Source: Candidatus Gastranaerophilales bacterium
GTDB taxonomy: Bacteria; Cyanobacteriota; Vampirovibrionia; Gastranaerophilales; Gastranaerophilaceae
Length of the DNA stretch: 64,000 nt
Reading direction: 5' to 3'
Assembly: GCA_944325575.1 (NCBI GenBank)
Contig: CALVAR010000008.1
Span: forward strand, 1 to 64,000
Part shown: in pieces, positions 1 to 64,000 of the stretch
How the letters are laid out: each line of letters begins with the position of its first letter
Numbering within the stretch: the stretch's first letter is position 1
Translations under genes and position numbers: made by a program
Notes under the pieces: generated by a model
The model's database searches: none
What the model was told of the DNA's origin: nothing
Seen by the model: the letters and a program-made list of their open reading frames with translations, nothing else

Positions 1-120
1 AAATGGTGGGCGATACTGGACTCGCTTGAGGCGTAGGCGAGCATCACGAGCCGTACGCATCAGGATGCCCAAAGGGTAGAACCAGTGAGGATTTTCCTTC
101 AGAAAATCCGAATCGTGAGA
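1..120 (-). repeat. Truncated 3' end of tRNA-Val with hairpin-rich insert
   Basis: Positions 1-24 are identical to 155-178, the 3' end of the intact tRNA-Val gene including its encoded CCA. Here the tRNA sequence breaks inside the T arm and is replaced by about 96 bases (25-120) that hold an 8-bp stem-loop at 89-109 and end in a GGACTC-like junction. It is read as a 3'-half tRNA copy with an insertion. The left limit may lie outside the window. It cannot make a functional tRNA. Confidence 0.75.
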
Positions 121-130
121 GTCCATAATA

Positions 131-154
131 AAAAGACACCCGAAGGTGTCTTTT
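131..154 (-). terminator. Intrinsic terminator after tRNA-Val
   Basis: A perfect 10-bp stem (AAAAGACACC) with a CGAA/TTCG tetraloop lies immediately downstream of the tRNA-Val 3' end on the minus strand and is followed by T residues. Because of its symmetric A/T flanks it could work in both directions. Confidence 0.8.
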
Positions 155-157
155 AAA

Positions 158-233
158 TGGTGGGCGATACTGGACTCGAACCAGCGACCCCCACAATGTC
201 AATGTGATGCGCTACCAACTGCGCCAACCGCCC
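158..233 (-). tRNA. tRNA-Val (GAC)
   Basis: The minus strand folds as a full cloverleaf. The acceptor stem is GGGCGGT/ATCGCCC with one G-T pair, the D arm is GCGC-AGTTGGTA-GCGC, the anticodon loop is TTGACAT (anticodon GAC), and the T arm contains GGTTCGAGTCC. The discriminator is A, and CCA is encoded at 158-160. It is the only complete copy among several partial Val copies on either side. Confidence 0.95.
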
Positions 234-419
234 ATTCATTATTAAATTGTCAAAATGTGATGCTACCTCTCGTAAAACCTGCCACCGGCAGCTTTTACTC
301 GGCAGAGTCAACTGCGCCAACCGCCCATTCATTATTAAATTGTCAAAATGTGATGCTACCTCTCGTAAAACCTGCCACCGGCAGCTTTTACTCGGCAGAG
401 TCAACTGCGCCAACCGCCC
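234..419 (-). repeat. Perfect 93-bp tandem duplication of insert-carrying tRNA-Val 5' halves
   Basis: Positions 234-326 and 327-419 are identical. On the minus strand each unit begins with the first 18 bases of tRNA-Val (309-326 in the first unit), then breaks in the D loop. The break holds an ACTCTGCCGAG...CGAGAGG segment enclosing a GTAAAAGCTGCC/GGCAGGTTTTAC stem-loop. The unit then resumes with GTAGC and a degraded stretch that never completes the anticodon arm. The units read as 5' tRNA fossils upstream of the intact gene. Confidence 0.85.
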
Positions 420-497
420 ATTTTTTAGATTTTTAACGGATGCGCTACCCCTCTCACAACGATACTCAATCGTTGCTCGGCAGAGTGCCAACCGCCC
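420..497 (-). repeat. Third tRNA-Val 5'-half copy with a different hairpin insert
   Basis: GGGCGGTTGGC (487-497, minus strand) repeats the tRNA-Val 5' end, then an ACTCTGCCGAG...GAGAGG frame follows. Here it encloses the stem CAACGAT/ATCGTTG, a different inner hairpin from the neighbouring 93-bp units, before GGTAGCGCATC resumes the D-arm sequence. The outer frame is conserved while the inner stem is exchanged. Confidence 0.75.
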
Positions 498-506
498 ATT
501 TTAAAT

Positions 507-534
507 AAAAAGACCTAATTCAGAGGTCTTTTTT
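507..534 (-). terminator. Intrinsic terminator after tRNA-Cys
   Basis: The stem AAAAGACCT/AGGTCTTTT with an AATTC loop is followed by a T run on the minus strand and lies just downstream of tRNA-Cys. Confidence 0.75.
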
Positions 535-540
535 ATTAAT

Positions 541-611
541 AGGCGGCACCCAGATTCGAACTGGGGATGAAAGCTTTGCAGGCTCCTGCCTTACCACTTG
601 GCCATGCCGCC
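541..611 (-). tRNA. tRNA-Cys (GCA)
   Basis: The acceptor stem GGCGGCA/TGCCGCC is fully paired. The anticodon loop CTGCAAA gives anticodon GCA, the T arm contains CCAGTTCGAATCTGG, and the discriminator is T (U73), as expected for Cys. CCA is not encoded. The length is 71 bases. It is the only tRNA in the cluster without visible half-copies around it. Confidence 0.93.
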
Positions 612-643
612 ATTACTTTATTGTATTTCCAACAATCCCGAAG

Positions 644-817
644 TTATATTCAATGTAGCGTAATAGAGAGGACTCGCACGACATTCAAGAAATCTTTGAT
701 TTCGTAGAATGACGGGTGCTGGCGATTTGCGAAGCAAATCGAACACGTAAACCGTAGTTCTTGCAAACTTTGTTTGCTTAGAAATACGTGGTAAGAGTCT
801 GTGTCTTTATTCGCTTT
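644..817 (-). repeat. tRNA-Gly 3'-half fossil with nested hairpin insert
   Basis: Positions 644-679 resemble 818-852, the 3' end and downstream flank of the real tRNA-Gly, with scattered mismatches; TTCAATG, AGCG and GGACTCG are shared. Between the fossil and the true gene lie three stem-loops: GAAATC/GATTTC near 691-703 inside a CATTC/GAATG outer stem, CGATTTGC/GCAAATCG near 725-741, and GCAAAC/GTTTGC near 758-778. No open reading frame of note is present. Confidence 0.6.
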
Positions 818-831
818 TTAATGTTCAATGG

Positions 832-903
832 AGCGGAAGACGGGACTCGAACCCGCAGCAGCCTGCTTGGAAGGCAGGTACTCTACCATTGAGTTACTTC
901 CGC
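832..903 (-). tRNA. tRNA-Gly (TCC)
   Basis: The minus strand gives acceptor stem GCGGAAG/CTTCCGC, anticodon stem CCTGC/GCAGG with loop CTTCCAA (anticodon TCC), and T arm GCGGGTTCGAGTCCCG (one G-G mismatch at an end is not needed for pairing). The discriminator is T and CCA is not encoded. Confidence 0.93.
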
Positions 904-1001
904 ATAGATTTTTGTATTGCGTCCCTGCCTTCCTTTTGTCCGGCAGGTAGTAATCTTAACTTCGAGGGCGTTGCCCTCTTGGCATTGAGTTACTTACTCG
1001 C
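904..1001 (-). repeat. tRNA-Gly 5'-half fossil with hairpin inserts
   Basis: GTAACTCAATG (983-993, minus) copies the 5' part of tRNA-Gly up to the D loop, preceded by a divergent acceptor strand (994-1001). Then the stem GAGGGC/GCCCTC (964-978) interrupts the D loop. A second stem, CCTGCC...GGCAGG (924-947), follows and echoes the tRNA anticodon stem. It lies directly upstream of the intact tRNA-Gly. Confidence 0.6.
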
Positions 1002-1023
1002 ACATACAAATATCCTTTAAAAT

Positions 1024-1097
1024 TCGGGATGACACGATTCGAACGTGCGACCCCTTCGTCCCAAGCGAAGTGCGCTACCAAGCTGCGCCACATCCCG
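1024..1097 (-). tRNA. tRNA-Pro (TGG)
   Basis: The acceptor stem is CGGGATG/CATCCCG, the anticodon stem is CTTCG/CGAAG with loop CTTGGGA (anticodon TGG), and the T arm is GCACGTTCGAATCGTGT. The discriminator is A and CCA is not encoded. It starts with C, as is common for bacterial tRNA-Pro. Two 5'-half copies lie upstream. Confidence 0.94.
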
Positions 1098-1194
1098 ATT
1101 TTATTGTGGAATTTGACGCGCACTTCGTGCTACCTCTCCTCGAAATGACATTTAGTCATTTCTCGTCGGCAGAGTCAAGCTGCGCCACATCCCG
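1098..1194 (-). repeat. tRNA-Pro 5'-half copy with D-loop hairpin insert
   Basis: The first 19 bases of tRNA-Pro recur at 1176-1194 (minus). The D loop is then broken by ACTCTGCCGA...GGAGAGG, enclosing the stem GAGAAATGAC/GTCATTTC, before GTAGC resumes and the copy degenerates. The outer frame is the same as in the tRNA-Val copies although the tRNA and the inner stem differ. Confidence 0.75.
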
Positions 1195-1333
1195 ATTTTT
1201 ATATAATAAATTAGTATTTCAGGCGTAGCTTGGTTTGAATTTTTATACTGCCCACAGAAGCTTCTCTTCTGACTTAGCATATCTCCATTGTAACGATACT
1301 CAATCGTTATAACGGAGTCCTTGCCACATACCG
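1195..1333 (-). repeat. Degraded second tRNA-Pro 5'-half copy
   Basis: CGGTATGTGGCAA (1321-1333, minus) matches the tRNA-Pro 5' end with one change. A GACTCCGTT...AATGGAG palindrome around 1280-1320 follows, and its inner stem AACGAT/ATCGTT is the one also seen at 450-475. The rest (1195-1280) shows no gene. It is a more decayed member of the same series. Confidence 0.5.
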
Positions 1334-1445
1334 AATATTAATCTATATTGTGGAATCTACATATTAAGTTTTAAATGTTCGATACAAACGTACTTTCGAG
1401 TTTATCAACAACAAATATTTCAGTCAAGAAATAAGATTTTATTTC

Positions 1446-1847
1446 TTACATTTTTCTGGTAACTTTTATCAAATGCCAGCCGTATCTTGTCTTGACAGGA
1501 TCTGATACACCTCCTATGGGTGTAGAAAATGCAGCATTTTCAAATTCCGGTACCATTTGGCCTCTGACAAAGTAGCCTAAATCCCCGCCCTTTTCTTTTG
1601 AGGGACATTTAGAATATTTTTTTGCCAGTTCTTCAAAACTTTCACCTTCTGTAACTCTTGATTTTATAGCCCATGCCTGCTCTTCTGTATCTACAAGAAT
1701 ATGCTCTGCACGAACTGTTTTATAAACTTTTTCCGTATCATCATCAAATGCAGCCTGAGCAGTCTGATTAACATAAGGTATTGCAAATATGCCAAACAAG
1801 GCAAGAAAACAAAAAGAACCTATTAATACATTTTTTAAATTTTTCAT
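1446..1847 (-). CDS. Secreted parvulin-type peptidyl-prolyl isomerase
   Basis: The 133-aa product is probably a periplasmic folding helper that isomerises Xaa-Pro bonds. A signal peptide or anchor is visible (positively charged start, hydrophobic stretch at residues 10-24, AQA-A cleavage-like site near 32). A single parvulin domain follows, with the family signature GGDLGYF, VPEFENAAF, SDPVKT and YGWHLIKV. The usual SurA/PrsA chaperone flanks are absent, so it is a minimal enzyme. It stands alone between the tRNA cluster and manC. Family assignment is firm; the substrate is unknown. Confidence 0.88.
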   Translation of the reverse strand: MKNLKNVLIGSFCFLALFGIFAIPYVNQTAQAAFDDDTEKVYKTVRAEHILVDTEEQAWAIKSRVTEGESFEELAKKYSKCPSKEKGGDLGYFVRGQMVPEFENAAFSTPIGGVSDPVKTRYGWHLIKVTRKM

Positions 1848-1920
1848 ATAATCTCCCGTTTTTTATATTCAAATAATAAATAAAAATTGAATTAAAAACA
1901 ATTAACGTACAAGACTATTT

Positions 1921-3309
1921 TTATACTCTTCCGTATGCATCTTCATATCGGATTATATCATCTTCTGAAATATAGTCACCTTTTTGCACCTCAATGATTC
2001 TTAATTCTTCATTATAAGGATTCTGCAGCGAGTGAATTGCTTTAAGAGGTATATCTATACTCTGGCCTGCTTCAAGATTATGCTTTTGTCCGTCCAAAAT
2101 TACAAGAGCTTTCCCCTCCAAAACTACCCAGTGCTCGGAACGGTGATTGTGGGATTGGATAGATAGCTTTTGTTTTGGTGAAACGCTTATTATTTTTGTA
2201 AGATATCCGCTGCCCTGCGCAAGACATGTATAATATCCCCAGGGTCTGAATACTGTTTTGTGTATTAATCTTGCATCTTTATTTTCTTCCTCAAGACGCT
2301 CATACAGCTTTTTTACATCTTGCGATTTGTCTTTTTTACAAGCCATAACAGCATCTTCTGTTTCTACTAGTATAATATCTTCAAGACCTGATACTGCAAC
2401 AAGCTTTTTGGAACTGTATATTAAAGAATTTTTTAAATCATTTACAATTACGTTGCCCTCTGTGACATTCCCGTCTTTATCTTTTTCTTTCAGTTCGTAT
2501 ACCGACTGCCAAGAGCCGAGATCATTCCAATCTGATTGGAGTACGCACATAACTGCATTGTCCGTTTTTTCCATAACCGCATAATCAAATGATATTTCCG
2601 GCATCTTTTCATAAACACTGTATGGTATACTTAAATTTTCAGTGAAATCTAAATTTTCAATGTTTTTATATATATCGGGTGCATTTGTTTTAAAAGCATC
2701 CTGCAATACGGAAATTTTCCCGGCAAATATGCCGCTGTTCCAATAGTAACAGCCATCTCTCAGATACTGTTGCGCTGTATCATAATCCGGTTTTTCTACA
2801 AATTTTTCAACTTTATAGCAGTTGTTATTTCCTTCGCCTGTTTTTATATATCCATAGCCTGTTTCGGGATAAGAAGGTTTTATGCCGAATGTTACTATAT
2901 TCCCTTTTTCAATTGCAGGAACAGCATTTCTCACCGTATCTTCAAAAGCTTTTATGTCCTGAATCAAATGATCGGACGGCAGTATAATGACAGATTCGTC
3001 TTTATCGGAAATGCTTTTTATATATGCAAGAGCACAGGCAATTGCCGGTGCAGTATTTTTCCCCATAGGTTCCGATAAAACTATTCCGTTATTTTGAATT
3101 TGACGCAATTGGAATTTAACATCATTTGCATGTTTAATATTTGTAATCAAAACATTTTGAGCATTGGCTGTGATGTTTTCCAGTCTTTTACATGTATTTT
3201 GCAGCAAGCTGTATTGTCCGTGGAGAGAAATAAGCTGTTTAGGGTATAAATCTCTGCTCAACGGCCATAATCTGCTGCCAGAACCTCCTGCCAAAATTAT
3301 TGAGTACAT
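1921..3309 (-). CDS. manC: Mannose-1-phosphate guanylyltransferase / mannose-6-phosphate isomerase
   Basis: The 462-aa enzyme makes GDP-mannose from mannose-1-P and GTP. The C-terminal cupin probably adds mannose-6-P isomerase activity. Visible are the nucleotidyltransferase signature GGSGSRLWPLSR at the N terminus, FVEKP and NSGIF in the core, and a type II isomerase cupin from about residue 350 (RPWGYY, SHNHRSEHW). I chose the ATG at 3309 because AAGGAG lies six bases upstream; the ATG at 3330 would lie upstream of that site. It is divergent from hldE, which fits a surface-glycan neighbourhood. Confidence 0.93.
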   Translation of the reverse strand: MYSIILAGGSGSRLWPLSRDLYPKQLISLHGQYSLLQNTCKRLENITANAQNVLITNIKHANDVKFQLRQIQNNGIVLSEPMGKNTAPAIACALAYIKSISDKDESVIILPSDHLIQDIKAFEDTVRNAVPAIEKGNIVTFGIKPSYPETGYGYIKTGEGNNNCYKVEKFVEKPDYDTAQQYLRDGCYYWNSGIFAGKISVLQDAFKTNAPDIYKNIENLDFTENLSIPYSVYEKMPEISFDYAVMEKTDNAVMCVLQSDWNDLGSWQSVYELKEKDKDGNVTEGNVIVNDLKNSLIYSSKKLVAVSGLEDIILVETEDAVMACKKDKSQDVKKLYERLEEENKDARLIHKTVFRPWGYYTCLAQGSGYLTKIISVSPKQKLSIQSHNHRSEHWVVLEGKALVILDGQKHNLEAGQSIDIPLKAIHSLQNPYNEELRIIEVQKGDYISEDDIIRYEDAYGRV

Positions 3310-3383
3310 GTCCGCTCCTTTAATTTCCATAAAACTTAAACAAATTATACTTTAATAAAGTACAGATTTCAAAGATTATGGTA

Positions 3384-3392
3384 TGATATAAT
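3384..3392 (+). promoter_or_regulatory. Extended -10 promoter for hldE
   Basis: TGATATAAT (TGn plus a perfect TATAAT at 3387-3392) lies 36 bases before the hldE ATG. No good -35 is visible, as expected for an extended -10 promoter. The same nonamer occurs before two other genes in the window. Confidence 0.5.
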
Positions 3393-3428
3393 AATTCCGA
3401 CCGTTCGGATAAATGGGAATATGGGAAT

Positions 3429-4931
3429 ATGTTATCAACAACTATTATTAACAGCTTTAAAAACTTAAAAATTCTGTGTATCGGCGACATTATGCTCGAT
3501 AAATTTTTGTATGGGGATGTGGAAAGAATCTCTCCCGAAGCTCCCGTCCCGATTTTTAAGATTGTAAAAGAAAAATCCATGCTCGGTGGTACGGGTAATG
3601 TTATTGCCAACCTTGCTTCTCTAAAAATAAAAACAATGTTCATAGGTGCGGCGGGTAATGATGAGTCCTGTATTATGCTGGAAACTTTTTTAAAAGATAC
3701 CGGTTGTGAATATTCTCTTATAAAACCTGAAAATTATCCAACTACAACAAAAATCCGAATGATAGCAAGCAACAATCATATAATAAGAGCGGATAAAGAA
3801 ACTGAACTGAATTTATCACATGATGAAATATCAAAGTTAAAAAAATTTGCGGAAGATGCTTTGCCCAAGTGCCATATTGTCCTTTTGTCGGATTATAAAA
3901 AGGGGCTTTTGACAGCAGAAACGACGCAGATGATTATTTCTTTATGTCAAAAATTCGGAAAAAAGGTTCTTGTTGATCCTAAAGAAAAAGATTTTTCCAA
4001 GTATTCCGGTGCCGACATTGTAAAACCAAACCTGAAGGAATTTGAGCTTGTAAGCGGCTTAAAGTTTGATACTTCTGATGAAAATTTTAAAGAAAAAATT
4101 ACAAATGCCGCACGTGATGTGATGAAAAAATATAATATAGGCAGTCTGCTTATTACTTTGAGTAAAGATGGCATGATTTATGTACCTTCAAATATTGAGG
4201 AAGAATCTGTTCATATACATGCCGAGGCTAAAGAAGTTTATGACGTATCCGGTGCGGGTGATACTTCACTTGCAGTTCTCGGTGCTTCAATTGCTGCCGG
4301 TGCATACATAAATGATGCAATGAAACTTGCAAATCTTGCTTCGGGAATTGTTGTCGGAAAATTGGGCACGGCTTGTGTTACACCGTCCGAGCTTAAAAAT
4401 GCAATTATTAATGAAAATGCAAAAGGCAAACTGTCTCAGGGGCTAAAAATAGTTTCCGTTGATGAGGCTGTTGAAATTGCTGCAGAATTAAAATCACAGG
4501 GTAAAGTAATAGGTTTTACAAACGGATGTTTTGATGTTATGCATCTCGGGCATATACACTCTTTTGCCGGAGCCAAAAATGAATGCGACTGTCTTTTTGT
4601 CGGTATAAATTCTGACAAATCAGTAAAAAATATAAAGGGAGAACATTTCCCTCTGCAGGATGAAAGAACAAGAGCTTATGTCGCTGCATCCTTGGAATTT
4701 GTTGATTATGTTGTATTGTTTGATGAAGATACGGCTCTTGAGCTTGTTAAAAAACTCAAGCCTGATGTAATTGCCAAAGAGGGTTTGAAAATTGAAAACT
4801 GGCCGGAAGCGCAATATATATTGTCATACGGAGGCAAGGCCGTACAGCTGGAACGTGTGGAAGATTATTCAACTACGGCTGTTTTAAATAAAATTGATAA
4901 TTTACAGAAAAGCGGAGTTATAAATGTATAA
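3429..4931 (+). CDS. hldE: Bifunctional heptose-7-phosphate kinase / heptose-1-phosphate adenylyltransferase
   Basis: The 500-aa product has two fused activities of ADP-heptose synthesis: C1 phosphorylation of D-glycero-D-manno-heptose-7-P, and ADP transfer to the 1-phosphate. Residues 1 to about 325 form a PfkB/ribokinase domain (GGTGNVIANLA near the start, catalytic GAGDT near 275). Residues from about 355 form a nucleotidyltransferase (FTNGCFDVMHLGH). This is the full-length enterobacterial-type fusion. The stop overlaps the start of the gmhA-gmhB gene by eight bases, so the two are translationally coupled. Confidence 0.95.
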   Translation: MLSTTIINSFKNLKILCIGDIMLDKFLYGDVERISPEAPVPIFKIVKEKSMLGGTGNVIANLASLKIKTMFIGAAGNDESCIMLETFLKDTGCEYSLIKPENYPTTTKIRMIASNNHIIRADKETELNLSHDEISKLKKFAEDALPKCHIVLLSDYKKGLLTAETTQMIISLCQKFGKKVLVDPKEKDFSKYSGADIVKPNLKEFELVSGLKFDTSDENFKEKITNAARDVMKKYNIGSLLITLSKDGMIYVPSNIEEESVHIHAEAKEVYDVSGAGDTSLAVLGASIAAGAYINDAMKLANLASGIVVGKLGTACVTPSELKNAIINENAKGKLSQGLKIVSVDEAVEIAAELKSQGKVIGFTNGCFDVMHLGHIHSFAGAKNECDCLFVGINSDKSVKNIKGEHFPLQDERTRAYVAASLEFVDYVVLFDEDTALELVKKLKPDVIAKEGLKIENWPEAQYILSYGGKAVQLERVEDYSTTAVLNKIDNLQKSGVINV

Positions 4932-5973
4932 TATTGAACAGGATTTTGATACTATAAGCAGTAATTTTCAGAAGATAAAAAAGCTTTCTCCTGCGATAGA
5001 AGCAGTAGCAAATGTTTGTATAGATGCAATAAGAAACGGTAATAAAATTATGTTCTGCGGAAACGGCGGTTCTGCGGCCGATTCACAGCATCTCGCAGCG
5101 GAACTGGTCGGACGCTATAAAATAAACAGGCCTGCACTAAATTCTCTAGCCTTGACTACTGATACTTCTATTTTGACTGCTGTTGGAAATGATTTTGGCT
5201 ATGATACTATTTTTGAACGACAGGTGGAAGGTCTTGGGCAAAAAGGCGATGTGTTAATTGGGCTTTCTACCAGCGGAAATAGCAAAAATGTTCTTCTTGC
5301 TATGGATAAAGCAAAATCATTGGGGATTACGACTGTTGCAATGACCGGTGAAAAAGGCGGAAAGATGAAAGAACAGGCTGATTTTGCTCTTAATGTGCCT
5401 TCTGACACCACAAATCATATACAGGAAATGCATATAGCAGTAGGTCATATTTTGTGCGGCATAATTGAGAAAGAATGCTCTCCGAAAATTAAGGCTCTTT
5501 TTTTGGACCGTGACGGCACAATAAATGTTGATTATGATTATACATATGAAATAGAAAAATTTGCTTTTATAGATGGCATTGTAGATTTATGCCAAGATGC
5601 ACAGGATAAAGGATATAAGATATTTGTTATAACAAATCAGTCCGGTGTCGAGCGTGGTTATTACACTATAGAGCAGATGAATGCTTTTAATAATCACATG
5701 AAAAATGAATTTAAAAAACACGGTATAGAAATATCCGAAGTATACTGCTGTCCGTATCTTGAACATGAAGACAGAAAGCCTTTACCGGGAATGTTTTTGA
5801 AAGCCAGAGACCGTTATAATATAGATATGCAAAATTCTGTTGCAGTGGGGGACAAAGAAAGAGATACCGAAGCTGCAATGGCTGCGGGTGTTAAGGTGTC
5901 ATATCTTTTGAGCAAAGATGCTAAAACTTCAAAAGGTATAATAGTACCGTCTTTGAAGGATATCAAACTTTAG
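4924..5973 (+). CDS. gmhA-gmhB: Fused sedoheptulose-7-P isomerase (GmhA) and heptose-1,7-bisphosphate phosphatase (GmhB)
   Basis: The 349-aa protein joins two normally separate enzymes. Residues 1 to about 185 are a SIS-domain GmhA (CGNGGSAADSQH at 45-56, E60, LSTSGNS at 114-120, HIQEMH at 165-170). Residues from about 188 are a HAD phosphatase (FLDRDGT with D195/D197, ITNQSG at 236-241, GDKERD later). The phosphatase lacks the long Cys/His zinc loop of classical GmhB: CCPYLEHEDRKPLPGM at 275-290 is shortened. With hldE it covers all four steps to ADP-D,D-heptose. Its stop overlaps that of the convergent next gene. Confidence 0.92.
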   Translation: MYNIEQDFDTISSNFQKIKKLSPAIEAVANVCIDAIRNGNKIMFCGNGGSAADSQHLAAELVGRYKINRPALNSLALTTDTSILTAVGNDFGYDTIFERQVEGLGQKGDVLIGLSTSGNSKNVLLAMDKAKSLGITTVAMTGEKGGKMKEQADFALNVPSDTTNHIQEMHIAVGHILCGIIEKECSPKIKALFLDRDGTINVDYDYTYEIEKFAFIDGIVDLCQDAQDKGYKIFVITNQSGVERGYYTIEQMNAFNNHMKNEFKKHGIEISEVYCCPYLEHEDRKPLPGMFLKARDRYNIDMQNSVAVGDKERDTEAAMAAGVKVSYLLSKDAKTSKGIIVPSLKDIKL

Positions 5974-6740
5974 ATTTTAAATATTTGAAATGTTTGCGGC
6001 AATCGGGTTGTATAAGAAACGACAGGTCTATTAATTTCTTTATCCTGATGTTTTAACAGTTTTTTTTGAAAATAGTTTGCCGTTATATTTCTTGCAACAG
6101 GTGTCATAATATTGCAGGACAGCACAGAGGCTGCTACTGCAGTTAATACACCAACGCCGTTTTTACATTTTACAAAGGCTTTTTGCGCGCCTTTTAACGA
6201 ATTGAGCTTTTCAGTAATTTTCTCTGTCGTGACAAAGCTGTCAAGTGTGGGGTTTGGATTTTGGACAGGGAGTTTGTTCAGTTTTTGTTCGAGATATTTT
6301 ATTGAAGTATCCAGAAATGTTGAGACATTTGCTTTTATTTTTTTTCCGTCAGGCTCATTGATTTTAAAATTTTTGGCTTCATCATTAATCATTTCCAAAA
6401 TATTTTTATGAGACGATTTTTTAAATTCTGAAAGAGCATCAAAAGTTTCTTTCGGCAGCATATATGCCTTTTCAAGCAGTTTGTCTCCTGTCTTTTTTAT
6501 TGTCTGGCATATTGTATAGTACAATCCGACATTTATTGCACAGTCTGCAATTTCCTGCGGGATAAGAAATTTCTTTTCTTTTTTATCTATGTTTTTGTTG
6601 CGGCCTATCATAACTATCTGTGCAAGTCCGGAAAAGAACCAGCCTATTGCACCGAGGTGAATAAGTGATTTGCCTGCATCGTTCTCATATTTTCTCCAGA
6701 GCCCGTTTATTATTTTGTCAAAGAAGTTAACCGACGGCAT
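5970..6740 (-). CDS. Unknown protein with possible membrane segments (256 aa)
   Basis: I do not recognise a family. Hydrophobic stretches occur near residues 27-45 (GAIGWFFSGLAQIVMI) and 200-215 (VGVLTAVAASVLSC), with a charged Lys-rich middle, so it may be membrane-bound. It overlaps the upstream gene by 14 bases, which implies coupled translation and a joint role. Its stop overlaps the stop of gmhA-gmhB on the other strand. Confidence 0.7.
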   Translation of the reverse strand: MPSVNFFDKIINGLWRKYENDAGKSLIHLGAIGWFFSGLAQIVMIGRNKNIDKKEKKFLIPQEIADCAINVGLYYTICQTIKKTGDKLLEKAYMLPKETFDALSEFKKSSHKNILEMINDEAKNFKINEPDGKKIKANVSTFLDTSIKYLEQKLNKLPVQNPNPTLDSFVTTEKITEKLNSLKGAQKAFVKCKNGVGVLTAVAASVLSCNIMTPVARNITANYFQKKLLKHQDKEINRPVVSYTTRLPQTFQIFKI

Positions 6741-7284
6741 TGTTCACCTCCGGTTTCTTTTCTTTTTCAATTTGTTTTTTTACGGTATTTGTTAGTGCAT
6801 TTGTGATGATTTTTGTAAGCGGTGCGTCTATTAAAAAGTTAGTAAATACCATAGCTACGGTTGCAAGTATTGTACCGAGTGTCTTTATAACGTTATTATA
6901 TTTTTGCAGAAACTCTTTTTCTGTCATTTCTTTATAATAATCAGGGTTAAATTTGGGCAGAAAAATATCTCTTTTGCTTTTTCTTGAAATAGAGGTTATA
7001 TATTTTTCTCCTTGCGTAATAGTAAAGCGGGAGAATTGTTTTGCTGCAGCAATGCTGGCATATCTTATTAATACTCCGACCAGTGTACCTGCAACAATTT
7101 TGCCTATAGTTCTTGCTACTGATACGGCACGGGTCTCATCATCTGCTTTTTTATTATAGTAATCAATGACAGGCTGAGATACCAGTGCTGTAGCACCTTG
7201 TATCAACCTTTGTTCGGGAGAATTAATATTCTTACCGATGTATGAAATAACTTTTTCGGCTTTGTTACTTAATATAATAGACAT
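6727..7284 (-). CDS. Unknown membrane-associated protein (185 aa)
   Basis: No family is recognised. Two hydrophobic segments lie near residues 60-80 (IGKIVAGTLVGVLIRYASIA) and 135-155 (LGTILATVAMVFTNFLI). The C terminus is highly charged. It overlaps the following 256-aa gene, making a two-gene unit. Both proteins share the pattern of short hydrophobic patches in a Lys-rich background, so they may form a complex. Confidence 0.65.
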   Translation of the reverse strand: MSIILSNKAEKVISYIGKNINSPEQRLIQGATALVSQPVIDYYNKKADDETRAVSVARTIGKIVAGTLVGVLIRYASIAAAKQFSRFTITQGEKYITSISRKSKRDIFLPKFNPDYYKEMTEKEFLQKYNNVIKTLGTILATVAMVFTNFLIDAPLTKIITNALTNTVKKQIEKEKKPEVNNAVG

Positions 7285-7362
7285 GTCTTACTTGCACCCG
7301 ATTATATAAAGCATAAATTTAAATTTTTTTGCTAGTGTATTGTATAAAATATTAAATAATTT

Positions 7363-7731
7363 TTACTTTGATAAAAGAAATCCTGTGTATGTTGCAGCTA
7401 TACCGATTATAAGGCTTAACGCAATATAAAGACAACCCTGCAGAATTTTTCCGTCTTTTAATAAAGTTAAGGATTCACAGCTGAATGTACTGAATGTTGT
7501 CAATCCGCCCAGAAAACCTACGGTTAAAAAAAGCTTTAGCGCAGGAGAAAAATTTTGAGCATTTTTTAGTGTATATCCCATAATACAACCGATAAGGAAA
7601 CACCCGGCAATGTTGGAGATAAATGTACCCCATAAAGCCATACCGAATAGTTTGTTTGCGGTGGCGGTTATTATATATCTCAAAGAAGCACCAATTCCGC
7701 CGCCGATAAATACTGCAATCAGATTTAGCAT
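7363..7731 (-). CDS. crcB: Fluoride channel FluC/CrcB
   Basis: The 122-aa four-helix inner-membrane protein belongs to the CrcB/Fluc family, which exports fluoride as a dual-topology dimer. Signature parts are GGGIGASLRY at the N terminus, GTFISNIAGCF, and the GFLGGLTTFSTF pore motif. The length is normal for the family. Its start overlaps the end of the upstream glycosyltransferase by seven bases. No fluoride riboswitch is visible, so it is probably made with the glycosyltransferase transcript. Confidence 0.93.
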   Translation of the reverse strand: MLNLIAVFIGGGIGASLRYIITATANKLFGMALWGTFISNIAGCFLIGCIMGYTLKNAQNFSPALKLFLTVGFLGGLTTFSTFSCESLTLLKDGKILQGCLYIALSLIIGIAATYTGFLLSK

Positions 7732-8618
7732 GGTATATCCTTATCAGACGCAATGAAATTGAATAAATTTGTAATTGCTTCTTTATGCATAAAGATTTTT
7801 TGAAAGCTGCTTATATACATAAGCAGTTTTATAAACCATATATTCTGCGCAGTGCCGTAGCAGAGTTTAAAATACAGGTACTTGCTTTTTAAAAATTCAA
7901 AATACATGTTTTCTCTCTTTTTAGGGGATTTGTCATGTAAATGAATTATTTTAGCTTCCGGATTGATAAAAATTTTGTATCCGGCTTTTTTTATTCTGTA
8001 TTGAAGCTCTGCTTCTTCTGCATACATAAAGAATCTTTCGTCAAATAACCCCGCTTTATCAAGAGCTTCTTTTCTTATCATTAAATCGGCCCCTGTGATA
8101 AAGTCTACGCTTTTTGTCTGGTTTTCTTTGTTTAAGCCTCTGTCATTAAGTCTTTTTTCATTTTTAGGGAACAAATATCTGAGAAAAAATGTTTTTAGAA
8201 ACAGGTCTTTCAGATTGTAATGAACTCCGTATGAATGAACATGTTGATTGTGTTCATCATACAGATTTCCACCGCAAGCGCCTAAATCAGGATTCTGTTC
8301 CATAAAATCAAAGAGGATTTTTACCGCATTATTTATTAAAACAGTATCCGTATTCAACAGAAATACATATTTAGAATCAACAAGCTTTAATGCGACATTA
8401 TTCCCTGCTCCAAATCCCTTATTTTCTCCGCTTTGGATAAATTTTACGTCAGGAAAATTTTCTTGCAGCATAATTTCTATGTTGTCGTTTGAATTGTTGT
8501 CGACAACATATATTTCAAAATCCACATCCCTAACTTTGTCGTAGAGAGACTGTATACATTGTTTTGTTAATTCACCGGTTTTGTAATTAACAAGAATTAT
8601 TGAAACACTTCTTTTCAT
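7725..8618 (-). CDS. Family 2 glycosyltransferase, rhamnosyltransferase-like
   Basis: The 297-aa GT-A enzyme probably adds a sugar to a surface polysaccharide at the cytoplasmic face. Visible parts are VSIILVNYKT at the start, VVDNNSND, NKGFGAGNN, the metal-binding NTDT in place of DxD, and the late FMYAEEAELQYRIKKAGY acid motif typical of WbbL-like members. Sugar and acceptor cannot be told from sequence. The nearby manC and heptose genes suggest lipopolysaccharide or a related glycan. Confidence 0.85.
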   Translation of the reverse strand: MKRSVSIILVNYKTGELTKQCIQSLYDKVRDVDFEIYVVDNNSNDNIEIMLQENFPDVKFIQSGENKGFGAGNNVALKLVDSKYVFLLNTDTVLINNAVKILFDFMEQNPDLGACGGNLYDEHNQHVHSYGVHYNLKDLFLKTFFLRYLFPKNEKRLNDRGLNKENQTKSVDFITGADLMIRKEALDKAGLFDERFFMYAEEAELQYRIKKAGYKIFINPEAKIIHLHDKSPKKRENMYFEFLKSKYLYFKLCYGTAQNIWFIKLLMYISSFQKIFMHKEAITNLFNFIASDKDIPC

Positions 8619-8729
8619 TATGCATTATATTAACATAAAAAATTTAATATTATCTTAATATTAAAATCTTAAAATATAAAACATTTTGCGCTATACTTGG
8701 CGTGTTGAAAAAACGCAGAGGTAAGTAAT

Positions 8730-9440
8730 ATGTTATTAGGTGTAAATATTGATCATATAGCAACATTGAGGAATGCAAGAGGCGGGTTGGAGCCGAATCT
8801 TATACAGGCAGCTTTGCTTTGTGAAAATGCCGGCGCTGACGGAATTACTGTCCACTTAAGAGAGGACAGACGTCATACAAGAGACAATGATGTTACGGAA
8901 CTTAAGAAGGTTTTAAAAACAAGATTAAATCTTGAAATGGCACTTACTGACGAAATGCAAAAAATAGCACTTTCAGTAAAACCGGAATGTGTATGTCTTG
9001 TTCCTGAAAACCGCCAGGAAGTTACAACAGAGGGCGGTTTGGATGTCGCTTCCCGTGTTGAATTTGTAAAAGATTTTGTAAAACCTCTGGTTGAGGCGGG
9101 GATTATTGTAAGTCTGTTTATTGATGCGGATAAAGAACAGGTAGAGGCTGCAGCAAAAACCGGAGCACAGTTTATTGAGCTGCATACGGGTAAATATTCG
9201 GAAGCCTGGGGGACACCGCAGGAAGAAATAGAGTTAAATTACCTTAAAGAAGGTGCAGCTCTTGCTCATAAATTAGGGTTAAAAGTTAATGCAGGGCACG
9301 GTTTAACATACGAAAATGTTCACAGAATGCATGAAATCCCCGGACTTGTTGAATTGAATATAGGTCATAATATCATTGCAAGAGCAGTTTTTGACGGATT
9401 GGAAAAAGCCGTCAGGGACATGAAAGACCTTATTAAATAA
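8730..9440 (+). CDS. pdxJ: Pyridoxine 5'-phosphate synthase
   Basis: The 236-aa TIM-barrel enzyme condenses 1-deoxyxylulose-5-P with aminoacetone-3-P to form pyridoxine phosphate in the DXP-dependent vitamin B6 route. The family landmarks VNIDHIATLRNARG, HLREDRRHTRD, LVPENRQEVTTEGG, ELHTGKY and NAGHGLTYENV are all present, so the active-site residues appear intact. It is a single gene between convergent and divergent neighbours. The other pdx genes are not in the window. Confidence 0.96.
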   Translation: MLLGVNIDHIATLRNARGGLEPNLIQAALLCENAGADGITVHLREDRRHTRDNDVTELKKVLKTRLNLEMALTDEMQKIALSVKPECVCLVPENRQEVTTEGGLDVASRVEFVKDFVKPLVEAGIIVSLFIDADKEQVEAAAKTGAQFIELHTGKYSEAWGTPQEEIELNYLKEGAALAHKLGLKVNAGHGLTYENVHRMHEIPGLVELNIGHNIIARAVFDGLEKAVRDMKDLIK

Positions 9441-9461
9441 ATGCGTTGAAAAATACGGGAC

Positions 9462-10691
9462 TTATTCATACCTTAATGCTTCGATTGGATTCAGAAGCGA
9501 TGCTTTGTATGCGGGATAATATCCGAATAGTATACCGACAAGCCCTGAAAAACCGAAAGATATTAGAATTGGTGTGGCTGAAATTATAACAGTCATTTCG
9601 GAGAACAGACCGACTATTTTGGAGCCCAAAATTCCAACAACAACGCCTATTACGCCGCCAGCCAGAGACAGTAAAAGAGCTTCCACAAGAAACTGGATTC
9701 TTATATCCATTGCTGTTGCGCCTATTGCCATACGTATACCTATTTCTTTGGTTCTTTCGGTTACGGATACAAGCATAATATTCATAATGCCTATGCCTCC
9801 GACAAGCAGAGAAACTGATGCAATAGAACCAAGCAGTATAGCCATTGTGTTTGAAGCCTGTTTTGCGGTTTCTAGCATTTGTGTGAAATTTCTTATTGTA
9901 AAATCATCATCTTTAGTTTTGCCGAGATTGTGTCTTTCTCTCAAAAGCTCAGTTATTTCTTCCTGTGCAGACTCAAGACTTTCTTCATCTCGAGCCTGAA
10001 CACTTATATGTTTAACCATACCCGGAAAGTCTGTACCAAATAGTTTTTTCTGTGCAGTTGTTATAGGAATAAGAACAGTATCGTCTTGATCCTGTCCCAT
10101 TCCGTTTTGTCCCTTTGATTTTAAAAGTCCTATTACTTTAAAGGGCATTCCTCCGATTCTTATGGTTTTATTTATGGGATCCATATCGCCGAACAGGTTT
10201 GTTGTTACGGTTGAGCCAAGAACCGCAACTTTTGTGTTATTTTTTAAATCATCTTCTGATATTGCCCTTCCTGATTCTATTTCCCACATACGAATCGGCA
10301 TGTAGCCAGGTGTTATTCCGTTTACTGTAGTTGACCAGTTCTGGTTTGAATACACAAGCTGCTGCACCTGACCGACAGAGGGTGCAACTTCCAAAACAGA
10401 AGGACAGTGTTTTAGCATTGCTTCTGCATCTTTTATTGTTAATGTCGGCTGTGTGCCGCTTCCCATTCTAACCCCGCTTGATGTGGTGGAGCCTGACATT
10501 ACCATAAGCAGGTTAGAACCCATAGAAGCTATATCTTTATTAATTCTTTCTTTTGCTCCTTCTCCTATAGAGAGCATTATTATTACGGCACTTACACCAA
10601 TAATTATGCCAAGGCTGGTAAGTATTGATCGCATTTTGTTTATATATAGCGAGCGGAGAGAAATTTTAAAGGTGGATTCAAAATCAATCAT
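9462..10691 (-). CDS. MacB-type ABC transporter permease
   Basis: The 409-aa FtsX-family permease has one N-terminal membrane segment (residues 20-42, with a large periplasmic MacB core after it) and three C-terminal segments (about 285-310, 335-360, 370-395). The motif TERTKEIGIRMAIGA marks the family. The ATPase is a separate gene that overlaps it by four bases. With the HlyD and TolC genes it should form a tripartite pump for a peptide, lipid or macrolide-like substrate. Confidence 0.9.
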   Translation of the reverse strand: MIDFESTFKISLRSLYINKMRSILTSLGIIIGVSAVIIMLSIGEGAKERINKDIASMGSNLLMVMSGSTTSSGVRMGSGTQPTLTIKDAEAMLKHCPSVLEVAPSVGQVQQLVYSNQNWSTTVNGITPGYMPIRMWEIESGRAISEDDLKNNTKVAVLGSTVTTNLFGDMDPINKTIRIGGMPFKVIGLLKSKGQNGMGQDQDDTVLIPITTAQKKLFGTDFPGMVKHISVQARDEESLESAQEEITELLRERHNLGKTKDDDFTIRNFTQMLETAKQASNTMAILLGSIASVSLLVGGIGIMNIMLVSVTERTKEIGIRMAIGATAMDIRIQFLVEALLLSLAGGVIGVVVGILGSKIVGLFSEMTVIISATPILISFGFSGLVGILFGYYPAYKASLLNPIEALRYE

Positions 10692-11425
10692 AGTATCCCC
10701 TCAGAGTTTACTTTATCCAGAGAATCAAGTCCTTTTTGTACTGCATTAAATTCATCGGAAATAATTTTTCCGTCTTTGAACCTGACTATTCGTTTGCAGT
10801 ATTCTGCAATATCCGGCTCATGTGTTACCAGTATAATTGTTTTTCCTGCAACTGCGTTAAGTTTTACAAAAAATTCCATAACCTCGATAGATGTTTTTGT
10901 ATCAAGGTTTCCTGTGGGTTCGTCAGCCAGAATAATCGGAGCATCATTCACTATTGCTCTTGCAATGGCTACACGCTGCTGCTGACCGCCTGACATTTGG
11001 TTTGGCATATGGTTTTCTCTTTTTTCAAGTCCGACGATTTTTAATGCGGCTTTTGCTCGTTTGATTCGTTCTTCGGGAGGAACTCCTTTGTATATCATTG
11101 GCATTTCAACATTTTCAAGGGCTGATGTTCTGGAAATAAGGTTGAACCCTTGGAAAACAAACCCGAGTTTTAAGTTTCGTATAGCAGAAAGTTCATCCAT
11201 CGACATTTTGCTTACATCAATTCCGTCAAGAAAATAAGTTCCTGATGTCGGTTTGTCTAAACATCCCAGAATGTTCATACAGGTGGATTTGCCGGACCCC
11301 GACGCACCCATAATAGCGACAAATTCACCTTTTTCAACTGATAATGAAACGTTATCAAGCGCATTGAAAGAGGTATCTCCTGTAGCGTATGTTTTTATTA
11401 AATTTTTGATTTCTATTAAACTCAT
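10688..11425 (-). CDS. MacB/LolD-type ABC transporter ATPase
   Basis: The 245-aa protein has the full ABC motif set: Walker A GASGSGKST, Q loop GFVFQGFNL, signature MSGGQQQRVAIARA, Walker B IILADEPTGNLD and switch His in LVTHEPD. The length and GNLDTK tail match the MacB/LolD/FtsE class. It follows the HlyD-type gene with a one-base overlap (TAATG) and overlaps the permease by four bases. Confidence 0.93.
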   Translation of the reverse strand: MSLIEIKNLIKTYATGDTSFNALDNVSLSVEKGEFVAIMGASGSGKSTCMNILGCLDKPTSGTYFLDGIDVSKMSMDELSAIRNLKLGFVFQGFNLISRTSALENVEMPMIYKGVPPEERIKRAKAALKIVGLEKRENHMPNQMSGGQQQRVAIARAIVNDAPIILADEPTGNLDTKTSIEVMEFFVKLNAVAGKTIILVTHEPDIAEYCKRIVRFKDGKIISDEFNAVQKGLDSLDKVNSEGIL

Positions 11426-12591
11426 TAGAACATTCTCATAGGTCTTCTGGATTGTGTGGTTGTTTTATCTTTATCAGTTTTTTTTCTGAGAATTACTCTG
11501 TCATTTTCCTTAAGTTCTGTAGAAATAATTTCTGTTTTATCAGAATCTTTTGCCCCTGTTTTTATTGCTATTCTTTGAGGCTTGTTATTTCTTATAATCC
11601 AAAGACCCTGATCTTTGTATTTTTTACCGCCTGTTATTTCTGTCGGGGTAAATTTTAGAGCATCGGTCGGAACACATATTACATTTTCGCTTTTATTTGT
11701 AATGATTGACGCATTTGCTGTCATTCCGGGAATCATTTTTTGATCTTTGTTGTCTACATCTACGATTACTGTATATGTAACTACGTTAGATACCGTTGTT
11801 GGTGCAATACGTACTTCCGTAACTTTACCGTGAAAAACAGCATCAGCATAGCCGTCAAGAGTGTATTCAACCTCCTGGCCTTTTTGAATTTTACCGATAT
11901 CAGCTTCAGATACATTTACTTCGATTTGCATATTTGTTAAGTCCTGTGCAACCTGAAATAATGTAGGAGTTTGGAAGCTTGCAGCAACTGTCTGCCCGAC
12001 ATCTACAGCTCTTGACACAACAATGCCGTCAACAGGAGACACAATTCTTGTGTATTTTAAATTTGTTAAATTGTTGTTTAATGTTGCTGTTGCTTGATTT
12101 ATAGTTCCTTGTGCAGCGGCAAGCTGCGCCAAATCTGATTTATAAGTCGCTTCTGCAAGATCTAAGTCGCTTTTTGCAACATAATTTTTTGTATAAAGCT
12201 TTTTATATCTTTCATAATTTTTCTTGTCATAAACAAGCATTGCTTCTACTTTTGCTTTATTTGAACGTGCTGCCTCGAGGTCACCGCGTGCTTTATCTAC
12301 CTGTGCCTGAAAAAGTGAGGGGTCGATTTGTGCAAGCAGCTGTCCCTTGGTAACTTTTGAATTGTAGTCAACATAAATCTCTTTTATCATACCGGAAACC
12401 TGAGAACCTATATCAACCGTGTTTACAGGATTGACAGTTCCTGATGCTTCAACGGCTTCTATTATAGTTTTTCTTTTTACAGGTACTGTAACATATTCTG
12501 AATTCGGATTTTTTTTGAGAAAAAATGCAAAACCGCTTACAAAAATCAGTGCTGCTATTATTGAGATTATAATTGTTGTTCGTTTTTTCAT
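11425..12591 (-). CDS. MacA/HlyD-type periplasmic adaptor of efflux pump
   Basis: The 388-aa membrane-fusion protein has an N-terminal membrane anchor (residues 6-25), a lipoyl-like part (ASGTVNPVNTVDIGSQVSG), an alpha-hairpin coiled coil (about 95-170) and beta-barrel parts. It should bridge the inner-membrane ABC pump and the TolC channel. Start and stop overlap both neighbours (ATGA with TolC, TAATG with the ATPase), so the operon is tightly coupled. Confidence 0.92.
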   Translation of the reverse strand: MKKRTTIIISIIAALIFVSGFAFFLKKNPNSEYVTVPVKRKTIIEAVEASGTVNPVNTVDIGSQVSGMIKEIYVDYNSKVTKGQLLAQIDPSLFQAQVDKARGDLEAARSNKAKVEAMLVYDKKNYERYKKLYTKNYVAKSDLDLAEATYKSDLAQLAAAQGTINQATATLNNNLTNLKYTRIVSPVDGIVVSRAVDVGQTVAASFQTPTLFQVAQDLTNMQIEVNVSEADIGKIQKGQEVEYTLDGYADAVFHGKVTEVRIAPTTVSNVVTYTVIVDVDNKDQKMIPGMTANASIITNKSENVICVPTDALKFTPTEITGGKKYKDQGLWIIRNNKPQRIAIKTGAKDSDKTEIISTELKENDRVILRKKTDKDKTTTQSRRPMRMF

Positions 12592-14159
12592 CTTACCCCC
12601 ATGGATTTTTGAAATTGTTCTTTTGCCACGTTGTAATCAAATACGGCCTGCACAAAAGCAAGCTGTGCATTGTTATAGTTTGTTTGTGCCTGCTGCAACT
12701 CTATAAAGTTGCCAAGTCCGACTGTATATCTTCCGTCAGCAAGTTCAAAGTTTTCCAGTGTTTGTTGTACTTTTTCCGCCATTTTGGGAATTTTTCTCTG
12801 AAGTACTACCATGTTAATATAGTTATTCTGTACTTCAAAATATATGTTTTTCTTTGATAATTCAATATTTTCTTTTGCAAGTTCAAGATAAGAATGTCCC
12901 TGATCAAGATTGTATTTTACTCCCATAATATTCAATGTCGGCAAACTTACATTAACACCTATGTTGAAACCTGTATTTGATACCTCGCTGTTTTTTCTGA
13001 AATTGTAACCTGCACTTACATCAATTACCGGCATATATTGTCTTTGGATTACTTTTAGGGATTCTTCCTGAACTTTTTCCACCATCATTAATGACTTTAA
13101 ATCCGGTCTGTTTTCATAAGCTTTTTCAATAGCTTCATTAACCGGAAGAATCAAGGGTTTAAACTTATAATCCTGAAGAATATCCTGTTTTTCTATACCC
13201 GAGGTTAAAATTGCCGTTTGTTCGTATTCTTTGTCACCGCTTTTTTTGACGTAAGAAACCTGTACATTATTATTTTGCGGTTTTTTAGTTCTTTTAAAAT
13301 TAAAACTTTCGGTATTTTTTAGGTCATAATCCGGCGCATCAGTCAAATACATTGCGTTATTGAGGTTTATAATAGCCTGATCATATCTGCCCTGTGCTTC
13401 CAGAAGTGAAATTTCCGCATCGGTAAGATAAACCTGAGCATTTACAACATCTATTTTTGATTTTAAGCCTTCATCAAAAAGAGCTTTTGTCCTGTCATAA
13501 TTTATTTTGTTTATACGAACGGATCGCTCATACACATCCTGATTCGCCAGTGCTGCAAGTGCCTGAAAATATGCAAGTTTTACATTATAAACAGTATTCA
13601 GTATTGTGTTTTCAAGATCATAGCCTACTGATTCTTTGTTGTATTTTTGCATGTTAATTCTTGCTATGGTCTTTCCAAAATCCCATATCAGCTGGTTTAC
13701 GCCAAGATTTAACTGGTAGTAATTGTTGCTGTTTGATGTACTTCCGCCCTGGTTATAAAATCCGCCGCCGCGTCCTGAATTTCTGTTTTGCTGTGAGGTA
13801 AATCCGGTACTGGCCGTAATATTCGGGAAGTATCCTGATTTTGCTATACCAACCTGTGAATGCGCAATATCTTTCTGGGTTGTATATATTTTTATATTAG
13901 GATCATTTTTTAGAGCGATATTAATGCAGTCTTCCAGTGAATATTGAACATATTCATTTTTTTGTGCGGTCATTTGTACGGCAGAAGTGGTATTTTGCTG
14001 TTTTTGTTCTGTTTTTTGTTTTTTATTTTTTTTAAACGGCAGAGAAAAGCCGTATGCAACCGGGCATAAATTTGTTACGGCGAATGTTAAAACCAAAAAT
14101 ACAGCTGTTATTTTTATACGAAGAAATTTTTTCAATTTATTTTTTACCTTTATAAACAA
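12588..14159 (-). CDS. TolC-family outer-membrane efflux protein
   Basis: The 523-aa product has a signal peptide (hydrophobic residues 16-37). Two TolC repeats of long coiled-coil helices follow (residues about 75-270 and 340-520), with the recurrent patterns ALKNDPNIKI, YENRPDLKSL and NYNNAQLAFVQAVFDYNVAK. A low-complexity, Gln/Lys/Asn-rich insert precedes the first repeat. It is first in the tripartite operon. An outer-membrane channel of this type implies a diderm envelope. Confidence 0.92.
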   Translation of the reverse strand: MFIKVKNKLKKFLRIKITAVFLVLTFAVTNLCPVAYGFSLPFKKNKKQKTEQKQQNTTSAVQMTAQKNEYVQYSLEDCINIALKNDPNIKIYTTQKDIAHSQVGIAKSGYFPNITASTGFTSQQNRNSGRGGGFYNQGGSTSNSNNYYQLNLGVNQLIWDFGKTIARINMQKYNKESVGYDLENTILNTVYNVKLAYFQALAALANQDVYERSVRINKINYDRTKALFDEGLKSKIDVVNAQVYLTDAEISLLEAQGRYDQAIINLNNAMYLTDAPDYDLKNTESFNFKRTKKPQNNNVQVSYVKKSGDKEYEQTAILTSGIEKQDILQDYKFKPLILPVNEAIEKAYENRPDLKSLMMVEKVQEESLKVIQRQYMPVIDVSAGYNFRKNSEVSNTGFNIGVNVSLPTLNIMGVKYNLDQGHSYLELAKENIELSKKNIYFEVQNNYINMVVLQRKIPKMAEKVQQTLENFELADGRYTVGLGNFIELQQAQTNYNNAQLAFVQAVFDYNVAKEQFQKSMGVR

Positions 14160-14394
14160 TATTTTATTTAAATGTTCTTTGTATTAAATCATCTTATTAT
14201 CTTAATTTTTAGGATATTTAAAATCAGTAGCTCTACAGGGCTATTTAAATGACCTATACAATAATAAGTTATGTTCTACAAAAATTAACGACGTAAAAAG
14301 TAATTTGTTCATTTTATAAATTTTGTAAAAATGATTGGCAAAAAATGTGTAAAAAATTCTTTTATATGTTTTCATAGTGAAAAAGGATATTTAT

Positions 14395-14895
14395 ATGTTT
14401 TCTGTTAATAATATTTTAAGAAGTAAGCATAATGCTCCTCCCTATGCACCTTCTTTTAAAGGTGATATGAATGCAGTGCGTTATGTAATAGTTGACGGCA
14501 ATGTTACCGATGATAAAAAAGTTGTGGAAGATGTTACAAAGCAGCTTGTTAAATCGTTAAAGAATTCAACTGTGGACAACCTTGAATTACGCAAATCAGT
14601 AAAACAGACAATTCCCGAATATTATTGGACAAATGGTTTTCAGGCAACAAAATTTTTGAAGCTAAATCTAATCGGCAGAGAGTTTAATATAATTCTCGGT
14701 GAATCTGCAGCAAAGCTTAAACATATATGGGAACAGGCAGGAGTCTCCCTTGCTGACAAGAAAAAACAGGCAGGAGATGTTGTAAGAAAATTGATTTACG
14801 ATAAAACCTCAAAGCACATTGCAATAGAAGCCATAACAGAAAATGTAAAAGGCAAAATTAAATATATTGCCAAAAGAGTATTTATTACGATTTAG
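14395..14895 (+). CDS. Unknown protein with N-terminal PSFKG motif (166 aa)
   Basis: No family is recognised. I chose ATG 14395, with AAAGGA eight bases upstream, over the GTG at 14377. The N terminus (MFSVNNILRS...YAPSFKGD) carries a short motif that recurs in other small unknown proteins of this window. The rest is mixed alpha/beta and Lys-rich, with no signal peptide or membrane segment. It is a single gene between the efflux operon promoter region and convergent secreted genes. Confidence 0.7.
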   Translation: MFSVNNILRSKHNAPPYAPSFKGDMNAVRYVIVDGNVTDDKKVVEDVTKQLVKSLKNSTVDNLELRKSVKQTIPEYYWTNGFQATKFLKLNLIGREFNIILGESAAKLKHIWEQAGVSLADKKKQAGDVVRKLIYDKTSKHIAIEAITENVKGKIKYIAKRVFITI

Positions 14896-15343
14896 CCTGA
14901 AGTTCTTTTTTTGCATCTTTTAGGGATAATTTTGTTATTAATGTCTTTTTATTTTTCTTAAAAATGTCTTTACTATATACACCTACATAAAAAATCTTTT
15001 TGTCTGATATATTGCTAAAAACAAGACTCTGTGTAATCGGCTTGTTGAATTTTAAAGGTCTAAACATCTTTATTGAATCTTTATTATCCGGAGGATATTT
15101 GTTTCCTTTTTCGTCAATCAATTCAACATATACCGCCTGACTTAGCATTGATTTATTTTTAACCTGTACTGATAATTTTATTGTATTTTTATCCTGAGTA
15201 ATTTCACAAATTTTAAAGTACAAGCCTTCCGAAATTATTTCTGTACAACTTACATTGGAAACAGCTCTGTCTTTACCCGGTGCAGGTAAACAATAAACAA
15301 GCGATAAACATAAAACAAGACCTATAAAAAATAATTTTTTCAT
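14885..15343 (-). CDS. Secreted protein of unknown function (152 aa)
   Basis: A clear signal peptide (MKKLFFIGLVLCLSLVYCLPAPG) precedes a probable beta-sandwich domain. The pattern KLSVQVKNKS...YVELIDEKGNKYPP resembles DUF4352-like immunoglobulin folds, but this is inference. Its 3' end overlaps the convergent PSFKG gene by 11 bases. Location is likely the periplasm or cell surface. Confidence 0.7.
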   Translation of the reverse strand: MKKLFFIGLVLCLSLVYCLPAPGKDRAVSNVSCTEIISEGLYFKICEITQDKNTIKLSVQVKNKSMLSQAVYVELIDEKGNKYPPDNKDSIKMFRPLKFNKPITQSLVFSNISDKKIFYVGVYSKDIFKKNKKTLITKLSLKDAKKELQAKS

Positions 15344-15384
15344 ACAAATAAATTTTATAAATTTTTAAAATTCTTGTCAATGAA

Positions 15385-15957
15385 CTAATCGGAGGGTATT
15401 TCATCTAATACTTTCCTTTTTGCAATTGGTTTGCCGTTTGCATTGTATCCTGTATCTCCAATCCAGTGGGCTTTTAGTTTACCGTTTTTTGTGTATGCGA
15501 ATTGTTCATCTTCTGAAACATATAATGCAATAGAAATCAGATTACCGGTAAGTGCGCTGTATTTACCTATTTTATAAGGATATATTCCATCCTTCTGTTT
15601 GTTGTCTACATCTATAGCAACAAGATATCCGCCGTTTGAGTAATAATACGCATACTGCGGTTTATCGTCATATACTACTACATATCCTTTAACAAGATTT
15701 TTGGCAGTTTCAAATCCCATAATATATCTGCCTTTTGGCTGGGTATTATCTTTTATTGCTTTTCTGTTTTCTTCATTATTTTCGTCATACAAATATGGTT
15801 TTATTGCCTGTTTGTCGAGCTTTAACTCCAGCCCGTCAAATGCAAGCTTTCTTGCTGATTCAACTGTATAAACAACTCCGCCTTGCAATAGTGTTTCGGC
15901 AATACCCGTATTTATTGTGCTTAAAAATATAATTAACAATAAAATAAATTTTTTCAT
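15385..15957 (-). CDS. Secreted protein of unknown function (190 aa)
   Basis: A signal peptide (MKKFILLLIIFLSTINTGIA) precedes a Tyr/Gly/Asn-rich domain with repeated strands such as YYSNGGYLVAIDVDN and YTKNGKLKAHWIGDTGYNANG. These suggest a MORN-like or toxin-repeat beta fold, but no family is assigned. It lies four bases after the flippase gene stop in the same direction, so it probably shares that transcript. Confidence 0.7.
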   Translation of the reverse strand: MKKFILLLIIFLSTINTGIAETLLQGGVVYTVESARKLAFDGLELKLDKQAIKPYLYDENNEENRKAIKDNTQPKGRYIMGFETAKNLVKGYVVVYDDKPQYAYYYSNGGYLVAIDVDNKQKDGIYPYKIGKYSALTGNLISIALYVSEDEQFAYTKNGKLKAHWIGDTGYNANGKPIAKRKVLDEIPSD

Positions 15958-15961
15958 AAAT

Positions 15962-17416
15962 TTATGATAACCCTTCTTTAAAAAATTTTCTTGTTAAATA
16001 AAACAGCAGGTAATAAGAAAATAACAGTATATTAATTTGCAGGACAGGCATAATGCTCGTTTTTTGCATAACAAACCACAGTATTGCTGCCGGTATGAAA
16101 CAAATGGCTATGTGCAGAATTTTTTTGTATGGGACTTTCCATTCAATGCCCGGTATTGTTACTATCAGTGTCAGTATAAAATACAAAATATTAGAAGTTA
16201 AAGTTGCAATCCCTACTCCTATAAGTCCGAGATTTTTTATCAAAACAATATTCAAAATAAGGCCGGTAATTGCAGAGAGAACTTTTAAAATTGTCAGAAT
16301 ATATGTTTTTTTTGCCAGATGATACTGAAATGTTGTGTAGTCCGTAAAACTTAAAAAGAAAGCACTGAGTGCAAAATATGGAAGAAGAACATGAGCATCT
16401 GTATACTGTTTGTTTGCAAATAAATACAGAATATCTTTTGCATAAATACACATGATTGATACTATAGGCAAAGATATAAGCATATAATATCCGGTAAGTT
16501 TTGATATAACCGGACGGACATCAATTTTATCTTCATAAAGATTTATTATTCTTGGGTATGCCGCAATTGTAATGATTGCAAATAATGTCATTAAAAGAGG
16601 AAATGTCATGTTGTATGCAACACCGACAAATCCTGCATCATCAAGCCCGTGATAGTGCGTCGTTATAAACTTGTTGCTCTGGTTGATTATCCATAAACTG
16701 ATAGATGCTACGGCAATAGGAATACCATATGAAAAGACAGATTTTATCATTTTAAAATTCGGCAATTCTAAACGAAGATATGAGAGTATATTGGTTTGGA
16801 ATATAAGTATAAAATCAATAATCATAATTGATACTGACATACCAATCAGAATTGACATTGCGCCGAGATTATAGAATTTGATTAGCAGTACGGCAAATAC
16901 TATTGTCAGTATCTGATTTATGATTGTTGAAAGCGTAAAAGCACCTGGTTTTATCTGGGCTCTTAAAACCTGAAAAAGCAATGCCCTCACGGCAACTGGT
17001 ATAATAAGCACCAAGAGGAATATGAATGCCTTGGGCGGGATATTAAAGTATTCATAAAATTTATTTCTGAATACAAAACATAAAATATATAATACAAAAA
17101 GATTTGAACATAGTATAAAAACAAGAGTTGACAGGTATTTAGGGATTTGCTCACAGAGCTGGTTTTGACGGAAAAATCTTAAACCGGCAAGTCCTATCCA
17201 ATCTGAAAATAATATGCACAAAAAACTTAATACCGCTAATGAAATAGCATAAATGCCGTATTCCGAAGGGGACAAAAGATTTGTGTATATCGGGACAATA
17301 ATTGCATTACCCAGCAAACCGAAAATTTTGGAAGGTGCATACTTTAACATATCCTTAAAGATATGTTTCATCGGCAGAGATACTTCCTTTATATATTTTT
17401 CAACTTCTTTTGTCAT
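15962..17416 (-). CDS. Polysaccharide flippase (Wzx/MOP family)
   Basis: The 484-aa protein has about 12-14 hydrophobic segments spread along its length, starting with the family-typical LLGNAIIVPIYTNLLSPSEYGIYA. It should flip lipid-linked glycan units across the inner membrane, before polymerisation or ligation. No polymerase or ligase gene lies nearby. It is followed after four bases by a secreted unknown protein. Confidence 0.88.
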   Translation of the reverse strand: MTKEVEKYIKEVSLPMKHIFKDMLKYAPSKIFGLLGNAIIVPIYTNLLSPSEYGIYAISLAVLSFLCILFSDWIGLAGLRFFRQNQLCEQIPKYLSTLVFILCSNLFVLYILCFVFRNKFYEYFNIPPKAFIFLLVLIIPVAVRALLFQVLRAQIKPGAFTLSTIINQILTIVFAVLLIKFYNLGAMSILIGMSVSIMIIDFILIFQTNILSYLRLELPNFKMIKSVFSYGIPIAVASISLWIINQSNKFITTHYHGLDDAGFVGVAYNMTFPLLMTLFAIITIAAYPRIINLYEDKIDVRPVISKLTGYYMLISLPIVSIMCIYAKDILYLFANKQYTDAHVLLPYFALSAFFLSFTDYTTFQYHLAKKTYILTILKVLSAITGLILNIVLIKNLGLIGVGIATLTSNILYFILTLIVTIPGIEWKVPYKKILHIAICFIPAAILWFVMQKTSIMPVLQINILLFSYYLLFYLTRKFFKEGLS

Positions 17417-17528
17417 TACAGCGCGTGTTTTAATTGTTGTTTGAATTATATCATGTTTTTTTACATCAAATACAATAAATCCTCCTCATATACCTTTACT
17501 TAGTTTTTAAAATCATTATTATAAAATT

Positions 17529-18104
17529 ATGAAAAGATTTTTGTTATTACTTGTTTTGTTCTTAATGTGTAATTCGACTATGCCTGTTATGGCGGATGAT
17601 GCCGATTTCTGGGATGAACCCATGAAGATTGATCAGGCTGCAAAAAATCAGGAAAAAGCTGTTACAAATCAAGAATTTGAAAAAGTAATGCAGTTTTTTG
17701 AAAAAAAGAAGAAAAAACAGGAAGAAAAAAAACGTCCTAAAGGTCAGCCAATAGGTCCTCAATTGCAAGAAGGCATGCAGGCTCCTGATGCGGATGCGTT
17801 TAAAGTTACCTATGAAGAATATCCGACTGTTATGATTCCTGTTACGCTTGTTACCCCGAACCTTACAGAGATTCCCCCCGGATATTACAGAATTCTTTCT
17901 GTGAAAAAGGAAAATAATTATTATTTGAATTTTTATCAGGGAAGTTCACTTATTGCAAAAGTAGCTGCAATAAATACAGGCAATGATCATAATCAGAAAT
18001 CATTAAATTATGCCAAAGTTATTCCGTACGAAGACAGCTATATGAATGTTATATACGGTGATATTGACTGTAATATAGAAGCGAGATTGGTGATTAAAAA
18101 ATAA
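17529..18104 (+). CDS. Secreted protein of unknown function with charged linker (191 aa)
   Basis: The signal peptide ends near MPVMADDADF. A strongly charged Lys/Glu coiled stretch (residues about 38-75, FEKKKKKQEEKKRPKGQP) leads to a C-terminal beta-rich domain (residues 95-191) with PPGYYRILSVKKENNYYLNFYQG. No family is recognised. It ends at a strong bidirectional terminator shared with rpoD. Confidence 0.72.
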   Translation: MKRFLLLLVLFLMCNSTMPVMADDADFWDEPMKIDQAAKNQEKAVTNQEFEKVMQFFEKKKKKQEEKKRPKGQPIGPQLQEGMQAPDADAFKVTYEEYPTVMIPVTLVTPNLTEIPPGYYRILSVKKENNYYLNFYQGSSLIAKVAAINTGNDHNQKSLNYAKVIPYEDSYMNVIYGDIDCNIEARLVIKK

Positions 18105-18112
18105 TTAAAAAC

Positions 18113-18147
18113 AAAAAGAGTTAATGAAATTTTCATTAACTCTTTTT
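18113..18147. terminator. Bidirectional terminator between secreted gene and rpoD
   Basis: A perfect long inverted repeat (AAAAAGAGTTAATGAAA and its complement) is flanked by A and T tracts between two convergent genes. It should stop transcription from both sides. Confidence 0.88.
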
Positions 18148-18166
18148 TGTATATTCACAAAGTTTA

Positions 18167-19243
18167 TTAAACTTCTACATATTCTCTTAAGCGTTTGCTT
18201 CTGTTAGGGTGTCTGAGTTTTCTCAGTGCTTTTGCTTCAATCTGTCTGATACGTTCTCTTGTAACACCGAAGAGCTGTCCTACTTCTTCGAGCGTTCTTT
18301 GTCTTCCGTCATCCATACCGAAACGGAGTCTTAAAACATCTCTTTCACGAGGAGAAAGTCCGCTCAATACTTCAGCAAGATCTTCTCTTAAAAGTTCGTG
18401 AGCAACTGTTTTTACAGGTGCATCAGCATCTTTATCTTCGATAAAATCACCGAGTCTTGAATCTTCTTCTTTACCGATAGGAGTTTCAAGAGAAAGAGGT
18501 TCTTGCGCAACTTTAATGATTTCTCTCAGTTTAGAGATAGAAATATTCATTTCCTGAGCCAGTTCGTCTTCGGTCGGTTTTCTTGAAAGTTCTTGAGCAA
18601 GTTTTCTTGTAACTTTTTTCAATTTATTAATTGTTTCAACCATGTGAACAGGAATACGGATAGTACGAGCCTGATCAGCGATAGCTCTTGTGATAGCCTG
18701 TCTTATCCACCATGTTGCATATGTAGAAAATTTATAACCTCTTTCGTGGTCAAATTTTTCTGCCGCACGGATAAGACCGAGGTTGCCTTCTTGAATAAGG
18801 TCTAAGAACAGCATGCCTCTGCCTACATATTTTTTTGCAATAGAAACAACAAGTCTCAGGTTTGCCTGTACGAGTTTTCTTTTTGCAATAGCGCCTACGT
18901 TGCCGCCTTGAATAATTTTTCTTGCAAGGTCGATTTCTTCATCAGCAGTCAAAAGTTTAATACGGCCTATTTCTCTTAAATACATTCTAACAGGGTCATC
19001 CAAAGAAACGCCTCTGGGGACTGCAATTTGCTGTTCATCATCAGAATCCAAATCATCTGAAGATTGCATATAAATTTCATCAGCTGCAACTGAGCTTGAT
19101 TTTCCGATAATAACATCTATGCTGTCTGTTGTTATAGTTTCGGGTTCGCTAAATAAATCATCACCTGTTGTATCATCAGTTTGAAGATCATCTTCATCGA
19201 TTATACTAACGAGTGATTTGTCTGACATTCTTTTTCTGCTCAT
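18167..19243 (-). CDS. rpoD: Primary RNA polymerase sigma factor
   Basis: The 358-aa sigma-70 (SigA class) directs RNA polymerase to housekeeping promoters. An acidic N-terminal 75 residues replace a full region 1.1. Region 1.2 ([11 protein letters not shown]), 2.1-2.4 ([35 protein letters not shown]), 3 ([18 protein letters not shown]) and 4.2 ([27 protein letters not shown]) are intact. The large non-conserved region is absent, as in cyanobacteria. It starts inside the dnaG stop codon (TAATG). Confidence 0.97.
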
Positions 19244-21159
19244 TAATTGTCTCCAGTTCTTAGCTTGTTTTTATTTTTTAAAAATTCTTTTAGTTGAATT
19301 TGCTGTTCAATAGCTTTTATGTCATCATCATTTACTTCTTTGTATTGTGAACGTAAATGACTTTTTAGTTCCTTTTCCTTAAAAGCATTAATAGTTTCAA
19401 TGTTTTCGTTAATAGCTATTCTAAAATCTTTCTCCGATAAATTCTTAAAGCTTTCGGATAGGTATATTAAATCTGTGATTATTTCTTTGACTTCATAGTC
19501 CTCGGCAAATTCTGTGTACAGGGCTTCAATTAATTCTTTAACATTATTTATCCGTTGGGACAATTTGTCAATTGTATTTTTTACAATTATTAACGTATTA
19601 TTTGTAAATTCAATTTCCTTTAATATATTATTTAATGTTTGAATACTATAAGTGCTTTCAGTTACTAAATACATCGACAATAAATTTTTTTGCGCTTTTT
19701 CTGAAATATTTAAAGATTTCTTTACAATTGGCGCAGGTTTATTGTCAGTACCGGTTTTGGGGAAATAAGTGTTGATTTCACTATTTTTAATCGAACGTTT
19801 TAGCTCTGATTGAAGCGCATTTTCATCAATTTCCAAACGTGAAGCAACAATTTTTGTATATTCATTTCTTACAATATTATTATTTATTTCTGTAAGATAT
19901 GGTATAACCTCTTTTACAATGCCGTTTTTTTCAACCGGCGTCATCCCTTTTTTGTATGATTTAAGTATGCTCTCAATTTGAAAATCCACGAGCAGAGGTG
20001 CTGCAGAAAGTATGTTTTTGTACGCTTCTGCACCGTTTTCCCTGATAAATTCATCAGGATCTTTTCCTTCCGGAGGAACAACAACTCTTAATTCGCATGA
20101 ATATCTGTCTGAAGTTTCTGATATTGCCGAAAAACTTTCATCAAACTGTTTTATATTGCCCAAACCCGCAAACGCTTCTTTTATAACTTCAGCCCCTCTC
20201 TTTGTCGCCATTTGTCCGGCTTTGTCCGTATCAAAAGCCAGATAAATTTTTCTGGAAGGAGTGTATCTTGAAATTAATTTAACGTGATTTTCCGTCAGCG
20301 CTGTGCCGCAGGCGCCTACTGCATTTTTTACTCCGTTTACCTGTGCGGAAATCACATCAAAGTAACCTTCCATAATTATTATGGAATCATTTTCTTTGAT
20401 TGATTCTTTTGCCTGATAAAGACCGTATAATATATTGCTCTTGTTATAAACAATTGTGTCAGGCGAATTCAGATATTTGGGATTTTGCCCCGCTTCTATA
20501 GCCCGTGCTCCGAATGCAACAATGTTGCCCTTTTCATCAAATATCGGGATTGTAATTCTGTTGCGGAATCTGTCAATGTAGCCGGGTTTGTTTTCTCTTT
20601 TTATAATAAGTCCTGCTTTTTCAAGAATATCTTCCGGATATTTTCCTTTTAAATACTGCTGCAGTCCGTCATATGAGTTTGGCGCAAAGCCTAGCATGTA
20701 GGTTTGTATATTTTCGTCATTAATTTCTCTGCCAGATATATATTTATATGCTTCGGAACTTTTATTTTCTAAAAGCGTCTTTTTATAAAATTCAGCTGCA
20801 TCTTTCATGCAGGTATAAATCTGTTCTTTTATATCTTTATTGTCTTTTGCCTTCTCAAAACTTTGCGGCAGCTCAATACCTAATATTTCGGCCTGTTCTT
20901 TAACAACTTCATGAAAAGATTGGTTGTTAATTTTCATAAGAAAACTCAAAACATCTCCGCCTTCGCCGCAGCCAAAGCATTTATAAATCTGTTTTGCAGG
21001 GCTGACACTAAAGGATGGTGTCTTTTCGTTGTGAAAAGGACAGCAGCCCCAGTAGTTTCCTCCTGATTTCCTTAAAATAACATATTTTGAGACAACATCG
21101 ACTATATCCAGTCTGTCTTTGATTTGTGTTACAACGTCTTGATAAGTTAAACCATTCAT
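19243..21159 (-). CDS. dnaG: DNA primase
   Basis: The 638-aa enzyme makes RNA primers for replication. It has an N-terminal CHC2 zinc finger ([15 protein letters not shown]...CFGC), a catalytic core with Toprim motifs ([13 protein letters not shown] near 265, AFDTDKAG near 315), and a long C-terminal helicase-binding part of low similarity. The dnaG-rpoD pair is the conserved macromolecular-synthesis arrangement, here without rpsU in view. Confidence 0.97.
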
Positions 21160-21382
21160 ACTGATAAATATTATAACATAAGGAAATTACTACGTATGTA
21201 TTGCTTTTTTATATACGATTTTAACGAAATTTAAAATAAGTGTATTTTGGACTTTTCAAAATAAAAAAGATATGTTAATATTCTTAATACAATTTTTACA
21301 GACTAGGCAATTTCTTTTTCCCAAATGTTTTTATATAAGTGTGAAGGTTTAAAGAAATTGTGTGTGAAAGGAAGTCTATAGA

Positions 21383-21487
21383 ATGATGGAAGTTATCTCT
21401 CAGTTTTTTGATGAATTGGTCACAGGTCTTTATGAATTGGCACCTGTATATGTGTGTGTAGAATCGGATAATTATAATAAGTATTAA
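21383..21487 (+). CDS. Possible 34-residue small protein
   Basis: An ATG-ATG start follows AAGGAAG at a fair distance and opens a 34-codon frame (MMEVISQFFDELVTGLYELA at its start) that ends TAA. It is amphipathic and acidic. The 445-base gap between dnaG and the CpaE-like gene holds no other gene. Evidence is limited to the ribosome-binding site and composition. Confidence 0.35.
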   Translation: MMEVISQFFDELVTGLYELAPVYVCVESDNYNKY

Positions 21488-21548
21488 TATCTATCTGATT
21501 TGGGGATTTGATTTATTGATAACATTCAGGTTTTGTATGCCTTTTTGT

Positions 21549-21595
21549 TTTACGTTTTTTTATGTATAATATTTATACGGAATTTAAAACGTAAA
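21549..21595 (+). promoter_or_regulatory. Inverted repeat framing the -10 box of the CpaE-like gene
   Basis: A perfect 10-bp inverted repeat (TTTACGTTTT at 21549-21558, AAAACGTAAA at 21586-21595) brackets TATAAT at 21565-21570, just before the gene start at 21606. It could be an operator for a dimeric repressor or a structure in the 5' leader. Confidence 0.5.
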
Positions 21596-21605
21596 GAGAG
21601 TTTTT

Positions 21606-22784
21606 ATGGGTCAGACATTGAATGTTATCATTATTGATAAAGAAGAAACCTCAAGAAACATTATAAAAAGTTATTTGTCTTCGGTTGAGGATATATCTGT
21701 TATCGGAGAGTTTTATGATTTTGACTTAGGCTATGACTTTGCCAAAGATAATGGTCGTTGCCTTGTTCTTATTGATGTATCTCAGGAGCAAGACAAATCT
21801 CTCTCTCTTATAAAAAAACTAAAAGAAAACAATAAAGATGCTTTTATTATTGCACTGTCCGCAAAAACTTCTACTGAAACTATAATAAAGGTGATGAGAG
21901 CAGGTGCAAAAGAATTTTTGAATAAACCTTTAATTCAGTCAGAGTTTACAGAAACACTTAATGAATTAAAATCAGAATTTGAAAATACGGAAATACCTGA
22001 TACATGCAAAATTATTTCTACTTTTTCTAATAAAGGAGGTATAGGCAAAACCTCTATAGCTGTCAATCTTGCAGTTGAGCTTGCTCAAATTTCTAAGGAA
22101 AAGGTAGCATTAATAGATTTAAATTTACAGCTCGGAGATGTTGCAACATTTTTGGATATGAATCCGCCTTTTGCAATGGATTATATTGCCAATAATATAC
22201 ACAATCTCAATGAAGATGAACTGTTAAAAACAATGTCAAAATACAAAAATACGAGCCTGTATGTTATTGCAGATCCTTTAAATATAGACAATTCAAAAGA
22301 CATTACTGCGGAGCAGATAAAAAATCTTTTGGCTGTTTTGAAAAAAACTTTTTCATATATAGTGATTGATATAGGTACAAATATAGATTCAAAAACAATA
22401 GCTGCACTTGACAGCAGTGATTTGATTCTGCTTATTGCTATTGTAAATCTTCCGGCTATCAGAAGCACACAAAGATGCATGGATTTATTTAATAGACTAG
22501 GATATTCAAGCGATAAAATTAAACTTGTATTGAACCGATATATGGAAAATGAGGACATAAAGACATCTGATATAGAAGAGGTTGTAAAACAAAAAGTTTA
22601 CTGGAAAATACCTAACAACTATCTTACAATGATGTCAGCTATTAATAAGGGTGTTCCTGTAAATGAAATAAATTCCGAATCTAATATAGCATTGAACTAT
22701 AAAGATTTTGCTTCAAAAGTGTCTGATTATTTAATTACACAAAAATTAAATAAAAATTACGGAAAAAGAGAATTAAAAATATAA
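21606..22784 (+). CDS. CpaE/TadZ-like protein: receiver-like domain plus ParA/MinD ATPase
   Basis: The 392-aa protein has an N-terminal receiver-like domain (residues 1-120, with LIDVS as the acceptor-like site and LNKP as the conserved Lys). A deviant Walker A ATPase follows (STFSNKGGIGKTSIAVNLA near 140; ALIDLNLQLGD, IVIDIGTN). This architecture is that of CpaE/TadZ, which places Tad-type pili at a cell site. No other pilus gene is nearby except perhaps the next one. Its role could also be polar positioning of another system. Confidence 0.82.
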   Translation: MGQTLNVIIIDKEETSRNIIKSYLSSVEDISVIGEFYDFDLGYDFAKDNGRCLVLIDVSQEQDKSLSLIKKLKENNKDAFIIALSAKTSTETIIKVMRAGAKEFLNKPLIQSEFTETLNELKSEFENTEIPDTCKIISTFSNKGGIGKTSIAVNLAVELAQISKEKVALIDLNLQLGDVATFLDMNPPFAMDYIANNIHNLNEDELLKTMSKYKNTSLYVIADPLNIDNSKDITAEQIKNLLAVLKKTFSYIVIDIGTNIDSKTIAALDSSDLILLIAIVNLPAIRSTQRCMDLFNRLGYSSDKIKLVLNRYMENEDIKTSDIEEVVKQKVYWKIPNNYLTMMSAINKGVPVNEINSESNIALNYKDFASKVSDYLITQKLNKNYGKRELKI

Positions 22785-22794
22785 TGGAGAGAAA

Positions 22795-23202
22795 ATGTCA
22801 TTAAGAGATAGATTGAGAAGTAAAAAAGAGTCTAAAGCAGCTGCACAGCGCGGTGAATATATAATTTCCATAGCAAAAGTTTCTAACGCTGTTAATAAAG
22901 TAAAAAATCCTGCAGATCTGGGTAATATAGTCAAAGAGTTTTCAAAATTTTTAAATACTCTTGAGGCTCAGAATGCACGTATAGTCTTCAGCGGTGATTT
23001 TGATTTGGGACAGAGAACTCTTTTAAATTGTATTCTTGGCGGTTTTTTGGAGGACGGTTCAGCAAAGATGATTAAAGAATCTTCCGTTGATGAATCTGAT
23101 GAAAATAACACAGAAAAGAAAGAATCAAAAATTAGCAAAAGAAGAAAAACAATAAGAGAGCGTCTTGCGGCAAAAGCAGAAACAGAATCAGAAGATGAAT
23201 AA
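22795..23202 (+). CDS. Unknown charged protein next to CpaE-like gene (135 aa)
   Basis: It starts 10 bases after the CpaE-like stop with GGAGAG upstream. The N terminus MSLRDRLRSKKES and the C-terminal Lys/Arg/Glu-rich tail (KISKRRKTIRERLAAKAE) are charged; the centre (VSNAVNKVKNPADLGNIVKEF) is helical. No family is recognised. Linkage suggests it works with the ATPase. Confidence 0.7.
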   Translation: MSLRDRLRSKKESKAAAQRGEYIISIAKVSNAVNKVKNPADLGNIVKEFSKFLNTLEAQNARIVFSGDFDLGQRTLLNCILGGFLEDGSAKMIKESSVDESDENNTEKKESKISKRRKTIRERLAAKAETESEDE

Positions 23203-23205
23203 TCT

Positions 23206-23661
23206 TTATTTGTGTGCTTTTTCAAAATCCAGTAAATATTTTTTTGCATCTGTACCCAGTGCAAACTCGCCGATTTTTCCGTTAGAATTTACTATTCTGT
23301 GACACGGAACAATTATTGGTATCGGATTCTTTGCAAGAGCAGAACCGACAGCTCTGCAAGCATTAGGTCTGTCTATCATTTGAGCCAATTCTTTATATGA
23401 TTTTGTCTGTCCGTATCTGACTGACATAAGAGCGTCATAAACTTTTTTTTGAAAATCAGTGGCTTTGTCAAATTCGACAGGAATATTAAATCTGAACAAT
23501 CTGCCTTCAAAGTATGCTTCTAACTGATCTATAACTTCATAATTGAAAGCGGAACACTCAAAATCATTTCTTGCATTTACTAGTTCTATTTTCTTAAGAG
23601 CATAATCTGTAGAAAATATTTTTAAAATGCCTATAGGGGATTTATAAAAAGCTACTTCCAT
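23206..23661 (-). CDS. ogt: Methylated-DNA--protein-cysteine methyltransferase
   Basis: The 151-aa suicide repair protein removes alkyl groups from O6-alkylguanine onto its own cysteine. The active site PCHRIV (IPIIVPCHRI) and the helix-turn-helix arginine finger region (RAVGSALAKNP) are intact, followed by the GKIGEFALG loop. The length is short but normal for the Ogt class. It is convergent with the CpaE-linked gene, four bases apart. Confidence 0.94.
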   Translation of the reverse strand: MEVAFYKSPIGILKIFSTDYALKKIELVNARNDFECSAFNYEVIDQLEAYFEGRLFRFNIPVEFDKATDFQKKVYDALMSVRYGQTKSYKELAQMIDRPNACRAVGSALAKNPIPIIVPCHRIVNSNGKIGEFALGTDAKKYLLDFEKAHK

Positions 23662-23741
23662 ATTGCAATTATATAAAAATTTTTTTCTTTGTCAATTTTT
23701 CATAATTAAAATTTTAATTTATTACTATAAATTTTTGAATT

Positions 23742-23750
23742 TGATATAAT
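23742..23750 (+). promoter_or_regulatory. Extended -10 promoter for glycosyltransferase gene
   Basis: TGATATAAT lies 33 bases before the ATG at 23783, with a ribosome-binding site in between. It is the same nonamer as before hldE and trpB. Confidence 0.45.
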
Positions 23751-23782
23751 AAATTTTGTAAGTTCAAAAATTGGAGATTTTT

Positions 23783-24562
23783 ATGAATACTAAGATTTCA
23801 GTGGTTATTCACACTTTTAATTGTGAAAGTATTTTAAGAGATTGCCTTGAAAGAGTAAAAGATTTTGATGAAATTGTAATTTGTGATATGTATTCAGATG
23901 ATAAAACACTTGATATTGCAAAAGAATATGGTGCTAAAGTCGTCATGTTTGAAAGGTGCGGTTATGCAGAACCTGCAAGAAACTTTGCAATACAAAGCGC
24001 CTCTAATGACTGGGTATTAGTCATAGATTCAGATGAATGGATAAAAGAACCACTGAAGAGAAAAATCAGGAAATTTGTAGAAAATCCCTGTGAGTATACA
24101 GCCGCAAGAATAGGACGAAGAAGTTTAAATTTAAAAAATCCCAGACCGGATGATATGGTACTTCATAAACCCGAATATCTTATAAGACTTTTCAGAAAAG
24201 ATGATGTTGATTGGCCGGCAGAAGTTCATAGTACACCTGTTATTAAATCCGGAAAGATTTACGATTTCCCATATATAAATGAAGGTTGTGTACTTGATCA
24301 TGTACAGGATATGTCTATTCATGAAATCATAGACAAATTTAATAAATATACTGATTTTGAAGTAGAAAAACTTGCCAGAAAAAATAAAAAAATAAATATA
24401 TATTACACTTACTTTCAATCAATCTGGCGTACATTTGAAATGTTTTTTAAATCAGGATATAGAAGTGGTGTAGATGGCTTTATCTGGTGTTCATTTATTG
24501 GATTTTACAAATTTTTGTCACGTGTTAAATATTATGAATATTTGAAAAAAAATAAAAAATAA
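23783..24562 (+). CDS. Family 2 glycosyltransferase, WaaE/KdtX-like
   Basis: The 259-aa enzyme resembles lipopolysaccharide-core beta-glucosyltransferases. It has ISVVIHTFNCE at the start, DEIVICDMYSDDKT, a GYAEPARNFAI segment, and DSDEW as the metal-binding DxD. I chose the ATG at 23783, with GGAG six bases upstream, over TTG 23771, which would overlap that site. The C terminus has an aromatic-rich, likely membrane-associated helix. The donor sugar is unknown. It fits with the heptose genes of the window. Confidence 0.85.
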   Translation: MNTKISVVIHTFNCESILRDCLERVKDFDEIVICDMYSDDKTLDIAKEYGAKVVMFERCGYAEPARNFAIQSASNDWVLVIDSDEWIKEPLKRKIRKFVENPCEYTAARIGRRSLNLKNPRPDDMVLHKPEYLIRLFRKDDVDWPAEVHSTPVIKSGKIYDFPYINEGCVLDHVQDMSIHEIIDKFNKYTDFEVEKLARKNKKINIYYTYFQSIWRTFEMFFKSGYRSGVDGFIWCSFIGFYKFLSRVKYYEYLKKNKK

Positions 24563-24716
24563 GTTGATTTTGAAGAATTTGCCATAAATATACTGGATTG
24601 TTTTTCTTAGTAAAATATAAATCAATCTGTAATTTTAATTTGCGTATGTTAAAAAAAACAATAAATATGGAATTATAACAATTAGGATAGTTTTTTTGTA
24701 TGTTTATGAGGTTTAT

Positions 24717-25169
24717 ATGAAGCGGATCAGAAATTTTTGTGTTTATGCTTTTGTTATTGTTCTAGCTTTTGCGCCCGTTGTTTTTGCTGCAGGGAATGCA
24801 CAAATAAAAGCACAGATGTACAGCACAATCAAAAATAGCCCTTATTTTTCAACACAAAAAGTTTTTGTTGATAAGTTTATTCAACAATTGGACACTTTGG
24901 GGTTTAATTCTGATACTGCGCAGTGGATAGCGGTTGATAATTATCTCGTTGTTGATAATAAAAGTTTTCAGCAGATAAATAATGTTTATTATATGGTTTA
25001 TAAATCTAAAGACAATGCGATAATAGGGCTTGTACGCTTTAAATGCAAAACACCTCAAAATGGCGGATTTAAGAAAATAGAAACTTACAATTATAAAAGT
25101 TATAATTCGAGGTTAGATGTGGATGTAAACAGATTTAATCTGATAGAAGAAACAGCCTGTGAAATTTAG
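24717..25169 (+). CDS. Secreted protein of unknown function (150 aa)
   Basis: The ATG at 24717 follows GAGG at good spacing and opens a signal peptide (RNFCVYAFVIVLAFAPVVFA). The mature part is alpha/beta with a few aromatic repeats (DNYLVVDNKSFQQINNVYYMVY). No family is recognised. It stands alone, followed by a dispersed repeat. Confidence 0.68.
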   Translation: MKRIRNFCVYAFVIVLAFAPVVFAAGNAQIKAQMYSTIKNSPYFSTQKVFVDKFIQQLDTLGFNSDTAQWIAVDNYLVVDNKSFQQINNVYYMVYKSKDNAIIGLVRFKCKTPQNGGFKKIETYNYKSYNSRLDVDVNRFNLIEETACEI

Positions 25170-25227
25170 TTAAATTAATATATACTTGTAAGACTTTTTT
25201 CTTTTTCTTATGATTTTATAAGAAAGT

Positions 25228-25388
25228 CTGTCCGAGAAAATTTTGCGATAGGGAACGTGAGCAAAATTTTTGAGTGTCATTTGTTCACTGTACGTGAAGA
25301 CATTTTGCACTGAATCAAAGATTCAGGCAAAAGAAGTCAAAAGTGAGCAGGTGCCGGATGCGGTCAGCCGGCGGCAACTGCGACACTA
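25228..25388 (+). repeat. Dispersed palindromic repeat, copy A
   Basis: Positions 25230-25277 match 40938-40985, sharing GTCCGAGAAAATTTTGC and GAGCAAAATTTTTGAGTGT. Positions about 25342-25361 match about 41000-41019 (GTGAGC-GGTGCCGG). This copy has an extra 50-odd bases with nested stems: TTCAC/GTGAA near 25284-25300, and TTTTGC...GCAAAA enclosing GAATC/GATTC near 25303-25335. It sits directly before the YnbB-like gene and supplies its spurious upstream start. Confidence 0.75.
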
Positions 25389-25417
25389 GATTAGAAATAA
25401 GGGAATGGAATTTTTCT

Positions 25418-26638
25418 ATGCATAAAATTATTGAAGAAGCTCAGGAAAAAGTTCTGGAGCAATTTAAATATGTTGATAAAATAAAAGAGTATAACCAGAA
25501 TAAAGTTTTGCAGGCATTCAGAAAAAATAAAATCGGGCTGGAACATTTTGCAACGGTTAGCGGATACGGGCATGATGATATGGGCAGAGAGGTTCTGGAC
25601 AGAACTTTTGCCGATGTGTTTAATACGGAATCGGCAATTGTCCGCAATCATTTTGTCTCCGGTACACATGCTATTGCCTGTGCTTTGTTTGGCAATTTGC
25701 GCTATGGTGAAAAACTTGTTTCCGTGCTTGGAACTCCTTATGACACAATGGAGGAAGTTATCGGAACAAGAGGTGATTATCGTGCTTCTTTGATGGGGCA
25801 CGGGGTTTTGTACGAAGAAATACCTCTTGTTGATAATATGTGTGTTGATTTTAATAAACTCGAACGGGTTATTGACAAATCCGTAAATATGGTGACAATT
25901 CAACGTTCCCGTGGCTATTCAACTCGCAAGTCTTTGGATATAGAAACAACTAAAAAAGTTATTGATATAGTAAAATCAAAAAATCCGGATTGTATATGTT
26001 TTGTTGATAACTGCTATTGTGAATTTGTAGAAGACAAAGAACCTCTTGAAATCGGTGCGGATATAGTTGCAGGCTCACTGATAAAAAATCCCGGAGGCGG
26101 AATTGTTGAAACAGGCGGATATATTGCCGGTAAAGAAGAATATGTAATGCAGGCTGCATACAGATTAACAGCACCGGGTATAGGTCCTGACGGCGGAGCA
26201 ATGCTCAATCAAACAAGATTGATTTTTCAAGGTCTGTTTATGGCACCGTCTGTTGTTGCAGATGCTGTGAAAGGTTCAATACTTGCTTCACAGGTTTTTG
26301 AAGATATCGGATTTATTTCTACACCAAAGCCTTATGAAAAAAGGACGGACCTTATCCAGACAATAGAATTTGGCAAACCGGAACCTCTTCTGGCTTTTTG
26401 TAAAGCATTGCAGCATAATTCTCCTATAGAGTCATATCTTACACCTATTCCTGATGAGGTACCGGGATATGATGACAAATTGATTATGGCAGGCGGCAGT
26501 TTTATAGAAGGTTCAACTATTGAACTTTCTGCAGACGGACCGATGAGACCCCCTTATGCGGCATATATGCAGGGCGGATTGAATTATGCTCACGTAAAAA
26601 TTGCACTTGACGGCGTTTTAAAAGAATTAGGCTTATAA
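25418..26638 (+). CDS. YnbB-like PLP enzyme (methionine gamma-lyase family, aluminium-resistance type)
   Basis: The 406-aa fold-type I PLP enzyme is of the group annotated as YnbB or aluminium-resistance protein, related to cystathionine beta- and gamma-lyases. Visible are HFVSGTHAIACALFGNLRYG (cofactor-phosphate region), FVDNCYCEF (Asp pairing the pyridine N), and GSLIKNPGGG with the probable Schiff-base lysine. I chose ATG 25418. The frame extends to GTG 25343 only through repeat sequence. The physiological substrate is not established. Confidence 0.88.
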   Translation: MHKIIEEAQEKVLEQFKYVDKIKEYNQNKVLQAFRKNKIGLEHFATVSGYGHDDMGREVLDRTFADVFNTESAIVRNHFVSGTHAIACALFGNLRYGEKLVSVLGTPYDTMEEVIGTRGDYRASLMGHGVLYEEIPLVDNMCVDFNKLERVIDKSVNMVTIQRSRGYSTRKSLDIETTKKVIDIVKSKNPDCICFVDNCYCEFVEDKEPLEIGADIVAGSLIKNPGGGIVETGGYIAGKEEYVMQAAYRLTAPGIGPDGGAMLNQTRLIFQGLFMAPSVVADAVKGSILASQVFEDIGFISTPKPYEKRTDLIQTIEFGKPEPLLAFCKALQHNSPIESYLTPIPDEVPGYDDKLIMAGGSFIEGSTIELSADGPMRPPYAAYMQGGLNYAHVKIALDGVLKELGL

Positions 26639-26641
26639 AAA

Positions 26642-26676
26642 AATACCGTTCCTTATAAATTTAAGGAACGGTATTT
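26642..26676. terminator. Terminator after YnbB-like gene
   Basis: The stem AATACCGTTCCTTA/TAAGGAACGGTATT is followed by a T tract. It lies between convergent genes and could serve both. Confidence 0.88.
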
Positions 26677-26692
26677 TTATTTTTTAAAGTTT

Positions 26693-27133
26693 TTATTGTC
26701 CTGCATTTAATGTTTTGATTATGTCATTTGTAATATCAACGGCGCCGTAAAGAGTGTTGTTGCTTGTCAGGATAAGAGCATAAACTCCTTTTTTGCCTTC
26801 TGTATCAATAGCTTTTTTTACATCTTTTTCAAGCCCTTGCAAAGCAGCAACTTTTTCTTTTTGGAGCGCATCCATTTTTGTTTTTAGTTCTTTTGCGTAT
26901 TTATCTTCAAGCTTTTTTCTTTCTGCATCAGTAGTTGCACCTACTACACTTTTCTGTGCGTCTACAATAAATACTCTGATAGCAGCTTCTTTTTCCTGAA
27001 TTGATTTATTTATAACAGCTGTTTTTTTATAGCCTTTCAGAACTTTGTCTATATCAACAGATGCATATTTGTCCGCTGCAAAAACCGGTGCTGCAAAAGC
27101 TAAGACAGCAAATAAAACTAATAATTTTTTCAT
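26693..27133 (-). CDS. OmpH/Skp-like periplasmic chaperone
   Basis: The 146-aa product has a signal peptide (MKKLLVLFAVLAFAAPVFA). The domain begins YASVDIDKVLKGY, as in OmpH/Skp, then has a long charged coiled coil (residues about 40-115) and a closing beta part (GVYALILTSNNTLYG). Skp chaperones unfolded outer-membrane proteins. This supports a diderm envelope. It follows the coiled-coil gene at 27242 in the same direction. Confidence 0.85.
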   Translation of the reverse strand: MKKLLVLFAVLAFAAPVFAADKYASVDIDKVLKGYKKTAVINKSIQEKEAAIRVFIVDAQKSVVGATTDAERKKLEDKYAKELKTKMDALQKEKVAALQGLEKDVKKAIDTEGKKGVYALILTSNNTLYGAVDITNDIIKTLNAGQ

Positions 27134-27206
27134 TAAAATCTCTCTTTTCTTTTTTATCTACTAATTTTTAATTAGATTATCATATTTATCAGAAATAGTA
27201 AATAAA

Positions 27207-27240
27207 AATAAAGGGGTAATTTAATTTACCCCTTTATTTT
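27207..27240 (-). terminator. Terminator after K/Q-rich secreted gene
   Basis: The stem AATAAAGGGGTAA and its near complement with an A/T-rich loop directly abut the stop codon at 27242. T residues follow on the minus strand. Confidence 0.78.
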
Positions 27241-27241
27241 T

Positions 27242-27592
27242 CTATTTAATTGAAAAAGCATCTTTTAAGTTTTTTACAGCATCTTTTCTTTGCTGTTGCT
27301 TCTTTTGATAAGCTTCTTTTTGTGCTTGTTGTTTTTTCTTGTAAGCTTCTTGTTTTGCCTGCTGTTGTTTTTTATATTCTTCCTGTTTTTTCTTTAAAGC
27401 AGCTCTGTCAGCTTCTCTTTTTTTCTGTGCTTCTTCTTGCTTTTTCTGGTACTCGTTTATTTTAGCATCTTGTTTTTGTATTGCTGCATTTCTTTTATTT
27501 TGATAATCCTGCAAAATATTTGTTGCCGCAAATGATGCTGCTGATCCGAACATAAAAGCTGCTGCTAATAAAATAACTGAAAATTTTTTCAT
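27242..27592 (-). CDS. Secreted Lys/Gln-rich coiled-coil protein (116 aa)
   Basis: After a signal peptide (MKKFSVILLAAAFMFGSAASFA) almost the whole chain is low-complexity helical Lys/Gln/Glu with repeated KKKQ(Q/A)QK and QAKQEAYKKK units. It is likely an elongated periplasmic coiled coil. Composition prevents a family call. It is close to the Skp-like gene, and both may act at the envelope. Confidence 0.72.
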   Translation of the reverse strand: MKKFSVILLAAAFMFGSAASFAATNILQDYQNKRNAAIQKQDAKINEYQKKQEEAQKKREADRAALKKKQEEYKKQQQAKQEAYKKKQQAQKEAYQKKQQQRKDAVKNLKDAFSIK

Positions 27593-27648
27593 AATAACCC
27601 TCCATTTCTCAGGATTAGATTATAACAGTATTTTTTTTAGTTATCAAG

Positions 27649-27819
27649 TTAAAAGTCTTCCGGTATATATAGTTCTGTCTTATTGAGTTTTTGTCTGATT
27701 TCTTCATAAGATGAGGATTCACAAGACAGTGTTTGATAAGCTTTTACCAGAGAAATTACATCATCCGTTGATACTCTGATTAATCTTCTTCCATGCATGT
27801 TTTCTATTATTTCGGCCAT
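27649..27819 (-). CDS. Small unknown protein (56 aa)
   Basis: A strong AAAGGAGG site precedes ATG at 27819. The 56-codon frame (MAEIIENMHGRRLIRVSTDD at its start, ending YIPEDF) is soluble and mixed in charge. It ends 56 bases before the K/Q-rich gene in the same direction, so both may share a transcript. The strong start and normal codon use make it a probable gene despite its size. Confidence 0.6.
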   Translation of the reverse strand: MAEIIENMHGRRLIRVSTDDVISLVKAYQTLSCESSSYEEIRQKLNKTELYIPEDF

Positions 27820-28056
27820 TTTAGCCCTCCTTTAGTATTTTATTTCGGCGGGCCGGATTTATTCTTTAGAAAATTCATTGATATTGTTTAGAAAAGCTTT
27901 TTAAAATTTAAATTTTTATTTTTATAAAAATTATCTTTTGTATAGGCAAACAGGGTTAATTTTTTATGTACAGGTGTGCTATTTATTTCGTTTGCAATTC
28001 AAACTAGAATTTTAACAACAATTTTAATATGACTAACAAAAGGAGGAATGGAGAGA

Positions 28057-28923
28057 ATGAATAATTCTATTATTCAAGCACAGTGTGTAAATTTGGCGGA
28101 TTTAAATCACCTTTTTATAGATCTTGAATATTCAAAGCCGCAAAATAAAAATTTTAATGTTTACAGAAGCAGAAGTTTTAATCAAAAAAACAAAAAATAT
28201 CTTCAGCTTGATGAAATCAAAGAAGAGCTGAAAAAACTCGACAGATCTAAATTAAAATATATTTATCTGGTTGGCAAAAATTCTATGTCACATCCGGAAT
28301 TCAATCATATTCTAAGATTCTGTTTATCTGTTTGCTCTGTTACTATTTTTTCTGACGGAAGCTGTATTAATGATAAAAAATCCAGGTTCTTAAAACGTGT
28401 GGAAGAAGAGGGTACTAATGAAATAGTTTTTAAAATAGAAATAAATCACTATGATGAAAAAATAAACGATGAAAAAGCCGGACGAGGTGCTTTCAGAAAG
28501 GCATTGCATGCTGTAACCTCTCTAAATAAATACGGATTTAATCCCATACTTGTCATTAAATCGGATATGAGAAATATTGAAGATTTGCGAAACGGTTTTA
28601 TAGAGCTAGGGAAAAAATTTAAATTTGAAACAGAAGATATTAACTTTTCTTTTATCCCGGATGTAAAAAACGGAGTAAATTCTCAAGCCGCAGATAATAC
28701 AGATGCCATAGTTTCTGACAGCGGATTTTATGATTTGGATTGCATGTCTTCCCGGCTGTTGACTAAAAGCGGCGTGTATAGCTGTCCTCTTTTAATAAAT
28801 GATTACAGAGGCCGTTTAGGTGCATCTTTATCAGACTTTAGTAAAAAGTGCTATCTTGAAACAGAAGAATGCAGACAATGCAAGTCTTTTGGTAAAAGAA
28901 TATATTCAAACGAATGGGCTTAA
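28057..28923 (+). CDS. Radical-SAM-like protein lacking the catalytic cluster motif
   Basis: The 288-aa chain follows the barrel layout of radical SAM proteins: LFIDLEYSK where the first strand should lead into CxxxCxxC, then LVGKNSMSHPEFNHIL where GGEPLLHPDF is usual, then the SPASM-like C terminus with Cys 243, 265, 272 and 275. Residues 22-37 hold no cysteine, so the SAM-cleaving cluster cannot form. I chose the second ATG for its spacing from AGGAGG. It may be a substrate-binding or regulatory relic. A different fold cannot be fully excluded. Confidence 0.6.
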   Translation: MNNSIIQAQCVNLADLNHLFIDLEYSKPQNKNFNVYRSRSFNQKNKKYLQLDEIKEELKKLDRSKLKYIYLVGKNSMSHPEFNHILRFCLSVCSVTIFSDGSCINDKKSRFLKRVEEEGTNEIVFKIEINHYDEKINDEKAGRGAFRKALHAVTSLNKYGFNPILVIKSDMRNIEDLRNGFIELGKKFKFETEDINFSFIPDVKNGVNSQAADNTDAIVSDSGFYDLDCMSSRLLTKSGVYSCPLLINDYRGRLGASLSDFSKKCYLETEECRQCKSFGKRIYSNEWA

Positions 28924-28937
28924 ACAATAAAAAAAAA

Positions 28938-28980
28938 GCAGGTCAGAAAACTTTTAGACCAAGCCTGCAAACTTTTTTTT
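28938..28980. terminator. Terminator between radical-SAM-like gene and leuB
   Basis: GCAGGTC...GACC-AA-GCCTGC forms a stem with A8/T8 tracts on both sides. On the minus strand it is followed directly by eight T residues. It lies about 105 bases after leuB and serves converging transcripts. Confidence 0.7.
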
Positions 28981-29084
28981 ATCGCAACCCCGAAAAAAGT
29001 GCCTGGATGTTATCTAACCCGCATGTTTATAATACCACATTGCAAAAATTTTTAAACATTCTTAAGGCTTAATTCTTAAAATTT

Positions 29085-30167
29085 TTAATTTGATATTAAA
29101 ATTTCCTGAGCAATTAAATCACCCATTTGTGTGGTGCCTACAACCTGAGTGTTTCCAAAATGAATATCCGGAGTTCTGTACCCCTTCTTTAATACTGATT
29201 TTACGGCATTTTCTATTGAAGATGCCGCATCATTTTTTCCGAAGCTGTATCTCATCATCATTGCAGCGGAAAGAATTGTTGCAATCGGATTAACAATATT
29301 TTTGCCTTTTAAATCAGGTGCTGAACCATGAATCGGTTCGTAAAGCCCTTTTTCATTATTGGATAAACTTGCACTCGGCAGCATCCCTAAAGAGCCCGGA
29401 AGCATTGAGGCTTCATCAGACAAAATATCTCCAAAAATATTACCCGTAACAATTACGTCAAATTGTTTCGGATTTCTTATAAGCTGCATCGCTGCATTGT
29501 CTACATACATATGAGTAAGTTCCACCTCGGGATATCTCTCAGATACACCGGTAACAACTTCTCTCCACAGGCGGGATGCATCAAGAACATTTGCCTTGTC
29601 AACGGAACAAAGTTTTTTATTCCTTTTCATTGCTGTTTGAAAAGCTACATGTGCTATTCTTTCAACTTCTTTTTCATAGTAAATCATATTATTGAAGCCG
29701 GCTCTTTCTCCGTTTATTACCTCAATACCTTTTGGCTGTCCGAAATATACATCTCCCGTGAGCTCTCTTACTATCATAATATCAACATCTTTTATTACTT
29801 CAGGTTTGAGAGTTGATGCTTCAAGCAATTCGTCAAATACTATAGCAGGCCTCAAATTTGCAAAAAGATTCAGGGCTTTTCTTATACCTAAAAGAGCTTT
29901 TTCAGGCCGCACTTCGGCAGGAAGAGAGTCATACTTCCAGTCTCCTACGGCACCGAGATAAACGGCATCCGCATCTTTGGCAATTGAAATTGTAGATTCC
30001 GGAAGCGGTTTACCGCAGTCATCATAAGCACATCCGCCGATTAATGCTTTTTCATATTCAAATCGGTAACCGAATTTATGCTCTATTGCGTTTAAAACTT
30101 TTATGCCTTCATCAATTACGGCAGGACCTATTCCATCACCTTCCAGCAGTGCTATTTTGTATCTCAT
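29085..30167 (-). CDS. leuB: 3-isopropylmalate dehydrogenase
   Basis: The 360-aa NAD-dependent enzyme oxidises and decarboxylates 3-isopropylmalate in leucine synthesis. It has [11 protein letters not shown] at the start, [11 protein letters not shown] and the [11 protein letters not shown] active-site loop, the [24 protein letters not shown] cofactor segment (given here as its landmarks), and EPIHGSAPD near the end. It starts in the leuD stop codon (TAATG overlap). Confidence 0.96.
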
Positions 30168-30670
30168 TAATTTACTCCGAGTTTCTGTTTTGTGTATTCT
30201 ATCAAGCCGCCTGTTTGAATTAATTTATTTATTTCTTCGGGAAAAGCGGCGCATTTATATTCTTTATTTTTTGTAAGATTTTTTACAATACCGTTTTCTA
30301 AATCAACAAATATTCTGTCGCCTTTATCACATTCGTCCGTAAGTGTGGGGTGTTCTAAAATCGGGAGACCAATGTTAATAGAATTTCTAAAGAAAATTCT
30401 GGCAAAAGATTTTGCAATTACAACAGAAATTCCCGCTGCTTTTATTGCAATCGGTGCATGTTCTCTGGAGCTACCGCAGCCAAAGTTTTCGCCGGCAACA
30501 ATTATGTCTCCTTTGTTTACTTCTTTTACAAAATTTTTATCCAGATCTTCCAAACAATGAGAAGCAAGTTCTTTTTCGTCAGAAGTATTTAAATATCGTG
30601 CGGGTATTATAACATCAGTATCAATATTGTCACTATATTTAAAACAATTTCCCTCAATTGATGTATTCAT
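30167..30670 (-). CDS. leuD: 3-isopropylmalate dehydratase small subunit
   Basis: The 167-aa swivel-domain subunit of the aconitase-type isomerase has the short LeuD form common in anaerobes. The landmarks are [29 protein letters not shown] and [15 protein letters not shown] chose ATG 30670, with GGAG eight bases upstream; the 25-residue upstream extension is low-complexity. The partner leuC is not in the window, so the large subunit must lie elsewhere. Confidence 0.93.
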
Positions 30671-30763
30671 GTGTAAACTCCATTTACAAATTTTAAAAAT
30701 TATACTATATATAATAATATAATTTTTTGTTATCACACACATGAAGATGAAGGAGATTAAAAC

Positions 30764-30982
30764 ATGAATTATTTTATCGGTGAAGCAGCAGGAAAAGTTT
30801 ACGAATTTTTAGCAGATGAAAAAAACAACGAAGCTACAATTTCTAAAATTGAAAAATCTTTAGACTTAAGCCAAAATTTTGTAAATATGGGTATCGGCTG
30901 GTTATCACACGAAGGTAAAGTTGATCTTTCCGGTAAAGGTGCAAGAACTAAAGTTAGACTTACACAAGATATCAACAACTAA
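30764..30982 (+). CDS. Winged-helix DUF2582-type small protein
   Basis: The 72-aa protein fits the DUF2582 winged helix-turn-helix family ([39 protein letters not shown]). These small proteins are thought to bind DNA; the target is unknown. GGAG stands a few bases before the ATG. It ends at a strong terminator. Being next to leuD on the other strand does not show regulation. Confidence 0.8.
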
Positions 30983-31004
30983 TTAAGTTCAAGATAGATT
31001 TAAT

Positions 31005-31034
31005 AAAAAGAGCAGATGAAAATCTGCTCTTTTT
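31005..31034. terminator. Bidirectional terminator
   Basis: AAAAAGAGCAGAT/ATCTGCTCTTTTT is a perfect stem with T tracts on both sides. It lies between the winged-helix gene and the convergent HEGGH gene. Confidence 0.9.
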
Positions 31035-31037
31035 GTA

Positions 31038-32327
31038 TTAAACCGGCGGAATCGGTCCGCCGTAACTTTTATAGAGCTCCATAATGTCATCAGAAAATTT
31101 ATATCCGTTACAAAGACCAATGTGAGTTTCTGCAACAAATTCTAACGGAGAATGTTTTGCATACGAAGAAATTCTCCCCGCAATTTCTTGTTTTCTTGAA
31201 TCATTTAAAAAATCCAAAAGTTCTTTAGATGCATTTTCAGGAACACTTCCTTTTACAACTGGATTATGATATTTGAAATATGCAGACGGAATAAGCTTTT
31301 CATGTAATAAATGTCCTCCTTCATGATATAACATATCGAATTTATTGAAGGAGTGAATACCATATTGACAATCTAAAGTAATACCCGTTTTTTTATAAAT
31401 ATTATCTATCAGGTTTCCCATTTCATCAATTGACATTTTTCTGATTTTTTCTGTATCTGGAAAATCAGGGATTTTATCTTTTATTTTTTTCATTTTTGAG
31501 GCATCTTTAAACAAATTTTCAAATGCATCTTTATATACATTCGGATAATAACACATATTTGTATAATCATCTAAACCTTTTGCCATATAATTAATTTCAA
31601 GAGGGCTGAAATTTTTTGTTCCTTTCTTTAACTCTGCAAGATTTTCAAATAACGGTTTATATCTGTCTCGGCTTAGTATAGAAAATTTATATTTTCCGTT
31701 GCTAAATGCGATAGCTCCCTTTTCTTCCAGACCTTTTAAAAGAGTTTTTATGTGTTCTAGAGACTCTGTACTTTTCAAAAAATCTTTATTAATAACGAGG
31801 CTTCTTAACTCAGAATTCGGGAACGACATTATTGCCATAGGTGAGTCTTGCAGTCTTTTTGAAGTGAGAAAAGAAACTGCATCCGGCATTTTGAACTTTC
31901 CTTTGTAAATATTTTGCAGATTAGTCAGACCTTCATTTACCCAGTTTGCAGTTTGCAAATCATTTTCAAGATTAAAGTTTTTAATACCCAGTACATCTTT
32001 TGCATAACTAGCTGCATCCTCAATTGTATCTGCTTTTTTAAAATCTAAATTTTTCCACAGGTTTTCTTCAAGATTATTAGGTTTTTGTATAACATTTTTT
32101 AATGTAGTTGATGAAATCTTTTTCCTTGCTGCTAATCCGACAAGCAGTAAACCGGCAGCAACAGCCCCGCTTGCTATAAGTGGCAGCATCAAATCTGTCT
32201 TTTTAGAGAGAGTTTTTGCTTTTTTATTTGTAATAGAATTAATATCCGGTTTTGAAACTTTATTTCTGTTTTTTAAATCGATATTCGGATAAATTTTTGA
32301 CTTATAGTCTAAACGATAATCAATCAT
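31038..32327 (-). CDS. Putative membrane-anchored zincin metalloprotease
   Basis: The 429-aa protein has one membrane segment (residues about 47-66). Its soluble part contains HEGGH at 335-339, an HExxH zinc site, and EFVAE at 396-400 as a likely third ligand, the layout of gluzincin-type proteases. No known family is recognised beyond this. It has no signal peptide. It could be anchored with its catalytic part on either side of the membrane. Substrate is unknown. Confidence 0.6.
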   Translation of the reverse strand: MIDYRLDYKSKIYPNIDLKNRNKVSKPDINSITNKKAKTLSKKTDLMLPLIASGAVAAGLLLVGLAARKKISSTTLKNVIQKPNNLEENLWKNLDFKKADTIEDAASYAKDVLGIKNFNLENDLQTANWVNEGLTNLQNIYKGKFKMPDAVSFLTSKRLQDSPMAIMSFPNSELRSLVINKDFLKSTESLEHIKTLLKGLEEKGAIAFSNGKYKFSILSRDRYKPLFENLAELKKGTKNFSPLEINYMAKGLDDYTNMCYYPNVYKDAFENLFKDASKMKKIKDKIPDFPDTEKIRKMSIDEMGNLIDNIYKKTGITLDCQYGIHSFNKFDMLYHEGGHLLHEKLIPSAYFKYHNPVVKGSVPENASKELLDFLNDSRKQEIAGRISSYAKHSPLEFVAETHIGLCNGYKFSDDIMELYKSYGGPIPPV

Positions 32328-32385
32328 ACCTATTCCTTTGTCACTACCTATAATATTAAAAACAAAATCTAAAAAATAATTGCCG

Positions 32386-32394
32386 TGATATAAT
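32386..32394 (+). promoter_or_regulatory. Extended -10 promoter for trpB
   Basis: TGATATAAT ends 16 bases before the first trpB ATG. The predicted transcript would start about at the AAGGAG site (32401), giving a very short leader without room for an attenuator. Confidence 0.5.
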
Positions 32395-32409
32395 CAAAAT
32401 AAGGAGAAT

Positions 32410-33615
32410 ATGATGTTTGTAAAAAATTTAAAATATAATTTGCCTGATAAGGACGGATTTTTTGGAGAATTTGGCGGTGCGTTTGTACCTGAAAATTTTA
32501 AAAAAGTTTTAAAAAGACTTGATGATGAATTTGAAAAAGCTGTAAATGATGAAAATTTTTTAAAAGAAGTTTATGATCTTCTGAAAGATTATTCCGGGCG
32601 TCCGACTCCTCTTTATTTTGCTAAAAATCTGACAAATTATTACGGCAAAGGAAAAATATATTTAAAAAGAGAAGATTTGAATCATACAGGTGCGCACAAA
32701 ATTAATAATGTAATCGGTCAGGCTCTTCTTGCAAAAAGAATGGGGGCTAAAAAAGTTATAGCAGAAACCGGCGCCGGCCAGCACGGCGTTGCATCTGCTA
32801 CAGCTGCGACGCTTTTGGGCTTGGAATGCGATGTGTTTATGGGTGAAAAAGATATCATAAGGCAGCATTTGAATGTTGAGAGAATGAAACTTCTCGGGGC
32901 CAAAGTACATTCGGTTGATACCGGTACAAAAACACTGGCAGATGCCTGTGATGCTGCTATTGATTATTGGCTCAGGCACAGCGATGAAGTATTTTACATA
33001 CTAGGCTCCGCTGTCGGTCCGCATCCGTATCCAAAGATGGTCAGATTTTTTCAATCCGTAATCGGAAACGAAATTAAACATCAGTGTATGGAAAAAGAAG
33101 GCAGACTGCCTGATTATGTTCTTGCTTGTATTGGCGGAGGCAGTAATGCAATAGGTGCATTCCACGCTTTTATGGACAATCCGGAGGTCAAACTTATAGG
33201 GCTGGAAGCTGCAGGTGAAGGCGTTGATACAGACAAGACTGCAGCAAGTTTATGCAAAGGTAGAAAAATGATTCTTCACGGCAAGCGTCAGTATGTACTC
33301 TGTGACAAAGACGGCAATGTAGGCGAGTCTTATTCGATATCTGCCGGTTTGGATTATCCTGGATGCGGGCCGGAACACTGCTATTTACATGATACAGGAC
33401 TTGCAAAGTATGAGCCTGTTACAGATGATGAGGCTGTGCAAGCTTTTGCAAGACTTTCTAAATTAGAAGGAATAATCCCTGCAATAGAATCGGCACACGC
33501 TGTTGCATATCTTGAAAAACTTATGCCGAAAACAAATAAAGATGATATCGTTGTAGTCAATCTTTCCGGCAGAGGAGACAAAGATACGGAAAGATTGTTG
33601 CAGCTGCTTGTATAA
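32410..33615 (+). CDS. trpB: Tryptophan synthase beta chain
   Basis: The 401-aa PLP enzyme makes tryptophan from indole and serine. It has [26 protein letters not shown] (PLP lysine), ETGAGQHG and [10 protein letters not shown] (phosphate loop) and normal TrpB1 length. Two ATGs stand in tandem; the second (32413) has the better distance from AAGGAG. No trpA or other trp genes are adjacent, so the alpha subunit must be elsewhere, or indole is taken up. Confidence 0.96.
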
Positions 33616-33616
33616 T

Positions 33617-33898
33617 TTATAATTCACAATCACTTAGGTCAACAATATTTGATTGATTATCAGATGACTCTATAATTTCTTTAGCAATATCTCTTTTTGT
33701 AGGACTTTTAAATTTAATATTATGGTCACAGGTGTGTATTTCATAAGAATTTGTTAATGGATTTTTTTCAATATACTGAATATATTTTGTATTTATATAC
33801 AATTCATTCCTTTCTTTTACTTTATCTGTGCCGAATTCTTTTTTGTTGATTTTGAATTTTAAATATGCTCCAAATGACGGTCTTATTGAATTTATCAT
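33617..33898 (-). CDS. Small unknown protein with RPSFGAY start (93 aa)
   Basis: The frame has GGGAGG upstream. The N terminus MINSIRPSFGAYLKF carries the SF(K/G) motif seen in other small proteins here. The rest is charged with no membrane segment. It ends two bases from the trpB stop, convergent. No family is recognised. Confidence 0.68.
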   Translation of the reverse strand: MINSIRPSFGAYLKFKINKKEFGTDKVKERNELYINTKYIQYIEKNPLTNSYEIHTCDHNIKFKSPTKRDIAKEIIESSDNQSNIVDLSDCEL

Positions 33899-34006
33899 AG
33901 TATTGTCCTCCCGGACATTAAACTTTAATCAAATAAACTTTTTGCTATACAGTTAGTATTTTTGTTACAATAATTAAAAAATAAGTTAAATGAGGTTTAA
34001 TAATAA

Positions 34007-35239
34007 ATGGAAGAAAAATTTGTATTAAAAGAAGAATTTATAAAACAGGCACAAGAAATTTCAAGAGGCGCTGAACTTTTACCGGGCGGTGTAAAAGAAC
34101 TCGCAATAAAATTGCAAAAATCAAAAGAATCAGGCAAGCCTATCCGAGTTAAGCTTGGTATGGATCCTACCCGCCCTGATTTGCATCTCGGGCATACTGT
34201 AGTTATGAAAAAACTTAAAAAGTTTCAGGAACTCGGGCATCAGATAGTTCTTCTTGTCGGCGGAGCTACGGCTATGGTTGGCGATCCTTCCGGAAAATCA
34301 GAAACACGTCCAGCATTAACAAAAGAACAGGTTGAAGAAAATGCAAAGACATATTTTGAACAGATGTCAAAAGTTCTGGATACTTCTAAAGCAGAAGTAG
34401 TCAATAATGCTGACTGGCTGCATAAAATGAATCTTATTGATTTGCTGAAGCTTGCATCAAATGTAACTGTTGCCCAGATGATGACACGTGATGATTTTGC
34501 AAAAAGATATGCGGAAGGAAAACCGATTGCTATTCACGAATTTTTCTATCCGCTAATGCAGGCTTATGATTCTGTTGCTATTGATGCAGATATTGAACTC
34601 GGCGGTACTGATCAAAGATTTAATGTCCTTCTTGGAAGAGAAATCCAAACTGCGTACGGAAAACCAAACCCGCAGATGGTTATGCTTCTTCCTTTGATAG
34701 AAGGTACTGACGGACTTGTTAAAATGTCAAAGACTTATCCGGAACATTGTATATCATTGACAGACAGTGCAAAAGATATGTACGGAAAATTAATGTCAAT
34801 TCCGGATACTTTGATTATTAAGTATTACAGTTTACTGACGGATATTTCTGATGAAGAACTCAAAAAAATTGAAGATCGTTTGAAAACGGAAAATCCCCGT
34901 GATATTAAAATGCAATTGGCTTATACAATTACTAATGAATATCACAGTGATGAAGAAACTAAAAAGGCACAGGATGAGTTTGTAAATGTTGTACAAAACA
35001 AAGGTATTCCGGAAGATATTGATTCTTTTGTTATGACTGAAGAAAAAAATATTTTGGATTTGCTTTTAGAACTTGGATTCGTTGCCAGTAAGGGTGAAGC
35101 CAAAAGGCTTATAGCCGGCGGCGGTGTAAAATTGAATAATGAAAAAATTTCGGATATAGCTCTTGTGGTTCCTGTACCAAATGAACCCGTAGTGTTACAA
35201 TCGGGAAAAAGAAAATTTATGAGGTTAATTAATGGCTGA
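34007..35239 (+). CDS. tyrS: Tyrosyl-tRNA synthetase
   Basis: The 410-aa class I synthetase charges tRNA-Tyr. HIGH-type motif DLHLGHT, KMSKT as the KMSKS loop, and a C-terminal S4 RNA-binding domain (about residues 350-410, AKRLIAGGGVKLNNEKI) are present. The LGMDPTRPDLHLGH form marks the shorter TyrZ-like bacterial type. Its stop overlaps the cysK start by eight bases, an unusual pairing with cysteine synthesis. Confidence 0.96.
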   Translation: MEEKFVLKEEFIKQAQEISRGAELLPGGVKELAIKLQKSKESGKPIRVKLGMDPTRPDLHLGHTVVMKKLKKFQELGHQIVLLVGGATAMVGDPSGKSETRPALTKEQVEENAKTYFEQMSKVLDTSKAEVVNNADWLHKMNLIDLLKLASNVTVAQMMTRDDFAKRYAEGKPIAIHEFFYPLMQAYDSVAIDADIELGGTDQRFNVLLGREIQTAYGKPNPQMVMLLPLIEGTDGLVKMSKTYPEHCISLTDSAKDMYGKLMSIPDTLIIKYYSLLTDISDEELKKIEDRLKTENPRDIKMQLAYTITNEYHSDEETKKAQDEFVNVVQNKGIPEDIDSFVMTEEKNILDLLLELGFVASKGEAKRLIAGGGVKLNNEKISDIALVVPVPNEPVVLQSGKRKFMRLING

Positions 35240-36167
35240 TATTCATGAAAATATTTTGGATTTAATAGGCAATACACCCCTTGTAAGGCTTAATAAAATC
35301 AACAAGGGATATGCAGATGTTGTCGTTAAACTCGAATATTTTAACCCGGGTAACTCTGTCAAAGACAGACCCGCTTTATATATGATAGAAAAGGCTGAGA
35401 AAGAGGGCTTGATTAATAAAGACACTGTGATTGTTGAGCCTACAAGCGGCAACACAGGTATAGGGCTTGCTCTTGTATGTGCGGTTAAGGGGTACAAGCT
35501 GGTTTTGACTATGCCGGAAAATATGAGCTCCGAAAGAAGAAAGATGCTTGCTGCGTATGGTGCAGATATTGTTTTGACTCCGGCTGGTGCAGGCATGAAG
35601 GGTGCTGTTAATGAAGCTCTAAGAATAGCGGATTCTGTCGGAAACAGTTTTGTTCCTTCCCAGTTTTCAAATCCGGCAAATCCTGAAATCCACGAAATCA
35701 CTACAGCACAGGAAATTATAAGAGATACAGACGGTAAAGTTGATATTTTTGTTGCATCTTTCGGCACGGGCGGTACAGTTTCCGGTGTCGGAAAGGCTTT
35801 GAAAAAATATAATCCGTCTATAAAAATTGTGGGTGTTGAACCGTCAGAAAGCCCCCTTGTTACTCAGGGGATTGCCAATCCACACGGTATTCAGGGTATC
35901 GGAGCAAACTTTATTCCTCAAAATTTAAATAAATCTGTTATTGATGAATTTATGACGGTATCAACAAAACAGTCTATAGATACGGCAATAGAAATGTCTA
36001 AAAAAGAAGCTATTTGCTGCGGTATTTCATCCGGAGCAAATGTTTGTGCGGCTTTAGAACTTTCTAAAAAAGAAGAAAATAAAGGAAAATTAATTGTTGC
36101 AATGACTTGCGATTATGGTGAAAGATACCTGTCTACATCACTTTTTGCTCCACAGGAGATTATTTAG
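35232..36167 (+). CDS. cysK: Cysteine synthase A
   Basis: The 311-aa PLP enzyme joins sulfide and O-acetylserine into cysteine. It has GNTPLVRLNKIN, PGNSVKDRPA (PLP lysine), EPTSGNTGIG and SFGTGGTVSGVGKAL (phosphate loop). It overlaps tyrS and is followed by cysE after 62 bases, giving a tyrS-cysK-cysE run. Confidence 0.95.
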   Translation: MADIHENILDLIGNTPLVRLNKINKGYADVVVKLEYFNPGNSVKDRPALYMIEKAEKEGLINKDTVIVEPTSGNTGIGLALVCAVKGYKLVLTMPENMSSERRKMLAAYGADIVLTPAGAGMKGAVNEALRIADSVGNSFVPSQFSNPANPEIHEITTAQEIIRDTDGKVDIFVASFGTGGTVSGVGKALKKYNPSIKIVGVEPSESPLVTQGIANPHGIQGIGANFIPQNLNKSVIDEFMTVSTKQSIDTAIEMSKKEAICCGISSGANVCAALELSKKEENKGKLIVAMTCDYGERYLSTSLFAPQEII

Positions 36168-36229
36168 GAGATTAGAATTTTTTATATATTATAAAAATGC
36201 AGTATCACTGTTATTAGATAGAAGGTAAA

Positions 36230-36883
36230 ATGCTTTTTACACGTGCTTTAAATCAGATTAAAGAGGATATTAAAACTATATACGAAAAAGATCCTGCTGC
36301 AGACAACTTATGGGAAGTCTTGCTCTGCTATCCAGGGTTGCATGCGCTTATTGCTCACAGAATAGCGCATAAGTTAAGATACTGGGGTATCCCTGTTATC
36401 CCCCGTTTGATTTCATACTGGAGCAGAATTTTTACAGGTATAGAGATTCACCCCGGTGCAAGAATCGGAAGAAGATTTTTTATTGATCACGGGATGGGTG
36501 TTGTTATTGGTGAAACAACCTATATAGGCGATGATGTACTTATCTATCAGGGTGTCACTCTTGGCGGTACGGGTAAAGAACACGGGAAAAGACACCCGAC
36601 ATTGGAAGATAACGTAATTGTCGGTGCGGGTGCCAAGGTGTTGGGCAATCTTAGAATCGGAAAAAATTCACGTATCGGTGCCGGTTCTGTTGTTGTGGAT
36701 GATGTACCGGCAGATTCAACAGTTGTCGGAATACCCGGTAGAGTCGTCCATCAGCGTGTAATGGTTAACGGTCAATTGCAACACAACAGACTTCCTGATC
36801 CTGTTAAATGTCAGTTAAACAGGCTGACTTATGAAGTTCAGGAAATAAAAGAACAACTGAATATGAATACTACTGACAATTAA
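36230..36883 (+). CDS. cysE: Serine O-acetyltransferase
   Basis: The 217-aa left-handed beta-helix enzyme makes O-acetylserine, the cysK substrate. The hexapeptide repeats (GARIGRRFFIDHGMGVVIGE, VTLGGTGKEHGKRHP, VGAGAKVLGNLRIG) include the catalytic HG and the H of KRHP. Direct linkage with cysK suggests a cysteine synthase complex. A 35-residue C-terminal tail after the helix is divergent. Confidence 0.94.
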   Translation: MLFTRALNQIKEDIKTIYEKDPAADNLWEVLLCYPGLHALIAHRIAHKLRYWGIPVIPRLISYWSRIFTGIEIHPGARIGRRFFIDHGMGVVIGETTYIGDDVLIYQGVTLGGTGKEHGKRHPTLEDNVIVGAGAKVLGNLRIGKNSRIGAGSVVVDDVPADSTVVGIPGRVVHQRVMVNGQLQHNRLPDPVKCQLNRLTYEVQEIKEQLNMNTTDN

Positions 36884-36888
36884 TCTTT

Positions 36889-37179
36889 CTAATCCCTGTC
36901 ATATTTAATTGCAAATTCTTTTATTTGATTTACCCAAGGCTTATTATCTGCTGTAATATCGGTATGTCGAGCCATTAAATATAGTGCGGTTAAAATATCT
37001 TTATTCTGCTGAATAATTATATCTTCTTTTTGTTTTGTTTCGTCGATTTTTTCATTTATGGCTTTGGTTTCCATCTGTACATTTGAAATTTTTTTGCTTA
37101 TTAATCCAATGTATTCAGGTGAAATATATCCTTTAAAAGAAAGATTCCTTTGAACGGCAGTGTTTATTGGTCTTATCAT
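36889..37179 (-). CDS. Small unknown protein with NLSFKGY start (96 aa)
   Basis: The N terminus MIRPINTAVQRNLSFKGYIS carries the SFKG motif that recurs in this window. A helical, Gln/Lys-rich middle (residues 28-65) suggests a coiled coil. GGAGAAG lies upstream. It is convergent with cysE, five bases apart. No family is recognised. Confidence 0.68.
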   Translation of the reverse strand: MIRPINTAVQRNLSFKGYISPEYIGLISKKISNVQMETKAINEKIDETKQKEDIIIQQNKDILTALYLMARHTDITADNKPWVNQIKEFAIKYDRD

Positions 37180-37304
37180 ATCTTCTCTTCTCCTAAATTT
37201 ATATTATTTAGATTTTAATATGTTACAATTTATTTTTATATAAGAAAAATATTTTTATTTACACTTCTTAAATTTAGTGGGTATGTATTTTTTATATTTT
37301 TTTG

Positions 37305-37310
37305 TATAAT
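37305..37310 (+). promoter_or_regulatory. -10 box of the ferredoxin gene
   Basis: TATAAT lies 54 bases before the ferredoxin ATG. Its -35 is not clear. AAAGGAG precedes the ATG at good distance. Confidence 0.45.
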
Positions 37311-37363
37311 AAAAATGCAGGGTGGTTCCTGTATTTTATAAATTAATTTAAAAGGAGAAAGAA

Positions 37364-37543
37364 ATGAAAGTAAAAATTAATGATGGCTGCATAGCTTGCG
37401 GTGCTTGCGAATCAGTTTGTGATGCAGTATTTTCTATCGAAGATACAGCTGTAGTTAACGAATCTGCTGTTGCAGGCAATGAAGATTGCGTTAAAGAAGC
37501 TGCTGAATCTTGCCCTGTAGGCGTAATCGAAGTTGAAGAATAA
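37364..37543 (+). CDS. Small single-cluster 4Fe-4S ferredoxin
   Basis: The 59-aa protein has C9-x2-C12-x2-C15 and a late CPVG cysteine (C51), the layout of a one-cluster [4Fe-4S] ferredoxin. C19 and C44 are extra and could form a disulfide, as in such ferredoxins. DAVF replaces the usual PxVF after C19. It should carry single electrons for anaerobic metabolism. It has its own promoter and terminator. Confidence 0.9.
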   Translation: MKVKINDGCIACGACESVCDAVFSIEDTAVVNESAVAGNEDCVKEAAESCPVGVIEVEE

Positions 37544-37562
37544 TAACTAAATTATTCAATAT

Positions 37563-37598
37563 AAAAAATCCTTGGAGTTTTTACTTCAAGGATTTTTT
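37563..37598 (+). terminator. Terminator after ferredoxin gene
   Basis: AAAAAATCCTTGGAG pairs with CTTCAAGGATTTTTT, with a T-rich loop and tail, 20 bases after the stop codon. Confidence 0.88.
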
Positions 37599-37610
37599 GT
37601 TATAAATATA

Positions 37611-37866
37611 ATATGTCTGAGGCGGCCTCGCTTGTAGATGTGTACACGGAGTGCGAGTGACGCCACCAGGTAGGGGCATAACATCAGGCTTCGCCTCAGC
37701 TCAGCCGATGTTGCAGCCAGTCTAGTATTTAGCGACTCTGCCGAAGAAACAATTAAGTATTGTTTCTGAGAGGTAGACCCCATGCACTTGTTGCCTGTGC
37801 TGGATTTGTTGGTAAAAATGTACTTGTTTATTGCACAGGTTCATCAAGTAGTCGGAGTCAGTTGAC
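37611..37866. repeat. Structured non-coding region with nested stems, including a CTCTGCCGA element
   Basis: The 326-base gap between the ferredoxin and nth has no convincing gene. It holds ordered stems: CTCGC/GCGAG, ACATC/GATGT enclosing AGGC-TTCG-CCT (37681-37711), AGAAACAAT/ATTGTTTCT (37745-37767) inside a CTCTGCCGA...GAGAGGTAG frame like the tRNA-linked ones, CCTGTGC/GCACAGG (37794-37839) and TACTTG/CAAGTA (37821-37850). It may be a mobile palindromic element or an RNA. tmRNA and RNase P signatures were not seen. Confidence 0.5.
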
Positions 37867-37869
37867 AAT

Positions 37870-38535
37870 ATGAAATTTATTAATGAGAGTAAAAAGAATA
37901 TAGATAAAATTATAAAAGGTATAAAAGACGCAAATCTTCCTCAGCGTGATTTTGTAAAAATGATGGAAACTTTCCATGATCCTTTTAAAGTTTTAATATG
38001 CTGTATTTTGAGTTTAAGAACAAACGATTTGACCACTTACCCGTGTTCTCTCAGAATGCTCGAACTCGGAACGAAACCGGAAGATTTTTTAAATATTGAT
38101 GTTGAAACTCTTGCAAAAGCTATTTATCCTGTCGGCTTTTATCGGAACAAGGCACAGCAGATTCTTGATATATCAAAAGAACTTGTTGAAAAATATAACG
38201 GTCAGGTTCCAAAATCAATAGACGAACTTGTTAAATTTAAAGGTGTAGGTAGAAAAACAGCAAATCTTGTAATGGCAAAAGGCTTTGATGAGCCGGCAAT
38301 ATGCGTGGATGTGCATGTACACAGAATATCTAACCGCCTCGGGTGGGTAAAAACAAAAACACCAGAAGAAACAGAAATGGAGCTTAGAAAGCTCCTTCCT
38401 GTAAAATATTGGCTTGATATAAATACTATTCTTGTTACTTTCGGACAAAATCTTTGCAAGCCGCAAAAACCAATGTGTAATATCTGTCCGGTAAAACAGT
38501 ATTGCAATTCTTTTAATAATTTAAATGGAAATTAA
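37870..38535 (+). CDS. nth: Endonuclease III
   Basis: The 221-aa DNA glycosylase/AP-lyase removes oxidised pyrimidines. Helix-hairpin-helix ([17 protein letters not shown], catalytic Lys in this segment), catalytic Asp ([14 protein letters not shown]) and the C-terminal 4Fe-4S ligands ([17 protein letters not shown]) are intact. It is convergent with the TPR/NHL gene with a four-base overlap. Confidence 0.96.
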
Positions 38536-39374
38536 TACAATTTATATTTAATAACAGTATTGTTACCCTGTTCTGTTATATACATATAGCTGCCTTTTAC
38601 TATCAGGTAATATGGATTTGTAATTTTATCCATAAATGTATATATCTGACCGGCTTTGTTTATTTTTAAGATATTATTTTTTGCGTAGTTTGCTACATAA
38701 AGATTATCCATTGAGTCAAATGCAAGACCTATTGGACCGCCTAGCTGCGGGCTTTTTGAATAAAGCTGTGATTGACCGTTTGGCATAACTTTGTATATGC
38801 AGTTATCTGTATAGCTTGCAACATACAACACACCTTTTGAATCAACAGCTAAACCCGTAGGCCCTGAAAATTTATCAACAATGCTTTTATTTTGCGGTAC
38901 TGCAGAATTAACTGTAGAAAGTGCATTTTTTGCGGCAGCTTTTTGTGATGCTATGGTTATTTGATTTTTTAAGCTTTGAGCTTTGCTGTACAAATCATCT
39001 GTTTGAGAAATTTTATTTACATAAAATAAAGCTCTTTCTGTATTTCCGACCTTGTAATACAATTCTGCAAGTTTGTATACCGTTTCTTTATCATTGGGAT
39101 CAAGTTGATTGATTTTTGAATATGATGCTATTGCAGACTGGTAACTTTTTAAAAATTCATATAAAGCACCAAGATTGTAATACGCGTCTACAAAATCAGG
39201 ATCTTTTGCTACTGCACTTTTAAATGATTCAATGGCCTTGCCGTATTCACCTCTGGAATACAAGTCCAAACCTTCATTGTAGTACATTGCACCTTCTGTT
39301 GAGTAAGCAAATGCGCTGTTTGCTGCAGAAGCAAGGAATAAAGTTAATCCTAAAATTACAAGTATCTTTTTCAT
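38532..39374 (-). CDS. Secreted TPR and NHL-repeat protein
   Basis: The 280-aa product has a signal peptide ending near AFA. Three or so TPR units (residues about 30-130; [34 protein letters not shown]) precede NHL-like blades (residues about 160-280; [42 protein letters not shown]). It is a periplasmic binding scaffold. Only part of a beta-propeller is present, so it may pair with another chain. Confidence 0.85.
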
Positions 39375-39398
39375 CTTTTCTCCAATTTCTATTATTAA

Positions 39399-40862
39399 TT
39401 ACAGATTTGGTTCTCTTTGTAAATCTTTTATTGCCTGTTCAAAATTATAAGCCATATTGAATAATTTTTCTTCCTGCAATGCCGGTGCCAGTATCTGAAG
39501 TCCTATTGGCATTCCGTCAGAATCATAACCGCATGGCAGACTTAATCCCGGAATGCCGGCAAGGTTAGCACTGATTGTACCTATATCTGTCAGATACATA
39601 CTAAGCGGATCTTCTACTTTTGAACCTATTTCAAACGCTGTATTTGGACAGGTTGGTGAAATAAGTATATCAGCTTTTTCAAATGCTTTATCAAAGTCTG
39701 CTTTAATTAAACTTCTCAATTGTTGAGCTTTTTTGTAATAAGCATCATAATAACCGGCACTGAGAGCATAAGTACCGAGCATAATTCTTCTTTTTACTTC
39801 ATCGCCAAAACCTTCCGCTCTTGTTTTTGTATACATTTCAAGAAGATTTTTCGGGTCTTTTGTTCTGTGTCCGTATTTTACACCGTCAAATCTTGCAAGG
39901 TTTGAGCTTGCTTCTGCTGTTGCAAGAATATAATATACACCGATTGAATATTTAAGAAGCGGTAATGAAATTTCTACAATCTCTGCTCCCAAATCTTTAT
40001 ATGTTTGAATAGCTGCTTCAACAGCTCGTTTTACATCAGAAGATACACCTTCTGTCAATAATTCTTTTATTACGCCTACTTTTGCTCCTTTAATATCTTT
40101 GTTCAGTGCTTTTGAAAAAGCAGGAACCGGAATATTTAAAGAAGTTGAATCATGAGAATCATGACCGCTTATTGCTTCCAGCAATAATGCGCAATCCTCT
40201 ACACTTCTTGCAAAAGGACCTATTTGGTCAAGTGAAGAAGCAAAAGCAATCAATCCGTATCTGGAAACTCTGCCGTAAGTCGGTTTCATACCTACAATAC
40301 CGCAAAAACTTGCAGGAAGACGGATACTTCCGCCAGTGTCAGAGCCCAGCGCCAGAGCTGATTCATATCCTGCTACAGCAGCGGCTGAACCGCCGGAGCT
40401 TCCTCCCGGAACTTTATTTGTATCCCAGGGGTTTCTTGTGATTTTAAACGCAGAGTTTTCCGTAGAAGAACCCATTGCAAATTCATCAAGATTTACTTTT
40501 CCTAAAACAGGTATCAAATTTTCTTTAAGTTTTACGGAAACAGTTGCATCGTATGGTGAAACAAAATTCTCCAAAATTTTGCTTGATGCTGTTGTTTTTG
40601 TATTTTTAAGGTTAATATTATCTTTTAAAGCAAGAGGAATGCCTGCAAGCGGAGGCAGATTTTCACCTGCTGCTATTTTTTTATCAACTTCTTTTGCTGT
40701 TTCAACAGCCTGTTCTTTGCATAAGGAATTGAAGGCTCCTATTACTCCGTCAATTTCTTCTATTCTTTTATATTCTGCGTTAACAAGTTCAACAGCTGAT
40801 ATTTCTTTATTTAAAATAGCTTTTTTTTGTTCAGCCGCAGTCTTTTTTAATAATTCTTCCAT
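39399..40862 (-). CDS. gatA: Aspartyl/glutamyl-tRNA amidotransferase subunit A
   Basis: The 487-aa amidase subunit frees ammonia from glutamine for GatB. The Ser-cisSer-Lys triad lies in LALKDNI (Lys), GSSGGSAAAVAG and DTGGSIRLPASFCG. The length is normal. gatB and gatC are not adjacent. It suggests indirect Gln- or Asn-tRNA formation. Confidence 0.96.
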   Translation of the reverse strand: MEELLKKTAAEQKKAILNKEISAVELVNAEYKRIEEIDGVIGAFNSLCKEQAVETAKEVDKKIAAGENLPPLAGIPLALKDNINLKNTKTTASSKILENFVSPYDATVSVKLKENLIPVLGKVNLDEFAMGSSTENSAFKITRNPWDTNKVPGGSSGGSAAAVAGYESALALGSDTGGSIRLPASFCGIVGMKPTYGRVSRYGLIAFASSLDQIGPFARSVEDCALLLEAISGHDSHDSTSLNIPVPAFSKALNKDIKGAKVGVIKELLTEGVSSDVKRAVEAAIQTYKDLGAEIVEISLPLLKYSIGVYYILATAEASSNLARFDGVKYGHRTKDPKNLLEMYTKTRAEGFGDEVKRRIMLGTYALSAGYYDAYYKKAQQLRSLIKADFDKAFEKADILISPTCPNTAFEIGSKVEDPLSMYLTDIGTISANLAGIPGLSLPCGYDSDGMPIGLQILAPALQEEKLFNMAYNFEQAIKDLQREPNL

Positions 40863-40933
40863 AATACTCCCGTATTTTTAGTGGTGTCATATATTTACTA
40901 TTCAATATACATAATTATAATCTAAAAATAAGT

Positions 40934-41046
40934 TAGTTGTCCGAGAAAATTTTGCTGTAAGGAAGCTGAGCAAAATTTTTGAGTGTTACTTGAAAAGGTG
41001 AGCGGGTGCCGGCTGCGTTGAGTAGGCGCTAACCACGGCACCGGCT
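40934..41046 (+). repeat. Dispersed palindromic repeat, copy B
   Basis: It shares the 48-base block of copy A with few changes (AAAATTTTGC/GCAAAATTTT outer stem), then GTGAGC-GGTGCCGG. The extra middle of copy A is absent. It ends in a GTGCCG/CGGCAC stem near 41006-41040. It lies in the 307-base gap between gatA and the SQAR-type gene. Confidence 0.75.
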
Positions 41047-41169
41047 TGGATATTTAACAAGTTTTTATTTTTTACAAAAATTGTAAATATTTGTTAAAAC
41101 TTTAAGTAAAATTCTAAAGAAATAATTTTTGATAACCGATAACTTATATGTAAAAAGGAGTATCAGATT

Positions 41170-41847
41170 ATGGGCATGTCGGCATCACAGGCACGTTACC
41201 TGTGTTTAACAGCTAGAAAGAATAATGTTGAGTTTCAAATCCAGCAATTAACTCAGCAAAAGTTAATGCTTGCTAATCAACTGGATGACGAAGCTACATT
41301 GTGGAGCGACGGCATGAATGTCCAGCATCTGTATTATTCGTCTGACGGATCAGGCGGATCTGTTACATCTGATTTGCCGAGATTGACTTATTCAATTGTT
41401 ACAAAATCTATGGGTGACGGTGGTATGGGCCTTAAAGTAAGAGACTCATACGGTCGTGAGGTTGTGCCGGAATTACCTGAGGTTCTGCCTGAAGGTAAAA
41501 CAGTTGCTGATTATGTAGTTGAGCCTTATTGTAATCAGGCTGATTATTTTGAAAATAATTTAAAAACAGGCAACTGGGCTATTCAATCTTATGATGATCA
41601 GGGCAATCTTGTTGATATGTCTATAGAAGGCAGTTCTTTTATTTATCAGGGTGTGGATTCTGCAGACTATGCAGTTGCCAATGCAGAGTATAATAGAAAA
41701 GTTGAAAGTCTTGAAAGAATAGACAAGAGATTTGATATGCAGATTCAGCAGCTTTCTACTGAACAAAAGGCAATAGAAACAGAAATGGATTCCGTTAAGA
41801 AAGTTATTGATAAAAACATTGAAGAAACATTTAAAACATTCGGCTAA
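41170..41847 (+). CDS. Unknown protein with MGMSASQARYLCLTAR start (225 aa)
   Basis: The N terminus (SASQARYLCLTARKNNVEFQ) and both helical ends (residues 1-45 and 175-225) suggest a coiled-coil pair around a central Tyr/Gly/Asp domain. This layout is reminiscent of flagellin- or hook-like axial proteins, but similarity at sequence level is not clear. I do not assign a family. AAAGGAG precedes the ATG. It is convergent with the asparaginase gene, with a four-base overlap. Confidence 0.65.
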   Translation: MGMSASQARYLCLTARKNNVEFQIQQLTQQKLMLANQLDDEATLWSDGMNVQHLYYSSDGSGGSVTSDLPRLTYSIVTKSMGDGGMGLKVRDSYGREVVPELPEVLPEGKTVADYVVEPYCNQADYFENNLKTGNWAIQSYDDQGNLVDMSIEGSSFIYQGVDSADYAVANAEYNRKVESLERIDKRFDMQIQQLSTEQKAIETEMDSVKKVIDKNIEETFKTFG

Positions 41848-42839
41848 AAATTGACACTTAACCAGGCGGATAAACTGTTGCTAAGATTGTACTCGCCGAC
41901 TTTTTGACCGGTTTCTGTTGTAACAATATTATTTAAAGAGTTTTTAAGGAGATTTTTGTCTATGGAATTAATATTAAGCCAGTTTAGTTGTAACATAGTT
42001 TCTATTGCTATGATGTTTCTTGCCTTCATATCCGCATCCATAATTTTAAACGCTAAAACTTCTTGCGTATCTGTGTTGGCAATGCACAAAAGACCACCGG
42101 CTCCGGCTTTTGCTATAAGTTTATGATTCATCTGCATAATTTGTGTTTCCGGTCTGTCTTGCCCTCCCATGAGATACGGGTTTTTTATAGCAGCATATTT
42201 TATGTCAGGATAGTTTTCCGTGCAAAATAAATTGTAAAAACCTATAGCTAATTCTTCTAAAGATGTGGCCCAATTTGGCGCTCCGCAGCCGTCAGCAGTA
42301 AGAGGCAGTTCGTTTTCTGTCTCGCACAGTTCTTTTATTTTTGTGTATATTAATTTTTGAATAGGATGGTCTGTTTCAAGATATGTTTTTGTATCCCATC
42401 CCATTTGTTTGCATACGGCAAGCATTAGAGTGTGTTTACCGGAACAGTTATTGTGTAATGCTAAGTATGTCTTGAATTTTATCTGTTCTTCTTTATTAAG
42501 CGGTTCAATTGCCGGACATTTTAAATCGGACTCTGATAAGCCTGCTTTTTTTAAAAGATTTCTTAGAATTTCTAAATGTACAGGTTCCCCCGTGTGGGAT
42601 GCACAGCAGACAGCAATTTCTTCCTCCGTAAGGTTAAAATAATCTTTGGTTTTCAGGTCTTGAATTATGCTTGCTTGAAGAGGCTTTGCACAAGAACGTT
42701 GAAAAAAAGGATAATTATTTGTTTTGCCGAAGGTTTTGATATTTTTGTCAGCATCACAATAAACTACATAACCGTAATATTGAAGTTCTGTAAGTCCGTT
42801 TCTTGTTTCAATAAGTAATAATTCCGGTGAAAGCTGCAT
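41844..42839 (-). CDS. L-asparaginase II family protein
   Basis: The 331-aa protein fits the AnsA/Asparaginase_II family (PF06089 type), distinct from classical type I/II enzymes. Landmarks are FQRSCAKPLQA, CCASHTGEPVH, NNCSGKHTLM and DGCGAPNWATSLEELA. It should hydrolyse asparagine to aspartate. It starts two bases after the stop of the upstream unknown gene, so both are coupled. Confidence 0.87.
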   Translation of the reverse strand: MQLSPELLLIETRNGLTELQYYGYVVYCDADKNIKTFGKTNNYPFFQRSCAKPLQASIIQDLKTKDYFNLTEEEIAVCCASHTGEPVHLEILRNLLKKAGLSESDLKCPAIEPLNKEEQIKFKTYLALHNNCSGKHTLMLAVCKQMGWDTKTYLETDHPIQKLIYTKIKELCETENELPLTADGCGAPNWATSLEELAIGFYNLFCTENYPDIKYAAIKNPYLMGGQDRPETQIMQMNHKLIAKAGAGGLLCIANTDTQEVLAFKIMDADMKARNIIAIETMLQLNWLNINSIDKNLLKNSLNNIVTTETGQKVGEYNLSNSLSAWLSVNF

Positions 42840-42841
42840 AG

Positions 42842-43618
42842 TTATTTGTTTTTATTCTGTATATTAAATATTGCTCGCAGTTTATCTTTTAGCAGGTGAT
42901 TTTCTGCAAGAAGTTTTTTGTTTTGTTCGGTTAGTTCTCTTATTTTTGCTTCAAGTTCCGGTTGTTGAACCGCTTGTGTTTCTGTATTTTGTACCTGTTT
43001 CGCCGCAGAAGAAAGTATATATCGTTTTTTTGCCTCTTCTTTTGTGTAGAGAATTTTGTCTATATCTTTATTTGCGACATACCCCATACTTATCATAATT
43101 TCACCGGTCTTTAGTCTTTCATCCGGATGTTCTAGATTGTGCTGTTTTTGTTTTCTTAAAACGTCATCCAGTTCTTCTACATTAATTTTATTTAATCTTT
43201 TTACGTATTCACCAATTCTTATTTCACCTGCAAGATAAAAAACAGATGCACTTAAAACAGGATCGGAAGGATTTCTTATAAATTCTTTTCTTATGCATTC
43301 CGCAAGGTATTTTGAGGATTCTTCAAGTGTCCAGAAGTTATTTAATGTTATATCAATAACTCTAAGTTTGTTTGAAGCTGCTTCTAAATATTTGTATATG
43401 TTAAAATCAAGACCGTTTTCATGTGTTTCAAGCTCTTTTTTTCCTTTAAATGTTATTTCCGGTACAAATACGGGATAGATTTCACTTGTTGTATCATGAT
43501 CAGAAACAGATGCTAATTTTTCTTTCAATCTTTTTTGTATGTCAAGATACACAACTTCCTGCACCCATACAGGTGCTTCAAGGATAGTATTCATAAGTAT
43601 ACTAAGATTATTTTGCAC
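42842..43618 (-). CDS. Unknown protein with a GspE-N/MshEN-like region (258 aa)
   Basis: Residues about 130-190 (IGEYVKRLNKINVEELDDVLRK, TGEIMISMGYVANKDIDKIL) resemble the N-terminal domain of type II secretion and type IV pilus ATPases, which binds nucleotides or partners. The ATPase itself is absent. The C terminus is a coiled coil (residues 215-255). It is coupled to the asparaginase gene. It could act as an adaptor or sensor. Confidence 0.65.
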   Translation of the reverse strand: MQNNLSILMNTILEAPVWVQEVVYLDIQKRLKEKLASVSDHDTTSEIYPVFVPEITFKGKKELETHENGLDFNIYKYLEAASNKLRVIDITLNNFWTLEESSKYLAECIRKEFIRNPSDPVLSASVFYLAGEIRIGEYVKRLNKINVEELDDVLRKQKQHNLEHPDERLKTGEIMISMGYVANKDIDKILYTKEEAKKRYILSSAAKQVQNTETQAVQQPELEAKIRELTEQNKKLLAENHLLKDKLRAIFNIQNKNK

Positions 43619-43715
43619 TGATAAACTCCACTACATCAACTATTCAAATAAATACAATTGTATATTATAATATCATATATAGTTTATTAAGCAAAATTCT
43701 TAACAAGAGGCAGAT

Positions 43716-44174
43716 ATGGGTATAGATGGTTTTTCAATGTCGAATCTCGGATTAAACCGTAATTTAACGTCTGCTCAACTGGCAAATGAAGCTGAGATGA
43801 CTGCAAATCAGGCCCTAGAAAACCAAATAGCAGATGTTGACGGTGTAGGGAAAAAGGAAAAAGCCGGAAGAAAAGATCCTGATGCTGCCTTTAACGGTAC
43901 CATTCCGTTTATTGGAGAACCAAAAGAAAAAGATGATGAAGAAAATCCAAATGAACAAGAAAATGAGCCACAACAGGAACAGCAGGTGTCTTCAAATGAA
44001 GAAGACGACGATGAAGGAAACCAGTATCATTTTAAGCTTAATAACGAAGGATTGATAGAAGTTTGGGATTCCACAACCGACAGTGTTGTAAAAACAATCT
44101 CTCCTGAAGATGCATCAAATACTCTTTTGCATATGTCAAAGATTCCCGGCATTTTTGTTAACAAAGAAATTTAG
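43716..44174 (+). CDS. Acidic protein with FlaG-like C-terminal domain (152 aa)
   Basis: Residues about 60-100 are an acidic Glu/Asp/Gln-rich linker. Residues 103-152 (YHFKLNNEGLIEVWDSTTDS, SPEDASNTLLHMSKIPGIFV) follow the FlaG domain pattern (Val-rich strand, PPEEAL-like helix, glycine-ending helix). FlaG acts in flagellar filament assembly, but no flagellar gene is near. The start MGIDGFSMSNLGLNRNL recalls axial-protein starts. It is convergent with rqcH. Confidence 0.6.
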   Translation: MGIDGFSMSNLGLNRNLTSAQLANEAEMTANQALENQIADVDGVGKKEKAGRKDPDAAFNGTIPFIGEPKEKDDEENPNEQENEPQQEQQVSSNEEDDDEGNQYHFKLNNEGLIEVWDSTTDSVVKTISPEDASNTLLHMSKIPGIFVNKEI

Positions 44175-45868
44175 TCTGCAACAATTTCTGTTTCGTTTTT
44201 ATAAACAACGAACCCTGCCTTTGTATTATTAGGACGTTTTATGTATTTTCGCATTGTGTAAACAACAGGCACCTTGGTGGAATTTTTAGCTGTTGAATAT
44301 TCTTTGGCAAGTTTTGCTGTTTTTAGTATGACATTATCCGGAATTTGCGCCTGATTTTTTTGTGCTTTTAATATTACATGCGAGCCCGGTGTGTTTAATG
44401 TGTGAAACCACAAATCATTAGGAGAAGATATTTTTGAATACAGGTAGTCATTTTGTTTGCTGTTTTTTCCTATATAGACAATAAAACCTTCTATGTTTTC
44501 TTTTGTTATATTTATTGTTTCCTCTTTTTTATTTTTGTTTTTATTGTTTTGCATTTGAGTTTGAGGCTCTATTTCTGCCAGAATATCTTTTAATTCAGAT
44601 ATATTATTGCTGACATCAACATCATAGAGCAGCTGCTGCAAATACTTAATCTCTTCTTCTGTATTGATAATCATTTCCTGTGCAATAAGATATGCTTTTT
44701 TATTTTTGTTATAAAGCTCAAAATATCTTTTTGCGTTTTCTATCGGGGACAAGTTTTCGTCAAGGGAAATTTCTATCATTGAATCTGTTTCATAGTCTTT
44801 TAGCATAACGCTTTTTTCTCCGGATTGTATTTGGTATGCGTTTGCTGTGAGCAGATTGCCTTTTGTCATATACAATTTTGCTTTATCTTTTTTATCTATT
44901 TGCTTTTGCTGGTTTTGATAAGTATTTCTTAATTTTTTCAGTTCTTTATTTATTTTTGTTTTCAGATTGGTTTTCAGGTTATTAACAAAAGTTTTTTCTA
45001 TGTTGTATGAAAAATAATCGTCAATAAGTTCATTTATGCTTGTATATTGTCTGCCAAGTTTAGCCAAGCAAGAAAATTTTGAATAATTTTTATCAACAGT
45101 ATAGATTTTTTCTTTGTTATCCAAAAATTCATGTAATGTTACAAATAACAGCTGTGAGTCTTTCTCCTGTATATTTTTTGCGGGAAGTTCAGGTGAAATA
45201 TTTGTCTTTATGCATATTTCTTCAACTACTGCCTGTGATAAAGAAAAGTATCTTTCCGAAATTGTTTTTTTTAAAGAATCTTCTGATTTTTTTAGTGCAC
45301 TAAGAAACCAATCATATCTGGTTTGCAGCAGATTTTTTTTGTTCTGTTTGGGCGGATAAATATAAGGCAGTCCGCCGGCAAGTTCTCTTTCTTTGCTTTT
45401 TTCCGCACCAATATTGTGTGCACAGCCTATAATTATATTGTTATCCGTATTGTATAAAACAATATTACTGTGCTTGCCCATAAGTTCTATGGAAAGGCAC
45501 TCTTCTATTCTGTCTCCGAGTTCATTGTAGTTTTCAAAAGTAAGTTCAATAATCCTTTCAAAATCCGGCTTTGATATGTTTAAAATCCTTGCCCCTTCCA
45601 TATGCTTTCTTAAAAGCATACAAAACATCGGCGGCTGTTTGGGAATTTCTATGTTTCTTCTTATTTCGTTTTCTTTGTTCATAAAACAAAGATGATAAAA
45701 ATCAGGATTTATATTTATATAAAGCTTTCTTGTCTCTGTTTTGTTACGGAGCTGCAAAATCACTTCACGCCGGGTGGGCTGCTGAATTTTCTGGATTCTT
45801 GCATTAATAAAAAAATCTTTATTTTCATTGTAAAAAGCTTCAAGAAGCAGTGAGTCGATGTGAAGCAT
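44171..45868 (-). CDS. rqcH: RqcH/Rqc2-type NFACT protein (ribosome quality control)
   Basis: The 565-aa NFACT protein binds obstructed 50S subunits and adds C-terminal alanine tails to stalled chains. It has the N-terminal NFACT-N domain (residues 1-200), a long coiled coil (about 280-440), and NFACT-R with NDLWFHTLNTPGSHVILKA. The position of the usual Asp-Arg pair reads FERII, so Asp may be replaced by Glu. I chose ATG 45868, with GGAAG upstream, one base after the previous stop. Confidence 0.9.
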   Translation of the reverse strand: MLHIDSLLLEAFYNENKDFFINARIQKIQQPTRREVILQLRNKTETRKLYININPDFYHLCFMNKENEIRRNIEIPKQPPMFCMLLRKHMEGARILNISKPDFERIIELTFENYNELGDRIEECLSIELMGKHSNIVLYNTDNNIIIGCAHNIGAEKSKERELAGGLPYIYPPKQNKKNLLQTRYDWFLSALKKSEDSLKKTISERYFSLSQAVVEEICIKTNISPELPAKNIQEKDSQLLFVTLHEFLDNKEKIYTVDKNYSKFSCLAKLGRQYTSINELIDDYFSYNIEKTFVNNLKTNLKTKINKELKKLRNTYQNQQKQIDKKDKAKLYMTKGNLLTANAYQIQSGEKSVMLKDYETDSMIEISLDENLSPIENAKRYFELYNKNKKAYLIAQEMIINTEEEIKYLQQLLYDVDVSNNISELKDILAEIEPQTQMQNNKNKNKKEETINITKENIEGFIVYIGKNSKQNDYLYSKISSPNDLWFHTLNTPGSHVILKAQKNQAQIPDNVILKTAKLAKEYSTAKNSTKVPVVYTMRKYIKRPNNTKAGFVVYKNETEIVAD

Positions 45869-45869
45869 T

Positions 45870-48020
45870 TTATTCTTCCGTATTAATGTCATTATTGCTA
45901 TTTGTATTGGTCGGCAGTTTAAGTTCAAATATCTTTATTTTTTCATCACTGTTTTTCATTTTAACCTGCCCGATATATGAAGCGGGAATTTTTTCATCAA
46001 GCTGGTTCAGTGTATTTTCCGTAACTATTACGTCTTTATCGAATTCTGTGCCTATGTCTTTTATTCTTTCCATTATATCAACAGTATCACCCATTACAGT
46101 GAAATCCGATACATTTGACGAACCTATTTGTCCTATTAGCGCATTGCCTGTGTTAATTGCAATTTTTACATTGATGCTGTACTTTTGTTCAGCTTTAAAG
46201 CTTTGTTCGTCATATTCGTCAAAATTTATGTCTTTTAAGTTCAGGCTTGTATTGAATTCATCAATTTTTTGTTCTATTTCAATCGCAGCACGTATAGCAT
46301 TTTCACTGTCTTTGCGGGAATGAATAGGATACCCCCAGTATACAAGAACGGAATTGCCGACAAATCTGTTTATTGTTCCGTTGTATTTAAAAATAATTTT
46401 TTCAATTGTATTAAAAACATTATTTATTAGTGAAACATATTTTTCCGGTGTAAGATCTTTTGAAATTTGCAAATTATTGTATATGTTGCAAGACATAACA
46501 GTAACCTGCTGTACGGAAGATTTTAAGTTTAGCCTGTGCGGTTTGTTAACAAGCTGTTTTAATACGTTTTCCGAAACCAGATTGCCGAAAATGCGCTCAA
46601 TTTTCTTTTTCTTTTTAAGTTCGTGATGTACTTTTAAAACAAAAGATATTAAAAATATTGAACATATCCAGTATAACGGCAGCGCCATATCTATAATGAT
46701 TCTGAATCTTGGATGACAAAACAGTAAAATACTTAAAAGTATGTAAGTAATTATTATTAGAACACCATTGATAAACGCCAGTGTCGTATTTGTTGCAATA
46801 AGCATTACAAATACAATACCAAGACAGAATACGCATGTTATTATATTGCCTTTGTATGGCGTTATTTTCTTTAAAAATGGCTTTTTCTGCGTATTTGTTA
46901 TATCAGAGTCATTCAAATAATTGTCAATAATCGTTGCTTTTATCTGTGCATCGGTTAAATCTTTTGCAACAGGCGTGTTGTGAGTTTCAGTAGCAGTATG
47001 AGTCTGTGTGATAATTATGATTTTGTCCTGAAAATAGCTCAGAGGATATTTTACTTTTTCATATTCAAAATAGTTTGTTCCTCTTACCATACTGAGGAGA
47101 ATCGAGTTTATCGGAATATCCATATAAGCATTGCCGTGTGCGTGCCAGTTTATAAATACCTGACCGTTATCATCAAGTCTTATTCTGTGTTTTCCGACTT
47201 TTAATATATTGTTTTCAATAGGAATTTCTTCAGCAAGTTTGCCGATGCCTTCTTTTTTCATAACAGCAGCAAGACCGAGTGAAGGAATGTAGTATTCTTT
47301 ATTCCCTTTTATCAACTTGTATACGGGCTGGGAGTATCTTACGTTTTCTTCTCTGTTTTTAGAGGTTACAAGGTTTGTTACACCCATAGTTGTACTGTTT
47401 GTAAATATATTAGGTATAGGCGTATGCGAATAATAAGCTATATTTTTATCCAGCGTTTTGTTGTCTATGTACATATTAAGGGTGTTGCTGGCAGGATTGT
47501 ACGGGTTTGCAAAATTGTCTAAAATCTTGGCTGGATCAATATTTTCTGTTTCAGAATAAGGGGTTCTTAGTGCTGTTGACAGAATTATATTGTCGTAATA
47601 TGCCAGCGTATTTGCCAGTATCATATCAGGTGATGTGTAATTTCTTGATAATTCTTCGTAATTCGAAAAATTTAAGTCAACTATCAGTACTCTGGGATTT
47701 TGTTTCTCTAAGAAATTAATTACTTTTGCCCAGACTTCTCTTGACCATGGCCAGTGTGTAAGATTTAACTCCGAAGAATGAGCCGCTTCATACTGGGTTA
47801 AGTCATTTACCGAAAGAATAACAATGTTCTGATCTGCATTTGCAAATTTATGAGAATACAAGCCCCCATCAGTGCTTAGAGTGCTTCTAAAATCTATAAA
47901 TTTATCTTCAAAGTAGTTAAAAACGTCTTTGAAAAAATAAGCAAACACGGATAACAGAATAATTAATATAACAGTTATTGTTATTTTTAATTTATTTATA
48001 TACTCAACTTTAAAATTCAT
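45870..48020 (-). CDS. CHASE2-domain membrane protein with degenerate adenylate cyclase domain
   Basis: The 716-aa protein has an N-terminal helix (10-30), an extracytoplasmic CHASE2 sensor (about 40-380), two or three membrane helices (392-462), and a class III cyclase domain (500-690). The two metal-binding aspartates of active cyclases are replaced: VTVMSCNIYN has Asn512 and RFVGNSVLVYWG has Asn556. VMGDTVDIMERI is kept. It is most likely a catalytically dead sensor. It is coupled to rqcH. Confidence 0.85.
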   Translation of the reverse strand: MNFKVEYINKLKITITVILIILLSVFAYFFKDVFNYFEDKFIDFRSTLSTDGGLYSHKFANADQNIVILSVNDLTQYEAAHSSELNLTHWPWSREVWAKVINFLEKQNPRVLIVDLNFSNYEELSRNYTSPDMILANTLAYYDNIILSTALRTPYSETENIDPAKILDNFANPYNPASNTLNMYIDNKTLDKNIAYYSHTPIPNIFTNSTTMGVTNLVTSKNREENVRYSQPVYKLIKGNKEYYIPSLGLAAVMKKEGIGKLAEEIPIENNILKVGKHRIRLDDNGQVFINWHAHGNAYMDIPINSILLSMVRGTNYFEYEKVKYPLSYFQDKIIIITQTHTATETHNTPVAKDLTDAQIKATIIDNYLNDSDITNTQKKPFLKKITPYKGNIITCVFCLGIVFVMLIATNTTLAFINGVLIIITYILLSILLFCHPRFRIIIDMALPLYWICSIFLISFVLKVHHELKKKKKIERIFGNLVSENVLKQLVNKPHRLNLKSSVQQVTVMSCNIYNNLQISKDLTPEKYVSLINNVFNTIEKIIFKYNGTINRFVGNSVLVYWGYPIHSRKDSENAIRAAIEIEQKIDEFNTSLNLKDINFDEYDEQSFKAEQKYSINVKIAINTGNALIGQIGSSNVSDFTVMGDTVDIMERIKDIGTEFDKDVIVTENTLNQLDEKIPASYIGQVKMKNSDEKIKIFELKLPTNTNSNNDINTEE

Positions 48021-48129
48021 AGGGGTATTATAATTAATATTTTTTTCTTTAGCAATGAAAAAATATCAGATATTTTTATAAACTTTTGTAAATTTTTTGA
48101 AATTTGAAATAAAATCTCGAATATACCTG

Positions 48130-48156
48130 TTGACGAGCAATTTTGTTTAATATAAG
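48130..48156 (+). promoter_or_regulatory. Probable promoter of the ribosomal operon
   Basis: TTGACG (48130-48135) and TATAAG (48151-48156) are separated by 15 bases, slightly short. They lie 115 bases before rpsJ. The leader then holds the stem CGCA-GAAA-TGTGCG near 48181-48196 followed by TTTT, which could act as a pause or attenuator. Confidence 0.45.
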
Positions 48157-48270
48157 GTTATAAATACACTAGCTGGCAATGCGCAGAAATGTGCGTTTTA
48201 TCTTAAAATCCGCCCATCACAGCGCCCCAGCAATATAACCGAACAAGTAAGTATAAAGGAAGTATAACAA

Positions 48271-48588
48271 ATGAGTACAGCTCAAAGACAAAGAATCAGA
48301 GTTTGCTTAAAAGCATATGATCATAAACTTATTGATGTGTCAGCTGAAAAAATTGTTGAAACAGCAAAAAGAACTGATGCAAAGGTTGCAGGTCCTATTC
48401 CTCTTCCTACAAAAAGAAGATTGTATTGCGTTTTAAGATCACCTCACGTTGACAAAAAGTCAAGAGAACATTTTGAAATGAGAATCCACAAAAGAATCAT
48501 TGATATTTATGATCCTACTCAACAAACAACAGAAGAGTTGAGCCGTATGGATTTACCTGCCGGTGTAGATATCGAAGTAAAATTATAA
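48271..48588 (+). CDS. rpsJ: Ribosomal protein S10
   Basis: The 105-aa S10 has the normal size and the family motifs [25 protein letters not shown] and [15 protein letters not shown]. It opens the S10-spc operon. Upstream rpsL-rpsG-fusA-tuf genes, often adjacent, are absent. A 139-base spacer with a GCGG/CCGC stem follows. Confidence 0.97.
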
Positions 48589-48727
48589 TTCGATCGGCAA
48601 ACGAAACATTTAACACATTAACAATTGAATAAGATTGAATGTGATCTACGGTCCGTAACAAAAGGGAAGCGGCAGGGACATCCGCTCAAAGTAACACAAG
48701 TAGCGCTCACAAGGAGAAAGGTAGAAA

Positions 48728-49399
48728 ATGACTACAAACGCTAAATGCGCGTCTAAATCAAAAAACAGATTAGGCGTTGTCGGTAAAAAATTAGGAATGA
48801 CACAGGTCTTTGATGAACAAGGGCTTGCAATTCCTGTAACAGTTATCAAAGTTGATCCGTTAACAGTTACTCAAGTTAAGACAGTTGATTCTGACGGATA
48901 TAACGCAATTCAGGTTGGTTTTGAACCTGCTAAAGAAAAACATTTGACTAAAGCTCAAATCGGTCACTTTGCGAAAAACGGACTTGATAACTTCAGAAAT
49001 TTGCAGGAATTCAGAGTTGAAAACTCTGCTGAATATAAAGTTGGACAACAGATTGACTTATCAGTTCTTGAAAATGTAGAAAAAGTTGATGTAACAGGTA
49101 AGTCTGTCGGTAAAGGTTTCCAGGGTACTGTTAAAAGATGGAACTTCTCAAGAGGTCCTATGGGACACGGTTCTAAAAACCACAGAGAACCAGGTTCTAT
49201 CGGTGCCGGTACTACTCCGAGCCGCGTAATTAAAGGCAAAAGAATGGCCGGAAACATGGGAAATGAAAGAGTAACTATTACTAAATTAAAAGTTGTTCAA
49301 ATCGATAAAGAAAGCAACTTGCTTTTGGTAAAAGGTTCTGTACCTGGACCGGAAGGCAAAATGGTTACAGTAATCCCTTCAAGAGTTAAATGGAACTAG
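48728..49399 (+). CDS. rplC: Ribosomal protein L3
   Basis: The 223-aa L3 has GVVGKKLGMTQVFDE near the start and the long basic loop GPMGHGSKNHREPGSIGAGT that reaches the peptidyl-transferase centre. About 13 extra residues precede the usual start (MTTNAKCASKSKN); ATG 48728 has AAGGAGAAAGG upstream, supporting it. Confidence 0.96.
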   Translation: MTTNAKCASKSKNRLGVVGKKLGMTQVFDEQGLAIPVTVIKVDPLTVTQVKTVDSDGYNAIQVGFEPAKEKHLTKAQIGHFAKNGLDNFRNLQEFRVENSAEYKVGQQIDLSVLENVEKVDVTGKSVGKGFQGTVKRWNFSRGPMGHGSKNHREPGSIGAGTTPSRVIKGKRMAGNMGNERVTITKLKVVQIDKESNLLLVKGSVPGPEGKMVTVIPSRVKWN

Positions 49400-49446
49400 C
49401 CAGTTTAATTCTTAATCATAACAAATTCAATTGAGGTTAAAGAAAA

Positions 49447-50082
49447 ATGACAAAAGAAGTTTCAATACTAAATACAAAAGGAAGTGCAGTCGGACAAATC
49501 GCTCTTGACGAAAAAGTCTTTGGCGTAGAACCGAACCTGCATGTAATGCACCTTGCTTTGAGACGTCAATTAAATAACGGCAGAGCAGGTACAGCATGTA
49601 CAAAAACTAGAGCAGAAGTATCAGGCGGCGGTAAAAAACCCTGGAAACAAAAAGGTACAGGTAGAGCAAGAGCTGGTTCTTTGAGATCTCCATTGTTTGC
49701 TGGCGGTGGCGTTATCTTTGGACCCAAACCCAGAGATTACAGCTTCTCTATGCCGCAGAAAGCAAGAAGATTGGCTCTTAAATCTGCATTATCAGCTAGA
49801 ATTGACAATACTGTTTTAGTTAAAGATTTTTCAGAAATCAACGAACCTAAAACTAAGTTGATGGCAGAAACTCTTAAGGCTCTTAAAGTTGAAGGTAAAG
49901 TTTTAATTATTGCTGATGTTAAAGCAGCAGAAAATGCTTACCTTGAATTGAGCGCAAGAAATTTACCGAATGTAAGAATTATTTTACCTTCTAACTTGAA
50001 CGTTAAAGACTTGTTGGAAGCGGATAACGTAATTATTACAGAAGCAGCAATAAAAGAAATTACTGAAAGGTTATCTAAATAA
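49447..50082 (+). CDS. rplD: Ribosomal protein L4
   Basis: The 211-aa L4 lines the exit tunnel. The RQLNNGRAGTACTKTRAEVSGGGKKPWKQKGTGRAR loop (abbreviated as its landmark motif GGGKKPWKQKGTGRAR) is intact. GAGG lies upstream at 11 bases. It ends in TAATG, where L23 starts. Confidence 0.96.
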   Translation: MTKEVSILNTKGSAVGQIALDEKVFGVEPNLHVMHLALRRQLNNGRAGTACTKTRAEVSGGGKKPWKQKGTGRARAGSLRSPLFAGGGVIFGPKPRDYSFSMPQKARRLALKSALSARIDNTVLVKDFSEINEPKTKLMAETLKALKVEGKVLIIADVKAAENAYLELSARNLPNVRIILPSNLNVKDLLEADNVIITEAAIKEITERLSK

Positions 50083-50390
50083 TGAGCAGCATGAAAAATA
50101 ACACAGAAAGACTGTACGACATCATTAAAAGACCTATCATTACAGAAAAGTCTATGGAAGCAACAACTTTGCAGCAGTATACTTTTGAAGTTGTAAAAGA
50201 CGCTACAAAAGTTGAAATTGCTCAGGCTGTCGAACTGGCTTTCCCGGGCAGAAAAGTAAAAAGCGTAAACACTGTGTATATGCCTTCTAAAGCAAAAAGA
50301 GTCGGCTATAGCGCAGGCAGAACGCAATCTGGTAAAAAAGCCATCGTAACTATCGAAGGCGAACCGATTCAAGAATTAATCGGTGCTTAA
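50082..50390 (+). CDS. rplW: Ribosomal protein L23
   Basis: The 102-aa L23, at the exit of the tunnel, has IIKRPIITEKSME and AFPGRKVKSVNTVYMPSKAKR-type landmarks. Its start overlaps the rplD stop by one base. A 119-base spacer with a perfect ACATAGT/ACTATGT stem follows before rplB. Confidence 0.95.
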   Translation: MSSMKNNTERLYDIIKRPIITEKSMEATTLQQYTFEVVKDATKVEIAQAVELAFPGRKVKSVNTVYMPSKAKRVGYSAGRTQSGKKAIVTIEGEPIQELIGA

Positions 50391-50509
50391 TCGACAAGGC
50401 TAAACTAAGCTTTGCCGGTCAAAAGTAATAAGAAGTTAAAGTAACAGACATAGTGGTGGATATCATTCCGATGACTATGTAACCCTAAAGAAACAGGAGC
50501 AAAAGAAAA

Positions 50510-51337
50510 ATGGGTATAAAAGTAATAAATCCTACTTCACCTGGACAAAGAGGTATGACAAAGAGTGATTTTGCTGAAATCACTGCTTCAAAACCCGAAA
50601 AATCCTTGTTGAAGCCAATAAGAAAAACAGCAGGAAGAAATAATACAGGTAGAATTACATGTCGTCATAAAGGCGGCGGTGTAAAAAAAGCATACCGTGT
50701 TATTGATTTTAAACGTGAAAAATTCGGTGTACCTGCTACAGTTAAAACTATTGAATACGATCCGAACAGAAACGTAAGAATTTCATTGGTATTCTACGCT
50801 GATGGTGAAAAAAGATATATCTTAACCCCTCAGGGATTGAATGTCGGTGATGTAATCGTTTCAGGTCCTAACGCTGATATCATTACAGGTAATGCTTTAC
50901 CTTTGGAATTGATTCCGTTAGGTACAATGGTACACAACGTAGAAATGATTCCCGGACGCGGTGCAAAATTAGTCAGAACAGCAGGTGCTGCTGCACAGTT
51001 GATGGCTAAAGAAGGCAACTACGTTACTATCAAATTACCGAGCTCAGAAATGAGAATGATAAGAAAAGAATGTTTGGCTACAGTAGGTGTTTTAGGTAAC
51101 GCTGAACAGAAAAACATGAAAATCGGTAAAGCAGGTAGAAAAAGATACATGGGTATCAGACCTACAGTACGCGGTGTAACAATGAACCCTTGCGATCACC
51201 CTCACGGTGGTGGTGAAGGTAAAACAGGTCCCGGCGGACACCCGAAAACTCCATGGGGCAAACCGGCTCTTGGTTACAAAACTAGAAAATCTAATAAACA
51301 TTCTGACAAGTATATTGTTAGAGGCAGAAAACGTTAA
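50510..51337 (+). CDS. rplB: Ribosomal protein L2
   Basis: The 275-aa L2 has [11 protein letters not shown]-like start, [18 protein letters not shown], and the C-terminal [21 protein letters not shown] region, including the conserved His that supports the ribosome core. Its start is preceded by AACAGGAGC. Confidence 0.97.
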
Positions 51338-51355
51338 TAAGTAAGGAGATAATGA

Positions 51356-51637
51356 ATGGCTCGTTCGCTAAAAAAAGGTCCATTTGTACAAGAATCACTT
51401 CAGAAGAAAATCGCTAAGATGAACGAAGCTGGAGAGAAAAAAGTAATTAAAACTTGGTCTAGAGCATCAATGATTGTACCTGATATGTTGGGTCACACAA
51501 TTGCTGTTCACAATGGTAAAAGCCATGTACCGGTTTATGTTACAGAACAAATGGTTGGTCATAAATTAGGTGAATTTGCACCTACTAGGTTATTCAGAGG
51601 CCATGCAGGTCAAGATAAAACAGCTAAAAGGAAGTAA
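51356..51637 (+). CDS. rpsS: Ribosomal protein S19
   Basis: The 93-aa S19 has [34 protein letters not shown] and RGHAGQDK at its end. It starts 18 bases after rplB with GGAGAT upstream. The next gene starts three bases after its stop. Confidence 0.97.
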
Positions 51638-51640
51638 ATT

Positions 51641-51982
51641 ATGCAAGAATCAATGGCAAGACAAACAAATATAAGCATGCCTGCTCGTAAATTACGCAGA
51701 GTAATTAACGAATTGCGCGGCAAGTCTGCTTTAGAAGCAGCTAAAATCTTAAAATTTATGCCATACTTCGCAGCAAGAGTTGTTGAAAAAAACTTGGTTG
51801 CAGCAATTGCTAACGCTAATGAAAAATTTGGTGCAAGTGCTGAAGACCTTAAAATTTCAGAAATTTTCGCTGACGAAAGTGCGACATACAAGAGAGGTAA
51901 ACCGAGAGCTCAAGGCAGAATCTACAGAAGACTCAAAAGAACTTCTCATTTAACAGTTAAATTAGCAAGTAGTAAGAATTAA
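51641..51982 (+). CDS. rplV: Ribosomal protein L22
   Basis: The 113-aa L22 has [22 protein letters not shown] at the start and [21 protein letters not shown] at the tunnel-lining hairpin. ATG 51641 overlaps the end of S19's ribosome-binding context (AAGGAAG); ATG 51653 is a possible second start. Confidence 0.96.
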
Positions 51983-51993
51983 GGAGGCTGACC

Positions 51994-52725
51994 TTGGGAC
52001 AAAAGACACATCCAAAAGGATTCAGAGTAGGTATAATCGAACCTTGGGAAAGCACATGGTATGCTAAGAGAAAAGATTATCCCGAATTCGTTAAAGAAGA
52101 CGATAAATTAAGAAAATATATCAAGAAAAGATTGTATGCTGCAGGCATTTCAAAAATCTTAATCGATAGAAAAGCACAAAATCTCAATATTACTGTTGTT
52201 ACAGCAAAACCCGGTATTGTTGTCGGCAGAGGCGGACAAGGTATCGAAGAATTGAGAGCTGACGTAGCAAAACTTGTTAAAAGAACAGTTTCAATCGATG
52301 TAGTTGAAGTAGCAAGAACAGATGCTGATGCTCAGTTGGTTTCTGAATCAATCGCTCTTCAATTAGAAAAACGTATCGCTTTCAGAAGAGCAATGAAGCA
52401 GGCTATCCAAAGAACAATGAGATCAGGCGTTCAAGGTATAAAAATTATGGTATCGGGACGTTTGGGCGGTGCTGAAATTGCCAGAAGCGAATGGGTAAAA
52501 GAAGGCAGAATCCCTCTTCAAACACTCAGAGCTGATGTTGATTACGGCTTTGCTGAAGCAGATACAATCATGGGTAAAATCGGCGTAAAAGTTTGGATTT
52601 TCAAAGGCAACTTAATGCCCGGTGAAAAAGCTGATATGAATATCAAAGCTAAAAAAGCCGGAAACCATGAAGAAAAACAATTGGGCGGAAGAAGAAGAAA
52701 AAGAGCTTCTGAATCTGCAGAGTAA
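51994..52725 (+). CDS. rpsC: Ribosomal protein S3 (TTG start)
   Basis: The 243-aa S3 has [13 protein letters not shown] at the start, a KH domain ([20 protein letters not shown]) and a C-terminal domain. It starts with TTG, with AAGGAGG six bases upstream; no ATG fits in frame before GQKTHP. The tail is extended and Lys/Arg-rich. Confidence 0.96.
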
Positions 52726-52769
52726 AATTAAGTTAATAATACAAAATAATAATTAGGAGCGACACTAAA

Positions 52770-53189
52770 ATGTTAATGCCCAAAAAAACTAAATATCGTA
52801 AAAAAATGAAAGGCAGAATGAAAGGCCATGAAACAAGAGGTACTAAACTCGAATTTGGTAACTACGGTCTTATCGCCTGTGATCCTGCCTGGATTACATC
52901 AAGACAAATAGAAGCCGCAAGACGTGCTATGACACGTAACATCAAAAGAGGCGGTAATGTTTGGATTAAAATATTCCCGGATAAACCTATTACGGCAAAA
53001 CCTGCTGAAACTCGTATGGGTAAAGGTAAAGGCAACCCTGAATACTGGGTAGCTGTAGTTAAACCGGGCAGAGTTCTCTTTGAACTGGAATTTGCTCAAA
53101 GAGATGTTGCTATCGAATCACTTAAATTAGCAGCTCAAAAGCTTCCTATCAAAGTTAAAATTATTGAAAAAGATGCTCAAGAAGCTTAA
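52770..53189 (+). CDS. rplP: Ribosomal protein L16
   Basis: The 139-aa L16 starts [19 protein letters not shown] and has [22 protein letters not shown] and [20 protein letters not shown] landmarks. AGGAGCG lies upstream of the start. It is followed by rpmC after 41 bases. Confidence 0.97.
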
Positions 53190-53230
53190 TTGAAGTGAAT
53201 AATTACCAATCGTAATTAAAGGAAAAAACA

Positions 53231-53425
53231 ATGAAATTACAAGAATTAAAAGAAAAGACAATAGATGAGCTCAATGCTTTGATTGTTGACACAAAAAAGC
53301 AGCTGCTTGATTTAAGAATGCAAAAATCTTTGCAGAAACTTGAAAATACAGCTCAAATTCGTCAGCTAAAAACTGTTGTAGCTCAGGCTAAGACATTAAT
53401 TAAAGAAAAGTCAGAGGTAAAGTAA
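53231..53425 (+). CDS. rpmC: Ribosomal protein L29
   Basis: The 64-aa L29 is the usual small helical protein (MKLQELKEKTIDELNALI, LLDLRMQKSLQKLENTAQIR). AAAGGAAAAA precedes its ATG. It ends one base before rpsQ. Confidence 0.95.
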   Translation: MKLQELKEKTIDELNALIVDTKKQLLDLRMQKSLQKLENTAQIRQLKTVVAQAKTLIKEKSEVK

Positions 53426-53426
53426 G

Positions 53427-53672
53427 ATGCCGAAGAAAGAAAAACAAGGTGTTGTAGTAAGCAACAAAATGGATAAAACAGCTGTTGTTAAAGTAGCTGA
53501 ATACAATAAACACCCTAAATATCACAAAATCATTGAAACTCACAAAAATTACAAAGCTCACGATGCTGAAAACAATTGCGGCGAAGGTGATGTTGTAAGA
53601 ATTGTGGAATCAAAACCGATTTCAGGTGATAAAAGATGGGTTGTGGCTGAAATTGTTGAAAAAGCAAGATAA
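53427..53672 (+). CDS. rpsQ: Ribosomal protein S17
   Basis: The 81-aa S17 has GVVVSNKMDKTAVVKV, HPKYHKII, YKAHDAEN and GDVVRIVESKPISGDKRWVV landmarks. It begins one base after the rpmC stop. A 147-base spacer with a nested-palindrome element follows. Confidence 0.96.
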   Translation: MPKKEKQGVVVSNKMDKTAVVKVAEYNKHPKYHKIIETHKNYKAHDAENNCGEGDVVRIVESKPISGDKRWVVAEIVEKAR

Positions 53673-53680
53673 TTTCAGGT

Positions 53681-53772
53681 TTGTGAAGCCTGATGTGGTT
53701 CATGAATTTGAAGCACAAAGGGTGTCACTGTTCCAATCCGCCATACAAATCTCTATTTGTCAGGCAGATAAA
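53681..53772 (+). repeat. Nested-palindrome element between rpsQ and rplN
   Basis: It matches the element at 54190-54307 in its left part (TGTGAA-CC...AGGGTGT-AC-GTT-CAA-CCGCC). It ends in a stem ACAAATctctATTTGT (53745-53760) framed by CCGCC and GGC-GATAA. No gene fits in this spacer. Confidence 0.7.
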
Positions 53773-53819
53773 ATAAAAAATAAATTTCTGAAAAAATAAG
53801 AAATAAAGGATAAAAGACA

Positions 53820-54188
53820 ATGATACAACAAGAAACCAGATTAGTCGTAGCCGACAACACAGGTGCAAAAGAACTTCTTTGCATTCGTGTAATGGGCAGC
53901 TCAAACAAAAAGTTTGCTCACGTTGGTGACGTAATTGTAGCAACAGTTAAGGATGCTACACCTAATATGGCTGTAAAAAAATCTGATGTTGTTAAGGCTG
54001 TTGTTGTCAGAACTAAAGCTGACATAAAACGTGCTGACGGCTCTGTTATCAGATTTGACGAAAACGCAGCTGTTATTATTAACAAAGACGGCAACCCGAG
54101 AGGAACCCGTGTATTTGGACCTGTTGCAAGAGAATTAAGAGATAAAAACTTTATGAAGATTATCTCTCTTGCTCCGGAAGTTATTTAA
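53820..54188 (+). CDS. rplN: Ribosomal protein L14
   Basis: The 122-aa L14 has [36 protein letters not shown], and [28 protein letters not shown]-type ending (landmark [15 protein letters not shown]). It has normal length and a GGAT-type site upstream. Confidence 0.97.
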
Positions 54189-54189
54189 G

Positions 54190-54307
54190 GTGTGTGAAAC
54201 CCGTCGGGCTCGAGAACTCGAAACCCAGAGGGTGTAACCGTTTCAAGCCGCCGTTGTGACGGAGCGAAAGCGAAGGAACGAACAAATCTTTGATTTGATA
54301 GGCGGAT
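54190..54307 (+). repeat. Nested-palindrome element between rplN and rplX
   Basis: It is the longest copy in the operon. It contains the stem CGAG-AA-CTCG (54211-54220), the shared AGGGTGT-AC-GTT-CAA-CCGCC block, and CAAATctttgATTTG (54283-54297) followed by TAGGCGGATAA. The outer CCGCC and GGCGG pair, giving a stem in a stem. Confidence 0.75.
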
Positions 54308-54332
54308 AAACAACTTAATTAAGGAAAGAACA

Positions 54333-54683
54333 ATGAAGAATAAGAAAAAAACAATAGAAAAACATGATTTGCACGTAAAGGCTGGTGACCGTGTTATCTT
54401 AACATCAGGTAAAGATAAAGGTAAAATCGGCAACGTTAAAAAAATCATTGCATCTGAAAACAAAGTAATTGTTGAAGGTGCTAATATGATTACAAAAGCA
54501 CAAAAACCTAACCCTATGGCAGGTATTCAGGGCGGATTGAATAAGATTGAAGCTCCTGTTGATTCTTCCAAGGTTATGATTTACTGCTCTTCTTGCGAAA
54601 AAGCAACAAGAATCAAACATGATATTGTTGACGGCAAGAAAGTTCGTGTTTGCAAAAAATGCGGCGAGCAAATTGATGCCTAA
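54333..54683 (+). CDS. rplX: Ribosomal protein L24
   Basis: The 116-aa L24 has LHVKAGDRVILTSGKDKGKIGNV (KOW motif), NMITKAQKPNPMAGIQGG, and a C-terminal part with four cysteines (CSSCEKATR, CKKCGEQID) that probably bind zinc, as seen in some L24 lineages. AAGGAAAGA precedes its ATG. Confidence 0.95.
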   Translation: MKNKKKTIEKHDLHVKAGDRVILTSGKDKGKIGNVKKIIASENKVIVEGANMITKAQKPNPMAGIQGGLNKIEAPVDSSKVMIYCSSCEKATRIKHDIVDGKKVRVCKKCGEQIDA

Positions 54684-54785
54684 TTAAAGGTGTCACTGTA
54701 TTAGTTTGAGTATGGGTGCCTTATTTGCGCACAAATATTATGTTTGTACTAAAATGAAGGTACATTCTACGAAAAGGAAAGAAAA

Positions 54786-55349
54786 ATGACAACAATAACA
54801 AAAGACTTAAAAGTAAGATACGAAGAAGAAGTTAAAGAAGCTTTGAAATCCCAGTTTGGTTATGAAAATGTTAACCAGATTCCTAAATTAAACAAAATTG
54901 TTATCAATATGGGTGTTGGCGAAGCTTGTCACAACTCTAAACTGGCTGAAACAATCGTAAAACAATTAACTAAAATTGCAGGTCAAAAGGCTGTAATTAC
55001 AAAAGCAAAACAATCAATTTCATCTTTCAAATTAAGAGAAGGTATGCCTGTTGGTTGTATGGTTACACTGCGCGGTGAAAGAATGTATGATTTCTTACAA
55101 AAACTTATCTGCGTAGTACTCCCCAGAATCCGTGACTTTAGAGGTATTTCTTCTAAAAGTTTTGACGGCAGAGGCAACTATACATTAGGTTTGAAAGAAC
55201 AAACATTATTCCCTGAAATTTCTTATGATGAAGTTGATGCAGTATTTGGTATGAACATTTCTATCATTACAACTGCAAAAACTGATGAAGAAGCAAGAGC
55301 TTTGTTAGCAGAGCTTGGTATGCCGTTTAAAAAGAAATCTCATTCTTAA
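54786..55349 (+). CDS. rplE: Ribosomal protein L5
   Basis: The 187-aa L5 has [42 protein letters not shown] and [20 protein letters not shown] landmarks. AAAGGAAAG lies upstream. The preceding spacer holds ACAAATATTATGTTTGT, a weak member of the palindrome series. Confidence 0.97.
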
Positions 55350-55364
55350 TATATAAATTTGTTC

Positions 55365-55409
55365 CGGCCGCCTTGATGGAACAAACAAATCTTTGATTTG
55401 GTAGGCGGA
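55365..55409 (+). repeat. Short nested-palindrome element between rplE and rpsN
   Basis: CCGGCCGCC is followed by CAAATctttgATTTG (55383-55397) and GTAGGCGGATT. The inner stem is identical to the one in the rplN-rplX spacer and the outer CCGCC/GGCGG arms match. The left block of the longer copies is missing. Confidence 0.75.
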
Positions 55410-55468
55410 TTGATAATAAAAATAATAAAAAAAGTTAATGCAATATATTGCATAAAAAGGAGAAAATC

Positions 55469-55675
55469 GTGGCTAAAAAATCTATGATAGCTAAAGAACA
55501 AAGAAGAGAATTACTCGTATCAAAGGGAAAATACCCGAGAGTAAGACTCCACAACAGATGTTCTATATGCGGCCGTCCTCACGGATATCACAGAGATTTC
55601 GGTCTTTGCAGGATATGCTTGAGAAAAATGGCTCATGAAGGTTTGTTACCCGGTGTAGTTAAAGCAAGCTGGTAG
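55469..55675 (+). CDS. rpsN: Ribosomal protein S14, zinc-binding type
   Basis: The 68-aa S14 has the C-ribosomal zinc ribbon ([20 protein letters not shown]) and ends [11 protein letters not shown], the zinc type found in gram-positives and many anaerobes. I chose GTG 55469, with AAGGAG upstream; ATG 55448 would extend into the leader. It is a start codon other than ATG in a ribosomal gene, as with rpsC. Confidence 0.95.
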
Positions 55676-55812
55676 TAATTGCCGCTTTTGCTTAACTATA
55701 CTGCTTGACAAGTCTTAAAATATGTTCAAGTAAGTAGTTAAGGAAGATTTGTGTATTTGAGCATTTATAACAATTTGTGCAAAAATACGGGTCTTCAGAA
55801 AAGGAAAAAAAT

Positions 55813-56208
55813 ATGTTTACAGATCCTATAGCAGATATGCTGACAAGAATCAGAAACGCAAATATCGTTTCTCATACTGAAGTTGAAATGCCGTCTTCAA
55901 AATTAAAAGTTGAATTGGCTAAAGTTTTAAAAGAAGAAGGCTACATCACTGACTATACAGAAAAAGAAGTTGGTAAGTTCAAAGTTCTTGTTATTACTTT
56001 GAAATATGATGCAACAAACAAACCGGTTATTTCTAACTTGAAAAGAATTTCTAAAACAGGTTTGAGAGTGTATTCTAAGGCAAAAGATCTTCCGCAGGTA
56101 TTTGGCGGTCTTGGTATTGCAATCATTTCTACCAGCAAAGGTCTTATGACTGACAGAAAAGCAAGAAAAGAAAATTTGGGCGGCGAAGTTATTTGTTACG
56201 TATGGTAA
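55813..56208 (+). CDS. rpsH: Ribosomal protein S8
   Basis: The 131-aa S8 starts [17 protein letters not shown] and ends in the [27 protein letters not shown] landmark (shortened here to [16 protein letters not shown]). ATG 55813 has AAGGAAA upstream; the 12 extra upstream residues lack support. The preceding spacer has a long CTTAACTA/TAGTTAAG stem. Confidence 0.96.
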
Positions 56209-56322
56209 CCCGATTTTTTTAATTGCCGGTTGTTTTAATATCAAATTTTAAAATTATCAAATCTGATATTGATGACCGAACTAGATTAAGTAAGATAATA
56301 ATTAATAATTGGAGATAAAAAG

Positions 56323-56865
56323 ATGTCACGTATAGGTAAAAAACCTGTTATAATTCCGGATGGCGTTGAAGTTAAAATCGACGGTCAGGTTTTGACTGCA
56401 AAAGGTCCTTTGGGCACAGAAACAGTTGAAGTTCGCCCGGAAGTTACAATGAAGTTAGAAAACAACGAAGTTATTGTTGATATTGTTAACCATGATGACA
56501 GAAAATCAAGATCATTGTGGGGCTTATCAAGAACATTAATCAACAACGCAGTAGAAGGTGTTAAACACGGATTTACTAAAAAATTGGAAATTCAGGGCGT
56601 TGGCTATAGAGCTAATATGGAAGGCTCTAACTTGAATCTTGTTTTGGGTTATTCTCACCCGATTCTTGTTACTCCTCCTGAAGGAATTAAAATTTCTGTA
56701 GAAGCTAACACTAAAATTACTGTTACAGGTTCAAATAAACAAATGGTTGGCGACGTAGCAGCAGAAATCAGAGGCAAACGTCCTCCTGAAGTTTACAAAG
56801 GAAAAGGCGTTAGATACGAAGGTGAATACGTTAGACGTAAAGCCGGTAAAACTGGTAAGAAATAA
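56323..56865 (+). CDS. rplF: Ribosomal protein L6
   Basis: The 180-aa L6 has MSRIGKKPVIIPDGV, VKGPLG-like AKGPLG, a LELQGVGYR-like EIQGVGYRAN, and the RGKRPPEVYKGKGVRYEGE C-terminal motif. TTGGAGATAAA precedes the ATG. A 176-base spacer before rplR may hold a 31-codon frame (56902-56997) without a ribosome-binding site. Confidence 0.97.
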   Translation: MSRIGKKPVIIPDGVEVKIDGQVLTAKGPLGTETVEVRPEVTMKLENNEVIVDIVNHDDRKSRSLWGLSRTLINNAVEGVKHGFTKKLEIQGVGYRANMEGSNLNLVLGYSHPILVTPPEGIKISVEANTKITVTGSNKQMVGDVAAEIRGKRPPEVYKGKGVRYEGEYVRRKAGKTGKK

Positions 56866-57041
56866 TAAGACTGCTGTCGGCAAAATAATTGAGCCGTGCA
56901 AATGTCTTATCCTGAACTCGTTTCAGAATTTAATAAATATATTAATATCGAAATACAAAATAAAGCCGGCATAAGCCCTTATAGAAACTTTGAATGAAAT
57001 CAAAATTCGCAGTAAGAAGGCTTCGGTGAAAGGAAAGAAAA

Positions 57042-57410
57042 ATGATTAAAACAAGAAACAGAAAAGAACAAGTAAGAAAAAGACACCAGCGTGTAAGAAC
57101 AAAAATTTCCGGTACTGCTGAATCTCCGAGATTGGCTGTATACAGAAGTACAAAACATATTTACGCTCAGTTAATTGACGACGTAAATAAAGTTACACTT
57201 TGTTCAGCTTCTTCTATTGACAAAGACTTGAGAGAAAAACTCTCTCACGGCGGAAATGTTGAAGCAGCAAAAGTTGTTGGTGAAGCTATTGCTAAAAAGG
57301 CCTTAAAAGCAGGCGTTAAAGAATGCGTTTTCGATAGAGGCGGATTCCTTTATCACGGCAGAGTTTCTGCTTTGGCTGATGCAGCAAGAGAAGCTGGCTT
57401 AGATTTTTAA
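57042..57410 (+). CDS. rplR: Ribosomal protein L18
   Basis: The 122-aa L18 binds 5S rRNA and has RRKERVRKR-like [31 protein letters not shown] and [25 protein letters not shown]. It is the last gene of this operon segment. The usual followers (S5, L30, L15, SecY) are absent, and a strong terminator stands right after. Confidence 0.97.
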
Positions 57411-57426
57411 TTTTAATTAAAATAAT

Positions 57427-57456
57427 AAAAAGCCCTTCCTATATGGAAGGGCTTTT
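57427..57456. terminator. Terminator after rplR
   Basis: AAAAGCCCTTCC/GGAAGGGCTTTT is a perfect 12-bp stem with a TATAT-type loop and T tail. It ends the ribosomal operon early and may also serve the convergent FlhA-C-like gene. Confidence 0.92.
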
Positions 57457-57471
57457 ATTTGGCTAAAGTCT

Positions 57472-58932
57472 TTAAACTTTATCGTAGATTTCAAGAGTAT
57501 ATCCGTTGGCTATTTCTTCTCTTGCAACGACTTTTACGGACGGCATCATTTGTGACAGCACAACGCTTGTTACCTGACGGATTTCCATAGGTACTATTAC
57601 AACAATCTCATCTGCGTTTATGTTATTTTTGTCTATAACTTTATATATGTTATTTACTATTGTTTTTATTTTTGTATTATCAATTCTTATAACAGTGCTT
57701 TTGCCTGATACTTTTGATGAAAGATACTTTAGTGATTCATCGGATAGTTCAAATGCCTGAATCAAATTATTTTCATTTGCTATGCCTTTTGAAATTTGTC
57801 TTGATAAAGAATGTCTGACTCTGCTCAACAAATCTTCTTTTGTCTCTTCATCTGCAAAGTCATTAATTTTTTCAAAAATATAAACAATGTCTTTTATTGA
57901 GACACGTTCTTTTATAAGGCTTGTCAGTATGTACTTTAGCTCTGCAATAGACACAAAGTCAGGTATGATATTTTCTATAAGGTAGAGATTATTTTCGCTT
58001 ACAATTTCTATATAATTGTTAATGTCATTGTAATCAAAAATTTCTTCTACATTTTTTATGCATACATATTCCAGTATTCTGCCTATTACCTGCGACGCAT
58101 TTAGACCCTTTACCCAAAAATTTCTTGTTTTTTCTTCGGGTATCCAGTAAAGCACCTTTCCCGTAATAGGATCCGCATCTTTTATAATGTCTTTTGATAC
58201 TTTATCAAGATTTAAGTCATCTTTAAAAAACATTAGATAGCCATTATAAACAACACCCTTGGCAGCACAAACCCCTCTTACATCAATTTCAAATTCGTTT
58301 GCCTGCAATGTTTCATCATTTTCGAATCTGACTTTGGGTATTATATAGCCGAGTTCTTCTGTGAGTTTTTGCCTGATTTTAACGGTTTCTGCAACAAGAG
58401 GTGCATCAAGATCAGGGTTTACAAGTTCTATATTTTCTTCGCTGAGTTTGATTTTAATCTTGTCTTCTCCGATTTTATCAAGCATAATTTCCGGAGATAT
58501 TGTATCTGCAAGCTGCTTTCTTAATTCTTTCAGCTCTTCAATATTCTTGTACATCTCGCTGTTGAGTTCTTGTCTTTGTGTTTCATTAGTTTCATCGATA
58601 AGCGATTTGATAGTATGAATTTTTTTTCGTTTTTCTTTTATTTTGCTTTGTATATCAATACATTTTTCATACGGCTCACTTTGTGCGGAAATCATTTTTT
58701 GCATTTGAGTTTTATAGCCGTAAATGCTTTCTTCCTCATCTTCGGTTTCTGTTGAAACTTCGCATTCTTTTACAAAAATACAGTTGTAGTTGAAGCCTTC
58801 ATCACCTTCAACTTCATGCATTGTATATAATTCCCACCCCAGCGAAGACATTTCATTTAAGAGAGATTCCATCTGAAAAGTATCATCACTTGGTACAGCT
58901 TTTATGCAGTATTGCATTCTTGTAGACTTCAT
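57472..58932 (-). CDS. Soluble FlhA-C-like protein with DUF4177-like N terminus
   Basis: The 486-aa protein has no membrane segment. Residues 6-56 (MQYCIKAVP...LGWELYTMHEVEG) resemble DUF4177. Residues about 85-145 form a coiled coil. Residues about 160-486 follow the cytoplasmic domain of FlhA/SctV export gates: IRQKLTEELGYIIPKVRF, NEFEIDVRGVCAAKGVV, ASQVIGRILEYV, FVSIAELKYILTSLIKERVSIKDIVYI-like landmark (SIAELKYILTSLIKERVSI), and VRHSLSRQI. FlhA needs membrane helices for export, so this is a soluble relative of unknown role. Confidence 0.7.
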   Translation of the reverse strand: MKSTRMQYCIKAVPSDDTFQMESLLNEMSSLGWELYTMHEVEGDEGFNYNCIFVKECEVSTETEDEEESIYGYKTQMQKMISAQSEPYEKCIDIQSKIKEKRKKIHTIKSLIDETNETQRQELNSEMYKNIEELKELRKQLADTISPEIMLDKIGEDKIKIKLSEENIELVNPDLDAPLVAETVKIRQKLTEELGYIIPKVRFENDETLQANEFEIDVRGVCAAKGVVYNGYLMFFKDDLNLDKVSKDIIKDADPITGKVLYWIPEEKTRNFWVKGLNASQVIGRILEYVCIKNVEEIFDYNDINNYIEIVSENNLYLIENIIPDFVSIAELKYILTSLIKERVSIKDIVYIFEKINDFADEETKEDLLSRVRHSLSRQISKGIANENNLIQAFELSDESLKYLSSKVSGKSTVIRIDNTKIKTIVNNIYKVIDKNNINADEIVVIVPMEIRQVTSVVLSQMMPSVKVVAREEIANGYTLEIYDKV

Positions 58933-59035
58933 ATTTCTATAATTCCCATATTTGTTGTTTTTATTCGTCTTGGATTATTTGTGCTCAGCGAAAGTGGTTT
59001 TGCTTTACAAGAACCGCTTGCCCGCACAAAATCCG

Positions 59036-59962
59036 CTATACATTTCCGGTTGAGCTGTTTCTGTCGTCTTCCAGCTGTTTTATGTCAACATTGTAATCTG
59101 ATTGTTCCTGATAGATGTTATTGGTATCTTGTATATCAATGTCAATGTTAACATCGCTGTCAACCATTTCTATCTCATCTTTTTTGTAGTTTTTAATTTT
59201 GCCGTCTTCTGTTTTTACGGCAATTTCATTGCTTAGAAAATGCAAAGAACAAACTCTGCCAAGACCGTCAGGTGTCATTACACCGGAGCCGATAGGAGGC
59301 ATGTCTTTTGCCGCATCAATATAGTTTTTATATTCATAATTTAAACAGCAAAGCAGTCTGCCGCATGTACCGGATATTTTCCCCGGAGTGATAGGCATTC
59401 CCTGATCTTTTGCAAGCTTAATGTTAATTGAATCAAATTTTCTTAAAAATGTACAGCAACAAAAAGGTCTGCCGCATAGACCGTTTCCGCATAAAAGCGA
59501 GGTTTCATCTCTTACACCGATATGTCTGAGGTCTATTCTTACTCTTTTGAAAACCTGTGTTAAATCTTTTAAAAGTCCTCTAAAATCAACTCTTTCCGGC
59601 GCTGTGTAGTAAAAAGTGATTTTTCTTCTGTCAAATGTATACTTTGTCTGTACAAGATTCATTTGCAAATTGTGCCTTGCAACCAGCTCTTTACAGGTTT
59701 TAAATGCTTCTTCTTCTGCAAACTCTATCTCTTTTAATGTTTCGAAATCTTTTGGAGATAGTACTCTAATCAAAGGTACAGCTTCCGGCATATTAGCTTC
59801 CCATGCTTTTGCAATAAGTGGGTTTACCATAAACACTTTTGCAACTTCTTCACCCTTTTCTGTTCTGACAAGAACCATTTGCCCGTGTTCAACATGTGCT
59901 GAGTCTGCAATTTCAAGAGGGTGAAATGTATTTTTTATTAAATTAACAGCGTATTTTATCAT
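59036..59962 (-). CDS. PSP1-domain protein (RicT/YaaT-like)
   Basis: The 308-aa protein has the PSP1 domain with two cysteine clusters (CGNGLCGRPFCCCTF and CGRLLCCLNYEY), which bind Fe-S in RicT of the Bacillus RicAFT complex. There it aids RNase Y action and phosphorelay. The tail (residues 250-308) is acidic. It precedes the FlhA-C-like gene by 103 bases in the same direction, so both could be cotranscribed. Confidence 0.88.
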   Translation of the reverse strand: MIKYAVNLIKNTFHPLEIADSAHVEHGQMVLVRTEKGEEVAKVFMVNPLIAKAWEANMPEAVPLIRVLSPKDFETLKEIEFAEEEAFKTCKELVARHNLQMNLVQTKYTFDRRKITFYYTAPERVDFRGLLKDLTQVFKRVRIDLRHIGVRDETSLLCGNGLCGRPFCCCTFLRKFDSINIKLAKDQGMPITPGKISGTCGRLLCCLNYEYKNYIDAAKDMPPIGSGVMTPDGLGRVCSLHFLSNEIAVKTEDGKIKNYKKDEIEMVDSDVNIDIDIQDTNNIYQEQSDYNVDIKQLEDDRNSSTGNV

Positions 59963-60069
59963 TGTTTATCCTATAAATATTTTACTGCTATTTTATCATA
60001 AAAATTGATTCTTAACTTTGTTTAGTATAAATTTGTAGTACGCGTTATTTAAGAATAGGGAAACATGTA

Positions 60070-61857
60070 ATGAAAACTTTTTCGCATATGAAATCGCATT
60101 ATAACGAAGAATTAACAATATCAGATATTGATAAAGAAGTCACTCTTGCAGGCTGGGTTTCTGCAGTAAGAGATTTAGGCGGTATTATTTTTATAGAATT
60201 AAGGGATAAAACGGGCTTTTTTCAAGTCGTTGCAGATCCTCAGATAAATCCTCAGATTCACGATGTGTTTTCAAAATTGAAAGATGAATATGTTATTCAG
60301 GTAAAAGGTAAAATAACAAAAAGACCGCCGGAAACTTATAATCCGGATTTGAAAACAGGCGAGATAGAAATGTACCCTGCGGAAGTTACTGTTTTGTCAG
60401 AAGCAAAACTTTTGCCTTTTGAACTTTCTTCAGATGATACAAAGGAAGATATCCGTTTAAAATACAGATATCTTGATATAAGACGTCCACAAATGGCAAA
60501 TAATCTGAAATTGAGACATAAAATTGTTACTGCAATAAGAAATTATCTCAATAATGCAGAATTTATGGAAGTAGAAACACCTATACTTATCAATACTACA
60601 CCTGAGGGTGCAAGAGACTATCTGGTACCAAGCCGTGTTCAGGAGGGTAAGTTCTATGCACTGCCTCAGTCTCCTCAGATTTTTAAACAGTTATTGATGG
60701 TTGGCGGTATTGAAAAATACTATCAGATAGCAAAATGTTTCCGTGATGAAGACCTGAGAGCAGACAGACAGCCTGAATTTACTCAGGTTGATATGGAAAT
60801 GTCTTTTGCCACACAGGATGATGTTATTGAACTTACAGAAGGCTTATTAGCGGAAGCATTTAAGGCTGCAGGCGTTGATATCAAGCCTCCGTTTACAAGA
60901 ATTACATGGCAGGAAGCCATGGACAGATTCGGCTCTGACAAACCTGATGCACGTTTTGGTCTGGAATTGTTTGATATATCTGATATTATGATGGAATCTA
61001 CTTTTGAGCCTGTTAAAGAAACTCTTAAAAACGGCGGTATTGCAAAAGCTATTAAGATTCCCGGAATTGCAGGATATTCCAGAAAAGAAATGGACGATGT
61101 CCGTTCCATGGCAATTTCTTTCGGTGCTAAAGGTATTGCCTGGATTACATATATGGAAGACGGCACTGTTAAGTCTCCTATACTGAAATTTTTAACAGAA
61201 GAACAAATAGAAACACTTAAGGTTAAAGCTGATGCAAAACCTGGCGATATTGTTTTCTTTGTTGCTGATGACAAAAAGACAACTTATGATGTAATGGGCA
61301 GATTCAGATTGTTCTTTGGCGAGAAACTGGGTCTGATAGATGAAAATAAACACGCACTTTTATGGGTTGTTGACTTCCCGATGTTTGAATACAGCAAAGA
61401 ATTTGACAGGGTAATGGCTATGCACCATCCGTTTACATCGCCTAATCTTGATGATGTAGACAAGATGAAAACAGAACCTCTCAGTGTTCGTTCTGTTGCG
61501 TATGATATTGTTTATAACGGTACAGAGCTGGGCGGCGGATCTGTTAGAATTCATTCACCGGAAGTACAAAGAAAAGTCTTTGATGCTCTCGGGTTAACGG
61601 AAGATGAAATTCAGCAGAAATTCGGCTTTATGTTAACGGCATTCCAATACGGTACACCTCCTCATGCCGGTCTTGCTATAGGTTTAGACAGACTTGTCGC
61701 TTTGTTGACTCACAATACTTCCATAAGAGAAGTTATTGCATTCCCGAAAAACTCTGCTGCTAAATGTCTTATGACAAATGCTCCGACATACGCTTCTGAG
61801 GAACAGTTGATGGAATTGCATTTGAAATCTACTGTAAGACATGATGCAAAAGTGTAA
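60070..61857 (+). CDS. aspS: Aspartyl-tRNA synthetase
   Basis: The 595-aa class IIb synthetase charges tRNA-Asp, or also tRNA-Asn if non-discriminating. It has an N-terminal OB fold (GWVSAVRDLGGIIFIELRDKTG), class II motifs 2 (CFRDEDLRADRQPEFTQVD) and 3 (GLAIGLDRLVALL), and the bacterial GAD insertion. gatA in the window suggests transamidation may make Asn- or Gln-tRNA. It stands alone with its own terminator. Confidence 0.97.
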   Translation: MKTFSHMKSHYNEELTISDIDKEVTLAGWVSAVRDLGGIIFIELRDKTGFFQVVADPQINPQIHDVFSKLKDEYVIQVKGKITKRPPETYNPDLKTGEIEMYPAEVTVLSEAKLLPFELSSDDTKEDIRLKYRYLDIRRPQMANNLKLRHKIVTAIRNYLNNAEFMEVETPILINTTPEGARDYLVPSRVQEGKFYALPQSPQIFKQLLMVGGIEKYYQIAKCFRDEDLRADRQPEFTQVDMEMSFATQDDVIELTEGLLAEAFKAAGVDIKPPFTRITWQEAMDRFGSDKPDARFGLELFDISDIMMESTFEPVKETLKNGGIAKAIKIPGIAGYSRKEMDDVRSMAISFGAKGIAWITYMEDGTVKSPILKFLTEEQIETLKVKADAKPGDIVFFVADDKKTTYDVMGRFRLFFGEKLGLIDENKHALLWVVDFPMFEYSKEFDRVMAMHHPFTSPNLDDVDKMKTEPLSVRSVAYDIVYNGTELGGGSVRIHSPEVQRKVFDALGLTEDEIQQKFGFMLTAFQYGTPPHAGLAIGLDRLVALLTHNTSIREVIAFPKNSAAKCLMTNAPTYASEEQLMELHLKSTVRHDAKV

Positions 61858-61875
61858 TTAATATGAAATAAAATT

Positions 61876-61930
61876 AAAAAGCCAGACAGAATTATTTAAT
61901 CAAATAAAAGTAGCTGTTTGGCTTTTATTT
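61876..61930 (+). terminator. Terminator after aspS
   Basis: AAAGCCAGACAG pairs with CTGTTTGGCTTT across a long A/T-rich loop, followed by a T tract, 19 bases after the stop codon. Confidence 0.7.
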
Positions 61931-62003
61931 TTAAATAATTAAAATAAATTTTAAACTTTATAATTCTTTACAAATCCTGAAAATCAATGATACTGCCTAA
62001 TAG

Positions 62004-62047
62004 CATGGCGTGGCGAAAAGTCAGGATACTAAAGTTTTTTGCGCCAT
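62004..62047 (+). promoter_or_regulatory. Stem-loop leader of a small gene
   Basis: ATGGCG...CGAAAA pairs with TTTTTTG...CGCCAT with a small bulge, giving a 12-bp stem about 45 bases before the small gene's start. It could be a terminator-like or regulatory fold. No known riboswitch class was matched. Confidence 0.4.
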
Positions 62048-62089
62048 ATCTGATATCTGTAACGTAATTAACAGATAGAAAGGTGTGGT

Positions 62090-62305
62090 GTGTGTATGTC
62101 ATTTTTTAACAAAAGAGTTGATGTAAGCGAGGGCGGAAAATATGACGCAACAAAAGTTTCTGATTCGGGTTTGAGTCAGGAGGAGCTTGAGGCATTAAAA
62201 AAGGAATTAAAAGCTTTAGATATTTTTAATACGGATGGCAAAGCGGGTTTGAGCAAGGATGTGCTGACGGAAGCATTAGCAATGTATTCCAAATTTGCCG
62301 GTTAA
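62090..62305 (+). CDS. Small unknown protein (71 aa)
   Basis: GAAAGG precedes both a GTG start (62090) and an ATG start (62096, MSFFNKRVDVSEGGKYDATK). The frame is acidic with a helical end (LSQEELEALKKELKALDIF). No family is recognised. It is bounded by a stem-loop upstream and a terminator downstream, supporting an independent small gene. Confidence 0.55.
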   Translation: MCMSFFNKRVDVSEGGKYDATKVSDSGLSQEELEALKKELKALDIFNTDGKAGLSKDVLTEALAMYSKFAG

Positions 62306-62390
62306 CGCAGGCAGTATGAATGAGCTGATTGCTTCTTTAAAGATTCCTGTTGTTGATAATCAAGTTTAAAATAAATTCATTCCTTATATG

Positions 62391-62440
62391 CCCGAAGAGA
62401 TATTTCTTCTTTATAGGAAATATTTTCTTCGGGTTTTCTT
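62391..62440. terminator. Terminator between the small gene and glycosyltransferase
   Basis: CCCGAAGA...GGAAATATT/..TTCTTCGGG gives a long near-perfect stem followed by TTTTCTTTT. It lies between two convergent genes. Confidence 0.8.
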
Positions 62441-62497
62441 TTATCAGTATATTCTTTTATTTGCTTATTTTATTTTAAATCTGAATACCACGGTTTG

Positions 62498-63463
62498 TTA
62501 GGGCATATCTTTATATCTTGTAATTATGGGAAAACCTAATAATTTGTATTGATATTTCTTTTTATATGGCGACATTGTTACTGATTTTGTCAAAATTCCG
62601 AGATAGTTACGCTTTTTATATTCACAGCCCTTTTCACAAAATTCTTTTACTTCCGGTCTCATTGTTGAAAGATCTGATTTGTTAAGAAGTTTGTTTTCAT
62701 ATATACGGGTACGTTTTGTATAGTCGCCTATTTTTGATTTTTGTTTTATCGTGTTTGTATTGTGCCAGCGGTAATAAAAAAGTATTTCGTCTATATACTT
62801 CATTTTTGCATATTTAGAAATCTGAAGCATTAGCCAGTAATCTTCAAGCGGTGCTTCTTTTGTAAATAATCCTATCTTTTCAAATATTGATTTTCTTATT
62901 AAATAACCGTTAGGTATATAATTTCTCGGATAAATTGTGTTATAAGTGCCAAAATATTCCTGAGTAAAGTCAAGGTTTTGAGTTTTTTGCAAAAAATCTG
63001 CAAATGTTATATATTTAGCTTTATTTTTATCATAGACAATATTTCTCTTTTTGTCCCAGTAACAGATTTTTGAATTCGAATCAATAATCGCATCATCGCC
63101 AACACAAAGGGCATAGTCGGGATTTTGTGAAAGAAATGCCTGTAGTTTTTCTATAGCATCCGGAGCTGCCTTGTCATCGGATGCAATAAAATAGATATAT
63201 TCTCCCTGAGCTTTTTTCAGATGCCTGTTATTTGTATAGCAGGTGCCGTGATTTTCCTGTGTTTCGAATACAACATTTACAAATCTTTTCTCGCAAGCAT
63301 CTTTCATTTCACAAATTTTTTGCCATGTAGCATCTTTAGAACCGTCATCTATAACAATCAATTCAATATTCTGATAAGTTTGATTAATGATAGATTGTAT
63401 GGTTTCTTGTATATAATTTTCATGATTGTATGCTGATATTTTGACTGTTACTGTGTTATTCAT
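62498..63463 (-). CDS. Family 2 glycosyltransferase
   Basis: The 321-aa GT-A enzyme has VKISAYNHENYIQETIQSI at the start, IDDGSKDAT, ASDDKA as the DxD-type site, and APLEDYWLMLQISKY near the acceptor part. I chose ATG 63463, with AAGAAG upstream, over TTG 63502. It is followed at the window edge by another gene in the same direction, likely part of a glycan locus that continues outside the window. Confidence 0.83.
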   Translation of the reverse strand: MNNTVTVKISAYNHENYIQETIQSIINQTYQNIELIVIDDGSKDATWQKICEMKDACEKRFVNVVFETQENHGTCYTNNRHLKKAQGEYIYFIASDDKAAPDAIEKLQAFLSQNPDYALCVGDDAIIDSNSKICYWDKKRNIVYDKNKAKYITFADFLQKTQNLDFTQEYFGTYNTIYPRNYIPNGYLIRKSIFEKIGLFTKEAPLEDYWLMLQISKYAKMKYIDEILFYYRWHNTNTIKQKSKIGDYTKRTRIYENKLLNKSDLSTMRPEVKEFCEKGCEYKKRNYLGILTKSVTMSPYKKKYQYKLLGFPIITRYKDMP

Positions 63464-63479
63464 ATTTGTTAGCTTCTTT

Positions 63480-64000
63480 CTATTCAATACGATTTTTTCC
63501 AATTGCTATTTGTATACGTATGCCGCAAATATATAATTTGACGTACAGAAATGTATTAATTTGTGGAAAAATAACAATGGCTAAACCCTTTTTTAGTTTA
63601 TCAAACATTAAACATCCGAATTTTGTCATAAACAGTGATGGATTATAGTTAATAAAATCCAGAAAATCCCAGGCTTGTGTAGTCGTTGTGTAATCCTTTT
63701 TAGTTATTTCTCTTGCATAATGATAAATTTTTATACAATTTTCTTCGATTATTTCATCTTTAGCACAGGAAAAAGATAGCACTCTTAAATGAAATGTTTT
63801 ATTTGGAAATATTTCATTTAGTGTATTAATTAAATATCTGCAAGGTTCAATATTTACATAGAAATTAGTACTTAAAATTAATAAAATTTTATTAGATTTA
63901 TTGATAAATTCGATTAATCTTTTGGCTCTTTTATCAAATTTATTTTTTACTCTATTGTATTCATTTATATTGTCAATTGGTTTAACAAAATGGTTTACAA
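63480..64000 (-). CDS. Unknown protein, 5' end beyond the window
   Basis: The reading frame is open from the window edge to TAA at 63480. About 172 C-terminal residues are visible, including NKFDKRAKRLIEFINKSNKI, LLILSTNFYVNIEPCRYL and a hydrophobic end (GLAIVIFPQINTFLYVKLYI). The front part recalls putative cysteine peptidases of the DUF1796 type (KRRIKRF, then LFI strand), but this is only a possibility. It lies 17 bases upstream of the glycosyltransferase start. Confidence 0.5.
   Translation of the reverse strand, partial: VNHFVKPIDNINEYNRVKNKFDKRAKRLIEFINKSNKILLILSTNFYVNIEPCRYLINTLNEIFPNKTFHLRVLSFSCAKDEIIEENCIKIYHYAREITKKDYTTTTQAWDFLDFINYNPSLFMTKFGCLMFDKLKKGLAIVIFPQINTFLYVKLYICGIRIQIAIGKNRIE

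Follow-up and report, generated by a model that had tools for sequence, protein, structure and literature searches.

The start of the window analyzed here, i.e., the whole stretch of 64,000 nucleotides from contig CALVAR010000008.1 of a Candidatus Gastranaerophilales bacterium, a member of a gut-dwelling group of relatives of the cyanobacteria, raises the question of why intact genes for tRNA-Val, tRNA-Gly and tRNA-Pro should be surrounded by hairpins and by broken copies of themselves. tRNA genes are classic integration sites and, to our knowledge, the elements that use them measure kilobases, encode an integrase and in nearly all cases restore the gene at its 3′ end. The first-pass annotation of this region had described partial copies around the three genes, an observation that we confirm (5′ fragments occur upstream of all three and 3′ fragments downstream of Val and Gly), and had considered that no named element shows this layout. 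In line with the latter statement, Rfam returned the four tRNAs of the cluster as the sole matches at E<=1 in positions 1-3000 and a limited search of the open-access literature revealed no report of an element with such a layout.

Results

Organization of the tRNA cluster

The cluster comprises the minus-strand genes for Val, Cys, Gly and Pro, for which upstream means higher coordinates (Table 1). Its long spacers are units of about 60-170 bp, gene-free and strongly folded (mean z -3.3), each ending in a truncated copy of the start or the end of its tRNA, with the intact tRNA kept. From the displaced fragment inward, the order is the fragment, an insert of one or two hairpins, often an inverted segment of the unit's own tRNA, a leader or trailer and the intact gene. 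Units at the 5′ end have a short leader, often TTGA(A/C)AATTTAATA, and those at the 3′ end, located past the terminator of the intact gene, have a terminator and a trailer. The breaks had been placed in the D loop and the T arm, and they do occur there, but 5′ units may also break in the D stem (nt 10-20 overall) and 3′ units at the T/acceptor junction. Regarding the 3′-half copies, the Val fragment had been located correctly, while the Gly fragment, given as 644-679, is shorter and decayed.

Table 1. Coordinates of the tRNA genes, displaced fragments, units and dispersed repeat in the window
Feature	Position	Strand	Remarks
Displaced 3′ fragment of tRNA-Val(gac) with 3′ flank	1..24	-	Same letters as 155-178
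Val 3′ unit	25..157	-	Structured insert closed by GGACTC/GAGTCC, with own terminator; homologous in several congeners, absent in others
Intact tRNA-Val(gac)	158..233	-	
Val 5′ unit 1, type V2	234..326	-	Leader TTGACAATTTAATA; H1 266-307; displaced 5′ fragment GGGCGGTTGGCGCAGTTG 309-326
Val 5′ unit 2, type V2	327..419	-	H1 359-400; fragment 402-419; 93-bp tandem copy
Val 5′ unit 3, type V1	420..497	-	H1 450-485; fragment GGGCGGTTGGC 487-497; inside resumes GGTAGCGCATC
tRNA-Cys(gca)	541..611	-	Without unit
Gly 3′ unit	650..826	-	Decayed 3′ fragment (about 650-676), non-H1 multi-hairpin insert, unit trailer
Intact tRNA-Gly(tcc)	829..903	-	
Gly 5′ unit	904..1001	-	Non-H1 family, TTA(A)GATTA linker; own-tRNA inverted segment GGAAGGCAGG; decayed 5′ fragment 983-1001
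Intact tRNA-Pro(tgg)	1023..1098	-	
Pro 5′ unit 1	1099..1194	-	H1 1133-1174; inverted segment CGAAGTGCGC; 5′ fragment 1176-1194
Pro 5′ unit 2	1195..1334	-	Older, AAGGACTCC family; decayed 5′ fragment TCGGTATGTGGC 1323-1334
Dispersed intergenic repeat with H1 hairpin	37616..37872	+	H1 37736-37773; not tRNA-linked

Positions 1-178 are identical to the end of another contig of this genome (C6), and the start of the window is therefore a contig overlap; outward of the Val 3′ fragment, C6 holds a different terminator and then a neighboring gene. Within the Val 5′ array, 216-308 and 309-401 are identical, which is the basis of the tandem copy, and both types V1 and V2 are seen again in congeners. The Val 3′ unit has changed stems in congeners that are still paired, the Gly 3′ unit is better preserved in G005 and G022, and the family of the second Pro unit is also present at Pro(cgg) in G005. 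The outermost fragments are often the decayed ones, and at single 3′ units (Val, Asp, Lys, Val(tac)) the terminator beyond the displaced fragment differs from that by the intact gene. Elsewhere in the window genome, the Val-type 3′ insert occurs as two tandem copies at a contig end (C14:57096 and 57242, spanning 57096-57346), joined to the end of a different sequence, CCCCGGATTGGACTCG, that is probably another tRNA.

In most 5′ units, although not in all of them, the inverted segment matches specifically the tRNA to which the unit belongs. In 5′ units the inverted match averages 8.7 nt to the own tRNA against 5.6 nt to other tRNAs, with copies of 17 nt in Arg(ccg), 16 nt in Asp and 13 nt in Ile, and in the Asp, Arg(ccg) and Leu(caa) units the segment closes the fragment into a stem. 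For the Val H1 units, the inverted match was no better than chance.

Frequency, polarity and occupied sites

The three tRNAs of the original description were real cases of a far larger pattern, since 17 of the 37 tRNA genes of the window genome carry at least one unit, with 5′ fragments upstream of 13, 3′ fragments downstream of 11 and both at seven. Across four congeneric genomes with 116 tRNA genes, 36 genes had a 5′ fragment on their upstream side and not one had it on the downstream side (Fisher p about 1e-12). The 3′ fragments lay on the downstream side of 27 genes and never on the upstream side (p about 3e-9), and both kinds of unit were present together at 15 tRNAs, above expectation (odds ratio 4.0, p 0.004). 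All genomes compared are drafts, from which the copy numbers of arrays were also read. In an order relative without the H1 hairpin described below, assembled in three contigs (G035), no 5′ fragment was found among 32 tRNAs, and three tRNA entries, representing two loci, are followed by 3′ fragments. This perfect polarity is presumably the footprint of integration targeted to tRNA genes, the old end being displaced outward and a new end being supplied.

The comparison of occupied and empty sites that had been suggested for related genomes was also carried out. Val(gac) is free of fragments in G004, G005 and G018, and in other congeners it is accompanied by between one and three units, which fall into two types differing in their inner stems; tRNA-Trp is empty in G005 and occupied in G000. 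Moreover, the Pro-Gly-Cys-Val cluster of G004 is compact, with spacers of about 5-17 bp. Whether such empty sites represent gain or loss is a direction that we infer. Polarity in 116 tRNA genes, together with empty and occupied sites and tRNA-specific inverted segments, supports the earlier view of a repeated process acting on tRNA genes that leaves an intact copy, instead of random decay. The accompanying idea that this copy is rebuilt needs to be toned down, as the intact copy is indeed kept, but this is an ordinary consequence of integration displacing one end.

An artefact of assembling short-read MAGs is hardly credible. Contig ends often fall within units and positions 1-178 recur at the end of C6, which would suit such an explanation, but the same units are found in numerous independent assemblies, where they show sequence differences as well as compensatory changes, and 3′ units are also present in the three-contig relative G035. 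In addition, the units are not assembly duplicates because sister species hold occupied and empty versions of one tRNA. The objection of assembly duplication, raised when the region was first annotated, was rejected given the many independent MAGs with different sequences.

The H1 hairpin, other insert families and the match to the D stem

H1, a hairpin of the form ACTCTGCCGA...GAGAGG, is one among several insert families. Its frame (CTCTGCCGA-N5..35-GAGAGG) occurs five times in the window against 0.00 in shuffled sequences, namely at the four H1 hairpins of the Val and Pro 5′ units and at the one of the dispersed repeat, far from any tRNA (Table 1), and 44 times in the window genome against none for a reversed-pattern control. 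The covariation score of H1 was 0.383 compared to 0.111 for shuffled data (0/500 shuffles as high). The outer frame that had been assigned to the different tRNAs in common is shared by the Val 5′ units and the first Pro unit, while the Gly 5′ unit, the second Pro unit and the two 3′ inserts belong to other families. These families, described by eye, include a TTTAGATTA-like linker at GCTC-type tRNAs, GTAGGCGA..GAGCCGTACG in 3′ units and the family starting AAGGACTCC. The ACTCTGCCGA end of H1 adjoins the displaced fragment in both 5′ and 3′ units, and the 3′ units are therefore mirror images of the 5′ units.

The insert family matches the D-stem type of the tRNA. H1 5′ units are confined to tRNAs whose D stem holds GGC or GCGCAG, motifs with which the GCC or CTGC of H1 can pair, and GCTC-type tRNAs bear other inserts. 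In the narrower GGC class of our script were 11/15 H1-bearing tRNAs versus 3/21 tRNAs with other inserts (p=5e-4), and all 15 show GGC or GCGCAG in the printed sequences; H1-bearing tRNAs in GTDB loci have GCGCAG, GGCGAA or GGCTCAG. Site choice appears to depend on base complementarity.

Among the matches listed in the GTDB scan, H1 was present in Gastranaerophilales and in gut, rumen and similar MAGs only, two isolated matches in Planctomyces and Thermaerobacter being of the kind expected by chance. The listed copies near a tRNA had it downstream on the same strand in 61 of 69 cases, a proportion obtained with a search pattern that favors 5′ units. A phage, virus or plasmid origin was rejected, as H1 had no match in INPHARED phages, PLSDB plasmids and IMG/VR.

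H1 is not exclusive to tRNAs. In the window genome, 14 of the 35 distinct H1 contexts (about 40%) lie within the dispersed repeat without a tRNA nearby, and the possibility, foreseen at the outset, of finding the frame with no link to tRNA genes is thus half borne out; the tRNA pattern itself stands. The repeat is modular, measures about 250-350 bp, begins GTCTGAGGCGGCCTCGC and finishes GTCAGTTGACAATATGAAAT, and Rfam gave nothing above the gathering score for 37500-38000. In G012 (L169, 1080-2200), a gene for a REP-associated tyrosine transposase (RAYT) lies between two copies of this repeat, near tRNA-Arg(cct).

Inverted copies specific to the own tRNA in many units and the existence of perfect tandem copies would also be expected from replication template switching at the tRNA cloverleaf, in which synthesis that has stalled folds back and thereby gives the inverted segments, copies a hairpin close by and resumes within the leader or trailer, so that one gene end is duplicated with no dedicated element involved. 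We regard this as improbable, considering that the same insert families occur at many tRNAs and at both ends with fixed polarity and covarying stems, that the family tracks the D-stem type, and that unit leaders and terminators are often unlike the outer ones; besides, H1 is found in one order only among the matches listed, whereas cloverleaves are universal. Plain D-loop insertion with a target-site duplication of the leader and 5′ half is likewise made less likely by the frequent differences between the inner and the outer leaders or terminators.

The strong folds, the covariation and the complementarity of segments to the D or T arm could also suggest regulatory RNAs, i.e., units transcribed as structured leaders or trailers that would control the maturation of the tRNA by pairing with it through their antisense segments. 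This is very improbable, since the same tRNA lacks units in sister species and the 3′ units are reverse complements of the 5′ units located past the terminator of the intact gene, so that the conserved fold would there fall on the antisense strand. RNA-templated duplication is disfavored because the 3′ units mirror the 5′ units and sit past the terminator.

Recombinases and RAYT genes

Only two tyrosine recombinases, both XerC/XerD-like, were identified in the window genome, and no recombinase or integrase was found inside ordinary units, which counts against an insertion. The islands bearing an integrase beside tRNA-Phe and tRNA-Met (G012, G016) also weigh against it, as their integrase side is without unit anatomy; on this basis, the proposal that the units are the ends of conventional integrase islands was rejected. 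In G012 (L325), a conventional integrase gene lies directly downstream of a tRNA-Phe whose upstream side bears 5′ units.

RAYTs of the NF047646 equivalog (140 and 122 bits) are present in the window genome, where the two genes, L166 (C9) and L165 (C7), have two different flanking palindromes, GTAGGGTGCAATTTATTGCACC and GTAGGTTGGGCATACTTGCCCAAC. Under a REP/RAYT-type single-strand transposition, a Y1 HUH transposase, here the RAYT, would insert hairpin DNA at the tips of hairpins, among them the D and T loops that a tRNA gene exposes when either of its strands folds into a single-stranded cloverleaf, and the units would be its non-autonomous cargo. The mirror symmetry suits an agent able to recognize the cloverleaf on whichever strand it folds. 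RAYT-like loci were within about 1.5 kb of a tRNA in 11/20 cases in the family of the window genome (eight different tRNAs) compared to 0/7 in other families, a count from our tables whose 20 loci are not independent events because related genomes share some of them. Additionally, in G001 (L170, 1200-1960) a REP-RAYT-REP block occupies the loop of the H1 hairpin of a tRNA-Phe 3′ unit, adjoined by an intact sibling H1, and in G000 a RAYT is found within the Arg(ccg) unit array.

Nonetheless, we consider this explanation unlikely. The distribution of RAYTs is patchy, as many unit-bearing genomes lack them or retain only a fragment (G005, G014, G021, G022) and several relatives within the order that have no H1 do possess them (G027, G028, G033, G039), and local RAYTs are flanked by their own REPs (GTAG plus a palindrome, GTAGGTTGGGC.. 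or GTAGGGTGCAA..), from which H1 differs. IS200/IS605-like insertion is reported to target the lagging-strand template (PMC6006769), a preference at odds with the occurrence of 5′ and 3′ units on one tRNA. RAYTs were not upheld as a necessary partner, being missing from many unit-bearing genomes, and this absence together with the co-occurrence of 5′ and 3′ units prevents us from naming them as the agent.

Discussion

Beside the observed polarity, mirror symmetry, occupied and empty sites, folding, covariation and match of insert family to D-stem type, we favor the reading that these are miniature, non-autonomous, gene-restoring insertion units that target tRNA genes and are mobilized in trans by a putative enzyme, with a probability of roughly 0.55. 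This reading is preferred because the regenerated gene, the displaced end, the unit's own flank and the arrays with decayed outer fragments fit integration into tDNA. The units would move as recombining DNA with the recombinase acting in trans, and the order of events that we infer would begin with entry into the D arm (5′ units) or T arm (3′ units). The unit would bring its own flank, either a short leader or a trailer with a terminator, and would supply a new 5′ or 3′ end of the same tRNA, thereby regenerating an intact gene and pushing the old end outward as a fragment; arrays may then grow through repeated insertion at the regenerated gene. In H1, the insert end could rebuild a stem with the target D-stem strand, pairing GGC with GCC or GCAG with CTGC. 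Against an insertion, no free or excised form of a unit was seen in the draft genomes compared, own-tRNA inverted segments in many units are unexpected under simple site-specific integration, and a crossover in the D arm has no counterpart among the tDNA sub-sites listed for Islander (PMC4383910).

A broader interpretation, which we put forward tentatively and with the odds somewhat against it, is that of a novel class of mobile DNA. Gene-free hairpin units would recognize, on either strand, the symmetry of the cloverleaf in tRNA genes, choose their target through pairing with a strand of the D or T stem, carry or copy the matching tRNA end and so insert harmlessly, with several families following one rule.

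If the insertion reading is correct, hundred-base units restoring either end at about half of a genome's tRNA genes would imply that the strategy of tRNA-gene elements also works at the scale of MITEs, and inserts chosen by D-stem sequence would offer natural tests of DNA secondary structure guiding insertion. Tiny site-specific insertions that repair their target gene would represent a novel lifestyle within bacterial genomes. Besides, the units explain why some contigs of Gastranaerophilales genomes break off and why some spurious partial tRNAs occur in them.

Comparison with known systems

The double-hairpin elements and GC clusters of fungal mitochondria are tiny mobile hairpin elements, and the palindromic elements of Rickettsia are small palindromic inserts inside bacterial genes. 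The former are mitochondrial and, in what was a superficial comparison, no description of the restoration of tRNA ends was met; for the latter, we know of no displacement and regeneration of tRNA ends. REPINs and BIMEs are also short, palindromic, non-autonomous and covarying hairpins in many copies, and RAYTs are present here and found beside tRNAs. However, H1 lacks the palindrome tagged with 5′ GTAG that characterizes the local REPs, the units are tied to tRNA fragments with fixed polarity, and there is no clean co-occurrence with RAYTs.

The tDNA islands of tyrosine integrases share with the units the regenerated gene, the fragment displaced to the far end with its orientation unchanged, possible tandem arrays and an element that supplies the replaced end (PMC4383910). 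The 5′ fragment upstream or 3′ fragment downstream, in the same orientation, is the configuration by which the Islander algorithm recognizes integration into tDNA (PMC4383910), and the units show it without an integrase in the element. They differ from such islands in being about 60-170 bp long and without genes, and since Islander rejects candidates below 2 kb (PMC4383910), it is blind to them. Moreover, 5′ and 3′ fragments are about as common among the units (36 versus 27 tRNAs), compared to 159 versus 3760 islands in Islander (PMC4383910). Finally, the break of the 5′ units in the D arm falls outside the three sub-sites listed for Islander, namely the anticodon loop, T loop and T/acceptor junction (PMC4383910), whereas the 3′ units break in the T arm or at that junction.

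What the first reader, a model, noticed from the sequence alone, without database searches (positions are those of the whole stretch)
57472..58932. Soluble FlhA cytoplasmic-domain homologue fused to a DUF4177-like domain
The C-terminal 320 residues follow the type III export gate cytoplasmic domain, which normally docks chaperone-substrate pairs. The membrane channel part is gone and a small domain plus coiled coil takes its place. A docking platform without its channel suggests reuse in a non-flagellar pathway. Its neighbour is a RicT-like protein.
Basis: inference. Interest (0 to 1): 0.75.

Follow-up and report, generated by a model that had tools for sequence, protein, structure and literature searches.

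The report
Channel-less FlhA platform in gut Gastranaerophilales
A non-photosynthetic relative of cyanobacteria from the gut carries a free-floating copy of the protein-docking half of the flagellar/type III export gate; this copy is conserved across its whole bacterial order, including species with no flagella, which suggests a dedicated extra part of a poorly recognised secretion machine.

Summary
Window 57472-58932 (-) encodes 486 aa: residues ~150-486 are an FlhA/SctV cytoplasmic domain (Pfam FHIPEP E 7e-51; AlphaFold model matches FlhA-C structures, Z 29), with no membrane part. It is preceded by a small beta-alpha-beta-beta domain, only weakly DUF4177-like, and a helical hairpin. The host is a Gastranaerophilales (Vampirovibrionia). 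The protein is single-copy, under purifying selection, and found in 108 of 108 order members in a phylum-wide sample and 0 of 136 genomes outside the order; a few other order members lack it. Its tree is monophyletic and joins the non-flagellar export-gate lineage, not flagellar FlhA. The genome has flagella and two complete export gates. The second gate (FliO/P/Q/R, FlhB, FlhA, FliF/H/I-like) persists in all 20 tested genomes without flagellin, and 18 of those keep the free platform. So it is not a simple truncated paralogue. The RicT neighbour is genus-specific and uninformative. Two of the three classical chaperone-dimple residues are replaced while 18 new positions became fixed, indicating a changed ligand. 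Most likely it is a cytosolic accessory platform of this order's non-flagellar type III apparatus. That role is inferred, not shown.

The parts
57472..58932 (-). CDS, 486 aa, soluble FlhA/SctV cytoplasmic-domain paralogue (order-specific family)
58759..58932 (-). Residues 1-58: small beta-alpha-beta-beta domain, DUF4177-like motif LLNEMSxxGWxLYxMxE
   Evidence: AlphaFold models; weak PF13783 matches in 17 of 36 members; invariant L25 N26 W33 Y36 E40
58714..58758 (-). Residues 59-73: acidic linker, predicted disordered
   Evidence: pLDDT < 50 over most of it
58501..58713 (-). Residues 74-144: helical hairpin / coiled coil replacing the FlhA membrane domain and linker
   Evidence: conserved P87 C91 K97 I98 K109 L123 N124
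57475..58485 (-). Residues 150-486: four-subdomain FlhA/SctV-C fold
59036..59962 (-). RicT (YaaT family) gene upstream, same strand, 103 bp gap; neighbour only within the genus

Best explanation
A duplicated copy of the non-flagellar export gate (FlhA/SctV type) lost its membrane half early in Gastranaerophilales, gained a small N-terminal domain plus helical hairpin, and was fixed as a separate cytosolic protein. It most likely works as an accessory platform of the order's non-flagellar, flagellum-related type III apparatus: it binds a chaperone, substrate or soluble ATPase-complex protein in the cytosol and passes it to, or competes for it with, the membrane gate ring. Shown: fold, absence of membrane part, ancestry, order-wide conservation, retention without flagella, presence of a complete second gate. 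Inferred: physical partnership with that apparatus, ligand, and hand-over or competition.
For: Fold of FlhA-C/SctV-C. Monophyletic (100/100) and attached to the non-flagellar gate clade, not flagellar FlhA; C-domain identity 27.6% to the own non-flagellar gate against 21.3% to own FlhA. Present in 108 of 108 order genomes in a phylum sample and 0 of 136 outside the order; nearly all relatives. Complete second gate in this genome: FliMN-FliO-FliP-FliQ-FliR cluster, FlhB, FliF/FliH/FlhA/FliI cluster. 20 of 20 genomes without flagellar FlhA lack flagellin yet keep FlhB, and those in the relatives sample keep the second FliP; 18 of the 20 keep the soluble platform. Twenty gate-wide conserved positions are retained. 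Purifying selection, dN/dS 0.02-0.09 where dS is computable. Elsewhere in the class the FHIPEP C-domain was also freed or re-fused several times, once fused to a relative of a protein encoded in the second type III locus (L192 7042-8823), which shows that detached platforms recur in this class.
Against: The gene never lies in a type III cluster in the 80 loci examined. Two order members that have the second gate lack the platform (G024, G025), as do other orders with that gate, so it is not essential to it. No order member without the second gate was found, so co-occurrence cannot tell partnership from common inheritance. Dimple positions F459 and T490 are replaced.
Confidence: 0.5

Rival explanations
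1. Neofunctionalised regulator: the FlhA-C fold is reused outside secretion, for example as a partner-binding scaffold whose N-terminal domain oligomerises, with no contact to any type III apparatus.
For: No genomic linkage to secretion genes; altered dimple and 18 family-specific invariant positions such as W273, Y301, N315, Y334, K355, N357, P448, E472; new N-terminal domain about as conserved as the rest.
Against: Derived from the non-flagellar gate and found only in a lineage whose sampled members hold that gate; the fold and twenty gate-wide conserved positions are retained.
Confidence: 0.25
2. Ring subunit or brake: the soluble domain inserts into, or caps, the nonameric ring of the membrane gate, the hairpin standing in for the FlhA linker and occluding a neighbour's docking site until a signal releases it.
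For: Hairpin and linker occupy the place of the FlhA linker, which in Salmonella contacts the neighbouring subunit and can block the dimple (PMC8166844); R391 and several positions in the 339-380 stretch are kept.
Against: Ring formation not tested; linker residue W354 is mostly Y/L/F in the family and D356 mostly K; sequence identity to the gate is only 28%.
Confidence: 0.17
3. Flagellar accessory protein.
For: This genome has flagellins and flagellar FlhA.
Against: 18 of 20 tested genomes without flagellin keep it; it does not branch with flagellar FlhA.
Confidence: 0.05
4. Simple truncated paralogue on the way to decay, no function.
For: Decaying fragments do occur: a 126-aa remnant at contig C2 with broken upstream frame (L007 7287-7667) and small incomplete C-domains in relatives.
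Against: Intact in 108 of 108 sampled order genomes, always with the same N-terminal domain; dN/dS below 0.1 where computable.
Confidence: 0.03

Closest known systems
FlhA / SctV export gate subunit (Pfam PF00771, TIGR01398, TIGR01399)
   Same: Four-subdomain cytoplasmic domain; about twenty strongly conserved positions
   Different: No membrane domain; extra N-terminal domain and hairpin; two dimple positions replaced; encoded away from type III genes
DUF4177 (PF13783)
   Same: Short motif LLNEMSxxGWxLYxM and a predicted beta-alpha-beta-beta layout
   Different: No match for the window protein and only weak ones for relatives; fused to FlhA-C, a combination I found in no source searched
Other soluble or re-fused FHIPEP C-domains in Vampirovibrionia (L186 5295-6956, L191 6998-7867, L192 7042-8823, L193 7567-8424, L194 7146-8036)
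   Same: FlhA-C domain without the full membrane half
   Different: Different N-termini (single hydrophobic segment, or a domain related to a type III locus protein), often incomplete, sporadic
Incomplete flagellar gene sets reported for gut Melainabacteria (PMC3787301, PMC4040986)
   Same: The reported ACD20 gene list includes two flhA genes and fliF/H/I/P/Q/R
   Different: Those papers read incomplete sets as flagellum loss; here the retained set is a second, separate gate lineage kept order-wide

Membership tests
FlhA/SctV export gate (FHIPEP) | N-terminal membrane domain | tested here: not met
   profile match starts at position 309 of 657; hydropathy max 1.4; 500-codon open frame
FlhA/SctV export gate (FHIPEP) | Four-subdomain cytoplasmic fold | tested here: met
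   VIA-align Z 29 over ~330 residues to FlhA-C; Foldseek E 1e-22
FlhA/SctV export gate (FHIPEP) | Chaperone dimple Asp456, Phe459, Thr490 | tested here: not met
   D456 kept in 20 of 20; F459 is T/S, T490 mostly R/K. The order's non-flagellar membrane gate also mostly has Y at 459
FlhA/SctV export gate (FHIPEP) | Nonameric ring | not testable with these tools
   no multimer prediction available
FlhA/SctV export gate (FHIPEP) | Encoded with export apparatus genes | tested here: not met
   80 loci: RicT, BamA-Skp-nucleoside phosphorylase or other neighbours
DUF4177 | Significant Pfam match over residues 1-58 | tested here: inconclusive
   17 of 36 members at E <= 0.1, best 0.006; window protein none; structure search of residues 1-145 gave no clear match
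Non-flagellar type III apparatus in the same genome | Second full set of gate proteins FlhA, FlhB, FliP, FliQ, FliR with ATPase, FliH and FliF | tested here: met
Non-flagellar type III apparatus in the same genome | Persists without filament | tested here: met
   20 of 20 genomes without flagellin keep FlhB; those in the relatives sample keep FliP
Non-flagellar type III apparatus in the same genome | Secretin, needle and exported effectors (injectisome features) | not tested
   rod-type proteins (PF00460) are retained, so it may be flagellum-derived rather than an injectisome

The most novel reading that the evidence does not exclude
Gut non-photosynthetic cyanobacteria keep an order-wide, filament-less type III export machine that uses a second, freely diffusing export-gate platform with its own N-terminal domain to select or stage substrates: a two-platform type III system not described before.
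Probability: 0.3. Interest if true: 0.78.

Novelty: new variant of a known kind. Interest (0 to 1): 0.58.

Why it matters
FlhA/SctV is normally one protein whose docking ring is anchored to its proton-driven membrane half. A conserved, independent docking half would show that the two halves can be uncoupled and would give a natural soluble system for studying substrate recognition. It also draws attention to a second type III gate kept across Gastranaerophilales, animal-gut residents, including species whose partial flagellar gene sets had been read as flagellum loss (PMC3787301, PMC4040986); that raises the question of what it exports in the gut.

Tried and rejected
RicT link: rejected, genus-only synteny. 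Simple truncation: rejected. Flagellar role: disfavoured. N-terminal domain fold: structure search of residues 1-145 gave only weak hits to small sheet domains such as the KCTD5 C-terminal domain and dodecin, Foldseek best E 0.03, not usable. No FliJ/SctO match was listed for the hairpin, which proves nothing. Apparent platform-only genomes (G131, G216: platform but no full-length non-flagellar FHIPEP) still carry FliP of the second type, so a missing contig is likelier than gate loss. A possible N-terminal SFKG leader as an export signal: enrichment only about 2-fold in Gastranaerophilales, few proteins; not claimed. Literature: no paper found on a soluble FlhA-C paralogue or on type III secretion in Gastranaerophilales in the held library; the titles and abstracts listed for DUF4177 gave no function and I read none of those papers.

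Full report
What is there. The ORF at 57472-58932 (-) encodes 486 aa. Pfam FHIPEP matches residues 128-476 to profile positions 309-654 of 657 with E 7.1e-51; the significant solved-structure hits are FlhA or SctV cytoplasmic domains or full-length FlhA/SctV. An AlphaFold2 model built from 36 family members has mean pLDDT 78 and superposes on FlhA-C and SctV-C chains at Z 21-29 over about 330 residues, with Foldseek E-values down to 1e-22. The membrane half is absent: the frame is open for only 500 codons and no stretch is hydrophobic enough to span a membrane by a simple hydropathy test. In its place are a beta-alpha-beta-beta domain (1-58), a disordered acidic linker, and a helical hairpin (74-144). 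The DUF4177 label is plausible but unproven: 17 of 36 members match weakly, the window protein not at all.

Where it lives. Relatives found by contig name are mostly labelled Candidatus Gastranaerophilales, non-photosynthetic cyanobacteria of the class Vampirovibrionia/Melainabacteria, and the window genome groups with them. Almost all relatives of the order carry an orthologue, 34-92% identical. A profile of the N-terminal domain plus hairpin finds one strong copy in each of 108 order genomes of a phylum-wide sample and none in 136 genomes outside the order (class sample). Selection is purifying: dN/dS 0.02-0.09 in the comparisons where dS was computable, dS being saturated in many.

Exceptions. 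G024 and G025 have the second gate but no platform, and G002 and the 83%-complete G055 show none either.

Gene neighbourhood. RicT precedes the gene in all 21 loci with at least 75% identity and in none of 58 more distant ones. Elsewhere the gene follows BamA-Skp-nucleoside phosphorylase or other genes (those names are from reading the translations, not from a family search). So neither RicT nor any conserved neighbour explains it.

The export machinery of this genome. Four FHIPEP places exist: a flagellar-type full FlhA (C23), a second full-length FlhA/SctV (C5), the window protein, and a broken 126-aa remnant (C2). The C5 gene sits with FliI ATPase, FliH and FliF homologues and a protein of unknown family in the FliG position. 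A second FliMN-FliO-FliP-FliQ-FliR cluster lies on C21 and a second FlhB on C12. The flagellar FliP-FliQ-FliR-FlhB cluster is on C7, and flagellin genes are present. Thus the genome has flagellar genes and a second complete gate. Which FlhB and FliP belongs to which gate is inferred from their pattern across flagellated and non-flagellated genomes.

The second gate without flagella. Of 25 genomes tested, the five with flagellar FlhA have flagellin and two FlhB genes. The 20 without it have no flagellin but all keep an FlhB, and those in the relatives sample keep FliP of the second type. Eighteen of these 20 keep the soluble platform. Rod-type proteins (PF00460) remain, and FliE and a transglycosylase lie beside FliF in one such genome, L195. 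Earlier papers described incomplete flagellar sets in such species as loss of flagella (PMC3787301; PMC4040986). I found no paper that treats them as a second type III apparatus.

Origin. A maximum-likelihood tree of C-domains puts all soluble proteins in one clade (100/100) on a long branch attached to the non-flagellar gates of the order, apart from flagellar FlhA. The exact attachment point is uncertain because the stem is long. Elsewhere in the class further FHIPEP C-domains without the full membrane half occur. One (L192 7042-8823) is joined to a domain related to proteins encoded at or near the second type III locus (BLASTP E 2e-11 and 8e-8 for single comparisons).

Function. In Salmonella the D1-D2 dimple with Asp456, Phe459 and Thr490 receives chaperone-substrate pairs and the FlhA linker can block it (PMC8166844). 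In the soluble family Asp456 is kept, Phe459 is Thr/Ser and Thr490 mostly Arg/Lys; 20 gate-wide positions remain, 28 are lost or vary, and 18 new ones became invariant. I infer a changed ligand on a retained scaffold. The most economical role is a cytosolic accessory platform of the second type III apparatus; neofunctionalisation outside secretion and a ring-capping brake remain open. Nothing here shows a physical interaction.

Limits. Genomes are largely metagenome assemblies. Every sampled order member has at least part of the second gate, so co-occurrence cannot separate partnership from shared ancestry. Ring formation, ligands and expression were not testable.

Noticed in passing
L192 7042-8823 (-), genome G034: FHIPEP C-domain fused behind a domain related to two proteins at or near the second type III locus (L006 10846-11826 and 1621-2607), with a hydrophobic segment between.
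   Followed up: partly
L186 5295-6956, L187 289-1236, L188 151-1113, L190 5804-6727, L191 6998-7867, L193 7567-8424, L194 7146-8036: Several FHIPEP C-domain proteins without the full membrane half in other Vampirovibrionia; L191's lies directly next to a full-length gate gene.
   Followed up: partly
L006 6385-13636 and L197 5865-9977 (own genome): Second, non-flagellar type III gate: FliF-[unknown in FliG position]-FliH-FlhA-FliI and FliMN-FliO-FliP-FliQ-[125 aa, no Pfam match]-FliR; kept across the order in genomes without flagellin.
   Followed up: partly
L151, L152, L153 (G010, G012, G001): A third full-length FHIPEP lineage in some genomes of the genus, distinct from flagellar and second-gate types.
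   Followed up: partly
L007 7287-7667 (-), contig C2: 126-aa FHIPEP C-terminal remnant with stops upstream: a decayed copy in the same genome.
   Followed up: no
window 14377-14895; L125 6034-7815 and 7831-9531; L066 7626-9480; L197 11556-11852; L200 11955-12395: Recurring N-terminal leader of the type MKINSI...SFKG on otherwise unlike proteins, some next to type III genes; possible export signal. Enrichment near the N-terminus about 2-fold in two Gastranaerophilales genomes, none in two other-order genomes.
   Followed up: partly
G131 and G216: No full-length non-flagellar FHIPEP found although FliP of the second gate and the soluble platform are present; probably assembly gaps.
   Followed up: partly
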